Below are positions 1-64,000 of a DNA stretch of 64,000 nt, piece by piece. The position numbers were made by a program, and so were the translations under genes. The DNA is from Bacillota bacterium. Lineage in GTDB: Bacteria; Bacillota; Sulfobacillia; DUMF01. The first letter of the stretch is position 1. Every line of letters begins with the position of its first letter. The stretch lies in assembly GCA_012840015.1 (NCBI GenBank), contig DUMF01000006.1:1-64000 (forward strand). The letters are read 5' to 3'. The notes below the pieces were generated by a model. That model was not told the origin of the DNA, did no database searches, and saw nothing but the letters and a program-made list of their open reading frames with translations.

Positions 1-480
1 CAGTCCCCTCTACATCGGGGTGAGTGGTGCAACGACTGCGCTCCAGCCACATGATCGCTTGGGCTGGAATCTTTCAGTCCCCTCTACATCGGGGTGAGTG
101 GTGCAACTTGATGTCGGTGGCTGCTACCAGCAAGGCGTCGATTTCTTTCAGTCCCCTCTACATCGGGGTGAGTGGTGCAACTTCGCACCGGACAAGCCAT
201 GGCAGGATTTGCTAAGGGACTTTCAGTCCCCTCTACATCGGGGTGAGTGGTGCAACCTCATACAGCGTGAAGTTCCTCGCAATCTTCAAGGATACCTTTC
301 AGTCCCCTCTACATCGGGGTGAGTGGTGCAACATCCGAGCGTTGGACAGGTACAGCATCACCGAAAAGCTTTCAGTCCCCTCTACATCGGGGTGAGTGGT
401 GCAACAAGGGGCGGGGCCGCTTTCAGCTTGCGGTAAAAGTACACTTTCAGTCCCCTCTACATCGGGGTGAGTGGTGCAAC
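1..480 (-). CRISPR. CRISPR array, 7 repeats (first truncated), 6 spacers
   Basis: A 37-bp repeat occurs at 71-107, 145-181, 220-256, 296-332, 369-405 and 444-480, with a 33-bp partial copy at 1-33 cut by the window edge. All copies are identical. Spacers are 36-39 bp and unrelated to one another. On the plus strand the repeat begins CTTTCAGTCCCC and ends GTGAGTGGTGCAAC. Read on the minus strand it begins GTTGCACC and ends ACTGAAAG, the usual orientation for type I repeats with an 8-nt 5' crRNA tag, so I infer transcription leftward with the leader to the right of 480. The last copy is intact, as expected at a leader end. The array continues beyond the window on the left. Confidence 0.97.
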
Positions 481-1488
481 CGAGAGTGGTTGGGAGGCGA
501 ATGGGTGCTTGAGCAGGGCAGGTGGGAGGGCATACGCGGGGGGCAGGAGATAAAGCAGCCGACTGTAGTGATTCTGCAGTAGGAAGCGGCTCTTGCGTCG
601 GGAAGAAAAGCGCCTGTAGACGGAGGAACGAGTCGGTTAGGTGAGCAGATAAATGATCGTGTAGGAGCTACGCCGGCGAGCGTCGGGAGATGCCGAGGCT
701 GAACTGCCATTGGTTGCCCTCCTTTCTGTCGTAGGGTTGCGGTTTGTGGCGCTCGCTGAGTTAAAGAATTCTCCAGCTTTGTTGCCGGTTCCTTCTTGTG
801 GGTGTATGGCAGGTGTGGTGGCCTGCCGTGGGAGGGCCGAGAGTGGGTTAGGGCTGATATCCGGGAGGTGGCAGTGCATTGAAGGCAATGGAAGGTGGAC
901 GCTGCTGTGTCGCCGCTTGCGGCTGTCTCGCCTGAAGGGTGGATGTGAGTATCAGGCTGGGATCACCCCATTTAGCACTGAATCCTTCCGAACGACCGCG
1001 GGCGTTAGCTGGTGTCATGGGACCGTGGGCAGTGACTGCCTGCAAACCACAGCGTTTCAGGAGCCTCGTTTGCGCGATTCTCTTGCAGTTGTGAGAGAAA
1101 GACACTGGGGACCCACGTTGGTGGGATTGAAGGCGCTGAGACTGAACAGGCCGCGGGTCTGGAGAAGCTGCCGTGGTCTCCAGCTCGTGTCTCGACGGGA
1201 CGAAGGTCAGGGTGGGGGAGGAAGTTGCGGGGTTTAGGATGAGCCGGCTAGCGCGGCCTGGTGCCCAAGGGTATCATCGGAAAACGTCACTCAGTGATGA
1301 TAGAGTTATCGGGTCTAACCGCTGGTTAGCGGGAGGTATGCGTTGAACCACTTCCGCTGCCTCTTATCGTTGGAAACAGGCCTGGTTACATGCAGGAGCC
1401 CTGCAAGTTAATCGTGCTTTACGAAGACGAAGGCCTGCCATGATCCGTTAGGGCGTACTGTGATTCGGCGTTCTCAGGCTTGGCCATC
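481..1488. other. Gene-free interval between CRISPR array and csa1; probable leader next to the array
   Basis: About 1 kb with no open frame that resembles a protein. If the array is transcribed leftward, its leader and promoter lie in the part adjoining position 480, but the sequence is GC-rich and I see no clear AT-rich leader or convincing promoter. A small nested palindrome, CTAACC-GCT-GGTTAG, lies near 1315-1329. The interval is also downstream of the minus-strand cas operon, so it would hold that operon's terminator; I do not see an obvious one. Confidence 0.4.
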
Positions 1489-2418
1489 TCAGACACTGCA
1501 CTCCGGGGCATACGGGCACTGATCGTAGCACTCCTCGGACTTCCCGGGGTCCAATTCGTCGGAGACGATCCTCATCTTCTGGTCTCGTTCCTCGATGAAC
1601 CATTGTCTGAGCTCGTCATCGATTAGGTGAAACTCCCTCTTTATCACCACACGATCGCCCTGGAAATCGACGTACACGATGCATCCGATGTCTACCGGGA
1701 ACTCGTATATTGCCTCCATCACCATGGCGTAACCCGTGGTTCCCAACCTATGAAAATCGCGAGGTTTCCCATACTTGAGATCCAGTACCATTGGTTCCGT
1801 GAAAGTGCAGGCATCTGCGCTCAAGTTCCTGCTCAAACCGAGAAACGTTCCATCCAATTTCTGCTCAACCACAACTGGCACGGCCAGAGCCACCAAGGCG
1901 TCTTCACCTACGTATGGCTGCCGCGAAAGCACGTCTTGCAGGCGTGCGATAATTCGCGAGGATTCAAACTGCCATACCGATTCCGCTCGTTGTCGGGCCA
2001 GTTCGGACGATCCTTCGGGCATTTGCTGAACGAGGGCCGGGATATAATCGTTGCCGTCAGGCTGGAGGAGTTCCGACACAATCTGGCGGTAGTTCTGCAC
2101 GCCGTGCTGATAAATGAGGCGCTTTGCCTTGACCAGGACTTTGCTTACCACTTCGTGAATGAGAGATCCCATCATCATAGCCTCGTTGGGACGGGCCTTG
2201 ATGTTCCGAACCCGTCTCAGAAACAAATCTCTAGCCGTGGGGCAGTAACACGAGGCCACCTCATAGACGCCGAGCCTCACGGCATAAATAGGCTCTAAAG
2301 GTGGCCTATGCCAGTTCCATCCACGCAGTTCTTCATTGACCTCAGCTGCTCGTGCTTTTGGGATGAGACCCTTGACCAAGATCTTTCTTTCCTCATCTGA
2401 GAGGAAATACACCGTCAT
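1489..2418 (-). CDS. csa1: CRISPR-associated protein Csa1 (Cas4-like, type I-A adaptation)
   Basis: The product is 309 aa from the chosen ATG. The N-terminus (MTVYFLSDEERKIL) followed by EELRGWNWHRPPLEP and the EVASCYCPTARDLFLRR segment are characteristic of Csa1. Csa1 is a RecB-type nuclease relative with an iron-sulfur site that works with Cas1, Cas2 and Cas4 in spacer acquisition. A C-terminal cysteine cluster (C-YDQ-CPYAPEC) fits the Fe-S binding end. The frame is open 17 codons further upstream (to 2469), but the ATG at 2418 follows an AAAGGTGG site and matches the usual N-terminus. It is the last gene of the leftward cas operon, 80 bp after cas4. Confidence 0.88.
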   Translation of the reverse strand: MTVYFLSDEERKILVKGLIPKARAAEVNEELRGWNWHRPPLEPIYAVRLGVYEVASCYCPTARDLFLRRVRNIKARPNEAMMMGSLIHEVVSKVLVKAKRLIYQHGVQNYRQIVSELLQPDGNDYIPALVQQMPEGSSELARQRAESVWQFESSRIIARLQDVLSRQPYVGEDALVALAVPVVVEQKLDGTFLGLSRNLSADACTFTEPMVLDLKYGKPRDFHRLGTTGYAMVMEAIYEFPVDIGCIVYVDFQGDRVVIKREFHLIDDELRQWFIEERDQKMRIVSDELDPGKSEECYDQCPYAPECSV

Positions 2419-2498
2419 CCCACCTTTCGCGCGTCGATTCTGACCGGGAAGCTTCCAGACGGCTGCCAAGTACGTTGTCAGGCGGCGTACCTCGCGCC

Positions 2499-3086
2499 TT
2501 ATCTCACGTCATTGCAGAACCTGATGTGCTCACATTCTCGACACCGTTGAATGGACCTGCTCAGAGGAGGTAAGCGTTCCGACCGGATCATATTTCTTAT
2601 GGCTCCCATAATCCTCAGACAATGGAGTCTGGCGTTTGGGGTGATCTGGATAGGCCACAGTCTCTTCTCACCTTCCGACGTACACACGAAACCACATCGC
2701 ACAGGCCGCTTCATCACGTCTTCGAGCAGGAGTGCATAAGCGGTCAGCTGGTATTTGTGGTTCAGGCCTGGCGGTCGAGCCGTATCTTTGAATTCCACGG
2801 GGAAATATCCGGCAGGGCTCACTATCAGTAAGTCTAAGAGCCCGTTCAAGCCGAGCCTTTCCGATCGAAGGTAGACCCCGAACTGCCTTTCGCCTTCGTC
2901 CAGGCGGTATCGCCGCAAGCTCCTGCGATTCTCATAACCCTGAAACTCCAGATGCCGTTCTTTGCCGTACTCCATTTTTCTAGTGATCTTGGTTTTGAGT
3001 GGCATCACATAATCGAAGTAGACCACTCTCGGGCAGTAAACGAATTGCTTTATGTCGGAAACCCGCAGCTCCATCGGTAACCTCAC
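2499..3086 (-). CDS. cas4: CRISPR-associated exonuclease Cas4
   Basis: The product is 195 aa. It has the Cas4 plan: an N-terminal cysteine in FVYCPRVVYFDY, the nuclease core with GLLDLL...VEFKD (PD-(D/E)XK-like Asp and Glu-Val-Lys equivalents, residues about 80-100), a conserved Q-Y in KYQLTAYALLLED, and a C-terminal CRECEHIRFC cluster for the 4Fe-4S site. Cas4 trims prespacers and helps select the PAM. The GTG start at 3086 overlaps the TGA of cas2 (GTGA), which suggests coupled translation. An ATG four codons later (3074) is an alternative start. Confidence 0.92.
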   Translation of the reverse strand: MRLPMELRVSDIKQFVYCPRVVYFDYVMPLKTKITRKMEYGKERHLEFQGYENRRSLRRYRLDEGERQFGVYLRSERLGLNGLLDLLIVSPAGYFPVEFKDTARPPGLNHKYQLTAYALLLEDVMKRPVRCGFVCTSEGEKRLWPIQITPNARLHCLRIMGAIRNMIRSERLPPLSRSIQRCRECEHIRFCNDVR

Positions 3087-3493
3087 TTTCTGCTCCCACC
3101 CGGAGTCACAGAGTCTTCGGCCACGCGGACGCCCTTCGTTGGGAACCTTACAGGTCTGCTCTGAGCACTACTTGGCGTTATGGGAGACATGCCATCTTCG
3201 GAAATGGCGAGGGGTTCTTCCTCGAACTCTGGATAGGATAGGCTCTGGCCGATTTGACGGCTCAAGGCCATGTCCTTTTCGCAGATTGGGTAGAACTGGA
3301 TGTTGCCTTTCGCTTTCCCGAGTACCCGCTTCAAACGCTTCTGCAGTTCTTCCAGGCGGTTGTGGGTGAGATAACCTCTGAACGCGCTATACTGAATTCT
3401 TTCCAGGCCGTAGTCCTTGCAGGCCTCGGCCACCTTGTACCGCAGCCTGTCATCCACTATGTCGTATATGACCAGCGTCTCCACGATAGCCAC
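3083..3493 (-). CDS. cas2: CRISPR-associated endoribonuclease-like Cas2, with C-terminal extension
   Basis: The product is 136 aa. Residues 1-90 match Cas2: the first strand VIYDIVDDRLRYKVAEACKD with the conserved Asp, then ERIQYSAFRGYLTHNRLEEL and the IQFYPICEKD strand. Cas2 forms the core of the Cas1-Cas2 integrase. The remaining 45 or so residues (rich in Pro, Ser and Arg) exceed the normal 85-100 aa length and match nothing I recognise. They end by overlapping the cas4 start, so the extension could be a run-on into the cas4 junction. The gene lies 23 bp after cas1. Confidence 0.93.
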   Translation of the reverse strand: MAIVETLVIYDIVDDRLRYKVAEACKDYGLERIQYSAFRGYLTHNRLEELQKRLKRVLGKAKGNIQFYPICEKDMALSRQIGQSLSYPEFEEEPLAISEDGMSPITPSSAQSRPVRFPTKGVRVAEDSVTPGGSRK

Positions 3494-3516
3494 CTACCCG
3501 GTATATCAACTCCAGC

Positions 3517-4527
3517 CTACCATCCCGCTACGAACGCTCTGTACCGCCCTTCCCGGCGCACATGAGCTGCCACTGCCCTCGCTTGCCTTTGTATGATTGC
3601 CTTCAATGCAAGCTTCTTCCCATCGTAGGTGTCTTGAGCTTCGAGCCGTTCTCCAATGCGCTCAGCGATTTCACGCCTGGTTTCTAAGGTCAACCCCTGC
3701 TTATCCATCCCTATCCTCATGCCTCTTAGGACTGCTACGATGAGCGGGCGGTCGATCAAATGAGGCCGAAACTCCTCGACCAAGTCCAGCACGAGCGAAG
3801 GTTTGCCGGGTCTATCCACGTGAATGAAACCAGCGAATTCGTCGAGGCCGGCTAGAATCACCGCGCCCCATACCGTGTGGTAAAGTATGCCATACCCGTA
3901 GTTCAGCATAGAGTTCAGAGGATCGGTTGCCTCGCGATGTTCTCTCCCGGGGAAATCCACCTTGGAGGACACGAGCTTCTTCAAGCATTCCCAATAGTGC
4001 GTGGCAGCTCTCCCTTCTATTGAAAGCAGTTGTGGGCGTAGCTCGTCAATCGTCGTACCCCCGAGCCTGTCTATCTCGCGACGCACCGAGTCTATTCTCG
4101 AGGCGGCATCATAAAGGCTTTCGTACATCACCGGATCGGATTCTTTCCGATGCTTGGCGAAATACCGCAAAACATTGGCCTGATTGTGGACCTTCCCCAT
4201 GACAAACGCCCTGCCCAGCTCAGCTCCGCGCACGTCGGAATACGCCGCAAGCTGCTCCCTTCTGGTCATGACAGTCCCAACGAGGTTGGGCGAGACGATT
4301 TTTGCGTAAGGGGAACCCGAGGAACTAACGAAGTTTATTTGGATGCCGTGCTCCACGCATTCTCGGAGAAAATCTGTGGATAAACCAACACCAGGGCACG
4401 CGATAGTAACTTGTTCCACGTTAGCAAAAGGAACTTCGAGAGCTACCTGTCCGTTCTTCTTGACTACCAGGCGCTCGCTCCTCTTGGAGAGAAAAGTACC
4501 GAACTCATCCAGAATCAGGTGCTCCAC
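3517..4527 (-). CDS. cas1: CRISPR-associated integrase Cas1
   Basis: The product is 336 aa, a normal Cas1 length. It has an N-terminal beta domain (residues 1-75) and a helical catalytic domain. The metal-binding triad is visible as Glu171 (LLSIEGRAATHYW), His236 (AGFIHVDRPGKPSL) and Glu251 (LDLVEEFRP). The DPLNSMLNYGYGILY signature is also present. Cas1 integrates new spacers together with Cas2. Its start overlaps the end of cas6 by 23 bp and cas2 follows closely, so cas6-cas1-cas2-cas4-csa1 reads as one operon. Confidence 0.97.
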   Translation of the reverse strand: MEHLILDEFGTFLSKRSERLVVKKNGQVALEVPFANVEQVTIACPGVGLSTDFLRECVEHGIQINFVSSSGSPYAKIVSPNLVGTVMTRREQLAAYSDVRGAELGRAFVMGKVHNQANVLRYFAKHRKESDPVMYESLYDAASRIDSVRREIDRLGGTTIDELRPQLLSIEGRAATHYWECLKKLVSSKVDFPGREHREATDPLNSMLNYGYGILYHTVWGAVILAGLDEFAGFIHVDRPGKPSLVLDLVEEFRPHLIDRPLIVAVLRGMRIGMDKQGLTLETRREIAERIGERLEAQDTYDGKKLALKAIIQRQARAVAAHVRREGRYRAFVAGW

Positions 4528-5509
4528 GACGGTTCACCAGCCTGTATTGGCCGAGCCCGAAAGTGGTCCCTTTCCCCACGTGAATCAGCTCACCCAGCAT
4601 CAGTAGGGATCCGAACGGCTCGATATCCCCGGAGTAGGTCACGGTCCCAATTATGCCGCCCATGTTCATTGAAGCTTTCTGTCTGGTGGAGTAGCGCTCC
4701 CAGTCGACCCAGCGCAGGCGAGAATCGACGGTCCTAACTCCCGTAGCCTCCTTGATGAGTGCGGCAAAATCGAGGTCCGGCTCAATCCCGTGATAGAAGT
4801 ACGCGATGGTGGAGTACCGCCGTAGCAGTGACCTCAATAGAACGTGGAACGGCGGCGAAGCTACGAACTCATTTTCGTATTTCAATCTAGTCATGGTCAG
4901 GAACTCTACGGTGAGTGGATTCCAGGACCGGAGGCGCGTCTCCTCGTCGATCTGCTGACCGGTTACGATTAGCGAGTCGTTAGGGCTATATACGATCTTT
5001 CCGTCGAAAACCGTAAATTCGTCAGGATAGAGTGGGTTAAACATCCGGACCCTTTCCAGTTCGACTTTTCCCCTCTTGCCGTTTTGTTTACTGCCAAGCC
5101 CATCATGCCCGAGCTCGTTCAAGGCTACGATGAAATAAGGCAGGTATTCGATAGCCCAGCCTGCGAGCACAACCCAGAAAACGATTTGGTCGTCGGGAGC
5201 ATACTCGAGCTTTGCATCCAGCGGTGGCCTCAGGACGAAAGGCCGCGGCACGTTCTCCAAGTTCCGGAGGCGCGTGGAGTTGTTGGGCGGTCCTGGCTCG
5301 AATATTTTGCCGTAAGGGCATGCGCTGCGGAGATCGCACGGAGAACAGTCGTTCAGCCCTCGTTCGCTGCAAGTTATCCTGCGGAAGATCGTGCCAAAAG
5401 CTCCCCGAAGCGCGCTGCCTTTATAAGGCGGAAGCAGTACCTTGCTCTGGACTCTGAACGAGAACTCAAACAGGGCTATTCTAATGTCGCCCAAGGCAAC
5501 AACGCTCAT
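4505..5509 (-). CDS. cas6: CRISPR RNA-processing endoribonuclease Cas6 (RAMP)
   Basis: The product is 334 aa from the ATG at 5509, which follows GGAGGG at good spacing; the frame is open 47 codons further upstream but that part is not Cas6-like. The N-terminal LPPYKGSALRGAFGTIFRR block and nearby cysteines (CSPCDLRSACPYGKIFEP), the FTVFD strand and the C-terminal glycine-rich loop GKGTTFGLGQYRL are hallmarks of the COG5551-type Cas6 family. It would cut the pre-crRNA within repeats to leave the ACUGAAAG tag. It is the first gene of the leftward operon and is divergent from the WYL regulator. Confidence 0.88.
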   Translation of the reverse strand: MSVVALGDIRIALFEFSFRVQSKVLLPPYKGSALRGAFGTIFRRITCSERGLNDCSPCDLRSACPYGKIFEPGPPNNSTRLRNLENVPRPFVLRPPLDAKLEYAPDDQIVFWVVLAGWAIEYLPYFIVALNELGHDGLGSKQNGKRGKVELERVRMFNPLYPDEFTVFDGKIVYSPNDSLIVTGQQIDEETRLRSWNPLTVEFLTMTRLKYENEFVASPPFHVLLRSLLRRYSTIAYFYHGIEPDLDFAALIKEATGVRTVDSRLRWVDWERYSTRQKASMNMGGIIGTVTYSGDIEPFGSLLMLGELIHVGKGTTFGLGQYRLVNRRGAPDSG

Positions 5510-5604
5510 AGCACCCTCCGTAATTCTTTCTCTCACTAAATTTCTACATGAAGTGAGGCGTTTCCTCTCATGAGTTGCCAAAACATGCAGGATTTTGAAG
5601 CCTT

Positions 5605-5621
5605 TTGCAGAAAATGCAAAT
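5605..5621. promoter_or_regulatory. Inverted repeat in the cas6/WYL divergent promoter region, candidate operator
   Basis: TTTGCA-N5-TGCAAA is a perfect 6-bp inverted repeat in the 161-bp region between the divergent starts of cas6 (5509) and the WYL regulator (5671). Its place between two divergent transcripts makes it a candidate binding site for the WYL protein. That role is inference from position and symmetry only. Confidence 0.4.
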
Positions 5622-5670
5622 GGAGGCAATGGCGACCGTCGGGACTGCAAGCTAACCAGGAGGCGAAAGG

Positions 5671-6747
5671 ATGTCGCGAAGTTCCTCGGCTCAGGCCGGT
5701 ATTAAGCCGGGCTTGGGGACGAACTTGGTGGGATTCTGGAGGCTTTGCGAGATTCACCGGCTGATATCAGAAGGGAGTTACCCCAATTGCAGTTCCCTTG
5801 CCAAACGTTTCGAGGTACACCCCAGGACCGTCGAGCGAGATATCGAGCGCCTGAGGGATCTGTTCGCCGCCCCGGTGGCTTACGATCCAATCCGCCGCGG
5901 GTATTACTACACTGAGCCTTTCAGTCTCCCCGCGATGCGTTTGAAGGAAGGGGAAGCCATCGCTTTATTCCTCGGCCAGAAGATCCTCTTGCAATGCAAG
6001 GGTACTCCCTTTGAGCAGTTCGTACGCCAGGCCATGCAGAAAATCAGGGTGTTCCTGCCACACGAGGTAGAAATCAATCTGGAACGAATGGTTGGAGCCG
6101 TCTCATTTCACGTCGAACCACTGCGGGGAGAAGAGGTCCGGGTGGCAGAAATTTATCAGGCACTGGTGCAAGCCATCGAAGAGCGCCGAACTGTGGAAGT
6201 GAATTACTTCACTGCGAGCAGGGGCGTTACAACTCGGCGACGCATTGATCCGTATCATTTGCGTTTCGTGGATGGTGCATGGTACTGCATCGGGTACTGC
6301 CATTCTAGGTCTTCGGTTCGCACTTTCGCTCTGGACAGGATGTCCGCACTTACCGTGACACAGGATCGCTTTGAGTATCCGGCCGATTTTTCACTGGAGG
6401 AGTACCTGGCCGATGCCTGGGTCATAGAGAGGGGCGTGCCGAGAAACGTAGTTATCCAATTCGATACCCAGGAAGCTCCCTATATTCGGGGGAGGCAATG
6501 GCACCCGAGCCAGAAGCTTGAAGAGTTACCCGACGGATCCCTGAGGATGACGCTTGTCATAGGAGGATTGGGGGAGCTCAAAAGGTGGATCATGAGCTTT
6601 GGACCTCATGCGGTTGTGATAGACCCGGAAGAGCTGAGGGCTGAGATCGTATCTGACCTGCGCCGGGCGCTGGAACAGTATGAGGGCATGGTTGCCCCTT
6701 CCGTTCGCGTTGCAGAAGGGCGAGAGGGGCGCTCCGACACTGCGTGA
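5671..6747 (+). CDS. HTH/WYL-domain transcriptional regulator
   Basis: The product is 358 aa. Residues about 25-90 form a DeoR/HTH_11-like winged helix (NCSSLAKRFEVHPRTVERDIERL). Residues about 145-235 carry the WYL domain (VEVNYF...RRRIDPYHLRFVDGAWYCIGYCHSR...TFALDRM), and the C-terminal WCX extension ends near residue 335. WYL regulators bind nucleic acid ligands and often control CRISPR or other defence loci. The ATG has AGGAGG 6 nt upstream. It is divergent from cas6 and precedes the interference genes on the same strand, so control of one or both is likely. Confidence 0.9.
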   Translation: MSRSSSAQAGIKPGLGTNLVGFWRLCEIHRLISEGSYPNCSSLAKRFEVHPRTVERDIERLRDLFAAPVAYDPIRRGYYYTEPFSLPAMRLKEGEAIALFLGQKILLQCKGTPFEQFVRQAMQKIRVFLPHEVEINLERMVGAVSFHVEPLRGEEVRVAEIYQALVQAIEERRTVEVNYFTASRGVTTRRRIDPYHLRFVDGAWYCIGYCHSRSSVRTFALDRMSALTVTQDRFEYPADFSLEEYLADAWVIERGVPRNVVIQFDTQEAPYIRGRQWHPSQKLEELPDGSLRMTLVIGGLGELKRWIMSFGPHAVVIDPEELRAEIVSDLRRALEQYEGMVAPSVRVAEGREGRSDTA

Positions 6748-6800
6748 CGGGGTTGCCCCTGTAGTATCGAGGGGAGAGATAACTGCGGAGGCGGGGGCCG

Positions 6801-7466
6801 ATGAAGTCTCTCCTTAAAGAGCTGGCAACGAGTGGGCAGTTGGACGCCTATACAGGAGACGAATTGCAGCTACCGGCCTTGATCATGGGCATTGCGCTGC
6901 TTCGGAAGGGGGCTCTCTCTGCCGGTATCAGGGCGTTGAGTGGAGTCTCGAAGTGGGGGCATGGTGAAATTGGGTTCGTGCGCTCTCTGGCTCCAAAGGA
7001 ACTCATCCTGAACGCTGCGGCTGAAGATTATCATTGCTCTTTCGGAGGCGGCTTCGAAGTAAGCGGATTGGCCTTCGTCTGGGGTGCGCTGCTGGGGGAT
7101 TCTGCTGGCAGAGTTCTGGCGTTTTACGAAGAAGCCAACGAGTTCTTCACGCGCGTGGTGGGGCTGCGTCACGAGAGGCGCCTGGAACGGGTCAAGGAAG
7201 TTTCTCCCGGAGACTGCGCCCTGCTGGTGTGGGACCCAGCCAACCCCTATGACCCAATGGCGATCCGGGTTCTGGACGACAAAGGGCGTGACCTGGGCTA
7301 TCTCCGGGCCACAGTGGCTCGTTTCCTGGTCCCGAGGATCAAGAAAGGTGCTCTCTTGAAGGCGCGGGTAGCTGCGGTGCTCGGGGAGCAGTTCGGTCCA
7401 AACGATAGGCTTCATCTGAAGGTACGTGTCAGTCCCGAGCCGGGATACGTGTCAGTAATGAATTAG
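6801..7466 (+). CDS. HIRAN-domain protein in the CRISPR locus
   Basis: The product is 221 aa. The C-terminal part (about residues 115-210) fits a HIRAN domain: the N-P-Y-D-P-M-A-I block (VWDPANPYDPMAIRVLDD), then GRDLGYLRATVARFLVPRI, and a strand-rich end. HIRAN domains bind DNA ends or stalled forks and occur alone in some CRISPR and phage-related loci. The N-terminal 110 residues, with glycine-rich hydrophobic stretches, match nothing I recognise. The gene follows the WYL gene by 53 bp with GGAGG before the ATG, so the two may be co-transcribed. Confidence 0.65.
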   Translation: MKSLLKELATSGQLDAYTGDELQLPALIMGIALLRKGALSAGIRALSGVSKWGHGEIGFVRSLAPKELILNAAAEDYHCSFGGGFEVSGLAFVWGALLGDSAGRVLAFYEEANEFFTRVVGLRHERRLERVKEVSPGDCALLVWDPANPYDPMAIRVLDDKGRDLGYLRATVARFLVPRIKKGALLKARVAAVLGEQFGPNDRLHLKVRVSPEPGYVSVMN

Positions 7467-7480
7467 GAGGGCGACTGTGC

Positions 7481-7870
7481 TTGTTTGAACAGGGCTCCTT
7501 CTGCGAGTTCTTCAGTAGGTTGACCGGGTTTCAACCCTACCCATACCAGGTTGAGACCGCACGCATGCTTTACGAAGAGCATAACGTTATACTCCGGGCT
7601 CCCACCGGGGCGGGGGAAACCCTCTCTGTCCTGGCCCCTTTTCTTTTCGGCCGGAAGACGCTGGGGCTCTCCCGCTTGATTTACGCCCTCCCACTGCGCT
7701 CTCTGGCTCATGGCGTCTTCGCGGAGGCCAAGTCGCTTGCGGAGAAGATCGGACTGCTGCCCCGGTCCGTGACCATACAGACCGGAGATAATCCCGACGA
7801 CCCGTTCTTCGATACTGGCACGATGATTATCACACATATGACCCTGCTACTGAGCAGGTCGTGTTTCTGA
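7481..7870 (+). pseudogene. Truncated Cas3-like helicase (N-terminal fragment)
   Basis: The 129-residue frame has a TTG start 10 nt after AGGAGG. It encodes the Q-motif region (PYPYQVETARMLYEE), motif I as RAPTGAGET with Glu where the ATP-binding Lys should be, motif Ia as YALPLRSLA, and the VTIQTGDNPDDPFF stretch typical of Cas3 helicases. It stops at about where motif II should start (TMIITHMTLLLSRSCF). A complete Cas3 helicase would need several hundred more residues, so this is a dead remnant of a Cas3 unlike the intact one downstream. Confidence 0.75.
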
Positions 7871-8100
7871 ACAGACTAGGTCAAGACACATTGCGAAGAC
7901 TTTTTGTGCGGATGAGGACGCAGGCAAACCAAAAGGACGTTGCCCGGAGCAAGGAGGAGGCACTGGACTGGACCAGCGTGATAGCGCACGCTAGCCGTGC
8001 GGATGGCTAGCAGTGGACCGTATTAATGACTGGTGTCTAGATAGTCACTCCAAATGATCATGGTAAAACGGTATGAAGGTTTTGCCGGGTAAACAGGTGT
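7871..8100. other. Short gene-free stretch between two helicase remnants
   Basis: No frame of useful length and no similarity I recognise. A region of weak dyad symmetry (GCTAGCC...GGCTAGC) lies near 7990-8009. The stretch is probably what is left of a deletion that joined two broken helicase genes. Confidence 0.3.
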
Positions 8101-8471
8101 TGGGGCCTGCCTTTGTCAGAATTGGTTACTAACCGAGCGCCCGAGATAGAGAAAAACATCCCAGAAGAAATAAGGGAACTTCTCCAGGCCTATACGCAAG
8201 CTAAAAGACCTATTTCCCTCTTAGCCACCAAGCTGAGGTGTTTAATCGGGTATTAGAAGATCAGGAAGTGTTCCTGGTAGCGGGGACGGCGGCAGGAAAG
8301 ACTCTGGCTATCGCCGTGCCGCTGTTCCATAAGTTGCGGCAGGGGACCCTGCCCGATGACCGGGTGCGCATGGCTTCCACGTGGGCACCACCCCCGAGAT
8401 GGTCAGTTGGCTTCTCTACTATGGCACCCTGGTGGAGGTCCTGTAGCCATACTAGCTGCGGGTGCGGGTAG
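8101..8471 (+). pseudogene. Decayed second helicase fragment with Walker A
   Basis: Two frames are needed. From 8101 one frame gives a helicase N-terminal linker (ELVTNRAPEIEKNIPEEIRE). After a frameshift near 8210 a second gives YFPLSHQAEVFNRVLEDQEV and a motif I VAGTAAGKTLAIAVPLFHKL. The sequence then loses similarity before its stop. The pattern HQAE...GTAAGKT is that of DEAD/DEAH-box superfamily 2 helicases. Motif I differs from both the fragment before it and the intact helicase after it, so this is a separate gene remnant, not a duplicate of either. Confidence 0.65.
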
Positions 8472-8609
8472 CAGAGAACATGGAAGGCAGGAGGGACATA
8501 CGAGGGAGATTTGGGCAAGGAAAGAGTGATTTGAAGCAAGGTGGAAAGACCCACAGACATTCCTGTGTGGGAAAGCGGTTCACTATTGGTTTTTGAGGAG
8601 GATACTGCC

Positions 8610-10439
8610 GTGAGGATTGGTCTCCAAGAAGCCTACGATAGGATAGGGATTGAGCATAGTTACGATCACCAGGAAAAAGCCTGGGACGCTGTGCATAAAA
8701 ACCAAAACGTAATTCTCGCAGCCGGAACAGGCTCTGGTAAAACGGAAGCTGTCCTTGTTCCTGCTCTGGCGAAAAATCTGCGGGTGATTCTTGTCTATCC
8801 CACTAAAGCGCTTCTACAGGATCAGGTTCCTAGAGTCCAAGAGCTATGGGAGAAAATCCATGAAAAACCTGCAACTGGACACGTCTCGATAGACACTGGC
8901 GATGACAATGACGAGACCCTCTTTCGAGGCGATGTCATTCTGACAACAATAGACAAGTTGCTTTACCGCGTCTTTGGCTACGGTAGTGCCCGCTGGGGTT
9001 ACATCTACCCCTGGCGCATCGCGCAAAGCTCTCAGAAGAAGACACTCCTAGTTTTTGATGAGGCCCATGCCTACGATGAGGTCTCCCTTACTCACTTCCT
9101 TTTCTTGATTGATAGACTGACCTACGAGAAAGGCATCCAAACTGCCATACTGTCTGCCACCTTGCCGCAGGCTCTGGTGGAGCATCTTCAGGATACTCCA
9201 GGCAAAAGTTTCCCGAGAGCTAGTGGTGAGGGGGAATTCTTTCAGCTCATTAGCGAAAAAGCTGGTGAGGTCAAGAGAGGGCAGGTCCGGTACGGTGGGC
9301 ATCTCGAAAATCCCAGCGAAGTTATGCAAAAAGCATCCGATGCCTACAAGCGAGGACAACAGGTGATTATCATCGTTAACAGTGTGTACCCCCCAAAAGA
9401 AGAAGAACCTACAAGCAGCGAGGAGGCGCAAGGATTTTCGGTCAAAGAGCTATGGGAAGCCCTGCGAGACGAGTTGGGTGATCGAGCTTTAGAAGATTTG
9501 ATCCTCTATCATGGCCATCAATCGCCAGGCCAGCGGCGGGAATTTCTGAAGAAGCTCCAAGAACGAGATGCGTCCCGTAGAGATGCCCCGAAGCCATACA
9601 TACTGGTGACTACATCGGCCTTCGAGCTAGGAGTGAATGTCTCTTGTGATTTAATGCTCACCGAGGTGTGCAGTCCTGATGCCTTTGCCCAGCGGATTGG
9701 ACGCTGTGCTCGACGATCGAAGAGAAGGGACGATGGTACCGAAGAGCCTGAGCAAGGGGAAGTTTATACCTTCGGAGATGTTTCTCCAAAAGTGTCACCT
9801 GGAGAGAAAGAGGCTCAGCACAAACTAATGGATTTACTTCAACACTATAAAGGAAAAACACTAGACGCTGATGTGAAAGCTCAGATCAATGCTTTCAACA
9901 TCTTTGACACCGCTCTATTGGCTCGCCGTCGCAATACGGTTATCTACACAGTGGATGCTTCCCTGTACGACTACGTATACGGCTTTGTGGCCACTGGGGC
10001 CGAGGTATGGCGGAAGGGTGTTCTGGTCACACGGGATTGGGTACCAACGTTGGAAATCCAACCAGATGGGGAAGACCCCAAAGAACGGCTACGGTTGTCT
10101 GCTAGTTATTCTGTCCCTAGAGAGTTGGTGAAGGGTTGGTGGTTCGAGACAAGAGATATAGACGGACGGGCCATTCGCATCCACGGCAAGGATGTGCTTG
10201 GGCAGTTGGAGGCATGTGGGGTAAGCACCCAACAGAAAGCAGTGAACGCTTATCAAGCCACCTTAGTTGTCTGGCTGAAACCCGAAGCCTGGGATAATGT
10301 ATTCGGATTGAAGGAGCGAAAACGCTCGGATCCTGCGAAAGGTAATATACCATGCCCACCCGAGATGAGAGCAGTTTTCGTCAAGCCCTTGCCCGATGCT
10401 CCAGCGCTCTTTTGGTTCGAGCCCGAGGAGGAAGTGTGA
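8610..10439 (+). CDS. cas3: CRISPR-associated helicase Cas3' (type I-D-like, no HD domain)
   Basis: The product is 609 aa from the GTG at 8610, chosen because TGAGGAGG lies 9 nt upstream; a GTG at 8541 would add 23 residues but has no ribosome site. Motif I is AAGTGSGKTE (residues 37-46), motif II FDEAHAYD (Asp150), motif III ILSATLP (about 180) and motif VI QRIGRCARR (from 361). The C-terminal third is less conserved. No HD nuclease domain is present at either end, as in type I-D where helicase and nuclease are separate. It is the first gene of the interference operon and ends one base before the HD gene. Confidence 0.85.
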   Translation: MRIGLQEAYDRIGIEHSYDHQEKAWDAVHKNQNVILAAGTGSGKTEAVLVPALAKNLRVILVYPTKALLQDQVPRVQELWEKIHEKPATGHVSIDTGDDNDETLFRGDVILTTIDKLLYRVFGYGSARWGYIYPWRIAQSSQKKTLLVFDEAHAYDEVSLTHFLFLIDRLTYEKGIQTAILSATLPQALVEHLQDTPGKSFPRASGEGEFFQLISEKAGEVKRGQVRYGGHLENPSEVMQKASDAYKRGQQVIIIVNSVYPPKEEEPTSSEEAQGFSVKELWEALRDELGDRALEDLILYHGHQSPGQRREFLKKLQERDASRRDAPKPYILVTTSAFELGVNVSCDLMLTEVCSPDAFAQRIGRCARRSKRRDDGTEEPEQGEVYTFGDVSPKVSPGEKEAQHKLMDLLQHYKGKTLDADVKAQINAFNIFDTALLARRRNTVIYTVDASLYDYVYGFVATGAEVWRKGVLVTRDWVPTLEIQPDGEDPKERLRLSASYSVPRELVKGWWFETRDIDGRAIRIHGKDVLGQLEACGVSTQQKAVNAYQATLVVWLKPEAWDNVFGLKERKRSDPAKGNIPCPPEMRAVFVKPLPDAPALFWFEPEEEV

Positions 10440-10440
10440 G

Positions 10441-11331
10441 ATGAGTGAGAAAGGATTCTACGCCGCTAAGATTATTAGATGCGGCAATGCTTTCTATCTC
10501 ATTGAAGTTGACGATCATAATAGACACGTAGGTGAGATTGCAAAAACGCTTGGGGCCTCAGAAGCGGGGTGTGCGGCAGCTCTGTGTCATGATCTGGGCA
10601 AAGTTGGCAATCTGGAGAGGGCTATTGCCGATCGCAAGCCACAGATAACACGGGATTATTTGCAGGCTTATGTGGATTGGATTGTTAGACAAGCGGGGCT
10701 GGATAAAGTATTGAAAGGGCCGATAAGACAACATTTCGTCCTGGCTTTGCTTTGCAAAGGCACGTTGCAAGAGCGGTATATAGCAGTCAAAACTGCCCTT
10801 AGCGGTTTACAGGATGACCGCTTACAAAAATTAGCGGGCCTTTCCGTGTCACCTTTCCCTCGCCATGCCGATGGCATCCCCGAAATGGTGCTGGGACGCT
10901 CAGTGAAAAATGAGTACTTGCCGCAGGCAGGGTGTCCGCATGAATTGATTGATTACGCCTTTGAATTGATTCGCCTGCACCATTCCTTCCGGGTAGATCG
11001 TATCGTAGAAGCCGCCAGCGCTCTAGAAGCCCGCTTACCGAATGCCTCCGCCAAGCAATTTGTACAGGACTTGCACACCCTTATCTCAGCCGACAATGTG
11101 GCCTCTGGTCTGTACGAGAAAGCACTGTCGGCTACGGACGGGACATTTTCGTTTGGGGACCCGGCCCAGGAGTCGTTTCTACTCCATGATTTGGAAGGTG
11201 CCGGTAAGGTAGAATGGCTCTCATCATCGGGCGAACTTCGCCGCTGCTGCATGCACCTTGAGTGGCAAGCGTCTGGTGGTCCGAAAGAGCTCTACCTTGA
11301 CGTGACCTATCATGTAGTGGAGGTGGGATGA
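10441..11331 (+). CDS. Free-standing HD-domain nuclease, Cas10d/Cas3''-type
   Basis: The product is 296 aa; the ATG follows GAGGAGG at 8 nt. Metal-binding residues of an HD phosphohydrolase fold are visible: His29 (NRHVGEI), His50-Asp51 (ALCHDLGK), His180-His181 (RLHHSF) and Asp218 in SADNVASG. That last motif is typical of HD domains at the N-terminus of Cas10 proteins rather than of Cas3. In type I-D the HD nuclease is normally the first domain of Cas10d; here it is its own gene, followed with a 4-bp overlap by the large subunit. It probably cuts target DNA once Cas3' unwinds it. Confidence 0.8.
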   Translation: MSEKGFYAAKIIRCGNAFYLIEVDDHNRHVGEIAKTLGASEAGCAAALCHDLGKVGNLERAIADRKPQITRDYLQAYVDWIVRQAGLDKVLKGPIRQHFVLALLCKGTLQERYIAVKTALSGLQDDRLQKLAGLSVSPFPRHADGIPEMVLGRSVKNEYLPQAGCPHELIDYAFELIRLHHSFRVDRIVEAASALEARLPNASAKQFVQDLHTLISADNVASGLYEKALSATDGTFSFGDPAQESFLLHDLEGAGKVEWLSSSGELRRCCMHLEWQASGGPKELYLDVTYHVVEVG

Positions 11332-13232
11332 TGGAGTCCTATTCAACAGCCGTTCGTGCCCTGCTGAAATTTGCCGACCTTCCGCGAGAGGCCACAGCCC
11401 TGGCTCGCGCTTTGTTGGGAAGCACGCTGACGGAGCCCCAGTACCGGGCCCTTCTGGCAGCCGTGGGGGCTTTTGCTAAGGACAATGAATCATACTTCCT
11501 GCGCTATGACGATATCAAAGCACCCGTACCTAATGAATTACGAAGCCAATTCGAGAGTTGGTTAGACAGCATGGAGAAGAGGGACGATGAGGCGCTTCGC
11601 TGGCTGGTCTTCCGCAAGCCCAACGAACCCCGTATGCGAGCAGCTTACGAGGTCCTAGCGGGATGGGTGCTGAAATTCTTGTACCAAACCTGGGGTGCTA
11701 TTCCAGTGGATTACGCTGATGGTCAGGCAAGGATATGGTGGCCCGAAGCTAGAGCAGAAGAAGTGAAAAACATATGGAAAACGTTCCAAGAGTGGTTTCT
11801 CAATAACCACAAACATCTCTTAGAACAGAATGTAAGAATGCTACTCACACTACTAAAAAAGGATTTACGCGGTACAAAGAAAGTCTACTTGCCAAAAGGT
11901 GAGTTATTTGACACAGCCGGGTCAATTATCTGCGAATACGGGTACGAAACGCCACGGCGGAAGAAAGTGACAAACCTACCTCCGTTTTCGATAAACGGTT
12001 GCCCAAATTATTTGGATACTTTGGCATCACCGTGCCTTTTTTGTGGCTCACTTAATGGTATCAAAAGGATCGGAGTAAAGTTAGTTATACCTGAGTCAAA
12101 GAAGATATGGACAGATTCACCTGGAACTAGAGAGCATCCAACTATTTGCCCTGAATGTTTCTTTGCTGCCCTCATCAGCGGCTTTTACCCTTCAGAGGCC
12201 TACTCAGTGTGCGAACTTCCTATCGCTTCAGCGTACCAGACCTTTGTACTGGCCCAACGCCTATCCAATGTCACGGCATCGCTGGGTGCAATGGCTATCG
12301 CCCGTTCAGCGTTGCTAACTGTTCTACCTTCCAGGTATTTCCTCGTTCAGCTCGCAACAGGCAGAAGAGCTTTGCCAAAGAAGACCCAACTCTATCTCCT
12401 TCTGGCAGACTACAGCTTTTCATTTCCAGCCGACGGGGGCGCGATAAGGGCCTATGTGGAGGCCACTGGAGCGATTAATTACTTGAACATCCACTTGGAT
12501 GTGTTAAGGATTCTGAACCTGTTCCGGCGCGGGGAGGTGCTACCGCCTCACTTCGTCACAGATGGCAAATCGAAAGCTCGGGCTAACGACGCAGTACATT
12601 TGCTGGAAGCAGGTAAGCCCTATGCAGCTCTGTATCGGCTGCTCTATGATCCCTACAAGAAGGCAGAAGAGCAAAGGGGGTGGCTTGGCGAACGGAGTCT
12701 TTTCAAATCACCAAACACCCTGGCAACATTCGACGAGATAGTGCAGCAGGGTGCCAGGACCTTGCTGGAATTTCTTCTGAGAGGAGGCGAAAGCAAGATG
12801 TTAACCAGAGACGACCCTGGGGCGTTCTACCAGGATGTCAAGGACCTTTCCGATGCCCTTTACGACTTACTTCAGCCCATCGCCCAGGACGACGTGAACA
12901 AAAGTCGCTCCAACGTTTCCGTGGAAGTCCGTAAATACGTAAAGGCTGTTGAGAAACGCTTTCCCCAGCTTAATTTGGTCGAACTTCAGTACATGGTTGC
13001 CAAAGCTGGTGACGATGCGGAGAAGCGACGGACGGCAGGTGAAACCGTCTACGTGAAAGGCAAGGAGGGGCTACTACAGGGTCTGGACGACATTGAAAGA
13101 AAAGTCGCCGAGATGTATGGCAAGTACTTCCAGAGCGGAAATGCCTACATCTGGCGGGAGTTTATCAAAGAGGTGAGCCAGCGCTTGCTGGCTAGGCTGT
13201 TGTTGGGTGTTCGGGCAGCATCACAACGGTAG
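11328..13232 (+). CDS. Cas10d-like large subunit of the type I-D-like Cascade (lacks HD)
   Basis: The product is 634 aa. Two CxxC pairs (Cys236/239 in CLFCG and Cys274/277 in CPECF) form a zinc-binding site like that of Cas10-family proteins. I see no GGDD cyclase motif, as expected for Cas10d. The N-terminus starts directly with a helical segment and has no HD signature. Adding the preceding 296-aa HD protein gives about 930 residues, near the usual size of a one-piece Cas10d, so the two genes look like a split Cas10d. Assignment rests on position between the HD gene and csc2 plus the zinc site. ATG ATG at the start overlaps the TGA of the HD gene. Confidence 0.7.
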   Translation: MMESYSTAVRALLKFADLPREATALARALLGSTLTEPQYRALLAAVGAFAKDNESYFLRYDDIKAPVPNELRSQFESWLDSMEKRDDEALRWLVFRKPNEPRMRAAYEVLAGWVLKFLYQTWGAIPVDYADGQARIWWPEARAEEVKNIWKTFQEWFLNNHKHLLEQNVRMLLTLLKKDLRGTKKVYLPKGELFDTAGSIICEYGYETPRRKKVTNLPPFSINGCPNYLDTLASPCLFCGSLNGIKRIGVKLVIPESKKIWTDSPGTREHPTICPECFFAALISGFYPSEAYSVCELPIASAYQTFVLAQRLSNVTASLGAMAIARSALLTVLPSRYFLVQLATGRRALPKKTQLYLLLADYSFSFPADGGAIRAYVEATGAINYLNIHLDVLRILNLFRRGEVLPPHFVTDGKSKARANDAVHLLEAGKPYAALYRLLYDPYKKAEEQRGWLGERSLFKSPNTLATFDEIVQQGARTLLEFLLRGGESKMLTRDDPGAFYQDVKDLSDALYDLLQPIAQDDVNKSRSNVSVEVRKYVKAVEKRFPQLNLVELQYMVAKAGDDAEKRRTAGETVYVKGKEGLLQGLDDIERKVAEMYGKYFQSGNAYIWREFIKEVSQRLLARLLLGVRAASQR

Positions 13233-13293
13233 GATCTGCCTGTTTCAACCAGAGGGACAACTCCTTACTCATTCCCTAGAAAGGAGAAAAAAC

Positions 13294-14595
13294 ATGTCCG
13301 AAAAGAAGAATCTAGATTGCGGGCTGATTTCGCCAAATGCCAAGACGGTGATCGTCTCTGCTGTCCTGGAGACAGTGGGACAGGTGCGTTTCGGCGATGG
13401 TACGGAAGTTAACCTAACGATCACTGAGAAAGACCTCGTCCCTACACAAAGCGGGGGATTTGTGGAAAAGGTCGTCTTCTCCGGTTCCAAGCGGCGAGGA
13501 GTGGATCGACGGACGGTACATACTCTGCGGAATCAGTTTTTGGCGCTCAATCCGTTCTGCTACATTCCTGAACTGTGCCGTCGCTGCCCCACCTGCTGGC
13601 TCTTCGGCGGCACAGCTATGGGAGAGGGCTACAACATCAAGTCACGTGTCCTTTATGCTTCGGCTCTTTCAGTGGAACCGGCCGACATTGCCGTTGCTGT
13701 TCACAATCGCAATGCTCCCAACGAGTTAGACCACACCACAGGCGAAGCCGGTATTCACAGCGAGGAACTGATCAAGGCCAATGTTCACTTCCCTACGATA
13801 ACCGTTCTCGACCGGGTAGTGGACTGGGAAATCGGGGCCTTTGCTCATGCCTTGCTGGAGAACGTCAATGGTAATCGCTACACCGCTGCTTCGGCCCGCC
13901 AAGGAGGGATTCGCTTCAGCGAAGGCGACGGCGGCAAGCTAATTGTGGTGGATGTCTCGGAGCAGGGTATCTTCCCACTAGAAACAGTAAAAGTGCCCGG
14001 TGAGGAAACCGACTTTGCCAGGGTGAAGGCTATGTTCGTTGATGCTGCTAATCTCGAGAAAATCAAAGCAGCCTTCCACGGCCAAGGCTTCACCTGCGAC
14101 ACTGGGAGTGGAGGCAGCTCCTTCACGGTCAAGAGCGGTGCCAGGACACTGTGGACCATTGAAAAGGCAGACAATGTAATCACGGTCAAGCAGGGCCAGG
14201 GCGAGCAGGCCAAGGTCTTGATGACCCGTTTTGTTGGTGAACGGGCCTACGGTTTCCTGCGGGAGCGACAAGAGGACTGCAAACACTTTTTTGATGAGTT
14301 CACTCCAACTGAGTGGGAGAAGACTTTGGCTGAAATCAAAAGAAGGCTGAAGCTCGAGACGGACACAGCATTGCCTGAAGAGGTGGCCAGGCTGGTGGAA
14401 TCCGGGGCTCAGAAGGAGCAAGTTGTTGAAGCTTTGAAGAAGCACAAGCTCAGCCCTAAGGAAGAAGGTAGTGTGCTGATTGTCACCAAGGGCAAGAAAG
14501 AACTTACACGCTTGACCGTGGAACCTGATGGAACGGTGAAGAGGCAAGAAGCCGCACCGTCCGATACACCCTCGGAGGAGGATGCTGAGGAATGA
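13294..14595 (+). CDS. csc2: Type I-D Cascade backbone protein Csc2 (Cas7)
   Basis: The product is 433 aa from the ATG at 13294 behind AAGGAG. It shows the Csc2 pattern: CRRCPTCWLFGG, then KSRVLYASALSVEP, an HNRNAPNELDHTTGEAG block, FPTITVLD and NGNRYTAASARQGG. Csc2 subunits polymerise along the crRNA spacer. Csc2 proteins I know of are about 330-360 aa. This one has additional C-terminal sequence that is charged and repetitive in character and ends in an acidic tail (PSDTPSEEDAEE). It overlaps csc1 by 4 bp. Confidence 0.85.
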   Translation: MSEKKNLDCGLISPNAKTVIVSAVLETVGQVRFGDGTEVNLTITEKDLVPTQSGGFVEKVVFSGSKRRGVDRRTVHTLRNQFLALNPFCYIPELCRRCPTCWLFGGTAMGEGYNIKSRVLYASALSVEPADIAVAVHNRNAPNELDHTTGEAGIHSEELIKANVHFPTITVLDRVVDWEIGAFAHALLENVNGNRYTAASARQGGIRFSEGDGGKLIVVDVSEQGIFPLETVKVPGEETDFARVKAMFVDAANLEKIKAAFHGQGFTCDTGSGGSSFTVKSGARTLWTIEKADNVITVKQGQGEQAKVLMTRFVGERAYGFLRERQEDCKHFFDEFTPTEWEKTLAEIKRRLKLETDTALPEEVARLVESGAQKEQVVEALKKHKLSPKEEGSVLIVTKGKKELTRLTVEPDGTVKRQEAAPSDTPSEEDAEE

Positions 14596-15362
14596 GTTCC
14601 AAAACGTTATGGTGTCTGGAACTCCGCCTGCAGCCTCTTTCTGAGTTGCTGATTCGGCAGGTGGGCAAGTCCAACGTGCAATGGTTTTCCTACCCCTTCC
14701 TGCCACCGACTACCTTTAGTGGTTTTGTTGCCAGCCTGCTGGCTGACCCAGGAGAGGACGCATGGCGAAAAAACTACATCGAGGTGAACGATGACACCGC
14801 GCGGGAAGTGAATGCATTCTCTCCAGGAGTCTTCTCTGTGGGTGCTTACCCTGATCCGGCGCTTGTCAGGCGCAATCGCCACTATCGGCAGCATCTGGGC
14901 GATGTGTACAATTACGAGGAGTTTGCCTGGGCAGGCAACAAGAAGCTGGCGGTTGCTGAAGCCTTTTGGACGCCGGAGTTGAGAGGATTTCTGCTGGCTT
15001 CGACTGCCGAGTTCTTGCGGCAACTTGCTCATCGTACTGGCCTGCTTTTTCGGGCAATGCGAGTAGGGAAGAAAGGAGTAACAAAGGTCAAGGCAGTAAT
15101 AGGACCGTACGAAGTCACACTTCAGCCGGCTCAGGGCGTCATACCGTCTACCGTTGCCCCTCTGGAGATGATCCGTCATTTCCCGAGCGGTCTGGAAGTG
15201 TTCCATGTGCCCGTACGGAAAAGAGCGGGGCCACAGCTTGTCCGCCATGTTTATCCCTGTGTGTTTGGGCAGGCCATTTATGGACAAGTCTACACCAACA
15301 ATTCTAGAGCGGTGATTATTCCTGAACCATTGGTACGTCTTACGCAGTCTGGTGCTAGCTAA
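14592..15362 (+). CDS. csc1: Type I-D Cas5 subunit Csc1
   Basis: The product is 256 aa. It starts in the ATGA overlap with the csc2 stop. The N-terminal strand (LWCLELRLQPLSELLIRQVG) followed by SYPFLPPTTFSGFVASLL is the RAMP first helix region of Cas5-type proteins, and the C-terminal VYPCVFGQAIYGQVY is strand-rich. Csc1 caps the 5' tag end of the crRNA. Family membership rests partly on its position directly after csc2, where csc1 belongs. No second cas6 follows; the cas6 of the leftward operon would supply crRNA. Confidence 0.75.
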   Translation: MSSKTLWCLELRLQPLSELLIRQVGKSNVQWFSYPFLPPTTFSGFVASLLADPGEDAWRKNYIEVNDDTAREVNAFSPGVFSVGAYPDPALVRRNRHYRQHLGDVYNYEEFAWAGNKKLAVAEAFWTPELRGFLLASTAEFLRQLAHRTGLLFRAMRVGKKGVTKVKAVIGPYEVTLQPAQGVIPSTVAPLEMIRHFPSGLEVFHVPVRKRAGPQLVRHVYPCVFGQAIYGQVYTNNSRAVIIPEPLVRLTQSGAS

Positions 15363-15728
15363 CTGGAGACCTGGAAGAGACATCATCGTGACATCTACCG
15401 TTCGTTTGGCGCGCTCCAGCCGGAGTTTCAGCTGCTGCGAGCGGATGTAAAGTAACCAATGGCCGGCGGGCGAGCAGATTGCAGGCTGTTAACTGACCCA
15501 CCACGTTATTTGTCTTGATCGCAGACCACCAGGGCTGGCCCTAGCAAACCCGCCTCCAGCACAGGGACAAGGAGATTGAAGCCATGGCCGGCAAACTTAC
15601 GGAGGCCTTCGAAGAGTACTTTACGGCTCTGGGATAAGAGGTGATGGACTGCGCTTTACGCTAGACCCATCACTCTCAGGAACTGCGAGCGCTTTACAAT
15701 AGCAAAGGGTTAACGGGGAGGAACAACC
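15363..15728 (+). other. Decayed sequence after csc1
   Basis: Directly after the csc1 stop the same frame stays open for 30 codons (15363-15455), giving a polar, protein-like peptide (LETWKRHHRDIYRSFG...). Further on, a frame near 15540-15636 gives a charged peptide, HRDKEIEAMAGKLTEAFEEY, before a stop. Both look like coding remnants, but I cannot name their families. No clear terminator is visible for the interference operon. Confidence 0.35.
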
Positions 15729-16697
15729 GTGCTTGCTCAGCGCAGCCCAGCTCGCAGCATCAATCTCTCCATCTTGGCCGTGGTAACTATTGTAATAACG
15801 ATGGCAACAACGTCTTGCTCGGTGAAGAACTGCAATACGGAAGCACCTGCTGTTGACGATCTGCGTATTCGCGAACAGGGTCAAACTGGCGCAGAGTCCC
15901 CGCGTGGAGGGTTTCCTGTTTCGGAAAGCAAGCCAAACGCCAAAAGCGCGCTGGTGAACGTAGCTGGGAAAACCGTTGAGGACAGGTTCTTGACGCCTGA
16001 AGGGTTTGTTAGAACGACGGTGGCTCCAGGTTCATTTGGGGAGTACTTGAGGACTCTCCCGCTAAAACCAGATGGCTCAGACGTCCGCTATTACGATGGA
16101 AGAGTCAAATCTAACAGGGTCTGGGAGGCCGTTTTGGACATTGACGTGGGCAACAGGGACCTCCAGCAGTGCGCTGACGCGGTGATCAGGCTGAGAGCCG
16201 AATACCTCTACAAGAATAGAAGGTACGACCAAATCCATTTCAACTTCGCCAACGGGTTCAGGGCGGATTACAAGAAATGGATGGACGGGTATAGGATCAT
16301 CGTCGAGGGTAACGAGGCGTATTGGGCCAAAACCGCGGCGCGCGGATTAACCCCCGGGTACCGGGAATTCAGAAAATACATGGACGTGGTGTTCGCTTAT
16401 GCGAATACCGTATCCTTGGCGAAAGAAATGAAGCCTGTGGACGTGGCAAAGATGGGTATTGGAGATGTGTTCGTCGACAGCGGTCACGCCGTGATCGTCG
16501 TGGATATGGCCGAAAACAAGGCTACCGGCAAGAGGCTATTCATGATTGCCCAGAGCTACATGCCTGCGCAGGACATACACATCCTTAAGAACCCTGCTAA
16601 TGAGGACCTCAGCCCATGGTACGAGTTAGATTTCGGGGAGACGTTGCGGACCCCAGAGTGGACGTTTACAAAGCGGGATTTGAGGAGCTTCAGATGA
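15729..16697 (+). CDS. DUF4846-family lipoprotein
   Basis: The product is 322 aa; GTG start with GGGGAGG about 7 nt upstream. The N-terminus has a positively charged start, a hydrophobic core (LSILAVVTIVITMATTSC) and a lipobox-like Cys at residue 30. The body matches DUF4846: SFGEYLRTLPLKPDGSDV, YDGRVKSN, DVGNRDLQQCADAVIRLRAE and FNFANGFRADYKKWMDGYR. The function of DUF4846 proteins is not established. The gene stands alone and converges with the radical-SAM pseudogene, overlapping it by 8 bp. Confidence 0.85.
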   Translation: MLAQRSPARSINLSILAVVTIVITMATTSCSVKNCNTEAPAVDDLRIREQGQTGAESPRGGFPVSESKPNAKSALVNVAGKTVEDRFLTPEGFVRTTVAPGSFGEYLRTLPLKPDGSDVRYYDGRVKSNRVWEAVLDIDVGNRDLQQCADAVIRLRAEYLYKNRRYDQIHFNFANGFRADYKKWMDGYRIIVEGNEAYWAKTAARGLTPGYREFRKYMDVVFAYANTVSLAKEMKPVDVAKMGIGDVFVDSGHAVIVVDMAENKATGKRLFMIAQSYMPAQDIHILKNPANEDLSPWYELDFGETLRTPEWTFTKRDLRSFR

Positions 16698-17479
16698 TCC
16701 TTGGCAGCCCGGCCTTCTCCGCCTGCCGGACTGCCCAGAGGAATTCTTCCCTCGTTATCTTCCTCGATAACTCGGAGAAAGCATAGGATTTGTGCGCGGG
16801 GTAATACTGGCCCATGATGTTTGCCATTGTGTCCTTAGACACTTTTGTGGCCAGAGACTGCATCACCTTATCTGTCCCTGCTAGATTGTCAGGCATCACG
16901 AGGTGCCTTACAAGGAGGCCACGGTAGGCTATGCCTCTCTCGTCCATCTTCAGATCACCCACCTGCCTGTGCATTTCCTTTACCGCAGACTTCGCCACGT
17001 CGAAATACCTCAGTGACTTTGTGTACTTCCTCGCCACGTCGTTGTCACCGAACTTTATGTCTGGCATATAAGATGTCCACACTCCCGTCGAGGAGCCTGA
17101 GAGTGTCCGTCTCATCGTAGCCGTCGGTGTTATAAACGATGGGAATCGCCAGGCCTTCCGCTGCCGAGAGGTTTATGGCCTCCATGATCTGGGGGACGTA
17201 ATGGCTTGGGGAAACGAGGTTTACGTTGTGGCATCCCTTCTTCTGAAGGGAAAGCATAATCTGCGAAAGCTCGGCAGCCCCAACCTCGTAACCCTCACCG
17301 TAATAACTGATCTCGCAATTCTGGCAGAAGACGCACTGCAGGACGCAGTAACTGAAGAATATGGTGCCGGACCGCCCGTGCCTACCAGGACATCTTCCTC
17401 ACCGTAATGGGTGCGACCTTCTGCCTGCCTCGCCAACCCCTCGTCCCTGCTGATGTCCTTGCTCCTGGGCGTGCCTATA
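16690..17479 (-). pseudogene. Frameshifted radical-SAM protein (PflA-like activase family)
   Basis: Three frames together spell one protein read leftward. The first gives RTHYGEEDVLVGTGG. The second carries the Fe-S motif SYCVLQCVFCQNCEIS (CxxxCxxC), then KKGCHNVNLVSPSHYVPQI. The third gives YMPDIKFGDNDVARKY to the stop at 16690. Frameshifts lie near 17375 and 17068, and the usual N-terminal domain is missing beyond a stop near 17480. Intact relatives are radical-SAM proteins related to pyruvate formate-lyase activating enzyme. The gene cannot make a full product. Confidence 0.85.
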
Positions 17480-17559
17480 CCCTACCAGAACCTGGCGCCA
17501 TCGTTAAATATCGTTTACATAAAGGAGAACCGGTCCATGTGGCGAATCTATCCTAGCGT

Positions 17560-18117
17560 ATGGGCAGAAACGTGCGTATGGGCAAGAACGTAAATGAGAA
17601 CGAGAAAGCTGTCGCTACAGGGAAGTTTACATATTTACGACCCATTATGGAAGAAGACCTAGAGAAGCTCCTAGAATGGGACAACGACCCAGAGATCAAC
17701 CGGTGGACGGGTAAGAAATTTGAATCATTGGAACAGGGACATCGGTGGCTTGGCTCTTCCCGTGCGGGGAGAAGTAACAGGCTCGCTTTCGCCATCGTGA
17801 AGCATGATGGGCGGCTGGTCGGAGATCTGGAATTCGAACAGGTGAACTGGCGGTCAAAGATGGCTGAGCTCAGGATTAGTATCGGGGATAAGACCCAGTG
17901 GGGCAAGGGGCTGGGCACCGATGCCGTGCATTGCGCGCTGAGGTTTGCCAAGGAGCGTCTTCGCCTAAAACGGATGTATCTCCGGGTAGCTGCCGACAAC
18001 TCAAGAGCGATCAAGTGTTACATAAAGTGCGGCTTCAGAAAGCGGGGAGTATTGCGGGTGAGCCACACCCGTGAAGGGATGCAAGACCTTATACTAATGG
18101 AAGCGACTTTGCCTTAG
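17560..18117 (+). CDS. GNAT-family N-acetyltransferase (RimJ/RimL-like)
   Basis: The product is 185 aa. It has a RimJ/RimL-type GNAT fold: YLRPIMEEDLEKLLEWDNDP at the start, the central VGDLEFEQVNW and LRISIGDK strands, the acetyl-CoA loop TQWGKGLGTDAVHCALRFA (Q/R-x-x-G-x-G/A), and VAADNSRAIKCYIKCGFRKRG at the end. The substrate (an amine or protein N-terminus) cannot be told. The first ATG has no clear ribosome site; a second in-frame ATG at 17578 is possible. It lies just before the valS promoter. Confidence 0.87.
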   Translation: MGRNVRMGKNVNENEKAVATGKFTYLRPIMEEDLEKLLEWDNDPEINRWTGKKFESLEQGHRWLGSSRAGRSNRLAFAIVKHDGRLVGDLEFEQVNWRSKMAELRISIGDKTQWGKGLGTDAVHCALRFAKERLRLKRMYLRVAADNSRAIKCYIKCGFRKRGVLRVSHTREGMQDLILMEATLP

Positions 18118-18145
18118 AGTGCCCAATTAGGGTATAATTGGGCAC
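18109..18145 (+). promoter_or_regulatory. Putative valS promoter overlapping a perfect 10-bp palindrome
   Basis: TTGCCT (18109-18114), an 18-bp spacer, then TATAAT (18133-18138) form a sigma-A-type promoter. GTGCCCAATT (18119-18128) and AATTGGGCAC (18136-18145) are perfect 10-bp inverted arms around a 7-bp loop, so the -10 box lies inside the palindrome. It could be an operator or an RNA hairpin from upstream transcription. No T-box elements are present ahead of valS. Confidence 0.5.
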
Positions 18146-18182
18146 GAACTTCGAGGTTTTGCACTTTTCGGGGGTGCATTTA

Positions 18183-20846
18183 GTGGCTATTACTGATATA
18201 CCCAAAGTGTACGATGCCTCTCAAGTCGAGGCCGGCATTTACAAGAAGTGGCTCGAAAACGGTTACTTTAAAGCTGATGCCGGATCTAAGAAACCTGGTT
18301 TCGTTATCGTTATGCCCCCGCCCAATGTTACTGGAAACCTTCACATGGGACATGCTCTCGACAATACTATCCAAGACGTGTTGATTAGGTGGAAGCGTAT
18401 GTCCGGGTACGAAGCCTTGTGGGTGCCCGGCACTGATCATGCCAGCATTGCAACTCAACACAAGATAGAAGAGAAACTTGCTAAAGAAGGGATCACGAGG
18501 TGGGACCTGGGCAGGGAAAAGTTCCTGGAGAAAGCCTGGGAGTGGAAGGAAAGGTATGAGGCGAATATACTCAATCAGCTGAAACGGCTGGGAGCCTCGT
18601 GCGATTGGTCAAGGACCAGGTTCACTATGGACGAGGGTTGCTCCCGTGCGGTGCTCGAGGTTTTTACCAGACTCTATAAGAAAGGTTTGATTTACCGCGG
18701 GCAATACATCACGAATTGGTGTCCGGAGTGTAACACCGTAATCTCGGATATCGAAGTGGAATACCGGGAGGACGCAGGTAAGCTTTACTACGTCAGGTAC
18801 CCTGCTGCTGATGGAGACGGCTATATCGTTGTAGCCACCACAAGGCCAGAGACGATGCCTGGAGACGTCGCGGTGGCTGTGCACCCCCAGGACGAGAGGT
18901 ACAGGCGCTTCGTAGGGAGGAGGGTGATCCTACCTCCTATGGGACGCGAGATTCCGGTGATCGCAGACGAGTATGCGGACCCGAACTTCGGCACGGGCGC
19001 CGTGAAAGTCACACCGGGTCACGACCCTTCCGACTTCGAGGCAGGGAAACGCCATGGTCTACCCATCGTCAATGTGATGGATAAGAACGGCCGGATGAAT
19101 CAGAATGCCGGTAAGTATGCCGGCATGACGAGGGATGAGTGCCGGGCCACCATCGTGAAGTTCCTTGGGGAGAATGGCTACCTCGAGAAGGTTGAGGACT
19201 ACAAGCACTCGGTCGGGCACTGCTACAGGTGTGGCTCTACGGTGGAGCCCCTTGTGTCTGAACAGTGGTTCGTGAAAATGAAGCCACTGGCTGAACCAGC
19301 AATACGCGCGGTCAAGGAAGGCCGGATCAAGTTCGTGCCGGAGCGGTTCGATAAGATATATCTTAACTGGATGGAGAATATTCGCGACTGGTGCATCTCC
19401 AGGCAGCTCTGGTGGGGCCACAGGATTCCCGCGTGGTACTGTAAGGATTGCGGAGAAATGATCGTGCAGACCACGGCGCCTGAGAAATGTCCGGGCTGTG
19501 GGGGAGTAATACTGGAGCAGGATCCCGATGTGCTCGACACGTGGTTCAGCTCAGCGCTGTGGCCGTTCTCCACTTTGGGTTGGCCGGACGACACCGAGGA
19601 TTTGAGAAGGTTCTATCCTACCAGCGTGCTCGTTACGGGTTATGACATCATCTTCTTCTGGGTGGCGCGGATGATTTTGATGGGGATAGAGTTCACGGGC
19701 TCGGAACCATTTGAGCACGTGTTAGTACACGGACTTGTGCGCGACGCTCTCGGGAGAAAGATGTCCAAATCCCTGGGGAACGGAATAGATCCACTAGAAG
19801 TGATCGACAAATACGGTGCCGATGCCTTGCGTTTCAGCCTCATAACGGGTAACACCCCTGGAAACGACATGAGGTTTTCGTGGGAAAAGGCTGAGGGTGC
19901 CAGAAACTTCTGCAATAAGATTTGGAATGCTGCGCGCTTCGTGGCGATGAATCTCGAAGGGTTCAACCCGCTCGATATCGACAGCGTCAAGCTCGAGGTG
20001 GAAGACACTTGGATAGAGGGAAGGTTTGAAACCGTATGCCGTGCGGTCAACGCGGCCATGCAGCGCTACGAGCTGGGAGAGGCGGCTCGGGAGCTATACG
20101 ATTTCTTCTGGGGCGATTTCTGTGATTGGTATATAGAGATGGTAAAGCCGAGGCTGGCGCTGGACGAAGGCAATCCTTCCAAGATCGCCGCTCGGTACAC
20201 CCTATGGCGAATAATTGAGGGCAGCATGCGCTTGCTTCACCCGTTTATGCCGTTCATAACGGAGGAGATATGGGGTAAGTTGCCTCACGAGGGAGAGGCA
20301 TTGATCGTGGCACGGTACCCTGTCGCGCCGGACGTGGAAAAGTACGAAGAGCTTTACGGAGCTGTCACGAGGAAAATCTCTTCCGTACAGGAAGTTGTCC
20401 GGGCGATTCGAAACATGAGGCAGGAGCTCAATGTCCAGCCTGGCAGGGAGGTGCAGGCGATAATCCGGGTGGCCGATCCCGACTACTTACCCACGTTCAA
20501 GGAGTTCCGGAGCATGATCGAAAACCTATCCGACAGTAAGGTGCAGATACAACTGATCGCTGGAGAAGCGAGAATGAAGAAGGCCCTGTCCAGCGTCGTG
20601 AGCGGTGGCACGGTTTACCTTCCTTTAGAAGGATTGGTTGATCCGGCGCAGGAGATTGCCAGGGTAAAGAAGGCTCGGGAAGAAGCCCTCATTGATTTCG
20701 AACGTTCCAAGCAAAGGTTGTCAAATCAGGGGTTTCTGCAGAAGGCGCCGCCAGAGGTGGTAGAGAAGGAAAGGGCTAATTATGCGGAGCTCGAAGCCAG
20801 GATAAGGCGGCTAGACGAAAGGCTGGGGGTGCTGAATGAACTATGA
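18183..20846 (+). CDS. valS: Valyl-tRNA synthetase
   Basis: The product is 887 aa from the GTG at 18183, after GGGGGTG; the open frame begins 15 codons earlier. Class I signatures are clear: PPPNVTGNLHMGHALDN (HMGH motif from residue 54), GTDHASIATQ, the editing domain with TTRPETMPGDVAVAVHP, and KMSKSLGNGIDP (Lys526). Two CxxC pairs (CYRC, CKDCG...CPGCGG) are present. The C-terminus has a coiled-coil tRNA-binding arm (AREEALIDFERSKQRL). The enzyme charges tRNA-Val in the cytoplasm. It overlaps folC by 11 bp, the common valS-folC order. Confidence 0.98.
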   Translation: MAITDIPKVYDASQVEAGIYKKWLENGYFKADAGSKKPGFVIVMPPPNVTGNLHMGHALDNTIQDVLIRWKRMSGYEALWVPGTDHASIATQHKIEEKLAKEGITRWDLGREKFLEKAWEWKERYEANILNQLKRLGASCDWSRTRFTMDEGCSRAVLEVFTRLYKKGLIYRGQYITNWCPECNTVISDIEVEYREDAGKLYYVRYPAADGDGYIVVATTRPETMPGDVAVAVHPQDERYRRFVGRRVILPPMGREIPVIADEYADPNFGTGAVKVTPGHDPSDFEAGKRHGLPIVNVMDKNGRMNQNAGKYAGMTRDECRATIVKFLGENGYLEKVEDYKHSVGHCYRCGSTVEPLVSEQWFVKMKPLAEPAIRAVKEGRIKFVPERFDKIYLNWMENIRDWCISRQLWWGHRIPAWYCKDCGEMIVQTTAPEKCPGCGGVILEQDPDVLDTWFSSALWPFSTLGWPDDTEDLRRFYPTSVLVTGYDIIFFWVARMILMGIEFTGSEPFEHVLVHGLVRDALGRKMSKSLGNGIDPLEVIDKYGADALRFSLITGNTPGNDMRFSWEKAEGARNFCNKIWNAARFVAMNLEGFNPLDIDSVKLEVEDTWIEGRFETVCRAVNAAMQRYELGEAARELYDFFWGDFCDWYIEMVKPRLALDEGNPSKIAARYTLWRIIEGSMRLLHPFMPFITEEIWGKLPHEGEALIVARYPVAPDVEKYEELYGAVTRKISSVQEVVRAIRNMRQELNVQPGREVQAIIRVADPDYLPTFKEFRSMIENLSDSKVQIQLIAGEARMKKALSSVVSGGTVYLPLEGLVDPAQEIARVKKAREEALIDFERSKQRLSNQGFLQKAPPEVVEKERANYAELEARIRRLDERLGVLNEL

Positions 20847-22566
20847 GGAAGCACTAGCTTTCCTCAATGGGCTACCTTCGTTCGGCAGGCAGCCGGGCCT
20901 GGGACGAATGGGGAGGTTGATGAAAGCGCTCGGCAGCCCCCACAAAGGCCCGAAGTGGGTCCATGTCGCTGGCACCAACGCCAAGGGTTCAGTGTGCGCC
21001 ATGGTCGATTCTATACTCAGAGAGGCCGGTTATGTGACTGGCCTCTACATTTCCCCTCACTTGGAACGATTCGAGGAAAGAATATCCGTTAATTCTTGCT
21101 CCATAACGAGGGAAGACGTAGCGCGTCTCGTTAAGCGCTTGGCGCAAATGGTGAAAGAGCTGTTCGATGAGCCCATCACCCACTTCGAATTCGTGACCGC
21201 AATGTGCTTCGAATACTTCAGAGAGCTGGGGATAGAAGTGGGCGTGCTGGAAGTGGGTCTCGGGGGACGGTTGGATGCTACCAACATCATCGAGGATCCA
21301 GCGGTGGTCGTGATAACCCCCGTAAGCTTGGACCACACCGATAGACTCGGGCATACCGTCACCGAAATAGCCCGTGAGAAGGCTGGAATAATCAAACGGG
21401 GGGCGATAGTAGTTTGCGGCCCCCAGTTGCCTGAGGCCGAAGTAGTAGTCCGCGAGACCTGTGCCATGAACGGCTGTAGGATATTCGATGTCCGGGAAGG
21501 AGTGAGCTGGCAGGAGCGGAGTTTCGGCCTTGATGGGCAGGAGCTGGAGATCGAGACTCCCAAGAGGCATCTATCGGGAGTGCGTATACCCTTACTTGGG
21601 AGGCACCAGCAGGCGAACGCTGCTACGGCGGTGCTCGTGGCGGATGCTTTGGGCGAATCAGGGCTCGAGATCGACGATGACGCGGTGAAGGCGGGGCTAG
21701 CCAAGGTGAAGTGGCCCGGCAGACTGGAAATCCTGAAGAGGGAGCCATGTGTGGTCGTGGACGGTGCTCACAATCCTGCAGCGGCAGCAGCACTGTCTCA
21801 GGCACTGAAGGACCTATTCCCCGGCAAGAGGCTGGTCCTTTTGCTGGGGATGTTGCGCGATAAAGCTGTGAAAGACGTAGTGGAGCGGCTGGTACCTTTG
21901 GCGGAAACGGTCGTCGTGAGTTCCCCCCCAAGTGCACGAGCGCTTCCAGCTGAGAAACTGGCAGAACATGTTAAGGCTCATACACATAATGTGATAGTGC
22001 GAGAGGAAATTGAGCAAGGGATGGACGAGGCGCTCGGTATGTTGAACGCTTGCGATGTTCTATGCATTACAGGATCGCTATACATGGTTGGAAAAGCACG
22101 TGAGCACCTCTTGGGGAGTGGGGTGAACCGGGGAGTGAAAGCGGCCACTCGTGTCAGGTTCCGTAGGCTCGATCCGGGGAAGCTCGGCTTTTGCGAGGCA
22201 TCCAAGGAAGCCGGTATCCATGTTTACTCCAACGCAGAACATTTCGAACGAAGCTTCGGCGTAAGCGAGAAACGACTAGGGGTGAATTTTCGTAGCGAAG
22301 TGGTGTGCCTCGTTTCTAGAGGTACCAAACCCACAGGAGGATATTCCATAAACGTAAAAGAGGTGCGCCGCGAGGGCGACACTATTGTGATCGATGTAAC
22401 GACAAATGATCCTGGACCATACCAGTTCGTCACTATGATGATGTGTACACCGCTAGCTGTGATCGCGCTTCCAAAGAGGGAGTTACAGGGTAGCACCGAA
22501 CTTTGCTTTGTTGTCACAGATACTACGGGATGCACGCTGGCTTCCAGACGGGCCCTAATCTGGTGA
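20836..22566 (+). CDS. folC: Folylpolyglutamate/dihydrofolate synthase FolC with PrcB-like C-terminal domain
   Basis: The product is 576 aa; a usual FolC is about 420-440. Residues 1-430 are FolC: VAGTNAKGSVCAMVDSILRE (P-loop), SPHLERFEERISVN, LEVGLGGRLDATN and VVDGAHNPAAAAAL. It adds glutamates to folates using ATP. FolC similarity ends near GSLYMVGKAREHLLGSG. About 145 extra residues follow without a stop, ending in a PrcB-like domain (GTKPTGGYSINVKEV from about residue 496, then PGPYQFV and TPLAVIALPK). An internal GTG at 22123 with GGGGAG upstream could start the PrcB part alone, but the reading frame is continuous. Confidence 0.93.
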   Translation: MNYEEALAFLNGLPSFGRQPGLGRMGRLMKALGSPHKGPKWVHVAGTNAKGSVCAMVDSILREAGYVTGLYISPHLERFEERISVNSCSITREDVARLVKRLAQMVKELFDEPITHFEFVTAMCFEYFRELGIEVGVLEVGLGGRLDATNIIEDPAVVVITPVSLDHTDRLGHTVTEIAREKAGIIKRGAIVVCGPQLPEAEVVVRETCAMNGCRIFDVREGVSWQERSFGLDGQELEIETPKRHLSGVRIPLLGRHQQANAATAVLVADALGESGLEIDDDAVKAGLAKVKWPGRLEILKREPCVVVDGAHNPAAAAALSQALKDLFPGKRLVLLLGMLRDKAVKDVVERLVPLAETVVVSSPPSARALPAEKLAEHVKAHTHNVIVREEIEQGMDEALGMLNACDVLCITGSLYMVGKAREHLLGSGVNRGVKAATRVRFRRLDPGKLGFCEASKEAGIHVYSNAEHFERSFGVSEKRLGVNFRSEVVCLVSRGTKPTGGYSINVKEVRREGDTIVIDVTTNDPGPYQFVTMMMCTPLAVIALPKRELQGSTELCFVVTDTTGCTLASRRALIW

Positions 22567-22581
22567 GGAGTGTGGTAGGTA

Positions 22582-23442
22582 TTGGAGAGACGGCATCGGA
22601 GGACGGTCAGGCGCGATCGCGCACGCCGGTTGACCAAAAGAGGCGCTTTGGTACTGCTGGTTATTCTCATCTGGGGAGGATGCGTGCTGGCCGGTTTCGT
22701 GCTGGCAAAGTACATCATAACTCCCTACTTATTGTCGAATAGGCTTCCTACTTCAAAAGTAGACAAGCCCACAATCGCCCAGCCGTCGGAGCCGGTGCAG
22801 CAATTACCATCTCAGCCGCGTACGGATCAGCCTTCGCAGACTCCACCACCCGAGGCAGCGGCCGGTACCGTGGTGCTACCAGCCATGCGGCTTTACAAGA
22901 TTCAGCTGGGTGCGTTCTCTACACAGGCTAATGCCGAAGCAGCCAGAGGCCAGGTGCAATCAAAGGGGCTCAGTGCCATGGTCGTCCAGAGCGGTGGAGC
23001 ATACAGGGTGATGGGTGCTTATACGGCGTCTCAGGATGGTGCCAGAGCGGCCTCTGCGGCCTACAAACGTGCTGGCTTCGAGACTTACGTCGATGCGCTT
23101 CAGATCTCCCAACGGCAAGTGAAAACCGAACTAGACGCGAAGGCAGTCCAATCTGCTCTGAACGAGGGCGTCAAGTTCCTTGAGGAAATGGCTGCCAGGT
23201 GGGACAAGTTCTACCTAGGGCAGGGCGTGCTTCAAGTCCCCCCATCACAGGGGATAGCGTCTGCGCTGAGCCGTCTGTCTGCTATGGGAAAACTAGATAT
23301 AGCCGGCGAGAATGTGAAGAAGCTGTTAAGCGCGTGCAAGGAGGTTGCTGCCGCGGGTAACAGTGCGAGTCCCGCTACCATGGAAAAGTTCATGGATGCG
23401 GTGAACCGATACTGGTTCCTGACAGGCGACAGCAGGTTGTGA
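22582..23442 (+). CDS. SPOR-domain membrane protein
   Basis: The product is 286 aa; TTG start after GGAG. A basic N-terminus precedes one transmembrane helix (LVLLVILIWGGCVLAGFVL, about residues 24-42), then a Pro/Gln-rich linker and a SPOR domain at about 103-175 (YKIQLGAFSTQANAEAARGQ ... GGAYRVMGAYTASQDGARAA). The last 110 residues are helical and unidentified. SPOR domains bind denuded septal peptidoglycan, so a role in division or cell-wall work outside the membrane is likely. It follows folC by 15 bp and precedes a terminator. Confidence 0.85.
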   Translation: MERRHRRTVRRDRARRLTKRGALVLLVILIWGGCVLAGFVLAKYIITPYLLSNRLPTSKVDKPTIAQPSEPVQQLPSQPRTDQPSQTPPPEAAAGTVVLPAMRLYKIQLGAFSTQANAEAARGQVQSKGLSAMVVQSGGAYRVMGAYTASQDGARAASAAYKRAGFETYVDALQISQRQVKTELDAKAVQSALNEGVKFLEEMAARWDKFYLGQGVLQVPPSQGIASALSRLSAMGKLDIAGENVKKLLSACKEVAAAGNSASPATMEKFMDAVNRYWFLTGDSRL

Positions 23443-23467
23443 TATCATCTTCTCGGCGTTAGGCAAG

Positions 23468-23504
23468 CTCTGCGCTTGGATAGTGAGGCGCAGGGATCTT
23501 TTTT
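23468..23504 (+). terminator. Rho-independent terminator before rnfC
   Basis: CTCTGCGC (23468-23475) pairs with GCGCAGGG (23488-23495), 8 bp with one G-T pair, and is followed by a T-rich run to 23504. It ends the valS-folC-SPOR unit, or acts as an attenuator for the rnf operon that begins 20 bp later. Confidence 0.75.
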
Positions 23505-23523
23505 GGTGATAGGGGGGATTTCG

Positions 23524-24858
23524 TTGATAGCGGTGAAGGGCTTTAGGGGTGGCGTCCATCCTCCGACGAACAAGCACCTGACTGAAGACAAACCGATCAG
23601 GAAAGCGAGCGAGCCTGCCAGAGCCATCGTACTTTTGTCCCAACACACTGGCGCGCCATGCGAACCTCTCGTAAAAGTGGGCGATTACGTTAAGGTCGGG
23701 CAGAAGATAGGCGATTCCAAAGCCTTCGTCTCGGCCAGCGTACATTCCCCCGTCTCAGGCAAGGTGGCTTCGATAGAGCCATGGATTCACCCTGCACTGG
23801 GCAAGAAAGTCCCTGCAGTGATAATCGATTCCGACGGACAATCTACTTTGCACGAAAGTGTTACACCGAAGGGTTCTGCCGAAAGCTTAAGTCAGGAAGA
23901 GATCCGTGCGATAATCAGAGAATCCGGCCTCGTAGGCCTGGGGGGCGCATGCTTTCCAACAGCCGTAAAGGTCTCTCCCCCTAAGGGCAAGACCATAGAC
24001 ACCTTCTTGCTTAACGGGGCTGAGTGCGAGCCCTATCTTACTGCGGATCACAGGATCATGCTCGAGCGCGCGGACTTAGTCGTAGAGGGCGCGAAGGCGC
24101 TCATGCGGGCGGCGGGAGTCCGTAAAGGCATAATTTGCATAGAGGACAATAAGGCCGATGCTGTGAAAGCTGTGGAACGGGCGCTGAGGGGTGTCAGCGG
24201 TTTGGAGATAGCCGTTCTGCCTACTCATTATCCGCAAGGAGCTGAGAAGCAGCTGATTAAGGCCGTGCTTGGCAGAGAGGTACCTCCGCCGCCGGGACTG
24301 CCGCTAGACGTAGGTGTGGTGGTATCCAACGTTGGTACGGCAGCGGCTCTCGCTACCACGCTGCGGACAGGTCTCCCGCTAATTAGCCGCATAGTGACTG
24401 TGACCGGGCAATCTGTAGTCGAGCCCTCCAATCTGGAAGTTAAGATCGGTACCCTCTTCAGCTCAGTGATACAAGATTGCGGTGGCCTGAAAGGTGAGCC
24501 TGGAAAGCTGATCATGGGAGGGCCGATGATGGGTGTGGCGCAATACACCATGGAGGCTCCCGTGGTAAAAGGCACCTCTGGGCTCTTGGTGATGAGTCCG
24601 GAGGAGGCCAGAGAAGAGGAAGGGACGAACTGTATAAGGTGCGGTCGCTGCGTAGAAGCATGCCCCGTAAATCTTATGCCTCTGTTTATCAGGGCATACA
24701 CTGAGGCGGGAAAGTGGGATATGGTGGAAAGATACGATGCGTTTGATTGCATTGAATGCGGGTGCTGTGCCTACGTTTGTCCTGCCAAGATACCCCTGGT
24801 GCAGTGGATCAGGCTGGGTAAGAATGAACTGATGTCCAGACGAAAGGGGGGCAAGTAG
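23524..24858 (+). CDS. rnfC: Rnf electron transport complex subunit C
   Basis: The product is 444 aa from the TTG at 23524, chosen because GGGGGG lies 8 nt upstream and the product then begins MIAVKGFRGGVHPPTNK, the normal RnfC start. The middle holds the NADH/FMN-binding Rossmann-like region (GLVGLGGACFPTAVKVSPP, LNGAECEPYLTADHR) and an SLBB segment. Two 4Fe-4S motifs close the protein: CIRCGRCVEACP and CIECGCCAYVCP. RnfC is the cytoplasmic NADH-side subunit of the ferredoxin:NAD+ oxidoreductase that pumps Na+ or H+. Confidence 0.96.
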   Translation: MIAVKGFRGGVHPPTNKHLTEDKPIRKASEPARAIVLLSQHTGAPCEPLVKVGDYVKVGQKIGDSKAFVSASVHSPVSGKVASIEPWIHPALGKKVPAVIIDSDGQSTLHESVTPKGSAESLSQEEIRAIIRESGLVGLGGACFPTAVKVSPPKGKTIDTFLLNGAECEPYLTADHRIMLERADLVVEGAKALMRAAGVRKGIICIEDNKADAVKAVERALRGVSGLEIAVLPTHYPQGAEKQLIKAVLGREVPPPPGLPLDVGVVVSNVGTAAALATTLRTGLPLISRIVTVTGQSVVEPSNLEVKIGTLFSSVIQDCGGLKGEPGKLIMGGPMMGVAQYTMEAPVVKGTSGLLVMSPEEAREEEGTNCIRCGRCVEACPVNLMPLFIRAYTEAGKWDMVERYDAFDCIECGCCAYVCPAKIPLVQWIRLGKNELMSRRKGGK

Positions 24859-24859
24859 C

Positions 24860-25933
24860 ATGTTGAAAGTGACCTCGTCGCCCCACATAAGGGCCCAGGA
24901 GAACACCAGATATTTAATGAGATGGGTACTTATCGCGCTGGCGCCATCTGCGCTATATTCCGTTTATCTTATCGGGACAAATGCCCTCTCGGTCATATTA
25001 GTGAGCGTTCTTTCCTGTTTGGGAGTGGAAGTGATCTGGCATAACCTTCGGGATGGCAAGCACGTGTCGAGGACATGGTGGGAGTTGGTCTTTCTGCTGG
25101 CGATCCCGCTGCTTGGGATGGTGCCTGCTTTGGGTGCGTTCGTGCAATGGATCGAATGCGTTGCGATACTCGTGGTGCTTTGGTTCGAGAGGGAGCACCG
25201 TTTCGATGGTAGCGCGGCAGTCACCGGGCTTTTGCTGGCGATGGTACTGCCACCGATGATACCATGGTGGGTTCCGTTCTTCGGCGCGATACTTGCCATC
25301 GCCATTGGCAAAGAAATCTTCGGAGGGCTGGGTTACAATGTATTCAACCCTGCACTCGTTGCTAGAGCTGCCTTGTTGATATCATGGCCGAGGTACCTTA
25401 CAGCGGGGTGGTTCAAGCCCGTTGTGGATGCATCTACTTCTGCGACGCCCTTGGTGCTGTTCAAAAACAGGCTGGGAGCAGAGGTAAGCGCAGTTTATGG
25501 CCCACTTCTTTTCTCTAACACGGGCGGATGTATCGGCGAAGTGTCTGCATTTTTGCTCTTGCTGGGCGGGTTAGTATTAGCTTGGAAAAAGGTGATCCAC
25601 GTAGAAATCCCGCTGGCTTACCTGGGTACTATGGCAGTTTTCGCTGCTCTGGCTCATAACGACCCGATTTTCCACTTACTGGCTGGTGGAGCTATGCTCG
25701 GAGCCTGGTTCATGGCAACCGACTACGTAACTTCGCCGCTTACCACAAAGGGCAGAATCCTGTTTGGTGTCGGCTGCGGGTTCATTACCATGCTGCTCAG
25801 ACTATATGGGAAAGCGCCCGAAGGCGTGACTTATGCCATACTGTTCATGAATATGCTAACGCCACTCATAGACAGGTCTTTGAGGCCGCGTGTCTATGGA
25901 CATATCGCAAAGCCAGTCCGAGGAGGCAAGTGA
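24860..25933 (+). CDS. rnfD: Rnf electron transport complex subunit D
   Basis: The product is 357 aa and is very hydrophobic, with about nine to ten membrane segments. The flavin-attachment region DASTSATPLVLF contains Thr196 in S-A-T, where RnfD/NqrB proteins carry covalent FMN. GGLGYNVFNPALVARA and FMATDYVTSPLTTKGR are family signatures. ApbE, encoded downstream, would attach the FMN. The gene begins 1 bp after rnfC and is followed directly by rnfE, where rnfG usually sits between them. Confidence 0.96.
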   Translation: MLKVTSSPHIRAQENTRYLMRWVLIALAPSALYSVYLIGTNALSVILVSVLSCLGVEVIWHNLRDGKHVSRTWWELVFLLAIPLLGMVPALGAFVQWIECVAILVVLWFEREHRFDGSAAVTGLLLAMVLPPMIPWWVPFFGAILAIAIGKEIFGGLGYNVFNPALVARAALLISWPRYLTAGWFKPVVDASTSATPLVLFKNRLGAEVSAVYGPLLFSNTGGCIGEVSAFLLLLGGLVLAWKKVIHVEIPLAYLGTMAVFAALAHNDPIFHLLAGGAMLGAWFMATDYVTSPLTTKGRILFGVGCGFITMLLRLYGKAPEGVTYAILFMNMLTPLIDRSLRPRVYGHIAKPVRGGK

Positions 25934-25934
25934 G

Positions 25935-26552
25935 ATGAACGGCTTGACCGGTGAGTTCGCACGGGGTGTGGTGAGAGAGAATCCCCTGCTGAGGTTAATG
26001 ATAGGTTTGTGCTCCGCGCTGGCGGTGTCAGTGAAACTGGAAAGCTCTCTGTTCATGAGCCTGGCAGTCATATTTGTGTTGACGATGTCTAACATCGTGA
26101 TTTCCGCTCTAAGGCGGGTGACCCCCGAGAACATCAGGATTCCCATATTCATCGTGGTTGTGTCCTCATTCACGACGATCGTAGACCTGGTGTTGCGCGC
26201 CTATTTCCCCGCGATTTATTCCAGGTTGGGCGTGTGGATTCCTCTGATAGTCGTGAACTGCATTATTTTGGGACGAGCGGAGGCCTATGCTTACAAGAAC
26301 AATATAATCAGGTCCGCCATGGATGGCCTGGGTATGGGGTTGGGTTACACCTTGGTGCTACTGATCATGGGCTTTGTACGAGAGCTCATTGGAACGGGAG
26401 CGATAACCTTATTAGGTGCTACACTCATACATATGGGTTCCAGGTTCGAAGCTCCCATACTAGCAATATCTTTCCCGGGTGCCTTTTTGGCTTTTGGATT
26501 GCTCATGGGCCTGCTGAATAAACTCGAGCAGCGGCAGAGGAGGGCAAAATAA
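25935..26552 (+). CDS. rnfE: Rnf electron transport complex subunit E
   Basis: The product is 205 aa from the ATG at 25935, after GAGGAGG; the frame is open 15 codons upstream inside rnfD. It has six predicted membrane helices, with family signatures VRENPLLRLMIGLCSALAV, SNIVISALRRVTP, RIPIFIVVVSSFTTIVDLV and VNCIILGRAEAYAYKNN. RnfE pairs with RnfA in the membrane around a buried iron centre. The stop overlaps the rnfA start (TAATG). Confidence 0.96.
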   Translation: MNGLTGEFARGVVRENPLLRLMIGLCSALAVSVKLESSLFMSLAVIFVLTMSNIVISALRRVTPENIRIPIFIVVVSSFTTIVDLVLRAYFPAIYSRLGVWIPLIVVNCIILGRAEAYAYKNNIIRSAMDGLGMGLGYTLVLLIMGFVRELIGTGAITLLGATLIHMGSRFEAPILAISFPGAFLAFGLLMGLLNKLEQRQRRAK

Positions 26553-27169
26553 TGGACCTCAATCGCTATTTCTTGATATTCCTCGCGGCGTTCTTGATAC
26601 AGAACATCCTCCTTATTCGCTTTATCGCCCTGTGCTCGTTTTTCGGGATCTCTACGTCTGTGGAAACCTCGGTCGGGATGAGTCTTGCGGTCATTTTCGT
26701 AATGATGGTATCGAGCACTCTGACCTGGGCCCTGTGGAATTTCGTACTTGAGCCACTTGGCATAGGCGAATTCCTATATATACCCTCATTCATTCTCGTT
26801 ATTGCGGCCTTCGTGCAGCTGGAAGAGCTTTTCATCAAGAAGACGGCTCCGGCATTATACAAGGCTATGGGGATTTATTTGCCGTTGATAACTACCAACT
26901 GCGCGGTACTGGCTGCCGCTACAGAGGTGGCCAAACCCGGCTTTATAAAGCTTTCCGTCGCCTATCATTACACGCTGCCGGAGGCCTGGGTGTACACGTT
27001 TGGCGTTGCGTTGGGATATAGCGCCGCGCTACTGGTGTTCGCCACTCTAAGGGAGCGCATAGACATCGCTCCCGTGCCGCCAGCCATGAAAGGCTATCCG
27101 ATCGCTTTCATCACGGCATCTTTGATGTCTTTGGCGCTTACAGGATTCGCAGGGTTGTTCGGCGTTTGA
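26552..27169 (+). CDS. rnfA: Rnf electron transport complex subunit A
   Basis: The product is 205 aa with six membrane segments. QNILLIRFIALCSFFGIST holds the conserved Cys thought to bind the membrane Fe-S centre, and ITTNCAVLAAATEV holds its partner cysteine. It is the inverted-topology partner of RnfE. It begins within the rnfE stop codon and is followed by rnfB after 28 bp. Confidence 0.96.
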   Translation: MDLNRYFLIFLAAFLIQNILLIRFIALCSFFGISTSVETSVGMSLAVIFVMMVSSTLTWALWNFVLEPLGIGEFLYIPSFILVIAAFVQLEELFIKKTAPALYKAMGIYLPLITTNCAVLAAATEVAKPGFIKLSVAYHYTLPEAWVYTFGVALGYSAALLVFATLRERIDIAPVPPAMKGYPIAFITASLMSLALTGFAGLFGV

Positions 27170-27197
27170 GGCAAAACGAGGCGAGGGGTGGATCGAA

Positions 27198-28013
27198 TTG
27201 TTGATATACGCTATCGCCACTATGGGCTTAATGGGGCTGATCTTCGGCGCGTTGCTCGCCGTGGCATCCAAGAAGTTCGCTGTAGCGAGTGATGAGAGGG
27301 TGGGTAAGGTCAGGGCTGTGCTTCCGGGCGTAAACTGCGGTGCCTGTGGGTACGCGGGTTGTGACGCCCTCGCTGAAGCGATTGTAGCTGGTAAAGCGGC
27401 TCTTGACGCCTGCAAGGCGGGCGGGCCCAGGGTCGCTGAAAAAGTTGCGGATATAATGGGAGCCAAGTTAGATAAGCATCCTGAGCGCATGGTGGCTCTC
27501 GTGAAGTGTGTGGGGAACAAGGACAAAACGAAGTACCGCGGAGAGTATTCCGGGGTGCCAAGCTGTAGAGCAGCCGTAATGGCGGGAAACGGACCCAAAG
27601 ATTGCCTTTACGGTTGCCTGGGATTTGGCGACTGCGTGCGCGCCTGTCCGTTCGATGCTATCCACATAAGTCCGGGCGGTGTAGCAGTTGTAGATGCTGA
27701 TAAGTGTACCGCGTGCGGCAAATGCGTTGCCGCCTGTCCTCGTGGGATAATAGAGTTGGTACCTGCGAGCCACAAGGTGCATGTACTGTGTATGAATCAG
27801 GAGAAGGGTGTTGTAACCAGAAAGCAATGCACGGTAGGTTGTATTGCCTGTCAGGCTTGCGTGCGCGCGTGCCCGAAGGGTGCGATATCGGTACAAAACA
27901 ACGTAGCGAAGATAGATTATTCGAAGTGCGACGACTGTGCCCTTTGCGCCGCGAAATGCCCTGTCAAAGTGATAAGCGGAAGAAAGGAGAGCGTGGAAGC
28001 GGCGGCCAGTTGA
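27198..28013 (+). CDS. rnfB: Rnf electron transport complex subunit B (ferredoxin-side)
   Basis: The product is 271 aa; TTG start after GAGGGGTGG. One N-terminal membrane helix anchors it. The Fe-S domain VNCGACGYAGCDALAEAI follows, then four ferredoxin-like cysteine sets: CLGFGDCVRACP, CTACGKCVAACP, CIACQACVRACP and CDDCALCAAKCP. It takes electrons from reduced ferredoxin. The TGA overlaps the TTG start of apbE. Confidence 0.96.
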   Translation: MLIYAIATMGLMGLIFGALLAVASKKFAVASDERVGKVRAVLPGVNCGACGYAGCDALAEAIVAGKAALDACKAGGPRVAEKVADIMGAKLDKHPERMVALVKCVGNKDKTKYRGEYSGVPSCRAAVMAGNGPKDCLYGCLGFGDCVRACPFDAIHISPGGVAVVDADKCTACGKCVAACPRGIIELVPASHKVHVLCMNQEKGVVTRKQCTVGCIACQACVRACPKGAISVQNNVAKIDYSKCDDCALCAAKCPVKVISGRKESVEAAAS

Positions 28014-29128
28014 GCGACCTCTCTAGGCGTGCTCACAGTTTTTGGGCTGCTTGTGTAGCACTGGCCCTCGTGGCCTGGCCCTTAAGTGGATGTATTGGCT
28101 CCTCTCGGGGTTCACCTGGCTCTTACGATGAGGTGCGGCTGCTCATGGACACGGTGGTGGAGATAAACGCATGTGCACCAGAAGGGATGGGAAGGGATGA
28201 ACTCCGGAAGGCTGTAGAGGACGCGTTTGAAGCCATGGCGCGCGTGGACAGGCTGATGAATGCTAGGGCCGAGGGCAGCGATATTTGGAGAGTTAACCGG
28301 GCTGCAGGAAGCGGCTCCTGGATATCTGTGGACGAATGGACTTTCAGGGTGATAAAAAGGGCGCTGTTCTTCGCCAGACTGAGTTCGGGAGCGTTTGACC
28401 CGACGATACTACCGCTCATGGAACTTTGGGGGTTCGGAACAAAGCCGCATGTCCCTCGTCAGGAGGAAATAGGGAAAGCCAAGAGGCTGGTGGACTGGAC
28501 TGCCGTCGATTTGGACGAGTCGAACTTCAGCGTCAGGTTGAACAGACCCGGAATGGGACTCGATCTGGGGGCGATCGCCAAGGGCTTTGCGGTTGATAGG
28601 GCCTTCGAGGCATTGAAGCGGTCCGGCGTAACTCGAGCCATAGTGAACGCCGGAGGCAACGTTTACGCGCTGGGAAAGCGACCGGATGGCGGGAAGTGGA
28701 AAGTGGGTGTGCGTGATCCGGACGAGCCTGGCACGTACGTGACTGTAATGAGGCTTGAAGAACAGACTGCGGTCACATCGGGGGATTACGAGCGCTATTT
28801 TGAGGATGGAGGTAAACGATATCACCACATTATCGACCCGGCCTCCGGCTACCCGGCTGATTCGGACATTCGGAGTGTGACCGTTATCCTACCCAGAACA
28901 CGAGAGGCCCAGTCGGACATCGGGCTTGTACCGAACGCCTCCATGGATGCCGACGCGCTTTCGACGATGCTTTTCATATTAGGGAAGGAAAAAGCTTTGA
29001 AGTTTGCGGACGAAAACGGAATCGGGTTGATAATCGTGGATGCGCGAAGAGGGATTTCGGCGTCCAAGTGGGCTCCCGAAATCTTTCCGAGCGAACACGT
29101 GTCGACAGGGGATGGCAAACAGCGATGA
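28010..29128 (+). CDS. apbE: FAD:protein FMN transferase ApbE (lipoprotein)
   Basis: The product is 372 aa from the TTG at 28010, which overlaps the rnfB stop (TTGA); a longer frame to 27704 lies inside rnfB. A signal peptide ends in the lipobox PLSGC, so it acts outside the membrane. ApbE signatures are LMDTVVEI, SGAFDPTILPLMELWGFG, LDLGAIAKGFAVDRAFEAL, VNAGGNVYALG, YHHIIDPASGYPA and DADALSTMLFILG (metal and FAD binding). It transfers FMN onto Thr of RnfD and of FMN-binding domain proteins. Its place in the rnf operon fits, although the usual second target, RnfG, is missing here. Confidence 0.95.
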   Translation: MSDLSRRAHSFWAACVALALVAWPLSGCIGSSRGSPGSYDEVRLLMDTVVEINACAPEGMGRDELRKAVEDAFEAMARVDRLMNARAEGSDIWRVNRAAGSGSWISVDEWTFRVIKRALFFARLSSGAFDPTILPLMELWGFGTKPHVPRQEEIGKAKRLVDWTAVDLDESNFSVRLNRPGMGLDLGAIAKGFAVDRAFEALKRSGVTRAIVNAGGNVYALGKRPDGGKWKVGVRDPDEPGTYVTVMRLEEQTAVTSGDYERYFEDGGKRYHHIIDPASGYPADSDIRSVTVILPRTREAQSDIGLVPNASMDADALSTMLFILGKEKALKFADENGIGLIIVDARRGISASKWAPEIFPSEHVSTGDGKQR

Positions 29129-29373
29129 GACGAAGTAAGAGCACGGGCACGAGCCTTGTCATCATTCTGGTATTGGCCATATGCGGCAGCCTACTGGGGG
29201 TTCTGGTCGGGGAATACTTGCCATGGGCGGCGAAGAACGTGATGTTGGGAATCGAGCCGCCGGTTAACCTGGACCTTCTTGTGCTACGCCTTGCGTTTGG
29301 GCTCACGATTAAGGCCAACATCGGGACGTTGATAGGTGCAGTTTTGGGGGTTCTTCTGGTATTAGCCAGATAG
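29125..29373 (+). CDS. DUF4321 small membrane protein
   Basis: The product is 82 aa; the ATG overlaps the apbE stop (ATGA). There are two hydrophobic helices, VIILVLAICGSLLGVLVG near the start and a second at the end (IGTLIGAVLGVLLVLA). The size, the helix pair and the middle segment LVLRLAFGLTIKANIGT fit DUF4321, a family often found beside maf and radC in Clostridia. Function unknown. Confidence 0.8.
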   Translation: MRRSKSTGTSLVIILVLAICGSLLGVLVGEYLPWAAKNVMLGIEPPVNLDLLVLRLAFGLTIKANIGTLIGAVLGVLLVLAR

Positions 29374-29382
29374 AGATTGACG

Positions 29383-30045
29383 ATGGGAGAAAACAGTCAG
29401 AAAAGGATAGTGCTGGCATCCTCTTCGCCCAGGAGAAGACAGCTGCTGTCACAGCTAGGGATCAAATTCGAAGTCCTGCCCAGCTATGCCGAGGAGAGTT
29501 GCGTCTCCGCGGACCCTCCCGCGATGGTCAGAGAGTTGGCCCTGAGAAAAGCCAGTGAGGTTGCGACCAGGGTGAAGGATGCTCTGGTGATAGGTGCGGA
29601 CACTATAGTGGTGCTGGGGAGGAAAGTGCTGGGAAAGCCCACATCTCCCGAAGAAGCTGTTAAAATGCTATTAGAGTTGCAAGGGAAATGGCATACCGTC
29701 TTTACGGGAGTCGCGGTCATAGACACGTGCTCTGGGCGGACGGTAGTAGACTGTGAAGCTACACAGGTTCTGATGCGCCCCCTTAACGAGAAAGCGGTCC
29801 GCGCGTATGTGGAGACGGGCGAACCAATGGATAAGGCGGGGAGCTACGCCGTGCAGGGCCTCGGTGCGGCTCTCGTGGAGAGGATTGAAGGCTGCTTTTA
29901 CAACGTGGTGGGCTTGCCGATCCCGAAATTGTGTCAAATACTGGAAACCTTTGGTGTAGAATTGTTTAAGGGCAATGGGCGCCGGAGTCCCGGAAAAAAG
30001 GGGGATTCTGGTGCATCGAAGTATCAAACAGCTTCCGGCGGATGA
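29383..30045 (+). CDS. maf: Maf-family nucleoside triphosphate pyrophosphatase
   Basis: The product is 220 aa. Signatures: LASSSPRRRQLLSQLGI (phosphate-binding start), ADTIVVLGRKVLGKP, KWHTVFTGVAVID and MDKAGSYAVQGLGAALVERIEG. Maf proteins hydrolyse dTTP/UTP or modified nucleotides and are linked to septum control. The C-terminal 25 residues beyond ELFKGNG extend into radC and are not conserved. A TTG two codons earlier is an alternative start. Confidence 0.95.
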   Translation: MGENSQKRIVLASSSPRRRQLLSQLGIKFEVLPSYAEESCVSADPPAMVRELALRKASEVATRVKDALVIGADTIVVLGRKVLGKPTSPEEAVKMLLELQGKWHTVFTGVAVIDTCSGRTVVDCEATQVLMRPLNEKAVRAYVETGEPMDKAGSYAVQGLGAALVERIEGCFYNVVGLPIPKLCQILETFGVELFKGNGRRSPGKKGDSGASKYQTASGG

Positions 30046-30709
30046 GCGGCCGAGGGAAAGAATGCTTATTCACGGAGCGGCCTCATTGTCCGACGCCGAA
30101 CTCCTTGCGATTTTGCTGGGATCCGGCGCGCGGGGAGAGTCTGCAGTGGAGCTAGCCAGGCGGATTCTGGAGGACGGGGAAGGGAGCGGGCTGGCTCGCC
30201 TCGCCAGGATTGACGCCATGGAGCTGATGAGGATAAAAGGTGTGGGCAAAGCCAAGGCCTGCAGGGTCAAGGCTGCCATCGAAATGGGGGCGAGATTGCG
30301 GTCCGCGCAACGGAAACTGACTACGATACGCAATGCGGCTGATGTAGGCCAACTTATGATGCCGCGCCTCAGCTACTTGGACCGGGAGCACTTCTTCGTG
30401 GTTCTGCTCAGCACGAAGAACCAGGTGCTGGGGACTGAACTGGTGTCCGTGGGAAGCCTGAACGCTTCACTCGCTCACCCCAGAGAGATCTTCAAGACGT
30501 GCGTGCGTCATAGCGCGGCCTCGATAATTCTGGTACACAACCATCCGAGTGGGGATCCATCGCCTAGCCCTGAAGATATCCTGATGACCAGGAGACTGAT
30601 CGAAGCGGGACGAATAATGGGTATCGAAGTGCTGGATCACGTCATAATAGGCGATGGACGCTACTTAAGCCTGAGGGAATCAGGGATAGAATGGTCGGGG
30701 AGGAACTGA
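30011..30709 (+). CDS. radC: RadC-family JAB-domain protein
   Basis: The product is 232 aa from the GTG at 30011 (MHRSIKQLPADERPRERM), after GGGGG; it overlaps maf by 35 bp. An N-terminal helix-hairpin-helix region (MRIKGVGKAKACRVKAA) precedes the MPN/JAB domain with the metal motif HNHPSGDPSPSPEDILMT. The cellular role of RadC proteins is unsettled despite the name. The order maf-radC-mreB is typical of Clostridia and Bacilli. Confidence 0.95.
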   Translation: MHRSIKQLPADERPRERMLIHGAASLSDAELLAILLGSGARGESAVELARRILEDGEGSGLARLARIDAMELMRIKGVGKAKACRVKAAIEMGARLRSAQRKLTTIRNAADVGQLMMPRLSYLDREHFFVVLLSTKNQVLGTELVSVGSLNASLAHPREIFKTCVRHSAASIILVHNHPSGDPSPSPEDILMTRRLIEAGRIMGIEVLDHVIIGDGRYLSLRESGIEWSGRN

Positions 30710-30712
30710 ACA

Positions 30713-31744
30713 GTGCTTGATTTCATATATAGTTACTTTTCCCGGGATATGGGCATCGACCTTGGGACAGCGAACACGGTAGTTTACGTGAAGGGCAAGG
30801 GGATTGTGCTGCAGGAGCCCTCCGTGGTGGCGCTGGACAAGGACTCGCGAGCTATCCTGGCTGTTGGTAATGAAGCGAAGCAGATGATAGGCAGGACGCC
30901 GGGTAACATCGTTGCCATACGTCCTATGAAAGACGGCGTCATAGCGGACTTTGAGGTCACTCAAACGATGTTAAAGTACTTCATTAAGAAAGCTCACCCA
31001 AGAGGGTTCGTAAAACCGCGAATCGTGGTAGGGGTTCCCAGTGGTGTAACCGAGGTGGAAAGAAGAGCCGTAATAGAGGCGGCCCTGCAAGCAGGGGCGA
31101 GAGAAGCGTATCCCATCGAAGAGCCGATGGCGGCGGCGATTGGAGCTGGGCTACCAGTACATGAACCCACGGGTAACATGGTGGTCGATATTGGAGGAGG
31201 TACCACCGAGGTGGGAATAATCTCGCTGGGCGGGATAGTTACGTGTAGGTCGATAAGGATTGCCGGAGACGAGATGGACGAGTCCATAATCAACTATGTG
31301 AAGCGTACTTATAACTTGATGATAGGCGAGAGAACTGCCGAAGAAGTCAAGATCAATCTGGGCTCGGCCTATCCTACGAACGATGGGGAAGCCATGGAGA
31401 TCCGGGGGCGCGACCTAGTCACGGGCTTGCCGAAAACGCTGAAGATCACCGCGGAAGAAGTAAGAAAGGCTTTAGGCGAGCCAGTCGCCGCTATCATCGA
31501 CGCCATTAAGGTGACGTTAGAGAAGACTCCACCCGAGCTTGCAGCAGATATCATGGACCGAGGGATCGTGCTGACGGGCGGAGGTTCGATGCTCCGCGGG
31601 CTGGACAGGCTAGTGTCAGAACAAACGGGCATGCCGGTGCACATTGCAGAGGAGCCACTCCTCTGTGTGGTACGTGGAACCAGCAAAGTGCTGGACGATA
31701 TATTGATTCTGAGGAGGCTCGCCCAGAACTCGAGAAAAGCTTAA
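30713..31744 (+). CDS. mreB: Rod-shape-determining actin homologue MreB
   Basis: The product is 343 aa; GTG start after GGGGAGG. The actin-fold ATP motifs are [15 protein letters not shown] (phosphate 1), [18 protein letters not shown] (phosphate 2) and [17 protein letters not shown] (adenosine). It forms membrane filaments that guide side-wall synthesis with MreC, MreD, RodA and the PBP2 encoded next. Confidence 0.98.
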
Positions 31745-31760
31745 GAGGGCGTGGTGTGTT

Positions 31761-32615
31761 GTGAGTCGATTTACGAGGCACCGCTGGCTCGTTGTCTATA
31801 CAATAGCGGTGCTTCTTGCTTTCGTGCTGGTGGCCAGGACGTCCAGAGAACCCGAAAGGCCGGGCTTTATCAGTAAAGTAATCGTGGGTATCGCAATGCC
31901 ATTTCAGCGTGCGGCTAATAGGGTGACTCAGGCCATTGAGGGCGTGCGGGACTGGGGTTCGAGCCTTGTCATGAGGAAGCAAGAGATACAGGTACTGAAA
32001 GACAAGGCTGATCAGCTTACGGCTATGGAAGCACGGGTGACACAATTGGAACAAGAAGTGGACAGGCTCAGGAGCCTTCTCAGCTATAAAATGGACAGCA
32101 GCGTTTCTTCAGTGAGCGCTACAGTCATAGCGAGGCACCCGGATAACTGGTTCGCCAAACTTTATATCGATAGAGGTGCTGCTGACGGCATCCTCAAGAA
32201 CGATATGGTTGTGACGAGTAGGGGGCTGGTAGGTCGCATATCCGCCGTGTACCCTAAGGCTGCCAGGGTATCATTGGTGATTGATCCGGAAACGGAAACT
32301 GGTGCAATGATCCAGCGTAATGGGGAGCCCGGGCTGATCAAAGGTTCTATGTCTAGCCCGAAAAAACTCTACTTTCAGCTTTTCTCCAGGGATGCAGATG
32401 TCAGAGAAGGTGACATAGTGGTCACTTCAGGCCTGGGTGTATCATATCCAGCCGGGGTACTAGTAGGCAGCGTTCGCCAGGTGAGATTCGAGGAAAACGG
32501 GCTGATAAAAGTGGCGGAAGTGATTCCGCTCGTAGACCTCAACCGTATCAACGAGGTACTCGTGCTAAAGCCGCAAGGTAGGAGGGCAGAGATAGACATG
32601 GGGTCCTTGAGATGA
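31761..32615 (+). CDS. mreC: Rod-shape-determining protein MreC
   Basis: The product is 284 aa; GTG start. An N-terminal membrane helix (VVYTIAVLLAFVLVA) is followed by a coiled coil (about residues 75-110, EARVTQLEQEVDRLRSLLSY) and the beta-domain with RHPDNWFAKLYIDRGAADGI, VVTSRGLVGRI and VVTSGLGVSYPAGVLVG. It links MreB to the extracellular cell-wall enzymes. It overlaps mreD by 4 bp. Confidence 0.97.
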   Translation: MSRFTRHRWLVVYTIAVLLAFVLVARTSREPERPGFISKVIVGIAMPFQRAANRVTQAIEGVRDWGSSLVMRKQEIQVLKDKADQLTAMEARVTQLEQEVDRLRSLLSYKMDSSVSSVSATVIARHPDNWFAKLYIDRGAADGILKNDMVVTSRGLVGRISAVYPKAARVSLVIDPETETGAMIQRNGEPGLIKGSMSSPKKLYFQLFSRDADVREGDIVVTSGLGVSYPAGVLVGSVRQVRFEENGLIKVAEVIPLVDLNRINEVLVLKPQGRRAEIDMGSLR

Positions 32616-33076
32616 TTGGGCTTGTTGTTTTGGCTTTCCTATGCTTGTTCTTGGAAACAGTCTTGACGATACCAGACATCGCGTTTGCCCTATGTACAGC
32701 AGTAGCGCTCAAGAAGGGTGCCCTAGGAGGTGCCTTGCTGGGGGGATTGTGCGGTGCTTTGGTGGATTTGGCGATGGGAAAGTTCGTTGGGAGTAACGCA
32801 TTTCCCATGATCGCTACGAGCCTGGGTGTCGGTTGGTTGGCCAGAGACTATTTGAGACCGAGCGAAGCGGTAGGGATGGTTTGTGGGCTGTTGGCTGGTT
32901 TGATGAATTACTCGCTCAAATTCCTTTTGTTGAGGACGTCTGGAGTTAACCTGATTCCTGGCGTGGCGATGCAAAAGATCATGATTGGGGCTCTTTGGGC
33001 AGCGTTGTTGGTACCGGTGTGGGTATATGTGCTTTCTAGGCGCGAGAAACGCGTTGGCAGGGTGTGGGTGGATTGA
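32612..33076 (+). CDS. mreD: Rod-shape-determining membrane protein MreD
   Basis: The product is 154 aa, hydrophobic throughout, with about four or five membrane helices and the MreD-like GALLGGLCGALVDLAMGKFVG loop region. Identification rests on size, topology and place between mreC and mrdA. Confidence 0.9.
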   Translation: MIGLVVLAFLCLFLETVLTIPDIAFALCTAVALKKGALGGALLGGLCGALVDLAMGKFVGSNAFPMIATSLGVGWLARDYLRPSEAVGMVCGLLAGLMNYSLKFLLLRTSGVNLIPGVAMQKIMIGALWAALLVPVWVYVLSRREKRVGRVWVD

Positions 33077-34875
33077 CGGTCGAAGAGATACAGAAGAGGC
33101 TTGCAGTTTTCCTTATATTATTGTTGGTGATGACTTCCATCCTAAGCCTCAGGCTGGTAGGATTGCAACTGGTCAACGGCGAGAAGTACGAAAAGCTTTC
33201 CGTCGGTAACAAGCTCAGGGTTATCCCTTTGCAGGCTCCCAGAGGCGATATTCTGGATCGCAACCTCCAACCTCTCGCTTCCAGCAGGCCAGCCTTTTCT
33301 GTCTCGATCATGCTTCTGAACCCCAACGATGCACTAGAGAGTGCTAAGAAGCTGGGTGCCATCATAGGCAAGGACCCGGGAGAACTCGTGCGGAAAGTTC
33401 AAGAGGGACTAAAACTTAGGCCTTTCGATTCGGTGAAGGTGGCTTCGGATATTTCCCCGGAAATACATACGCAGATAGCTGAAATGTTGGACGAACTGCC
33501 CGGGGTGGTCATAGAAGCCGAACCTATAAGGTATTACCCCCAAGGCTCGCTGGCTGCGCACGTGCTCGGCTATGTCCACGAGATAAGTCAGGAGCAGCTG
33601 TCCAAACCACAGTTTCAGAGTTATAAACCGGGCGATCTCGTTGGGCAATTCGGCCTCGAAGCTTCTTATGAATCTGTTCTGAGGGGAACGAATGGTGGGA
33701 AGCAAGTGGAGGTAGATGCCACCGGCCATCCGAGGAGCATTCTTGGCCGAACTGAGCCGATTCCAGGCCAAACCATCCTGACTACGATTGACTCGAGGAT
33801 TCAGAAAGTAGCCGAGGAGGCTCTGACTGAGCAAATGAAACGACTGAGGGAAAGCCCAGGTAGGCCATTCCCTAACGCAAAGTCGGGCGCCGTGGTTGTC
33901 TTGGACGTTCGAACCGGGGCCGTGCTTGCGCTGGTTAGCCTTCCTTCATTCGACCCCAATGAGTTTGCAAGGGGGATATCCGCCGCGAAGTTTAATGAGC
34001 TGCAGTCTCAAAACGCCTTTGTAGATAGGGCGATCAGTCTAGCTTATCCTCCCGGTTCCACCTTCAAAATGGTGACAGCAGTTGCTGCGTTGGAAGAGAA
34101 GAAGGTTGCCAAGGACGAGACAGTATATGATCCCGGTTACCACCCGGCAGTGCCGTCTCTGCACTGTTGGGGAGCCTCTGGCCACGGAGCCGTTAATCTC
34201 GTGAGGGCCATAAAGGAATCCTGTAACGTGTTTTTTTATGAAATGGGCCGGAGGCTGGGGCTGGATGCTATTGCCAAGTACGCAGCTCGATTCGGGCTGG
34301 GAAAGCAAACAGGCGTGGACCTGTATGGGGAAGCGACAGGCCTTCTGCCCACGACTAGCTGGAAGAAGAGTGTATATCACGAGGACGTGCTCATGGCGGA
34401 AAACATGATGGCAGGCATGGGGCAGACGTTTCACCTCTACACTCCAATTCAGCTTGCAAATTATATAGCTACGCTCGCCACCGGAGTCAGACATAAACCA
34501 TTTCTGGTACAAAAGGTAATTGCTCCGGACGGCAAAATAGTGGAAGAAAAGGTGCCGGTTGTAGAGGACAACCTTGGTGATATCAAGCCGGAGACTTTGG
34601 AGCTCGTCAGGAAGGGAATGTTGGAGGTCACCAAGCCTGGTGGTACGGCGGCTGGCGTTTTTGCCGGCCTACCGATCGATGTGGCAGGAAAAACGGGAAC
34701 CGCGGAAAACAGCCTTGGGGATAATCACGCGTGGTTTGTGGGTTATGCGCCTTTTCAGAATCCGGAAATCGCTGTCTGCGTTTTGATAGAGCAAGGTGGG
34801 CACGGCTCTTCAGCGGCGGCGCCTGTTGCGCGAAAGATTTTTGAGGCGTATTTTATCTCAGGAGGAGCCAATTAG
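33064..34875 (+). CDS. mrdA: Penicillin-binding protein 2 (cell elongation transpeptidase)
   Basis: The product is 603 aa. One N-terminal membrane helix is followed by the PBP dimer domain (PRGDILDRNLQPLASSRPAFS) and the transpeptidase domain with catalytic Ser332 in SxxK (GSTFK), SCN (KESCNVFFYEMG) and KTG (Lys543, GKTGTAEN). It crosslinks side-wall peptidoglycan with RodA. The GTG at 33064 overlaps mreD; a TTG at 33073 overlapping the mreD TGA is an alternative start. Confidence 0.96.
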   Translation: MGGLTVEEIQKRLAVFLILLLVMTSILSLRLVGLQLVNGEKYEKLSVGNKLRVIPLQAPRGDILDRNLQPLASSRPAFSVSIMLLNPNDALESAKKLGAIIGKDPGELVRKVQEGLKLRPFDSVKVASDISPEIHTQIAEMLDELPGVVIEAEPIRYYPQGSLAAHVLGYVHEISQEQLSKPQFQSYKPGDLVGQFGLEASYESVLRGTNGGKQVEVDATGHPRSILGRTEPIPGQTILTTIDSRIQKVAEEALTEQMKRLRESPGRPFPNAKSGAVVVLDVRTGAVLALVSLPSFDPNEFARGISAAKFNELQSQNAFVDRAISLAYPPGSTFKMVTAVAALEEKKVAKDETVYDPGYHPAVPSLHCWGASGHGAVNLVRAIKESCNVFFYEMGRRLGLDAIAKYAARFGLGKQTGVDLYGEATGLLPTTSWKKSVYHEDVLMAENMMAGMGQTFHLYTPIQLANYIATLATGVRHKPFLVQKVIAPDGKIVEEKVPVVEDNLGDIKPETLELVRKGMLEVTKPGGTAAGVFAGLPIDVAGKTGTAENSLGDNHAWFVGYAPFQNPEIAVCVLIEQGGHGSSAAAPVARKIFEAYFISGGAN

Positions 34876-34931
34876 AAGGAATTGGAAGATAAACAATAGA
34901 ATTCCTAGGTAAATCGGGGGCCATCGGTTGT

Positions 34932-35528
34932 ATGGATGAAGATGTAGTGTTCAAGGGGACCAGGGAGGGTGTGCTGGTCTTGCTCAACGATGTACAGGAT
35001 TTCGAAACTCTGTGCAAACGACTCAAGGAAAAACTTGATGCGAATTCGCACTTTTTTCAAGGCGCTGAAGTGATCGTTGACACCGGGAAGATGAGCTTAT
35101 CCGAGGAAGAAGTGGCTGAATTAGGCGATATGGTAAAGGCAAGTTGTGGGGGGAAGCTGCGTCTTCGTACAGCTGGGTCTTTGAGGAGGACTTTCCTTCT
35201 GAAAAGGACGATTCGCTGCGGACAAGAAGTGCTTTACGATGGCAACGTGGTGATAGTAGGGGACGTCAATCCGGGGGCGGAAGTGATAGCCACGGGAGAT
35301 ATCGTGGTCATGGGCAAGCTTAGGGGCATGGCCCACGCAGGTGCTCTCGGGGATGATGCAGCCGTTATAGCCGCTCTTAAGATGGAGCCGTTACAATTAA
35401 GGATAGGATCGTACATATCGAGGTCGCCCGACGACGATAGGGCTAATTCAAACGGCCCTGAGGTGGCGATGGTTAAGGATGGAGCGATAGTGATAGAGGA
35501 GCTGTTGGAGGTGTATCGGAATGGGTGA
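34932..35528 (+). CDS. minC: Septum site-determining protein MinC
   Basis: The product is 198 aa. The N-terminal domain (FKGTREGVLVLLNDVQDFET) is followed by the right-handed beta-helix with VLYDGNVVIVGDVNPGAEVI, ATGDIVVMGKLRGMAHAG and QLRIGSYISR. It inhibits FtsZ ring assembly near the poles with MinD. It overlaps minD by 8 bp. Confidence 0.96.
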   Translation: MDEDVVFKGTREGVLVLLNDVQDFETLCKRLKEKLDANSHFFQGAEVIVDTGKMSLSEEEVAELGDMVKASCGGKLRLRTAGSLRRTFLLKRTIRCGQEVLYDGNVVIVGDVNPGAEVIATGDIVVMGKLRGMAHAGALGDDAAVIAALKMEPLQLRIGSYISRSPDDDRANSNGPEVAMVKDGAIVIEELLEVYRNG

Positions 35529-36318
35529 AGTGTATGTGGTGACCTCTGGGAAGGGAGGGGTAGGTAAAACCACTACGGTTGCGAATATAGGCACCGCTCT
35601 CGCCATGTGCGGGAACAAGGTGGCCCTCGTAGATGCGGATATAGGGCTCAGAAACCTCGATGTGGTGATGGGCTTGGAAAACCGCATCGTCTATGACCTG
35701 GTCGACGTGGTGGAGGGTTTCTGCAAAGTGAAACATGCGCTCATCAAGGACAAGAGGGTGGAAGGCCTGTACTTGCTACCGGCTGCGCAAACGAGGGACA
35801 AGTCCGCGGTCAATCCTGCGCAGATGAAAGAAGTCTGTGAGCAACTCTCGCAAGATTTCGATTTCGTGATCGTGGACTGCCCAGCAGGCATTGAGCAGGG
35901 ATTTAGAAACGCCATTGCCGGGGCGGAAAAAGCTATAGTGGTTACTACTCCCGAGGTTTCTGCAGTGAGGGACGCCGATAGAGTTATCGGCCTGCTTCAG
36001 CCCACTAATCTTTATCCGCCGTATCTTGTTATCAACCGGTATAAGCCGCAGATGGCTCGACGTGGCGACATGCTGGATGTTTCCGATGTGCAAAGCACGC
36101 TGGCGTTGGATGTGCTGGGTGTAATACCGGACGATGAAGCCATCGTTGTCACGACAAACAAGGGAGAACCGGCCGTTTTCAAGAACAATTCTAAGGCTGG
36201 CCAGGCTTTCAGGAACATAGCCCGGCGTATTCTCGGGGAAGAGGTTCCACTTATGGAGTTGGAGCCATCGGATGGTTTATTGGGGCTCTTCAAGAGGATC
36301 GTGGGACTTTCCCGATAA
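35521..36318 (+). CDS. minD: Septum site-determining ATPase MinD
   Basis: The product is 265 aa. The deviant Walker A is TSGKGGVGKTTTVANIG, the switch regions are DADIGLRNLDVVMGLENR and VDCPAGIEQGFRNAIAGA, and an amphipathic membrane-targeting helix ends the protein (GLLGLFKRIVGLS). It binds the membrane with ATP and recruits MinC and MinE. Confidence 0.98.
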   Translation: MGEVYVVTSGKGGVGKTTTVANIGTALAMCGNKVALVDADIGLRNLDVVMGLENRIVYDLVDVVEGFCKVKHALIKDKRVEGLYLLPAAQTRDKSAVNPAQMKEVCEQLSQDFDFVIVDCPAGIEQGFRNAIAGAEKAIVVTTPEVSAVRDADRVIGLLQPTNLYPPYLVINRYKPQMARRGDMLDVSDVQSTLALDVLGVIPDDEAIVVTTNKGEPAVFKNNSKAGQAFRNIARRILGEEVPLMELEPSDGLLGLFKRIVGLSR

Positions 36319-36333
36319 GCGGAGGGAAACCAC

Positions 36334-36600
36334 ATGGGTTTTTGGGACAGGCTTTTCGGTAAAGAGACACCGAGTAAAGAGATTGCAAAAGAACGCTTGC
36401 GACTCGTACTCATACACGACAGGGCGGCCGTATCACCCAGCTTGATGGAGGCCCTGAGGGATGAGATCATCACTGTGGTGAACAAGTATATTGAGGTAGA
36501 CGAGCGTTCGATGACAGTAGACCTAAAGACTGTAGATTCCAGCGTCGCCCTCGTGGCCAGTATACCGGTTCGAAACGTAAGGCGCGGTAGACTCGCATAA
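36334..36600 (+). CDS. minE: Cell division topological specificity factor MinE
   Basis: The product is 88 aa. The start MGFWDRLFGKETPSKEIAKE has the membrane-binding helix, then RLRLVLIHDRAAVSPSLMEA (the MinD-contact segment) and a dimerisation domain with EVDERSMTVDLKTVDSSVAL. It stimulates MinD ATPase and creates pole-to-pole oscillation. Presence of MinE rather than DivIVA control is common in Clostridia. It lies 15 bp after minD. Confidence 0.95.
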   Translation: MGFWDRLFGKETPSKEIAKERLRLVLIHDRAAVSPSLMEALRDEIITVVNKYIEVDERSMTVDLKTVDSSVALVASIPVRNVRRGRLA

Positions 36601-36615
36601 AAGGAGCAGGGCTCT

Positions 36616-37746
36616 TTGCAGAGACGACGACGGGACTGGAAAAACTTCGATATAACGTTAGTCGTGTGTTTCCTGCTTTTGAGCGTAGTGAGCCTGCTCA
36701 TGGTGGCAAGTGCCACGAGAGCCCGTAGCACGCATGACTATTCGGTGGTTAAGAAGCAAGCTACCTGGGTCGCGACAGGCCTAGTTCTGATTATTGGTCT
36801 TGCCTTCACTCCTTACGAGCAGTGGCTTAGTCACGAGCGATGGCTTTACGTGGTCAACCTGGGACTTCTGCTGGCAGTGCTCATCTTTGGGCGAAGTGCA
36901 TTGGGGGCTCAACGCTGGCTGAAGGTAGGGCCAGTGGTCATCCAACCGTCCGAGCTGGCAAAAGTGATCACAGTGCTTTCATTTGGTGCATATCTTTCCA
37001 AGAGCGACGCGCCTCCTAGGTCCTGGAAAGAAATCTTCGGCACGCTACTATATATCCTTCCTTCTGCGCTTTTAATATTCAAGCAACCAGACCTCGGTAC
37101 GTCTCTCGTCTTGCCGGTTGTCGCCGTAGGCATGTTGTACATGGCGGGGGCTCCAGGGACCAAGCTGGCCACGATGATCTGCGGGGCACTGGCATTGGTA
37201 GGAGGGCTAATATGGGGCCATTTCCGGTATGGGATCCCGCTGCCGTTTCATGATTATCAACTCAAACGCGTGGCGGTGTTGTTTGATCCTTCTCTGGATC
37301 CTCTGGGCGCCGGGTATCATATAAGGCAATCCATCATCGCTCTCGGCTCCGGAAAATTGGTCGGGAAGGGTATCTTCATGGGCGACCAGAGCCAGCTGAA
37401 ATTCCTGCCTGAAGCCTCTACCGATTTCATCTATGCAGTGATTGGAGAGGAACTTGGATTCTTAGGTACGATGGGTATACTGCTAGTGTACCTGGTGTTG
37501 CTTTTGCGTATGCTCAAAATAGCATCACAAGCGAAGGACACTTACGGGCGGCTCATTACAGCCGGCATGATGTCTATGCTCGCTTTTCACGTGCTGGTTA
37601 ACGCGGGCATGACAATGGGGATAATGCCGGTAGTAGGGATACCCCTTCCATTCGTCAGCGCGGGCGGGAGTTCTTTCCTCGCCAACTCTATAGCCCTCGG
37701 TATAGTGGAAAGCGTATACGTGCACCGTCAGAAGATCCCCTTCTAG
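36616..37746 (+). CDS. rodA: Rod-shape SEDS glycosyltransferase RodA
   Basis: The product is 376 aa; TTG start after AAGGAG. It has about ten membrane helices and SEDS signatures: QRWLKVGPVVIQPSELAKV, FKQPDLGTSLVLPVVAVGML, QLKFLPEASTDFIYAVIGEE and GIPLPFVSAGGSSFLANSIA. It polymerises glycan strands for side-wall growth with PBP2. It is the last gene of the mre-min run and its end overlaps the convergent antiporter gene by 59 bp. Confidence 0.95.
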   Translation: MQRRRRDWKNFDITLVVCFLLLSVVSLLMVASATRARSTHDYSVVKKQATWVATGLVLIIGLAFTPYEQWLSHERWLYVVNLGLLLAVLIFGRSALGAQRWLKVGPVVIQPSELAKVITVLSFGAYLSKSDAPPRSWKEIFGTLLYILPSALLIFKQPDLGTSLVLPVVAVGMLYMAGAPGTKLATMICGALALVGGLIWGHFRYGIPLPFHDYQLKRVAVLFDPSLDPLGAGYHIRQSIIALGSGKLVGKGIFMGDQSQLKFLPEASTDFIYAVIGEELGFLGTMGILLVYLVLLLRMLKIASQAKDTYGRLITAGMMSMLAFHVLVNAGMTMGIMPVVGIPLPFVSAGGSSFLANSIALGIVESVYVHRQKIPF

Positions 37747-39103
37747 CTGACTCAAGCTGGCTGATGAGCAGCGAGACTACCGGTTGGAGGAGCACGTAGA
37801 AGGCATATCTGGTGTATTCCCAAGTGCTAACCCCGAGCATCAATGAGGCCATCACTGAGATGCCTGTCCATGGTATCACGATTGTGAGTATGGCGCCTGA
37901 ATCATCTATCACTCTGGCCAGATCCCACCCAGAAAGCCGGCGTTTCTGATATTCAGGGAGTAGCGCCCGTGCAGGCACGATGACGGCCAGCGATTGGCTG
38001 CACGACACGACCGCCACGAGCGTACTGAGCCCCATGGTGGCGAGGCGTAGCTGGATTTCACCCCTGATGCTGCGAAGGCCGTTGCCAAGCAACTGATCCA
38101 CTACTCCGGCCTCCTCGAGCATGCCATTGAGTGCACCTGCAGATAGCAGCAGCGTCGCGAGCTCGATGGTGGAGCGGAGACCTCCCGACTTGAGTAGTTG
38201 ATCCAGGAGCGTAAAACCCGTATCGGGGTCGTAACCTATGAAACCATCTAGTATCACGCTGCTTAGCCTTACGCCTCGTATCCACACTGCAAGGACTGCA
38301 CCCGATACGATTCCAGAAGCGAAGACCCACTTGAGAGGGATTTTTAGCAGGGAAAGCCCAATGAGAAGCACCGGAGGCAACAGTAGAAGCAAGGATGGAT
38401 GAAAAACTTCCTGAATTGCTGGCAAGATCGGGCTCGATGTAGCCTGTGTCACATGCATAGAGCGGCCTGTCCAGCAGTACCCCAGCACTGACAGTACAAA
38501 GCAAGGCAGGCCGGTGAACATAAAGCGGTAAAAATTGAGGGCTGGGTCGCTGGAAGTCATCGCCGCTACGAGATGAAACTGTCCCGAGGTAAGAGACGAC
38601 CTGTCTCCGACAATCCCCCCTGATACTATTGCACCAGCTACAGGCGCAGCGGGCAAGCCGAGCCCCCTGGCCACACCCATGAGTACGACACCCATGGTGG
38701 AGATGGCTCCAGTCGCGGACCCCAAAACCATGGACGTAGCGGACGTCAGTACGAAACAAAGGGGCAAAATGAAGCGCGGGTTAATACTCTTGAGGCCGTA
38801 ATACATCAACGATGGGATCGTCCCGCTATTCATCCAGACGGTGGTCATGAAGGCGAGCATCAAAGTCACGAATACCACGGGCCAGATGGCTTTCATTCCA
38901 GCGAGCGATGCCTTGTACAGTTGATGCGGCTTACGCCCGTGGCGATAGAGGAATACCCAGGTCGCACCCGTTGAAAATAACATCGCCTGATAAGCGGGCG
39001 ATCGAAAGATGGCTACGGTGCAGAAGAGCGAAGCAGCCGTCAGAACGACTGGAAATGCTGCTTGTCGTCCGGTCAAAGGTCTCATACCCTTTGAGTATAA
39101 CAC
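37688..39103 (-). CDS. NhaC-type Na+/H+ antiporter family protein
   Basis: The product is 471 aa with about eleven membrane helices. GGIVGDRSSLTSGQFHLVAAMT corresponds to the conserved NhaC loop, and VIDDSGAILTIVIPWTGISVMAS repeats the pattern in the second half. The ion and substrate are not certain; NhaC relatives also move malate/lactate in exchange for Na+. The open frame starts at a GTG; an ATG six codons later (39085) sits 10 nt after a TATACT box and might be a near-leaderless start. Confidence 0.8.
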   Translation of the reverse strand: MLYSKGMRPLTGRQAAFPVVLTAASLFCTVAIFRSPAYQAMLFSTGATWVFLYRHGRKPHQLYKASLAGMKAIWPVVFVTLMLAFMTTVWMNSGTIPSLMYYGLKSINPRFILPLCFVLTSATSMVLGSATGAISTMGVVLMGVARGLGLPAAPVAGAIVSGGIVGDRSSLTSGQFHLVAAMTSSDPALNFYRFMFTGLPCFVLSVLGYCWTGRSMHVTQATSSPILPAIQEVFHPSLLLLLPPVLLIGLSLLKIPLKWVFASGIVSGAVLAVWIRGVRLSSVILDGFIGYDPDTGFTLLDQLLKSGGLRSTIELATLLLSAGALNGMLEEAGVVDQLLGNGLRSIRGEIQLRLATMGLSTLVAVVSCSQSLAVIVPARALLPEYQKRRLSGWDLARVIDDSGAILTIVIPWTGISVMASLMLGVSTWEYTRYAFYVLLQPVVSLLISQLESARRGSSDGARIRFPLYRGL

Positions 39104-39229
39104 ACTAACACGGCGGGAAACCTTGCTCGAGTCGGTATTGCAAGTCCGTGCCTTGGGTATGCCGGGAATGTTAGAATACCACTCGGATATCAGTCAAATT
39201 GTTTGATGACGAAAGAGAGGGGTGCGTGC

Positions 39230-40216
39230 GTGATTGGTGATCTGCTCAAACAAGGCGAAGAGCGGTTGCGGCAGCTCGGGTTAGGGGATTATCTGGATTA
39301 CGGTGCGGAGACTGGTGCCACGCTGAGAATTACCCGTCAGTATTTTGACAGTTTTTGTTTCAAAATGCGCGTTATAGATTCCGCCTGGCCTGACACGAGT
39401 TGCCGGTTTTTTGGCAGGGAGCTGAAATACCCGGTTATGGTTGCCGCCCTTTCCGGGCTTCATAAGATACAGCCCAACGCCATGGAGGAGGTTGCTCGTG
39501 GTGCGATCGCGGCTGGATCAGCGGTATGGGTGGGTATCGGAAACAGCGAGGAACTCGCCCGTATAGTTGAAACCGGTGCGCCCGTAGTTAAGATCGTCAA
39601 GCCTTACAAGGATGAGGATATGGTCATGTCCAAACTGGAAGACGCACAGCGGCTGGGCTGTATCGCGGTCGGGATGGACGTGGACTTCTTTTTTGGCGGA
39701 AAGCGACAAGACAGTGTGATCATGCCGCGCCCGTTCGGCCCAAAGACTACTTCTGATTTGAAGAGATACATACGTTCAGTCGACATACCGTTTATCGTTA
39801 AAGGCGTGCTGAGCCTCGAAGATGCTCTCAAAGCTGCGGAAGCCGGCGCTGCGGCGATCGTGGTCTCGCACCACGGAGGAGCCGTGCTCGATTACTCGCT
39901 ACCGCCGTTGGCCGTGTTGCCTGAGATAAGCGAGGCACTTAAGGGGAAAGTGGTCATACTTGTGGATAGCGGCTTCCGGCGTGGTACGGATGTGCTGAAG
40001 GCGCTCGCCCTGGGCGCTGATGGTGTGCTCGTGGGCCGCGCAGTGATGGCAGGACTTGCGGTGGGCGGTAGCCGTGGGGTGACCGAAGTGCTGACAGGAT
40101 TGGGAGAGGAATTGAGCAGGGCGATGGCTTTGACGGGCTGCAGGCGTCTGGATGAAATAGATCGACAAATCCTGAGGCAGGTTTGGTGCGATGGGAGGGT
40201 TGACCATGCCATATAG
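39230..40216 (+). CDS. FMN-dependent alpha-hydroxyacid oxidase/dehydrogenase family protein
   Basis: The product is 328 aa from the GTG at 39230, after AGAGGGG; the frame is open 9 codons upstream. TIM-barrel FMN motifs: PVMVAALSGLHKI, IPFIVKGVLSLEDALKAAEAG, VVSHHGGAVLDYSLPPLAVL (active-site His) and VDSGFRRGTDVLKALALGADGVLVGRA. The family oxidises lactate, glycolate or similar acids. It overlaps the DUF2148 gene by 11 bp. Confidence 0.88.
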   Translation: MIGDLLKQGEERLRQLGLGDYLDYGAETGATLRITRQYFDSFCFKMRVIDSAWPDTSCRFFGRELKYPVMVAALSGLHKIQPNAMEEVARGAIAAGSAVWVGIGNSEELARIVETGAPVVKIVKPYKDEDMVMSKLEDAQRLGCIAVGMDVDFFFGGKRQDSVIMPRPFGPKTTSDLKRYIRSVDIPFIVKGVLSLEDALKAAEAGAAAIVVSHHGGAVLDYSLPPLAVLPEISEALKGKVVILVDSGFRRGTDVLKALALGADGVLVGRAVMAGLAVGGSRGVTEVLTGLGEELSRAMALTGCRRLDEIDRQILRQVWCDGRVDHAI

Positions 40217-40748
40217 GGATCCGGGGGAAGTTGAAGCTTTACGAGTGGCGGCACAGCTCATGAGTTTGGCAGCGCGTACCGCGCCCAAAGCGACGGGTAA
40301 AGATTTCGTCACGACCAAAATCATCTCGGGAGAAACCCTCGAGCGGCTGGCAGATGAGATGGTTGCTTACGGCAAAGCTTCAGGCAAGAAAAACTTCGAT
40401 CGAGACGGGGAGAACGTCCGCAATTCAGGTGCAGTACTTCTGCTGGGCCTTAAGGACCCTGAGGTAGCGGGCCTGAATTGCGGAGCGTGTGGGTTTGATA
40501 ACTGCTCTGAACTGCAAAAGCACAGCGGGCCTGAGTTCGAGGGGCCACTGTGCGTGTGGAGGATCATAGATCTCGGGATAGCTGCGGGCTCTGCAGTGAA
40601 GATGGCGTCTATGCTTAACGTGGACAACAGGGTCATGTACAGGATCGGCGTGGTGGCTAAGAAGATGGGCATCGTGGATGACGACGTGGTTATGGGCATA
40701 CCGCTGAGTGCTACCGGCAAGAGCCCGTATTTTGACAGGGGTAGATAG
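40206..40748 (+). CDS. DUF2148 ferredoxin-like protein
   Basis: The product is 180 aa; the ATG follows GGGAGG at 6 nt. The cysteine set LNCGACGFDNCSELQKH plus a later LCVWRIIDLGIAAGSAVKMA is the DUF2148 pattern, which suggests an Fe-S cluster. Function is not established. It is translationally linked to the oxidase gene before it, so it may act as its electron partner; that is inference. Confidence 0.82.
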   Translation: MPYRDPGEVEALRVAAQLMSLAARTAPKATGKDFVTTKIISGETLERLADEMVAYGKASGKKNFDRDGENVRNSGAVLLLGLKDPEVAGLNCGACGFDNCSELQKHSGPEFEGPLCVWRIIDLGIAAGSAVKMASMLNVDNRVMYRIGVVAKKMGIVDDDVVMGIPLSATGKSPYFDRGR

Positions 40749-40784
40749 GTAATAAGCTTTACGGGTACTTCATAGTAGTATTGC

Positions 40785-41363
40785 ATGGATCTCATTTGGC
40801 TGGCACTCATAGTGGTGTCCGTAGTTTTTGGATGGGCGAACGGGGCAGGCAAGGAATTGACCGCTGCGGTTTTCGCTGGGGCAGCGGGAGCCGTGGATTC
40901 CGCTATCCAGTTACTCGGCATCGTAACAGTCTGGATGGGCATCTCCAGAGTGGCTGAGAAGAGCGGCCTGCTTCAAATCATAGCGCGCGCTATGGCACCC
41001 GTGCTGAGGCCGCTCTTCCCCGATCTGCCCAAGGGCCACCCGGCCTTCGCTCCAATTGCGATGAACTTCACGGCAAATATTCTTGGGCTCGGCAACGCCG
41101 CTACCCCGTTCGGGCTGATTGCCATGAAGGAGCTGCAGGCCTCAAACCCCCACCCAGCCGAGGCCACACGGCCGATGATCACCTTTCTCGCGTTGAACAG
41201 CGTGATCGTCACCCTCGTGCCATCTGGTACCATCGCCTTCAGGGCCGCTACCGGGGCTGCGAACCCGAGTGACGTTGTCCTTCCGGCGATCTTGGCGACA
41301 GCGATCCCCATGGTGTGTGTCATATTCTTCGATCTCCTCTTGAGGCGCTTCCAGCGCCTGTGA
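40785..41363 (+). CDS. spmA: Spore maturation protein A
   Basis: The product is 192 aa with about five membrane helices. MNFTANILGLGNAATPFGLIAMKELQ and NPHPAEATRPMITFLALNSV are the SpmA/nucleoside-recognition (Gate) domain signatures. SpmA and SpmB affect spore core dehydration in Bacillus. It is paired with spmB 6 bp downstream. Confidence 0.93.
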   Translation: MDLIWLALIVVSVVFGWANGAGKELTAAVFAGAAGAVDSAIQLLGIVTVWMGISRVAEKSGLLQIIARAMAPVLRPLFPDLPKGHPAFAPIAMNFTANILGLGNAATPFGLIAMKELQASNPHPAEATRPMITFLALNSVIVTLVPSGTIAFRAATGAANPSDVVLPAILATAIPMVCVIFFDLLLRRFQRL

Positions 41364-41369
41364 GCTAAC

Positions 41370-41882
41370 ATGGGCGATTGGTTGGTACCAACGGTTATTG
41401 CCGGAGTAATGGTGTTTGCCAAGCTCCGAGGCGTTAAGGTGTACGAGGAGTTCATAGAGGGGGCTAGAGAGGGCCTTCATCTTACTTATCGCCTTCTGCC
41501 CTATCTAGTGGGGATGCTAACTGCAGTGGAGATGTTCAAAAAGTCGGGCGCCCTCGAAGCATTGGGCAAAGCCTTGGCTCCTCTATTGGGCATACTTCGC
41601 ATACCCCCGGAAATCCTCGCCCTCATGGTGATAAGGCCGGTGTCAGGGGGTGCGGCAGCCGCAATGGTGCTAAATATTCTTAGAACCTACGGGCCCGATT
41701 CAACCGTGGGCAGGATGGCTTCGATTATGCAAGGGAGTTCGGACACCACGTTTTACGTCTTAAGCCTGTACTTTGGGTCGGTCAACATTACGAAGACAAG
41801 GCATGCCTTGTGGGTGTGCCTCATTGGAGACATGGTTGGCTTTGCCTCCGCGATCTTGCTCACCTATTTGTTCTTTGGATAG
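41370..41882 (+). CDS. spmB: Spore maturation protein B
   Basis: The product is 170 aa, mostly membrane helices. The Gate-domain signatures are EFIEGAREGLHLTYRLLPYL, RPVSGGAAAAMVLNILRTYG and MQGSSDTTFYVLSLYFGSV. It forms a pair with spmA and supports the view that the organism makes spores. Confidence 0.93.
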   Translation: MGDWLVPTVIAGVMVFAKLRGVKVYEEFIEGAREGLHLTYRLLPYLVGMLTAVEMFKKSGALEALGKALAPLLGILRIPPEILALMVIRPVSGGAAAAMVLNILRTYGPDSTVGRMASIMQGSSDTTFYVLSLYFGSVNITKTRHALWVCLIGDMVGFASAILLTYLFFG

Positions 41883-41919
41883 CGATCCCGGGTGATGTAA
41901 TTGCAATATTGTTCCCCTG

Positions 41920-42202
41920 AAAAAGTGGTGGATAGGCCAGGCGAGTATCACCATGGCATACGACCATGAGTTACTGCAGCTCGGTGAAAAGAGCGTGCAA
42001 GCCTGAGAACTAGACCAGCCGTTACAGGGAGATTGTTGCCGCTTCCCACGAGCACGGAATCCTGGTCGAGGCAGGAATTGTCACCAGCTTCGACAGCAGC
42101 GAAGACAGCTCTATTTTCAAGAAAACCCTTGAGATGCTCTCGGAAATCGGTGTTGACCTGGAGTTTCAAGATCCTGACTCCATACCCTGGACGACAGTGT
42201 AA
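41920..42202 (+). pseudogene. Remnant of a B12-binding-type radical-SAM protein
   Basis: One frame gives KKWWIGQASITMAYDHELLQ, and after a shift the next (from 42017) gives YREIVAASHEHGILVEAGIV and FDSSEDSSIFKKTLEMLSEI. In intact B12-binding radical-SAM proteins these segments follow each other with about 25 residues between them (the GFES region). Here those residues are deleted and the frame changes. The N-terminal B12-binding half and the Fe-S motif are gone. The fragment lies between spmB and an insertion sequence. Confidence 0.75.
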
Positions 42203-42389
42203 TACTGTCCCATGGCAGAGTCTGGAGCACACACACCGAGAGATTCCCTTCTTTTCACCGCTGCTGCAAAGCTCCGTACAGGCATGTTCAGCCTCAAACC
42301 CGACTTTGAAAGTAAACCGCCAGTTTCGAGTGCCACAGAGCCTGCAAGGCCTTGAAAATTATAGGTGGAGTGTGTGAAAAATCAACCGT

Positions 42390-44099
42390 CTGTAGTGCCA
42401 CGTGAGGGGCGTTTAAATCTTGCATAGAAATAGTGCATATGTTACTATGGGACTGCCATGTTTGTCAGAACAAAAGTCTTCAAGAACAAAGACGGCTCCG
42501 CACGCACATACCTGCAGCTCGTTACAACCGAGCGCGTGGGTGGCAAGGTGCGCCAGAGGGTTGTGGCCAACCTGGGAAGGCTTGATGAGCTCCAGGATGG
42601 AGGCGCAATTGACAAGCTGATCGAGCACCTGGCGCGGTTTTCGAAGAAGCAGTACATTCTGGACAGGGTGCGGCAGATTGAAGCAAAGCAAGCCAAGACG
42701 TGGGGGCCAGTGCTGATCTTTCGGAGGCTGTGGGAAGAACTGAGGTTGTCGGCCACGTTTGACCACCTGCTGGAGAAGACTGGAGTGGAGACAGACTTCG
42801 AGGAAGCAGCATTTGCCATGGTGCTCAACCGGCTGCTCGACCCCATGTCAAAGCTCAGGGTGTCTGAGTGGGTAAAGACCATATACCGACCCGAGTGGGA
42901 CAAACTGGAGTTACATCACTTCTACCGTGCACTTGACTTTCTCGCTGAGCACAAGATCGAGTTTGAGCAAGCCCTCCATGCGCGGGTGTGGGACCTATTT
43001 AACCTGAGGCTTGACCTGCTCTTGTGGGACACCACTACCACCTATTTCGAGGGGCGTGCTGCGGAAGACTTGGCTGAGTTCGGCTTTTCTAAGGACAACA
43101 GGCCAGACAGGGTACAAGTGATGATCGGGGTTTTGTTATCCCGTGATGGGTTTCCCATTGCTCACGAGGTATTCCCGGGCAATACGGCGGAGGTGGATAC
43201 CTTCCGGCAGGTGGTAGACAAGGTGCAACGGCACTTCAACCTGAGGCGAGTGATTCTTGTTGCTGACAGGGGGATGGTTTCGGAGGAGCTGCTTGGTGAG
43301 ATTGAGGCTGCTGGGCTGGAATACATCGTTGGGGTGAGGATGAGGAGGCTGAAGGTGGCAGAGGAAGTGCTGTCACGCCCGGGGCGTTACCACAAGGCAA
43401 ATCCCAACCTGTGGGTGAAGGAAGTGATGCACCAGGGTGTACGGTACATCGTTTGTTTCAATCCTGAGGAAAAGGAGCGAGATCGCCAAACGCGCGAGGA
43501 AGCTGTGGGAAGGCTCCGAGATAAGCTGGAAGCCGGGCAACTGAGGCAGCTCATTGGCAACAGTGCATACCGCAGGTATCTCAAGCTCGACGGGGCTAAT
43601 GTTTCCATCGACACGGAGGCATTGGAGCACGAAGCAAGATACGATGGTAAGTACGTGTTGAGGACCAACTGCTCGCTGAGTCCGGAAGAGGTGGCAGAAA
43701 GCTACAAGAGCCTTTGGCAAGTGGAACGTGCCTTTCGGGAGCTGAAGTCGGGTCTTGAGCTCAGACCCGTCTACCACTGGACAGAGAAGCGAATTCGGGG
43801 TCACATCATGGTGTGCTTCCTTGCCGTGGTACTGGAGATAGCCCTGCGACGTAAGATCAGGGACCAGGGTGTTGAGGTGCGTTACGATGACCTTTTGCTG
43901 GACCTATGCCAGCTGAAGGCTGTTGACCTGTGTGTAGACGGCACACGTTATCTTGCCAGAACAGAGCTTACGGGTTGTGCCGAGGTGGCGTTCCGCGCTG
44001 TAGGTGTGAGGCCACCGCAGCTGGTAACCGAGATGCCACGGGTTTGACCAGATACACGAGACGGCTTGTAGTGGAACGCGTGCCCCTCGTACCTTGCAG
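42390..44099 (+). mobile_element. IS1634-family insertion sequence
   Basis: Contains one intact transposase gene. Candidate ends are imperfect inverted repeats: CTGTAGTGCCACGTGAGGGG from 42390 and, at 44082-44099, GCCCCTCGTACCTTGCAG, whose complement begins CTGCAAGG and ends AGGGGC. No target-site duplication is evident, so the exact limits are uncertain. A 9-bp stem hairpin (AGCCATTGC-GCT-GCAATGGCT, 44098-44118) abuts the right end. Confidence 0.6.
42458..44047 (+). CDS. IS1634-family transposase (DDE type)
   Basis: The product is 529 aa. Family features are the start MFVRTKVFKNKDGSARTYLQ, the DDE core with LLWDTTTTYFEG (first Asp), VILVADRGMVSEELLGEIE (second Asp) and YKSLWQVERAFRELKSGLEL (Glu), and VCFLAVVLEIALRR at the end. 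The frame is intact, so the element may be mobile or recently so. Confidence 0.92.
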   Translation: MFVRTKVFKNKDGSARTYLQLVTTERVGGKVRQRVVANLGRLDELQDGGAIDKLIEHLARFSKKQYILDRVRQIEAKQAKTWGPVLIFRRLWEELRLSATFDHLLEKTGVETDFEEAAFAMVLNRLLDPMSKLRVSEWVKTIYRPEWDKLELHHFYRALDFLAEHKIEFEQALHARVWDLFNLRLDLLLWDTTTTYFEGRAAEDLAEFGFSKDNRPDRVQVMIGVLLSRDGFPIAHEVFPGNTAEVDTFRQVVDKVQRHFNLRRVILVADRGMVSEELLGEIEAAGLEYIVGVRMRRLKVAEEVLSRPGRYHKANPNLWVKEVMHQGVRYIVCFNPEEKERDRQTREEAVGRLRDKLEAGQLRQLIGNSAYRRYLKLDGANVSIDTEALEHEARYDGKYVLRTNCSLSPEEVAESYKSLWQVERAFRELKSGLELRPVYHWTEKRIRGHIMVCFLAVVLEIALRRKIRDQGVEVRYDDLLLDLCQLKAVDLCVDGTRYLARTELTGCAEVAFRAVGVRPPQLVTEMPRV

Positions 44100-44255
44100 C
44101 CATTGCGCTGCAATGGCTTCCTAGGTCCGAGGTTTCAAACTTGGGTCAAAGAGATCTCTGAAAAAGTCCCCGACTTCTTTTCTCGTACCAAGTAGGATTT
44201 ACGAGCGCGATGGCGTAATTGGAAAGTAGAAGCAGCATTCAGGAGGTAATCACCA

Positions 44256-45695
44256 GTGATCGGCTGCAAGGACTCGCAGACGACGTTTTTCGACTCAGAG
44301 ATCTTCTCCCGGATGATTCCAGAGGACCACCCGCTGGTGCAGATTGCAAAATACGTGGATTTTTCGTTCGTGACGGAAGAAGTGAAGAAGCACTACCATC
44401 CAGACATAGGCAGACCCTAATTCCCTCCCGAAGTGCTGTTTCGTGTACTCTTCCTGGAGGTATGGGCGAATCTATCTGACGTGCAAGTGTGCAGGGAACT
44501 GAGGTACAACGTACTGTACCGTCACTTTTGCGGCATCGGCTGGGGTGACCCGATACCTGATGACACAACGCTTGTTGTGTTCAGGCGCAGACTTGGAGAG
44601 GAGACGTTCCGGAGGCTGTTTACGCGGGTGGTGGAGCAAGCGAAGGAGAAAGGTCTTATACGCGGCAAGTGGGCGATAATAGACGGCACGAAGGTCATAG
44701 CCCATGCAGCGGTGAAGAACAACGTTGCCCTGGCGAGGGAAGGCAGGAGGAAGCTTCTGAGCGTTCTGGCAAGGCACGATGCAAAGCGGGCGAAAGAGCT
44801 TGAAGTGCTTGCAGAGCCGGAGCGTGACATGGACTATGCCGATCACGAGCAGCTTCTTGCGGCAGAACTCTTGAAAGGTCAGGAGCTCATCTCCAGGCTT
44901 GAGGACCGGAAAGAAAAAGACGTAGTGGAAGTACGGGAGCTTTACCGGAAGGTAGTGCAGCTTGAGGGTGTAGCAAGCCTATCCGACCCTGATGCGAGGT
45001 GGGGTTTCAAGAAGAAGGGCGACCCGTTCCTGGGGTACAAGGCACACGTTGCATGTGACGAGACGGGTATTGCCACTGCAGTGACAGTCACACCTGGCAA
45101 CGAATCAGAGCTTCCCCAACTGCCCACCCTGGTTGAGGAGATAAAGCAAGAAGGGATCGAGCCGATATATCTTGCTGCGGACAAGGGGTACGACGATGCT
45201 GACAAAAGGCGCGAGCTTGAACAGTCAGGCATACGAGCATATATGCCCTCCAGGAACGATCTGAGCAGGCTGGAGAAGCAGGGGTTTGCATACGATCGCA
45301 AGAGGCAAGTCCTAACTTGTGCTGCTGGGAAATGTTCAATCGGCCACAGTGTTCACCGTAAAGGCGGCTTCATCTATTATTTCTCCGAACGAGACTGCAT
45401 GGGATGCCAGTATAGGAGCTCCTGCCTTGGGGAATCCCAAGCCCCGAAGTTGGTGTATGTGAAGCCCGAGGTTTACGAGCACAGGGCGCGTGGGCTGAAA
45501 CGAGCAATGAAAGTGAGGAAGACAATAGAGCGACTGTTTGGTGAAGTGAAGACCTGGCACAGGATGGCAAGAGCAAGGTACCGTGGTTTGGAGAAAGTGG
45601 CCATCCAGGTGATCATGACCCTGATAGTGGCTAACGTGAAGAAAATGGCCAAGTGGCTGGCTTCAAGGGAAGTAGTATGCCCTCAAACGGGCTAA
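44256..45695 (+). pseudogene. IS1182-type transposase interrupted by an in-frame stop
   Basis: A GTG start with AGGAGG upstream opens a frame for 54 residues (MIGCKDSQTTFFDSEIFSRM...) that ends at TAA (44418-44420). The same frame then runs to 45695 (from residue FPPEVLFRVLFLEVWANLSD) and carries the rest: DGTKVIAHAAVKNN (first Asp), AADKGYDDADKR (second Asp), CAAGKCSIGH...CMGCQYRSSC and KTIERLFGEVKTWH (Glu). Stop removal would give a full IS1182-like transposase of about 479 aa. A left end may be GAAAAAGTCCCCGACTTC near 44159; no matching right end is seen, so that end may be lost. Confidence 0.85.
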
Positions 45696-45949
45696 GAGGT
45701 ACGAACTGGGAAGATGAAGGCTTCCAAAGGGATAGCACGAAGGGGTAAACGGTGCCTCCAATCACGACTGACCGAGTAGTGCCACGAATTGCTTCCAGTT
45801 GAAGGTAGAACTGCAGGGTCAAAAGCCCCAATAAGTTCCGGGATCTTCAGAGATCACGTCAAAGTGAAAGGTACTAGCTGTACTTTTGATCCAGGTGCTT
45901 GCGGAATTCTCCGAACGAAGGGTTTTTTGCGCCGCCCAAGCCAACCCTG
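45696..45949. other. No gene seen
   Basis: About 250 bp between the broken transposase and the permease gene. It contains no convincing frame. GTAGTGCCAC at 45776 repeats the outer bases of the IS1634-type left end, which may mark an old element end. Confidence 0.25.
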
Positions 45950-46456
45950 TCAGAGCAATGGTTCCAGAAACCTGGCGACTGCGCCTGCAAGGAACGGCAG
46001 TAACATGCTGCTAATAAGCTGTATAAGGGTGAATCTTCCTCCCAGTACCGCGGCCTGAAAAGGAATGCGCCCTACGGACAACAGGCCCCAGGCACACACC
46101 ATGGCTACTCCGGTCGGAAGGCTGGCCCCCATTCGGATTAGCCCTGCGAACAGTGGCATTGCAGCGTAAGGCGAGCCAGGAGTGAGCCCTCCCGCCAAGG
46201 CTCCGAGGATTATCCCGCGCCAGCCCGATGCGCTACCGAGGTATTTAGCGACCAGCTCCCTGGGAATCAGGGTTTGAAGAAGAGAAGCAATGGCCATCGA
46301 GGAAGCAATAAGCACAGCGTACCTCAGGAAAAGGCTCAGGCCACTTGTGAGCCCTGCCAAGGCGATAGCAGAACCCTTTGTCTCCCAGGCAATCAGGAAG
46401 AGAAGCAATGCGGCTAGCACGAATCCAAGAGTAGTGGAGTCCAAGATCTTGCCCAT
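45950..46456 (-). CDS. Half-size permease (PF03773-like)
   Basis: The product is 168 aa with four or five membrane helices. The segment GGLTPGSPYAAMPLFAGLIR followed by GVAMVCAWGLLSVGRIPFQA resembles predicted permeases of the ArsP/DUF318 type, which are often encoded as two short consecutive genes. The partner half is absent, perhaps lost when the neighbouring insertion sequences arrived. Substrate unknown. Confidence 0.6.
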   Translation of the reverse strand: MGKILDSTTLGFVLAALLLFLIAWETKGSAIALAGLTSGLSLFLRYAVLIASSMAIASLLQTLIPRELVAKYLGSASGWRGIILGALAGGLTPGSPYAAMPLFAGLIRMGASLPTGVAMVCAWGLLSVGRIPFQAAVLGGRFTLIQLISSMLLPFLAGAVARFLEPLL

Positions 46457-46930
46457 TTGGCACCACGCTCCTCATGATAACAGCCCGGATCTGAGTGGCT
46501 GTATGGCATAAAATTCCTTGCCATTGCTCGATTGTAAGAATTGGACAAGCAACCGGGATTTCCTTTATTTGGCCTAGCTGCTTCGACTCATGGCCCAAGG
46601 CTTGGCACAAAGAACCCCCGCGTCAATCATTTCTGCCGTTCAGACTGCTGCTGACAAAGCGGAAATCAAAGTACCCCCATGTCAAACATGTATGTACCAG
46701 TACAGTGTTCTTGAAGGCATCATTTCCAAGGGATGTAGGGAACCATCTTCTGGAAGGATTTTCAGAAACCAAATCGAATATAAGAATTGTGGTCAGTGCA
46801 CAATTTCACAAATAATTGGAAGGACTTGCTCACGGAGGTGAGAACAGGAAGCAGATGCGTCCGAAGAATGGGCGAGCACTGGGAAGGAAACCTTAGTTGG
46901 ATATTGCCGGAAAGAGGGGGTTAGATCCAC
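46457..46930. other. Upstream region of the flavoprotein gene, no clear gene
   Basis: A 90-residue plus-strand frame to 46842 (with CQTCMYQ and CGQC cysteine pairs) has no ribosome site and no family I recognise, so I do not call it. No strong promoter is visible ahead of the flavoprotein gene at 46931; AGAGGGGG (46912-46919) is a possible ribosome site. Confidence 0.3.
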
Positions 46931-48409
46931 ATGTTCAGGAGATTTCGATTCGTAGGCTTCCTGGCCATTGTTGCGCTGACAGCCACGGTGTTGACTGGGT
47001 GTAAACCGGCTGAGCAACCCAAGCCAGCAGAGCAACCCAAGGCACAGGCGCCTCAGGTGCAGGAAGCTGACGTTGTGATCGTGGGCGGAGGCGGCGCTGG
47101 ATTGGCCGCAGCAGTGACGGCGGCTGACGAAGGTGCCAAGGTGATCCTGATAGAGAAAATGCCAATGCTGGGCGGTAACACCATACGGGCGGGCGGTGCC
47201 TACAACGCCGTTGATCCCGAGAGGCAGAAAAAACAGAATATAGAGGACTCCATTGAAAAGCATTATCAGCAGACTCTTGATGCTGGGGACAGAAAGGGCA
47301 ATCCCGAACTGGTTCGCATTTTGGTAGAAAATGCGCTTGACGGCCTGCACTGGCTGGAAAGCCTTGGGATGCAGTTCAAGCCCGAGGTGTACACTGTGCT
47401 AGGGGGACTCTGGCCAAGGGCCCACAGCCCGGTTGACCCTGCAGGTACTGGGTACGTGTCCACGCTTAAAAAGGCAGCCGAGGCCAAGGGAGTAAAGATC
47501 TTGCTCGAAACCAGGGGCAAAGAACTACAGGTTGAGAACGGCAGAGTGGTAGGGGTGGTAGCCGTGGATGCTTCTGGGAAAGAGCAGATCTTCAAGGCCC
47601 GTAAGGGCGTGATCCTTGCCACTGGTGGGTTTGGCGCGAATCCAGAGATGCGCCAGAAGTACAATCCCAGCCTTGGACCTAACATACCGAGTACTAACCA
47701 CCCAGGCGCCACGGGAGATGGCATTGTAATGGCAGAAAAAGTTGGTGCCAACCTGGTGGGTATGGAGTACATCCAGTTATTACCCACCTGCGATCCCGAA
47801 AACGGTGCACTTACCGGGTGGGTGGGTGGATCCGCTGAACAAATGGTGTTCGTAAACAAGGAGGGGAAACGCTTCGTAGCTGAGGACGAACGCAGGGACG
47901 TCATGACTCAGGCACTCTTCAAGCAAACCGATGCGTTCATGTATGTGATTGTGGACTCGGCGGCAGTGCCGAAAAACGGCGTGACTTCGTTCGGCGAGAA
48001 AGTGGATGATCTTGTGGCAAGGGGCAAGGTGTTCAAGGCAGACAGCATCGAAGCCCTGGCTAACAAGATCGGAGTGCCTCCCAAGAACCTTGTGGAGACT
48101 GTAAAGAAGTACAACGCGGGGGTGGAAAAGAAAAAGGACGAATTCGGCAAGAAGCTGCTGGCCAAGGTGGAGAAACCGCCATTCTACGCAAGCCCACGTA
48201 AGCCAGCCGTTCACCATACGATGGGTGGAGTGCAAATCGATACAAAGGCACGGGTAATAGGGAAAGATGGCAAACCAATTCCTGGCCTCTACGCGGCTGG
48301 TGAGGTGACCGGAGGCATTCACGGGACCAACAGGGTGGGCGGAAACGCCCTCGCGGACGTGATTGTATTTGGGCGAATTGCAGGCAGGAGTGTTGCCAAA
48401 GGGGAGTAA
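46931..48409 (+). CDS. Exported flavoprotein reductase lipoprotein (fumarate reductase/flavocytochrome c family)
   Basis: The product is 492 aa. A signal peptide ends in the lipobox VLTGC, then a Pro/Gln-rich linker. The FAD-binding domain begins ADVVIVGGGGAGLAAAVTAA and includes EKMPMLGGNTIRAGGAYN and GVILATGGFGANPEM. Catalytic-region features of the fumarate reductase family remain: GKRFVAEDERRDV and TNRVGGNALADVIVFGRIAG with its conserved Arg. It would reduce a soluble acceptor (fumarate-like or other enoate) outside the membrane. The FMN-binding lipoprotein gene 114 bp downstream is its probable electron donor. Confidence 0.88.
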   Translation: MFRRFRFVGFLAIVALTATVLTGCKPAEQPKPAEQPKAQAPQVQEADVVIVGGGGAGLAAAVTAADEGAKVILIEKMPMLGGNTIRAGGAYNAVDPERQKKQNIEDSIEKHYQQTLDAGDRKGNPELVRILVENALDGLHWLESLGMQFKPEVYTVLGGLWPRAHSPVDPAGTGYVSTLKKAAEAKGVKILLETRGKELQVENGRVVGVVAVDASGKEQIFKARKGVILATGGFGANPEMRQKYNPSLGPNIPSTNHPGATGDGIVMAEKVGANLVGMEYIQLLPTCDPENGALTGWVGGSAEQMVFVNKEGKRFVAEDERRDVMTQALFKQTDAFMYVIVDSAAVPKNGVTSFGEKVDDLVARGKVFKADSIEALANKIGVPPKNLVETVKKYNAGVEKKKDEFGKKLLAKVEKPPFYASPRKPAVHHTMGGVQIDTKARVIGKDGKPIPGLYAAGEVTGGIHGTNRVGGNALADVIVFGRIAGRSVAKGE

Positions 48410-48425
48410 GCCTAGAGCCCGGCTT

Positions 48426-48461
48426 GGCCTGCGTGGTACCCATGGAGGGGCCGCGCAGGCC
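48426..48461 (+). other. Strong stem-loop between flavoprotein and FMN-binding lipoprotein genes
   Basis: GGCCTGCGTGG (48426-48436) pairs with CCGCGCAGGCC (48451-48461), 11 bp with one G-T pair. No T-run follows, so it is probably not a complete terminator. It may stabilise or process the mRNA and set unequal levels of the two products. Confidence 0.5.
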
Positions 48462-48523
48462 TCGAGAACAGAACCGTAGGAAACCAACGCAAGGCAGGCA
48501 TCGGGAAGGAGTTGGACTGGTTT

Positions 48524-48877
48524 ATGAAGGCCGGCTTGAAAGTTAGTTTAGCCTTGTGCATTCTAAGCACGTTGGTTGCGGGGTGCGGAACACGGGTCCC
48601 GGCTTCTAAGTACAAGGAAGGCACATACACTGGAGAGGCGCAGGGACAAAACGGGCCTGTAAAAGTGAGCGTTGAGATAAAGTCGGACCGGATCTCGGCA
48701 GTAAAGGTAGTAGAGCACAAGGAAACGCCAGGCATATCCGATGCGGCAATCGAAAGGGTGCCCAGGGCCATCGTTGAAAAGCAATCCACGGAAGTGGATG
48801 CTGTATCCGGAGCGACTGTCACTAGCAAGGCAATCATGCAGGCAACGAAGAAAGCTATTCAGCAGGCGCAAAAGTGA
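48524..48877 (+). CDS. FMN-binding domain lipoprotein (RnfG-like domain)
   Basis: The product is 117 aa; the ATG follows AAGGAG at 12 nt. A signal peptide ends in the lipobox LVAGC. The rest is one FMN-binding domain: YTGEAQGQNGPVKVSVEIKS, IERVPRAIVEKQS and the flavinylation motif DAVSGATVTS with Thr98 as the expected FMN site. ApbE would attach the flavin. It likely shuttles electrons on the outer face to the flavoprotein encoded before it. The same domain makes up RnfG, which is missing from the rnf operon. Confidence 0.9.
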   Translation: MKAGLKVSLALCILSTLVAGCGTRVPASKYKEGTYTGEAQGQNGPVKVSVEIKSDRISAVKVVEHKETPGISDAAIERVPRAIVEKQSTEVDAVSGATVTSKAIMQATKKAIQQAQK

Positions 48878-50026
48878 GTGTTCGGGAACCGTCGCAATTC
48901 TGGGCATGCGGTTAAGCTATACTAGGCGCCTGGAATCGAAGTCATGAGCATCATCAAATGGGTGTGTGGTTGGAAAACGGTGGTCAAATGTATGGTAGAG
49001 CCTGGCTTGGCCAGTTGGGCGATTTGCGGCTAAGCAACTAGGGTGTGCCTCTGTACCTCACCCCGACCCCTATGATGTCTGAACTCGAACAGCTTAGCAA
49101 TGTATGCGGGCGGGGTCTTCACTCAGAAGGAGAGGTTGTGCGCGTGCTTTTCGAGAGCGCCACGGCTCTAGTTTGCAACGATTGCATCTAACCTAGGTCC
49201 TCAAGTGTTACTCCCCGGCTGATGATACAAGCAGGGCCTGGTCAGTCGAGCAGTGTCCGTCCTTCTGTTGCCAGGTGCTCCTCAATCAGCGCTCGGCCAT
49301 GGCCTATTCTCGTTCTATCAGAATTGCGGGTGCATTGTAGTGCCAGAGGATCACTTCCGCCTGTAGGTCTTCCGGTCAATTTGCTTCACCAAGCGCCGCA
49401 CGCCTAAACAACTGTTCAGCTATTGCACGGAGTCACCAGCAATAAGAGTAGCTTCGCGCACGGGGCATCTCTACGCTACCTGATGTAGCTTGCCAGGCAG
49501 TCGAAAAGGTCTTTGCCTGAATGGAAGTTACCTCAGCCCGGATTCTCTGGCGGAAGAGCGTCAGCCGTCCCACAAATACCCACCTCGTTGCTCGTTTTCC
49601 TACCTGGTAATATGACAGAGGCCAAGTCCTGTCCTCCTAAGAAGCCACATGTAATGAATGACAGTAGCTGGTATGGGATCACGGCATACCGGCTTTATCC
49701 TGGAGCCAGGCTGGGAGTGAGTGCGGAAGCACACGTGAGTCATGTTTTGTCAGCCCGCCTTTAACCTTAACGAGGAGCGTTAGCAGTTGAGGCATATGGT
49801 TGGGGAAGTGGTAGACAACCTCCCTGCTGTTCGAGTACCCGTGACCCAGCCGACGCGAAGGCTCAAAGCTAGCAGCAGAGCCGTTCCCAGCCAGCTGGTA
49901 CCGGGCGGTTTTTCCGGGATGGCTGCCTCATGCCAAGCACAAGAAGGGAGGGGCTTGCGCCGGGCCAGTTGCCGTTCACGAACCCTGTTTACTTTTTAGC
50001 CGTTTTGACCGTCTATTGTAACGGAG
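48878..50026. other. Long gene-free stretch
   Basis: About 1.15 kb without a frame that resembles a protein; small frames inside are short and have no ribosome sites. GTAGTGCCA at 49337 again matches the outer bases of the IS1634-type end. The stretch is probably decayed mobile or accessory DNA and the promoter of the sigma factor gene. Confidence 0.35.
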
Positions 50027-50515
50027 TTGGCAGCGGGAGAAGAAGAGCAAGTGTGGCAGGAATTATATGAGGTCGCATACCATTACCTCCTCAGGCTAGG
50101 TCTTGCGAGTGCGGATGCTGAAGACTTAGCCCAAGAGGCGCTCGTGTCTACGTACCTGCACCTTGATGGAATTCAGCAGGGCAAACTGCGGGCATATGTT
50201 CTGGCTGCGGCGAGGTCCAAGTACCTGGACTTTGTAGAGAGGAGGCACAGGGATTGTCTGCTTACCGCAAGAGAAGGTTACCGGGTTGCCTGTGCCAGGC
50301 AAGAGGCAGAGTGTCTAGAAGACAAAGAAAGAGTACAGGCAGCAATGGAAAGGTTGAAGCCGACTGAGAAGAAGGTGTTCCTCATGAAATACTACATGGG
50401 ATTGTCCGCTAAAGAAATTGCGTCTCTAATGGGCACCAGTGCCGACTGTGTTAAAACCACCCTGTGGAGGCTGAGAAGAAGACTGAAGTCGTACTTTGAG
50501 GGGGAGGATGGGTAA
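50027..50515 (+). CDS. ECF-type sigma-70 family RNA polymerase sigma factor
   Basis: The product is 162 aa. Region 2 is YHYLLRLGLASADAEDLAQE ... AYVLAAARSKYLDFVERR, and region 4 is RLKPTEKKVFLMKYYMGLSA ... TSADCVKTTLWRLRRRL. The size and lack of region 3 are typical of ECF factors. It is followed with no gap by its likely anti-sigma gene. The TTG start sits tight on GGAG; a GTG eight codons on is possible. Confidence 0.9.
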   Translation: MAAGEEEQVWQELYEVAYHYLLRLGLASADAEDLAQEALVSTYLHLDGIQQGKLRAYVLAAARSKYLDFVERRHRDCLLTAREGYRVACARQEAECLEDKERVQAAMERLKPTEKKVFLMKYYMGLSAKEIASLMGTSADCVKTTLWRLRRRLKSYFEGEDG

Positions 50516-51490
50516 ATGGTTGAAGTACCTGGTGGTAGTGAAAACATAGCAAGAACGCAATTCGATGAAAAAACCTTCCTGCGCAGGGCGCGGGCAGCGA
50601 GCACCTTGCGCACCCTGGCGATTTCGTTCGGGGTGGTAGTGTTAGTACTGGTCGGGTTCTATGTGTTAACCGAGATCGCGCTACAATACCATGAGGCGCG
50701 CATTGACAATTTCTACCCGGAGCTTGTACGGCTTACAGAGCCCAACACAGTTGCGCTAAGTGGAAAACGGTACGACGTAAGGCTTTTCGGGAGGCAAAAG
50801 GAGTACTACCTCATCAGATTAATCGGGGAAAAGCCGTGTCCTGCCGGCACGGTTACAGTGGATTTCGACGTGTGGGGAGGCGAACAGACTCTGGGGAACT
50901 ACAGTTTCTCTATCAGACCGTCGCATGACGGGGCAGGGGATTCTTCGCTGGAGGTATCCGCCAGTATTCCAGAAGGGGCCAAGGAGTACATTGCCCCGCT
51001 AGCCGTTCCGAGACTACAGTTCTATTACCCTGTGGGTGAAGAGGATAGAGTCATAAGGGAATTCGAGACGCTGAGAAGCGTTGGGGATGACAGTCTGGTG
51101 GAAATGGCGATTTCGTTCAGGGAGCCGCTTACACTTGAGCAAGTGAGGTCAGCAGTGCCTTCAGAAGTGAGGATCATGTGGGGCGCAGTCTGGGCGTTTT
51201 CGGACGAAGAATACCGGGAAAACAGCTACCTGGCTACTAGAAGGATAGTGGGTAACCCTTGCATGGAAAGTAGGGAGGGGGAACAGGAGTTCATCAGGGC
51301 TCTAGACCGTCTGAGCACTGTGTGTGGCTACCATTCCCAGAACATAAAGCGGACGCTGGATTTCCTGAAGACAAACGGTGTGAGGTACTACGGCGTAGTG
51401 GTTGTAGGCCAAGCGAAATCAGTGGCAAAGCTTGCTTCGAGCTCCATGGTGACGGCCGCGGTGCTGGGGATAGTGACACACCCGAACTGA
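50516..51490 (+). CDS. Membrane anti-sigma factor (Sigma_reg_N/Sigma_reg_C type)
   Basis: The product is 324 aa; the ATG follows GGGGAGG. A short N-terminal cytoplasmic part (FDEKTFLRRARAASTLRTLA) precedes one membrane helix (ISFGVVVLVLVGFYVLT), then an external domain of about 260 residues. The N-terminus and helix fit Sigma_reg_N, and the C-terminal half with EMAISFREPLTLEQVRS, VRIMWGAVWAF and DFLKTNGVRYYGVVVVG fits Sigma_reg_C. It should hold the preceding ECF sigma factor inactive until an envelope signal arrives. Confidence 0.8.
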   Translation: MVEVPGGSENIARTQFDEKTFLRRARAASTLRTLAISFGVVVLVLVGFYVLTEIALQYHEARIDNFYPELVRLTEPNTVALSGKRYDVRLFGRQKEYYLIRLIGEKPCPAGTVTVDFDVWGGEQTLGNYSFSIRPSHDGAGDSSLEVSASIPEGAKEYIAPLAVPRLQFYYPVGEEDRVIREFETLRSVGDDSLVEMAISFREPLTLEQVRSAVPSEVRIMWGAVWAFSDEEYRENSYLATRRIVGNPCMESREGEQEFIRALDRLSTVCGYHSQNIKRTLDFLKTNGVRYYGVVVVGQAKSVAKLASSSMVTAAVLGIVTHPN

Positions 51491-51666
51491 GCGTATCGGG
51501 CAGAGCATGGTACATCTGCAACCAGAGGGCAATTCTTCGTCTGAACGCGAGCAGCACGAGGCAAGCCTTCTTGTTGCGTATAACCAGGGATATAATAAGT
51601 TTTGCCTGTGCAATTACGCCGACTTACTTGTTTTGGCGGCGGGTAAAGTGACCGGTGGTGCTTACG

Positions 51667-52122
51667 ATGATCTTGGTGAGCGCTTGCCTCGCTGGTATTA
51701 GGTGCAGGTATGATGGTCGCTCCAGGAGTCACGAGGATGTCTTGAAATTAGTGGCTGCAGGGAATGCCTTTCCAGTATGCCCGGAACAGCTTGGAGGTCT
51801 TCCTACCCCACGAGCACGCGCAGAGATTGTGGGTGGCGACGGCAGTGATGTCTTACGAGGCTGTGCCCGTGTGGTGGACGAGTCCGGGCGGGACGTGACA
51901 AAGGAGTTCGTGCGGGGGGCTACCGAGTGCCTGCGCCTGGCCCGGGTGGTGAACGCGGAGAAAGTTGTCCTGTGCGAAGGCAGTCCCTCCTGCGGTGTCA
52001 CCCGAATCGCGGACGGCACGTTTTCCGGCAAGAAAGTACCCGGCATGGGTGTAACCGCCGCTCTTCTACGAGAAAATGGTTTCCACGTGGTAACATTGCA
52101 CCCCACGGCTCTTTGGCAATAG
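51667..52122 (+). CDS. DUF523 family protein
   Basis: The product is 151 aa from the ATG at 51667; the frame is open 4 codons upstream. MILVSACLAGIRCRYDGRS, VCPEQLGGLPTPRARAEI and LCEGSPSCGVTRIADGTFSG are the DUF523 signatures with conserved cysteines, which suggest metal or Fe-S binding. Function unknown. It stands alone. Confidence 0.9.
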   Translation: MILVSACLAGIRCRYDGRSRSHEDVLKLVAAGNAFPVCPEQLGGLPTPRARAEIVGGDGSDVLRGCARVVDESGRDVTKEFVRGATECLRLARVVNAEKVVLCEGSPSCGVTRIADGTFSGKKVPGMGVTAALLRENGFHVVTLHPTALWQ

Positions 52123-52181
52123 AATTCTCCTAAGACTGTGAACGAGTCGAGGGGGGATTTACCCTGTCTCCAATTAGCCTG

Positions 52182-52805
52182 ATGGCCGCGGCGTTCGCCA
52201 TAGGATTATCCGGAGCTGTGACGCCGGGCCCTCTTCTCACTGTTGTGATATCCAACACTGCTGCGGGTGGCTTTCTGCCTGGAATCTCGCCAATCATGGC
52301 CCACGGTCTTCTGGAGGCTGTGATGGTGGGCGCGTTGCGCTTGGGCCTTGGGGTGCTACTCTCGCACGGGCTCTTTCGAAGGATGGTGGCTTTGGCAGGG
52401 GGGCTGGCCTTGCTTTACATGGGCTGCGGCATGGTACGATCTGCGCCAAAGCTCATAGCCCCGACGAAGCAGCAGGCGGATCGGCCCGGCACTCGCGCCA
52501 GCAGCCTCGTGCCGGGGCTCCTCGGCGGCCTGGTGGCCACGGCGTCGAGCCCTTTCTGGTTCCTTTGGTGGGCCACGATAGGGGCAAGCACGATTTCGAT
52601 GGGAGGGGGAGGACCGGCCGCAGCGAGCTCCTTCTTCATCGGTCACTTTTCTGCAGACCTGGCATGGTATAGCCTGGTAGCTGGAGCCATCATATTGGGG
52701 CGTAGGGCTTTGACCGACAAAGTGTACCGCAGTCTGATCGGCGGCTGCGGCGTCTTCCTGGTGTGCATGGGCTTGTTCTACCTGTGGAACGGGTTCAGAC
52801 CATGA
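52182..52805 (+). CDS. LysE/RhtB-type exporter
   Basis: The product is 207 aa with six membrane helices. The start IGLSGAVTPGPLLTVVISNT holds the family PGP motif, and SSPFWFLWWATIGASTI and FFIGHFSADLAWYSLVAG follow. Members export amino acids or similar solutes. The true start may be slightly upstream: GGGGGGA precedes a CTG six codons before the ATG. Confidence 0.85.
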   Translation: MAAAFAIGLSGAVTPGPLLTVVISNTAAGGFLPGISPIMAHGLLEAVMVGALRLGLGVLLSHGLFRRMVALAGGLALLYMGCGMVRSAPKLIAPTKQQADRPGTRASSLVPGLLGGLVATASSPFWFLWWATIGASTISMGGGGPAAASSFFIGHFSADLAWYSLVAGAIILGRRALTDKVYRSLIGGCGVFLVCMGLFYLWNGFRP

Positions 52806-52852
52806 GCGGTCGCACTCACGCACCTTCGGGGTGTCGAGAGAGGTGATGAAGC

Positions 52853-53374
52853 TTGAATGGAGAAACCAACCCAGTAGAGAAAGTTCGGGCTTTCTTAAGA
52901 CAATACCGGTTGGATGACAGAGTCATCGAGCTGCAAGCAGATACGAGTACGGCACCCAAGGCAGCTGCCGCAATTGGTGTAGGCGTCGGTCAAATAGCGA
53001 AGACCTTGTGCTTTATCGGGAAAGGGAAGGCTGTGATCGTAGTCACCGCCGGCGACGTGCACGTATCCCAAAGCAAACTCAAGGCTGCGCTGGGTTGGAC
53101 CGGGAAGCTACGCCTCGCTGACCCGCAGGAGACAGCGGAAATTACCGGTTATCCGGTGGGCGGAGTATGCCCGTTCGCGCTCCCGCAGGGAATCCCTATC
53201 CTGATCGATGTGAGCCTGAAGAGCTATGGCGTGATCTACCCTGCAGCCGGCTCACCCAATTCAGCGGTGCGATTGACGCCGGACGAGCTATACCAGACCA
53301 CAGGAGGCATGCCCTGCAACGTGTGCAACGGTGGGCAGAACGAGGGAGGCGCTTCGGGCAGTGAGGGAAGTTAG
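52853..53374 (+). CDS. YbaK/ProX-type aminoacyl-tRNA deacylase
   Basis: The product is 173 aa; TTG start. YbaK-domain signatures: TSTAPKAAAAIGVGVGQIAKTLCFIG, VVTAGDVHVSQSKLKAALG, TGYPVGGVCPFALPQGIPIL and SPNSAVRLTPDELYQTT. The family clears mischarged tRNA (Cys- or Ala-tRNA-Pro). The end overlaps the PhzF gene by 14 bp. Confidence 0.9.
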   Translation: MNGETNPVEKVRAFLRQYRLDDRVIELQADTSTAPKAAAAIGVGVGQIAKTLCFIGKGKAVIVVTAGDVHVSQSKLKAALGWTGKLRLADPQETAEITGYPVGGVCPFALPQGIPILIDVSLKSYGVIYPAAGSPNSAVRLTPDELYQTTGGMPCNVCNGGQNEGGASGSEGS

Positions 53375-54356
53375 AGTTAGGCAGGTAGACGCGTTTACTA
53401 ACGAGCGTTTCCGCGGAAATCCGGCCGGTGTGGTTTTGCATGCGGATGATCTGACACCAAGCAATATGCAACTGATCGCGCGGGAGATGAACCTTTCAGA
53501 GACAGCCTTCGTGACACACCCTGCCCCAACTTCAGGTGCGGATTTCGGCGTTCGATTCTTCACGCCGCAAACTGAAGTGCCTTTCTGCGGCCATGCTACC
53601 GTCGCTACCTTCTTCAGTCTGGCTGAGGAGGGTATGCTCCCTGCAACCGGCCCGGTTGTAACGGTCAGGCAGAAAACGGGGGCTGGAGTCCTACCGGTTC
53701 ACGTACACTTCGGCGAAAACAAAACACCCGCGATGGTAATGATGGAACAGAATCCTCCCATGACGAGGCCATCAGCTCTGGATCCAGAGAGCATTGCGCC
53801 GGTGCTCGGGGTAAGGCCCGATGATATCTGTGGCGGTCCGATGGGCCTTTGTAACACGGGTAACTGGCACCTATTCGTGCCATTGCGACGGGATAGATTT
53901 TCCTCTCTTCAAGTGGATCTGGAGCGCCTCGCCAAGCTGAACCGGGAAGTCGGGGCTATCACCACCCACCTTTACTGTTTTCTCTCGCCCGGCGGTACCG
54001 TTCAGCTACATACGAGGGATTTCGCCCCAGCGGTAGGTGTGGCGGAGGACCCCGTAACGGGTAGCGCCAGCGGCGCGCTGGCTGGTTTCTTGAGTCTTTG
54101 TGCTTACGATCCTTATGCTGCCGCAATCTGGCCTGCAGGGGCAAGCCGCGTTGAGCTGGCGAGATTCCTTGAAAAGCATACTCTTCAGCTCCCGCGAGCG
54201 GAAACGGTACTGGTGAAGCTGAACATGGAGCAAGGGAAGGAAATCGGGAGGGATGGTTTGGTCTTTACGGAGGTAGAGATTAGTGGGTCGCGCGTGAAAA
54301 CGGTGAGGGCAGGAGGGCAGGCTGTGACGGTGATGGATGCTGTCATGTACGTGTAG
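53361..54356 (+). CDS. PhzF-family isomerase-like protein
   Basis: The product is 331 aa from the GTG at 53361 (MREVRVRQVDAFTNERFRGN); the frame is open 10 codons upstream. Signatures: RGNPAGVVL, AREMNLSETAFV with the catalytic Glu, VRFFTPQTEVPFCGHATVAT and AVGVAEDPVTGSASGALAGFL. PhzF relatives catalyse proton shifts on small metabolites; there are no phenazine genes here, so the substrate is unknown. Confidence 0.92.
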   Translation: MREVRVRQVDAFTNERFRGNPAGVVLHADDLTPSNMQLIAREMNLSETAFVTHPAPTSGADFGVRFFTPQTEVPFCGHATVATFFSLAEEGMLPATGPVVTVRQKTGAGVLPVHVHFGENKTPAMVMMEQNPPMTRPSALDPESIAPVLGVRPDDICGGPMGLCNTGNWHLFVPLRRDRFSSLQVDLERLAKLNREVGAITTHLYCFLSPGGTVQLHTRDFAPAVGVAEDPVTGSASGALAGFLSLCAYDPYAAAIWPAGASRVELARFLEKHTLQLPRAETVLVKLNMEQGKEIGRDGLVFTEVEISGSRVKTVRAGGQAVTVMDAVMYV

Positions 54357-54427
54357 GTCGCTCCGCATAGACCGGTTGGCGGGAACGACTTCTAGCGTCT
54401 TGCGTCTATGGGTAGGGGTGATGCTCC

Positions 54428-56905
54428 GTGTCTTTATCGCGAGGAAAACGGTTTGCCCTGGCAATCCTTCTAGCTGGCTTTTTCTTGCTAGGTATGGCAG
54501 CATGCGGCAATGCCAGCCCGCCCGCGAAATCTGAGGGTCAGATTTTGCGTGAGGCCTACAAAGCCTACCGGCAGTCTCTCGAAGCTCCAGGCGGCAAAAC
54601 GCCTGGCGATACGGCCGGCGGGGAGACTTGGAGAGAGCCTGTCATAAAAGGAGGGAAAACCACGATGCTCCCCGCCATAAGGGATTATCTCTCAGACGCA
54701 ACTGACCATCTCGAAGTACAATTTGCCGCCGAGTGCCTCACGCTTTGGGGTACACCCGACGCTGATGGGGCCGCAATCCTTTTGGACTATCTGCGAAAAC
54801 CGGGTGCCCGGCCTTGGGCCGTGCAATACGCGCTCCAGCGCCTGCTGACCAGAGAGCAATCGTTGGAGCTGGGGAAGCAGCTCCTGGATTACCCCAGTAC
54901 TGTAAGGAGTTCGCTCATAAGCGTGCTGACCTGTGTGAAGGCGCTGGACCCTGTGCAAATTCGGCAGCTCATGGTGAGCAGCGAGAGTGACGTGTCGAGT
55001 TGGTGGCTGTTGCTGGATTCGGTTGCGCAGCAGTTTGCGGACGACGAGAAGCTCTTCGCATGGCTCGATGGCACTTACCTCCAAATGAAAAGCGATGAAG
55101 CTAGGGTCTTCTTGGTACAGTTCGTCGTCCAGAGGGGGCGCCCTTGGGCAAAAGACGAATCAACGGCGCGGGCATTGTCTTGGTTGGAGCGCAGGCTGGA
55201 TGGTGAGCGTGGCACGAGAGTGAGGCAGGAGATACTGCACGGCATGTATGATCTCGGGAAGACGTCTGCCCTAAAGGCACTCGTAGAGGAAATAGAAAAG
55301 AGCGGCTGCGCCAGGTATGCGAGTATTGCAACTGCCAGCCACCTCGAAGAAATAAGGGATAGATTCCCTTCCTCGATGATTGCCAGAGGCATGGCGGCCT
55401 ATGAAGCCGTTCGAGGCGAGCCGTACCTGGGCATTGACAGGATGCGTGCAGCAGCCGCAGAAGGCGGATGGTGGCCTTATAACTATGGCGATGGTCAGTA
55501 TTGCCCCGACAGGGAGATCAAAGGCTGGCGAAGTTTTCTAGCACAATTCCCAGGACATCCCGCGGCAGACGATGCTGCCTATCGACTTGGGCGTTGCCTC
55601 GAAATTGAAGGTCGCTGGGATGAGGCCTTGAATGCCCTGTACAAAGCGATGTCGTTGCCGGATGGGGACTGCAGTACTCACGCGGCAGGTAGAATCGCGT
55701 ACATCCTCGACGCTGAGATGCCCGATACCGATATGCCGGCCGTTCTTTCGGGGGGCACTTTAGACCCTGCTCTGCGGCCCTTGGTGGAGTACGCGTTGGC
55801 TGTGCGCAAACTTCGCCAAGACAAGTTCCAGGAGGCAGCTGATGCTCTCGAAGCGCTTCTCAGCTCTGATCGCGAGCTGCGGGGCGTGATGAACCGAGAG
55901 CCGGGGCGGGAGGATGACTTGCGCCAGAGGATCGAGGCACAGGCGGAGCAGGCTAGGCGCCTGGCGGCGCTCGAGAGAAGAGCCCAGAAGGCGGAGAGAT
56001 CTGGCCAGACCGAGGAGCAAGCTCAGGCTTTGTATGATCTGGCAGCGGCGATATTCCATGATGAGCTGACTTATTACAACCATGTGTGGCAAGGCCGGAG
56101 AGCACAATACAGGTGGGTTAACTACCTGGAGAGTGCGTGGCATAATGACCTCCCTTCGCAACTGGGAGAGTACATTTCGGAGTTGATCAACTATACTCAC
56201 TCGGCCTCGATCTTCCGGCGTCTCGTCGATTTGAAAGGGGTGCCTGCGGAAATACGCGCCAGGGCGCTTTACTCCCTCGGACTATCCTACGAAGGCATAG
56301 CGAGCTGGGGCTCGGAGACGGAGTTCCTTCCAGAAGATTATTCTAAACTGGCACTGGAGTCTTTCGAACGCTTCGTACGAGAATATCCGGACTCCTCCAT
56401 GGCTGACGATGCCATGCTCGCAATTGGCGTGTATCGGCAGGATGTGGAATACCTGAAGACGATACTGCAAAAATATCCGAACGGCGATAGGGCTGAGGAT
56501 ATCGAGAGACTGCTAAGAGACCGAAGCTGGGCCCAGTACCCCGTTCGACCATCGAGGCGCAAGGAGACCCCGCTTTGGTCCGACGTCACGCGGGCCAACC
56601 TGCCGGTTGAAGTACGCGAATGGGTAGAAAGGGAAAGAGAGAAAAGCCTGGACGAGGTGAAATCGTACTTCTACCACGCTGGGCACACTTACGTACTTAT
56701 TGCAACGGGAGAAAAACCAACAGCCGGATACAGTGTTGGAGTACGCTCGGTGGAAGCGCGTGACGGTCGCCTCATCGTGCATTGGGCCCAGAGCTCCCCA
56801 CGGGCCGGTACTGCTGTGGCACAGGTGATCAGCTACCCCCATATCGTGATTAAGGTGCAGGGACAGTTCAAAGCTGTAGAGTTCACAGAGGATAAGGATA
56901 AATAG
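54428..56905 (+). CDS. Large repeat lipoprotein with PrcB-like C-terminal domain
   Basis: The product is 825 aa; GTG start after GGGGTG. The signal peptide ends in the lipobox LGMAAC. Residues about 80-340 are helical repeats of HEAT type, and about 350-690 contain tetratricopeptide-like units (AADDAAYRLGRCLEIEGRWDEAL ... FVREYPDSSMADDAML). The last 100 residues form a PrcB-like domain (ATGEKPTAGYSVGVRSVEA ... SYPHIVIKV), the second in this window after that of FolC. It is probably an extracellular scaffold. The exact role is unknown. Confidence 0.75.
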   Translation: MSLSRGKRFALAILLAGFFLLGMAACGNASPPAKSEGQILREAYKAYRQSLEAPGGKTPGDTAGGETWREPVIKGGKTTMLPAIRDYLSDATDHLEVQFAAECLTLWGTPDADGAAILLDYLRKPGARPWAVQYALQRLLTREQSLELGKQLLDYPSTVRSSLISVLTCVKALDPVQIRQLMVSSESDVSSWWLLLDSVAQQFADDEKLFAWLDGTYLQMKSDEARVFLVQFVVQRGRPWAKDESTARALSWLERRLDGERGTRVRQEILHGMYDLGKTSALKALVEEIEKSGCARYASIATASHLEEIRDRFPSSMIARGMAAYEAVRGEPYLGIDRMRAAAAEGGWWPYNYGDGQYCPDREIKGWRSFLAQFPGHPAADDAAYRLGRCLEIEGRWDEALNALYKAMSLPDGDCSTHAAGRIAYILDAEMPDTDMPAVLSGGTLDPALRPLVEYALAVRKLRQDKFQEAADALEALLSSDRELRGVMNREPGREDDLRQRIEAQAEQARRLAALERRAQKAERSGQTEEQAQALYDLAAAIFHDELTYYNHVWQGRRAQYRWVNYLESAWHNDLPSQLGEYISELINYTHSASIFRRLVDLKGVPAEIRARALYSLGLSYEGIASWGSETEFLPEDYSKLALESFERFVREYPDSSMADDAMLAIGVYRQDVEYLKTILQKYPNGDRAEDIERLLRDRSWAQYPVRPSRRKETPLWSDVTRANLPVEVREWVEREREKSLDEVKSYFYHAGHTYVLIATGEKPTAGYSVGVRSVEARDGRLIVHWAQSSPRAGTAVAQVISYPHIVIKVQGQFKAVEFTEDKDK

Positions 56906-57001
56906 GATACCAGCACCAGTGGCAACCACGGCATGGTCTAGTCGTTAGCGGCCTCCCCCAGGTATTTCTCCGGCAAAGGGGGGCTGCCATACCGCTACCG
57001 G

Positions 57002-57030
57002 TTGACTCGCGCCCTTAGACAAAGTAGACT
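57002..57030 (+). promoter_or_regulatory. Putative promoter of the second flavoprotein gene
   Basis: TTGACT (57002-57007), a 17-bp spacer and TAGACT (57025-57030) fit a sigma-A-type promoter 45 bp before the ATG. The -10 box is weak; TATAGT at 57030 overlaps it but at a longer spacing. Confidence 0.45.
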
Positions 57031-57074
57031 ATAGTTAGATCGTGAACGAAATCACAAGGATACGAGGTGAATTT

Positions 57075-58538
57075 ATGGCAGCAAAGGGGAAGTTGACGTG
57101 GTTGGTGGCTTTACTTATCTGCCTTGCGGTAGCGGGACTGAGCTTTGCGGGCTGCGCTCGCCCACAACCTGCTCCTCCGAAAGCCACAGAGGGCCCGGCG
57201 ACGGAAAAGTATGACGTGGTCGTTGTGGGCGCCGGGCTGGCGGGGTTATCGGGAGCGATCGCTGCGGCGGAAAACGGTGCGAAGGTGGCTTTGCTGGAGC
57301 GTATGCCATATGTGGGTGGCAATTCCATACTGTCCACAGGAGCTCTTTACGTCGGGGCGACGTCGATTCAAGCGGCTGCCGGCATCAAGGATAGCCCCGA
57401 CGATTTCTATAAAGAGGCAATGGCGAAGAGTAAGGACCGCAGGGATCCCGTGCAAACCAGGTTGGTGGCGGATTTGGGCGGCGAGACGGTTGATTGGCTC
57501 ATCGCACAGGGAGTGAAGTTCAGTGACAAGGTAACGCCCGTGATGGGTAGTCCGACGCCAAGGGCTCACCAGGCATTGCCCAACGCGGCGGGGCTTATTT
57601 CGGCTTTGAAAGATTCCGCGGAGAAGAAGGGCGTAAAGATCTTCATGGAAACGAGGGCCACCAAGCTTATCATGAGCGCAGATGGCAAGGTGGCGGGTCT
57701 TGAAGCGACTGACAAGTCAGGCAAGAGCATAAAATTCGAGACACCTGCCGTAATCCTCGCGACGGGCGGTTTCGGTGCTAATCCGGAGCTTTTGAAGAAG
57801 TACATCCCCGATATGGCCAACGCGATTTACGCGGGCCACCCGGGTACTACCGGCGACGGTTTACTTATGGCTTTGGAAGTAGGGGCTGATACCGTAGACA
57901 TAAACGAACCCTGGTGGACACCTACCATAGAAGTGAACAAGAAGCAGTTGATAACATCGCTTGTGTTGTCCAAGGGTGCGATTCTCGTCAATTCCAAGGG
58001 GCAGAGGTTCACAGATGAAACCGCGTCCTATGCCGAGACCGCGGCTGCGGTACTGAAGACGGGCGAGCCGTTCGTATACGAGGTTTTCGACGCTAACGTG
58101 AGTGAGGCTGTTTACAAGGTGCCCGAATACAAGGAAAAAGGCATGGTAGTCGAAGCCAACACCATCGAAGAGCTGGCTCAGAAGATGGGTGTTGACGCGA
58201 AAGCGTTGAAAGCGACGATAAACGAGTATAACAAGGCCGTGGCGACCCAAAAGGATAAGTTCGGGCGGAAGATATTTGGCAAGAAGCTCGAAAGGGCTCC
58301 GTTCGCGTTCATAAAAGTCAAACCCGGTACGATAATGACCCCAGGCGGTTTGCGGATCGATGGGGAGACCAGAGTGATCAAGAAAGACAAGTCGCCCATA
58401 TCAGGCCTTTACGCTGCTGGCGAGGTGACAGGAGGCTACCGTGCTTTCGGATACATCGGTGGAGATTCTCTGGCGCACTGCGCCGTAACGGGTATGGTGG
58501 CGGGCCAGAAGGCAGCGGCTTACGCAAAGCAGAAATAG
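57075..58538 (+). CDS. Second exported flavoprotein reductase lipoprotein (fumarate reductase family paralogue)
   Basis: The product is 487 aa from the ATG at 57075, after GAGGTG. The signal peptide ends in the lipobox SFAGC, followed by a short linker. FAD-binding features: YDVVVVGAGLAGLSGAIAAA, ERMPYVGGNSILSTGALYVG and VILATGGFGANPELL. Two sites conserved in the first flavoprotein differ: ERRD is replaced by ASYAE in GQRFTDETASYAE, and the Arg of NRVGGNAL is missing (FGYIGGDSLAH). The substrate is therefore probably not fumarate. No FMN-binding protein gene adjoins it; a transporter gene follows. Confidence 0.87.
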   Translation: MAAKGKLTWLVALLICLAVAGLSFAGCARPQPAPPKATEGPATEKYDVVVVGAGLAGLSGAIAAAENGAKVALLERMPYVGGNSILSTGALYVGATSIQAAAGIKDSPDDFYKEAMAKSKDRRDPVQTRLVADLGGETVDWLIAQGVKFSDKVTPVMGSPTPRAHQALPNAAGLISALKDSAEKKGVKIFMETRATKLIMSADGKVAGLEATDKSGKSIKFETPAVILATGGFGANPELLKKYIPDMANAIYAGHPGTTGDGLLMALEVGADTVDINEPWWTPTIEVNKKQLITSLVLSKGAILVNSKGQRFTDETASYAETAAAVLKTGEPFVYEVFDANVSEAVYKVPEYKEKGMVVEANTIEELAQKMGVDAKALKATINEYNKAVATQKDKFGRKIFGKKLERAPFAFIKVKPGTIMTPGGLRIDGETRVIKKDKSPISGLYAAGEVTGGYRAFGYIGGDSLAHCAVTGMVAGQKAAAYAKQK

Positions 58539-58580
58539 AGCGTAACTAGAGCACAAACAAGTAGAGTATCCCCCTTGAAT

Positions 58581-58611
58581 GGCCAGGCTCCCAACTATGG
58601 CGAGTCTGGCC
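58581..58611 (+). terminator. Putative terminator after the second flavoprotein
   Basis: GGCCAGGCTC (58581-58590) pairs with GAGTCTGGCC (58602-58611) with one G-T pair, 11-base loop. The following GTTTGT is only a weak T-tract, so termination may be partial. Confidence 0.5.
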
Positions 58612-58717
58612 GTTTGTACCTGCGGACTGGTAAGGAGAAGGTATTCGGCCGGTTTGTGCCGAAGGGTTATATTTGTTCATTGGGGACGCAACGGGAAAAC
58701 GCGACGGAGGTGGCAGT

Positions 58718-60196
58718 TTGGGTATCCGGCTACGTGCGTTAATCTTCTGTGCACTGTTGTTCACTGACATCCTTTCACAGTACTGGAACGGCGTTTCGAG
58801 CTTGTTTCTAGGGTGCGTGGCCGCGCTTGCCTGGATTACTGCACTTCCTGCCGCAGATAAGGTCTCCAGAAATATCTCGTTGATACTTGGGAGCGTCGGG
58901 CTGGTTTTATTTGTGTACAACAGAGTTCCGCTTGAAGTGGTTATGTCCAGCTTTGGAGAAAACATAGGGGTGCTGATGGTAATGACGCTTGTCCCGCTCA
59001 TGGGCACCGTGATTGAGCTGGGGGAGTACAATGACGCTTTGCGCGCGATTTCCAAACGGGTAAAGAGCCCCACCGCCCTTTTCGTGTTTTCACTCGTCCT
59101 GGTCTATCTCATCGGCTCAGTGCTGCTGACCACGGCGATCGCACTGGTGTGGATGGTACTGGTGCCAGCGGTACTTCAAGTGGGCAAGAAACCTGCAGAG
59201 TTCCTTTCGGATTGCCTGCCTCGAGGATATGACGCTTCACTTCTCTGGACGCCGGTCAGCCCTTCTATGGCTGCTACTCTAAGCGCGACGCGAACGCCCT
59301 GGCCTTCCGTGTTTGCGCCTGGGTTGGTGCTCAGCCTGGGAGTGCTCATTTCCGCAGTCGTTACCGAGTTAGGTACTCCTCAGCTCAAAAGACGTCCCGA
59401 GGCGGATCGTGTTGTAGCTGATCCCTCTACTCCGGTTGCGGGTGTTACGGGCGCTACCGAGGGTTGCGTTTGTGGAGGGACCGCCAGCGGCGCTGCGACC
59501 AGTAATAGAGTGGCTGACCCTACGGCGGCCAGCGACATGGTTGTCAGCACGATGGCTAATCCTGAAAGACGCGTTGCGGAGCTCGCCATTGGGCTTCTAT
59601 CGTTTATAGTGGCCGCTGCTTCCTTAAACCTGTCTGGACTCACTGTATATCAGAGTATGGTACCGTGTGTACTAATTGGAGTGCTAATATGGGCTGCCTA
59701 TCTGCGCAAACTGCCCCAAGCCTGCCGGGCTATCATACCTTTTTTTGCCAAAAGGGTGCCAGGCCTTTCAAACCAGTTCGTGTTAATGATAATTGCAGGT
59801 TTCCTAGGTAGAGCAGTTCAGATTGCATGCAAGAATACCCGTTTCAGCTTCCTCAGCGGCCTGCCCAACCTTGGCCCGATCGGCTTTTCCCTTGTAGTGT
59901 CGCTTTTGGTTTGGGGCAGCGCGATGGTGGGGATTCACCCTATCATAGGCACGAGCATCGTCTACTCAATAGTCTCCCCTTATGCGGGCCGTTTTTCCGG
60001 CCTACCCATGACCCTTGCGCTGCTGTTAGGCTCGTGCCTGGGCTTCAGCATATCTCCGATCTCTGCGACCATTCTCATTACTTCTTCCTGCGCTGGAGGA
60101 AACACCGTAGACGTGGGCCTCAAGAAGCACTGGAAGTTTGTGCTTCTCTCATGGGTGGTTTGCAGCGCGTGTGTACCCTTCGTGGTCCCCTGTTGA
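58718..60196 (+). CDS. Predicted ion-transporter-type membrane protein (NhaC-like)
   Basis: The product is 492 aa from the TTG at 58718, 8 nt after GGAGG; the frame is open 15 codons upstream. There are about eleven to twelve membrane helices in two halves split by a hydrophilic loop of about 90 residues (positions about 220-310) rich in Thr, Ala and Val. LPRGYDASLLWTPVSPSMAATLSATRT and SCLGFSISPISATILITSSC resemble the paired hairpin regions of IT-superfamily transporters. It may import or export the substrate of the adjacent flavoprotein; that is inference from order. Confidence 0.6.
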   Translation: MGIRLRALIFCALLFTDILSQYWNGVSSLFLGCVAALAWITALPAADKVSRNISLILGSVGLVLFVYNRVPLEVVMSSFGENIGVLMVMTLVPLMGTVIELGEYNDALRAISKRVKSPTALFVFSLVLVYLIGSVLLTTAIALVWMVLVPAVLQVGKKPAEFLSDCLPRGYDASLLWTPVSPSMAATLSATRTPWPSVFAPGLVLSLGVLISAVVTELGTPQLKRRPEADRVVADPSTPVAGVTGATEGCVCGGTASGAATSNRVADPTAASDMVVSTMANPERRVAELAIGLLSFIVAAASLNLSGLTVYQSMVPCVLIGVLIWAAYLRKLPQACRAIIPFFAKRVPGLSNQFVLMIIAGFLGRAVQIACKNTRFSFLSGLPNLGPIGFSLVVSLLVWGSAMVGIHPIIGTSIVYSIVSPYAGRFSGLPMTLALLLGSCLGFSISPISATILITSSCAGGNTVDVGLKKHWKFVLLSWVVCSACVPFVVPC

Positions 60197-60311
60197 CACT
60201 TCCGGTCTGTTACAAGCTGCGTGCGGCAACGCCTGGACGGAGCCTTTATCAAAAGTGGGGACTTTGTGACATCAACCGACGAGCACCGCCGCATCTATCA
60301 CATAAACTGGA

Positions 60312-60340
60312 TTGACAAGGGCCTCGAGCGCTGATATAAA
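60312..60340 (+). promoter_or_regulatory. pyr operon promoter
   Basis: TTGACA (60312-60317), a 17-bp spacer and TATAAA (60335-60340) form a near-consensus sigma-A promoter just ahead of the PyrR-binding leader. Confidence 0.8.
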
Positions 60341-60355
60341 GTATAGGCGAAAGCG

Positions 60356-60390
60356 ATCCTTTAATTTGGTCCAGTGAGGCCAAAAAGGAA
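60356..60390 (+). promoter_or_regulatory. PyrR-binding leader element
   Basis: ATCCTTTAA and the loop GGTCCAGTGAGGCC followed by AAAAAGGAA match the conserved PyrR-binding stem-loop (the anti-antiterminator) of Bacillota pyr leaders. When UMP is high, PyrR bound here favours the terminator downstream and lowers transcription of the operon. Confidence 0.9.
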
Positions 60391-60413
60391 GTGATACTGA
60401 TGTATGGAATCAC

Positions 60414-60451
60414 AACTCTCATCCGTTCGAGACGGCGGATGAGAGTTTTTT
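60414..60451 (+). terminator. pyr attenuator terminator
   Basis: AACTCTCATCCG (60414-60425) pairs perfectly with CGGATGAGAGTT (60436-60447), followed by a run of T to 60451. Together with the PyrR element before it, it forms the attenuator ahead of pyrR. Confidence 0.92.
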
Positions 60452-60556
60452 GTTGGCTGCAAGGGTGAAGGCGAGTAGGACACTTCGCGGGCGCTTCAGG
60501 CCGCGCAAGGACGCAGTGGGAGAGGGAAAACGATAATTCGGACTGGGGGCGAGTGA

Positions 60557-61117
<561 letters not shown>

Positions 61118-62050
61118 ATGCACCGGTGGGACCTGTTGGGGCTGGAGAACACGAGCGCGAGCGACATAGTGTGGATCTTGGATACGGCGAAATCCATGAG
61201 CGACATAATGACGCGCGATATCAAAAAGGTGCCTACCCTGAGGGGCAAGTCCGTGTGCACTCTCTTCTTCGAGCCCAGCACCCGCACGAGGAGCTCCTTC
61301 GAGTTGGCCTGCAAATATCTCAGCGCGGATACGCTAAGCTTCTCTACCACGACGTCCAGCGTGAGGAAAGGAGAAACCCTGGCGGATACAGCCTTGAATA
61401 TACAGGCCATGGGAATCGACGCCGTGGTGATCAGGCATCAGTCTTCAGGTGCGCCCCACTACCTCGCGCAAAAGCTGAAGTGCCCGGTGATTAACGCAGG
61501 CGATGGTATGCATGAGCATCCCACGCAGGCGCTGTTGGACATGTATACCATGCGAGAGCATGGCGTGAATTTTGAAGGGGCCAAAGTGGCGATAATCGGT
61601 GACATCGCACACAGCAGGGTGGCGAGGTCTAACGCCTGGGGGCTGACGAAGCTCGGAGCACACGTGGTGTTCTGCGGTCCGCCCACACTGATTCCCCCGG
61701 ATGCAGACAAGCTTGGGGCCGAAGTAGTTGCCGACGCAGACGAGGCAGTGAGAGATGCAGACGTGGTGTACATGCTCAGACTTCAGCTCGAACGCCAATC
61801 CGGCGGGCTTTTTCCCAGCGTGAGGGAGTACCGCGAACTATACGGGTTGAACAGGCGGAGGCTGGCGCTGGCGAAGCGAGGAGCTTTGGTGATGCACCCA
61901 GGGCCTATGAATCGGGGAGTGGAGATAGAATCCGACGTGGCGGACGGGCCGCAGTCGGTGATACTCGAGCAGGTTACCGGCGGCGTGCTGGTCAGGATGG
62001 CCGTGCTATTCAGAGCGTTAGGGGGCGGAAACGAATGGGCTGGCTCATAA
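61118..62050 (+). CDS. pyrB: Aspartate carbamoyltransferase catalytic subunit
   Basis: The product is 310 aa. The carbamoyl phosphate site [50 protein letters not shown] and [13 protein letters not shown] mark the family. It makes carbamoyl-aspartate, the first committed step of pyrimidine synthesis. It overlaps pyrC by 16 bp. No regulatory subunit gene (pyrI) is seen. Confidence 0.98.
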
Positions 62051-63339
62051 AAGGTGGAAGGATAGTCGACCCAGCGAATCATCTGGACCGTGTAATGGAT
62101 CTGAGGATCGAAGAGGGGCGGGTCGCCGAGGTAGGGGAGAAGCTGGAAAGGCGGGCTTCCGACCGCGTGCTGGATGCGAATGGTTTGGTGGTGGCTCCCG
62201 GTCTCATAGACATGCATGCACACTTTAGGGAACCAGGGCACGAGGAGAAGGAAGATATCGAAACAGGGAGTAAGGCTGCGGTGATGGGCGGGTACACGAC
62301 GGTGGCATGTATGGCCAACACGGATCCGGTCTGCGACAACGCTGCGGTGGTACGTTATGTGATTGAACGGGGAAAGCAAGTTGGACTGTGCGATGTGCTG
62401 CCTATAGGTGCCGTGAGCAAGGGGCTCAAAGGCGAGGAGCTGGCTGAGATGGCCGATATGGCGAAGGCGGGAGCGGTAGCCTTTTCCGATGACGGGAGGC
62501 CCGTAACCAGTGCCTCCCTCATGATGAAGGCGCTTCAATACTCCCAAATCGTAAAGAAGCCAGTGATTTCCCATGCTGAAGATGTCTCACTTTCGTCCGG
62601 AACATCTATGCACTTTGGGAGAGTTTCCACGAGGCTTGGCCTGCGAGGGGTGCCGTCTGCGGGAGAAGAAAGCATCGTGATGAGAGATGTGATGCTTTGC
62701 AGGGAAGTCGGAGGGAAGCTTCATCTAGCCCACCTCAGCAGTGCCTGGAGCGTTCGATTCGTACGCTGGGCAAAGGCGAATGGCCTTCGTTTCACTGCCG
62801 AAGCCACGCCCCATCACCTGAGCCTTGACCACGACTATCTGTTGGAGCACCCTTATGACACAAATGCCAAAGTGAACCCTCCATTGCGCGCTCCCGAAGA
62901 TAGGGCCGAGGTATGTAAAGGCTTAAGTGACGGCACGATCGACGTCATCGCCACTGATCACGCTCCGCACTGCGTGGACGACAAAGACCTGGAATTCGAC
63001 CAGGCGGCCTTCGGCATATCCGGTTTGGAAACGGCGCTGCCGGTTTGCTACACCACTCTGGTGCAGGATATGGGTATGAGCCTCAGTTCGCTGATAACCA
63101 AGATGAGCCTCATTCCGGCGCAGATCCTTGGCCTGGATTCAGTGCTGAGGGGTACGCTGACGCCTGGGGCGAGAGCCGATATCGTGATATTCGATCCCCA
63201 TACCGAACGCGTGGTCGACGTCGGGGAGTTTCAGTCGAAGGGGCACAATACGCCTTTCGCTGGCTCCAAGCTGCGAGGATGGCCTGTCCATACCTTCTAC
63301 AAAGGTAACCTCGTGATGACTGAGCGGAGGCTCGCCTGA
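62035..63339 (+). CDS. pyrC: Dihydroorotase
   Basis: The product is 434 aa of the amidohydrolase fold. Zinc ligands: [20 protein letters not shown] (HxH), VISHAED and LHLAHLSS, plus ATDHAPHC with the catalytic Asp. It closes carbamoyl-aspartate to dihydroorotate. The stop overlaps the carA start (TGATG). Confidence 0.97.
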
Positions 63340-64000
63340 TGGCAGATTGCAGACTCGTACTGGAAGACGGTAGCGTGTGGGAGGGTTCCAGCTGTGGTGC
63401 TGAGGGCACTGTGGTAGGCGAAGTCGTCTTCAACACAGGCATGACGGGCTATCAAGAAGTGTTGACGGATCCTTCGTATTTCGATCAGATCGTCGTCCTG
63501 ACTTACCCGCTGGTAGGTAACTACGGCATCCAGCCTGCTGCGTTTGAAAGCCACAGGCCATGGCTGAAGGGCTTCATCGTGAGCCGGATGTGCTTTGAAC
63601 CCAGTCATTGGGCGAGCGCCGGCCCACTTCCGGAGTACTTGCAGGCGCACGGGATCGTCGGCTTACAAGGCATAGACACGAGACAACTGACGCGGCTTCT
63701 TAGGGAAAGGGGCACCATGAACGGTGCGATGACCACCGACCCTGACCTGAGCGTCGAGGAGCTACTGAGGTTGGCCAAAGGATTCAGGATGAAGAAGCCC
63801 GTGTTCCGCGTGACAGCCGACGGAAGCTATGAGATCCCCGGGAAGGGAGCCAGGGTAGCGCTGATCGATTGTGGGGTCAAGGCCGGCATCATTCGTGAAC
63901 TTCTCGGTAGAGGCGTTTATCTAAGGGTATTCCCTGCAACTTGCACTGTCCGGGAAATAGCCTCATGGCAACCAGATGGAATATGCATTTCAAACGGACC
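63339..64000 (+). CDS. carA: Carbamoyl-phosphate synthase small subunit, 5' part
   Basis: The first 220 residues are inside the window and the frame is open to the edge. LVLEDGSVWEGSSCGAEGTV, VVFNTGMTGYQEVLTDPSYF, LTYPLVGNYG and QGIDTRQLTRLLRERG are CarA N-terminal domain signatures; the start of the glutamine amidotransferase domain (VALIDCGVKAGIIRELL) is also present. The catalytic Cys lies beyond the window. Confidence 0.97.
   Translation, partial: MADCRLVLEDGSVWEGSSCGAEGTVVGEVVFNTGMTGYQEVLTDPSYFDQIVVLTYPLVGNYGIQPAAFESHRPWLKGFIVSRMCFEPSHWASAGPLPEYLQAHGIVGLQGIDTRQLTRLLRERGTMNGAMTTDPDLSVEELLRLAKGFRMKKPVFRVTADGSYEIPGKGARVALIDCGVKAGIIRELLGRGVYLRVFPATCTVREIASWQPDGICISNG

Follow-up and report, generated by a model that had tools for sequence, protein, structure and literature searches.

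A probable mosaic type I CRISPR effector with a free-standing HD protein, a Csc2-type Cas7 and a large subunit nearer to Cas8b

Our findings suggest that the CRISPR locus studied here probably encodes a rare, recurrent type I effector of mosaic make-up, which combines a Csc2-type Cas7, a Cas3' helicase that falls in between known groups, an I-B-like Cas5, an HD-less large subunit (LS) nearer to Cas8b than to Cas10d, and a free Cas3'' protein. We base this on direct observations of gene order, conserved catalytic and zinc-ligand residues, a conserved internal start, and family and tree placements. The locus had previously been proposed, in a sequence-only reading, as a possible under-described variant of type I-D. 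The variant is indeed not described in the literature searched, and the main text of the 2025 classification does not mention the arrangement, which may be drawn in its supplementary notes or figures. The assignment to I-D found partial support: Cas7 is of I-D type, but Cas5 is I-B-like and the LS is matched only by models labelled Cas8b.

Locus layout and recurrence of the gene arrangement

The window, that is, the whole stretch of 64,000 nucleotides that was analysed, covers positions 1-64,000 of contig DUMF01000006.1 (assembly GCA_012840015.1), and its left edge is the contig end, inside a CRISPR array. Next to the array stand csa1, cas4, cas2, cas1 and cas6 on the minus strand, then, in plus orientation, WYL and HIRAN genes and the effector operon, which the array and these cas genes complete to a full locus. 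Its features are as follows.

1-480, no strand assigned: CRISPR array, truncated at position 1 where the contig ends, with 7 identical copies of the 33-nt repeat core CAGTCCCCTCTACATCGGGGTGAGTGGTGCAAC
1489-2469, minus: cas4a/csa1 (PF06023 1.3e-81, TIGR01896 9e-67)
2499-3086, minus: cas4 (TIGR00372 4.9e-31)
3083-3493, minus: cas2 (PF09827 2.2e-19)
3517-4527, minus: cas1 (TIGR00287 2.8e-79)
4505-5650, minus: cas6 (PF10040 6.8e-22; PADLOC Cas6 4e-97)
5671-6747, plus: WYL-domain transcriptional regulator (PF13280 3.4e-23)
6801-7466, plus: HIRAN-domain protein (PF08797 3.1e-11; against L012 7.8e-21)
8541-10439, plus: cas3' helicase (TIGR01587 3.9e-38; PADLOC Cas3d 1.7e-123; hhalign to I-D Cas3' 4e-33)
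10441-11331, plus: free-standing HD nuclease (Cas3''), 296 aa (H-HD-H-HH-D motifs; hhalign to the HD domains of Cas10d and I-B Cas3)
11328-13232, plus: HD-less LS, 634 aa (PADLOC PDLC01203 Cas8b 3.9e-30; hhalign to the Csh1 zinc finger 2.2e-4)
12798-13232, plus: candidate Cas11-like small subunit from internal translation, 144 aa (start at Met491, preceded by AGAGGAGG)
13294-14595, plus: cas7, Csc2 type (TIGR03157 2.1e-13; hhalign to I-D Csc2 4e-21)
14592-15362, plus: cas5, I-B-like (PADLOC Cas5b 1.1e-24; hhalign to I-B Cas5 8e-5)

A WYL-HIRAN pair precedes the effector operon both here (5671-7466) and in an Archaeoglobi locus (L012:1-1010). Positions 7481-8450 hold remnants of one or two further helicase genes, namely a fragment of 129 aa with GAGET as its Walker A, and another decayed stretch at ~8230-8400 that carries AGTAAGKT. 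A DUF4846 gene 3' of cas5 (15729-16697) is probably unrelated. The six spacers had no exact 24-nt match among viral contigs, so no PAM was derived.

In the proposed survey of other genomes, the helicase-HD-LS order recurs. Seven loci from several bacterial phyla and one archaeon keep HD, LS and Cas7 in this order, with HD encoded separately in all of them. At 7/7 loci the LS gene is immediately preceded by the HD gene and followed by Cas7 (in Rubrobacter radiotolerans with a separate small-subunit ORF in between); the six whose contigs extend far enough also have the helicase in front and Cas5 behind. At the six loci compared, the HD and LS genes share 1 to 23 bp or stand 1 bp apart, and the reading frame of HD, which differs from that of LS, stops where LS begins; a single gene disrupted by a sequencing error is therefore not the explanation. 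A frameshift or assembly error was also ruled out by the recurrence of the split in seven loci.

Members of the group were found in three ways. First, PADLOC's Cas8b-labelled model picked out two of 399 genomes from the window's phylum, one of them the genome that the window comes from. Second, the R. radiotolerans plasmid NZ_CP007515.1 (L009) provides one more member. Third, a scan of genome contigs with a three-row LS alignment gave four more loci, in MAGs of Caldisericota, Bacillota, Archaeoglobi and Rubrobacteraceae; the same scan with a single LS as query returned no relatives. The scan uses short exact patterns, and the seven loci are thus a lower bound. No relatives were found in viral contigs and phage records. 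The R. radiotolerans plasmid carries all five effector genes in the window's order and differs in that its LS frame is interrupted ahead of the Cas11 part, here encoded as a separate ORF (L009:7362-7811), and in the presence of a CARF-HEPN gene. NCBI annotates its HD and LS products as 'hypothetical protein' and its Cas7 as 'type I-D'. Both Rubrobacter loci have a CARF-type gene between Cas5 and Cas6 (L009:9716-10945, L013:8530-9882), with a Csm6 HEPN domain confirmed for the former, although no Cas10 cyclase is seen in the type I effector.

The HD protein and the large subunit

The sequence-only reading had described a 296-aa protein with His50-Asp51, His180-His181 and a SADNVASG motif, overlapping by 4 bp a 634-aa zinc-binding large subunit that has no HD domain. 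All of this was confirmed, the overlap being an ATGA. In the six full-length HD members, H26, H50, D51, H142, H180, H181 and D218 are kept throughout, which gives the non-permuted H-HD-H-HH-D motif set of Cas3''. Profile comparisons by hhalign, against sets drawn from one phylum, matched the protein to the HD domains of I-D Cas10d (1.1e-4) and of I-B Cas3 (2.5e-4), and 0/60 column shuffles did as well in either case. Among curated models, Cas3'' was matched below its cut-off (TIGR01596 E 0.017, 15.2 bits against a cut-off of 43.45).

Could this be a non-Cas HD phosphohydrolase that lies in the operon by chance? Its weak Phn-HD match, also below cut-off (E 0.0075), is as good as that to Cas3'', and its AlphaFold2 model (pLDDT 80; helical as far as residue 230, with beta structure at the C-terminal end, 235-294) gave no significant fold match in Foldseek, both of which would fit. 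We nonetheless regard such a coincidence as highly improbable: the gene lies between helicase and LS wherever the contig reaches, the Cas3'' motif set is conserved, the profile matches to Cas3 and Cas10d domains exceed every shuffle, and the locus contains no other HD nuclease domain. PDB sequence searches gave no match. A tree of HD domains resolved the groups, though not the order among them or the place of the window HD.

By per-sequence motif listing, used because a joint alignment of all HD sequences misplaces the His-His column, and among related group members that are not independent events, the His-His pair is present in 6/6 full-length HD proteins of the window group, 3/3 examined of a second group with a free HD protein (below), 7/7 I-B Cas3 and 3/4 Cst1-type Cas3. 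None of the six fused Cas10d has it in the corresponding context; L030, one of the six, has HH elsewhere. The Cas10d structure from S. islandicus lacks the extra histidines that hold the second metal in T. fusca Cas3 (PMC7689449), and the window HD protein may bind two metals. On the His-His mark it counts as Cas3-like rather than as a detached Cas10d domain.

The window LS has no match to Pfam or NCBIfam families. Its predicted zinc-binding CxxC...CxxC cysteines (C236, C239, C274 and C277) are kept in all seven members, and so is a match to PADLOC PDLC01203 ('Cas8b, CAS-I-B'), a model whose 688 positions equal the R. radiotolerans LS length, so that its label probably derives from the window group itself and is not independent evidence. 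In the proposed profile search against Cas10d, neither TIGR03174 nor any PADLOC Cas10d model matched any of the seven members, and no Cas8a model of PADLOC or NCBIfam matched either. Structure prediction, also proposed for both proteins, was no more telling for the LS, whose AlphaFold2 model is poor (pLDDT 50) and without a significant Foldseek fold match. In profile comparison the LS is similar to Cas8b/Csh1 (2.2e-4, 0/60 shuffles), limited to 55 columns of the zinc finger, whereas its similarity to Cas10d (E 0.19-0.29) lies inside column-shuffle noise (4/60 as good at 0.29). Beyond the group itself, the Cas8b zinc finger is the one relative of the LS that could be detected. Cas10d itself resembles Csh1 in that finger (9e-4), a likeness between I-D and I-B large subunits that Makarova et al. 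had pointed out (2011, PMC3150331); the evidence therefore leans to Cas8b without settling the matter, and the LS may instead be a very divergent Cas10d.

This bears on the proposal of a split Cas10d, according to which the LS is a I-D large subunit that gave up its N-terminal HD domain to a gene of its own, with function otherwise as in I-D. The two proteins had been said to equal a normal Cas10d together; in length they do (930 aa against 912-1051 aa in six fused Cas10d), and in sequence they do not. The HD similarity to Cas10d and the Csc2-type Cas7 would also fit. The noise-level LS similarity, the His-His pair and a Cas5 that is not Csc1 argue against it, and we consider a split Cas10d unlikely. 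Of the original claim, a Cas7 of I-D type and three separate proteins stand; that HD and LS are the halves of a Cas10d is not supported, given an LS that has no detectable relation to it.

A further conserved signal lies where the helical C-terminal part of the LS begins. In the window, AGAGGAGG lies ten bases before an in-frame ATG (Met491, 12798), and a Shine-Dalgarno-like sequence with an ATG, GTG or TTG start occurs at this place in 7/7 loci (window 12798-13232, L010, L011, L012, L013, L004, and L009 as the separate ORF). In I-B, I-C and I-D, Cas11 is known to be translated from an internal start (PMC10212523). The conserved ribosome site and start probably encode a Cas11-like small subunit, which would be expressed from within the LS gene. 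In three I-D loci with fused Cas10d (L032, L033 and L034), cas10d is followed, ahead of cas7, by a further gene that encodes 207-220 aa and is probably a free-standing Cas11; its product is not similar to the Cas11d of the second group with a free HD protein (hhalign 0.044).

Affinities of Cas7, Cas5 and the helicase, and a second group with a free HD protein

The remaining effector proteins point in different directions, and PADLOC files its models for parts of the system partly under I-B and partly under I-D. Cas7 is of the Csc2 type, with TIGR03157 over its cut-off and a strong match to I-D Csc2 (4e-21), as opposed to I-B Cas7 (0.35, 26/60 shuffles as good); the PADLOC model that matches it at 3e-15, PDLC01388, is labelled Cas7b. 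Cas5 is of the I-B type (PADLOC Cas5b; hhalign 8e-5 over a 27-column stretch, 0/60 shuffles), as opposed to Csc1 (0.27, 13/60 as good). The helicase has both Walker A (AGTGSGKT) and DEAH, and is indeed encoded by its own gene at 8541-10439, as first described, so that HD, LS and helicase are three proteins.

In the helicase tree, the window group, I-D and the second group with a free HD protein are separated from I-B and Cst1 (support 100/99), and I-D with that second group from all others (99/98). The window helicases thus sit on the branch between the two sides of the tree, which is unrooted, so that this in-between position gives no direction of change. A clade of the window group with fused I-D alone was rejected (p-AU 0.0097), as was one with the second group alone (p-AU 0.015); in a smaller tree, the window group with I-B alone (p-AU 0.013) and with Cst1 alone (p-AU 0.014) were rejected as well. 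That the helicase adjoins I-D would suit a split Cas10d, and that it does not group with fused I-D alone speaks against one.

An ordinary I-B variant, with Cas3 split into helicase and HD and Cas7 swapped for one of I-D type, would account for the filing of LS and Cas5 under I-B in PADLOC, for their profile similarities and for that of HD to I-B HD domains. Yet the rejected helicase grouping, a Cas7 without a profile relation to I-B Cas7, and a gene order of helicase then HD, where the HD of I-B Cas3 is N-terminal to the helicase, make this an improbable origin.

A second group with a free-standing HD protein, in this case bona fide I-D, occurs in four genomes of the window's phylum (G124/L098, G070/L105, G122/L112 and G177/L123; loci L098, L105, L112, L113, L114 and L123). 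The first three were met by looking around csa1 genes, with G177 as the fourth, and have separate genes for helicase, HD (242-276 aa), LS (624-718 aa), small subunit, Cas7 and Cas5. At the two loci scanned with PADLOC, LS (Cas10_Id PDLC01506), Cas11d (PDLC01499) and Cas5d (PDLC01497) were all labelled I-D, and the HD protein is close to the Cas10d HD domain (6e-8). The Cas10_Id model matched 5/300 genomes, four confirmed as split and the fifth weak, while six genomes in a like sample of 300 had long fused Cas10d frames. Csc3 as two genes, which by the sequence-only reading's own standard would count against its claim if regular, therefore occurs to some extent, and since PADLOC already models an HD-less Cas10_Id, a separate HD protein is not new for I-D as such. 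This true I-D precedent in the same phylum favours a split Cas10d also for the window. Against that, no relation between the two groups was detectable for the LS (0.14) or Cas5 (0.35). They share the Cas7 family and not the LS, Cas5 or helicase clade, and a free HD protein thus arose or survived in two lineages.

Proposed function, evolution and comparison with known systems

Established type I systems produce crRNAs with Cas6, assemble Cascade from Cas7, Cas5, the large subunit and Cas11, and cut the displaced strand with the Cas3 parts. By the same logic, Cas6 would trim the crRNA of the mosaic effector, and Cas7, Cas5, LS and internally translated Cas11 would assemble as Cascade, which would open double-stranded DNA flanked by a PAM. 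The displaced strand could then recruit Cas3' and the separate HD nuclease, with the latter nicking this strand, at a site that may hold two metal ions, and degradation proceeding as Cas3' unwinds.

Makarova et al. (2011) left open whether I-D took its HD domain from Cas3 or gained it by the later fusion of a protein that had stood alone (PMC3150331), and a 2023 review models other type I systems as arising by movement of HD from the large subunit to the helicase (PMC10212523). With HD free in both the window group and the second group, it becomes possible to test in which order the fusions took place and whether physical linkage is needed. It is possible, as a tentative suggestion, that the window group is a surviving intermediate between I-D and I-B-like systems that would merit its own subtype; in such an intermediate, equally tentatively, HD would be off the LS and not on the helicase, with LS and Cas5 already Cas8b/I-B-like and Cas7 still of the I-D kind. 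The group may show how one CRISPR kind turned into another, and the three-part Cas3'/Cas3''/Cascade offers biochemists a separable nuclease.

Type I-A shares with the window separate Cas3' and Cas3'' proteins and Csa1, and differs in its Cas8a, to which the LS gave no match. Three csa1 loci (L077, L079 and L085, in G086, G028 and G132) lie up to about 12 kb from I-D effector genes (L032-L034) on the same contigs. Csa1, although named as a I-A marker, thus adjoins I-D loci in the window's phylum and does not by itself mark a system as I-A; an assignment of the locus to I-A because of Csa1 was rejected.

Type I-D with fused Cas10d/Csc3 (six loci, L029-L034) is like the window in its Csc2-type Cas7, separate Cas3' and non-permuted HD, and unlike it in that HD is joined to Cas10d and lacks the His-His motif, and in a large subunit and Cas5 (Csc1) that are unrelated by profile. 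Type I-B (Cas8b/Csh1) has a similar Cas5 and LS zinc finger, an HD-less LS and a Cas11 start inside the LS gene (PMC10212523, PMC11899642), whereas its HD is fused to the helicase in Cas3 and its Cas7 is from another family. The second group with a free HD protein shares with the window the His-His pair, an HD-less LS, a Csc2-type Cas7 and the order helicase-HD-LS-(small subunit)-Cas7-Cas5, but its helicase is sister to that of fused I-D, its Cas11 has its own gene, and its LS and Cas5 are not recognisably related to those of the window.
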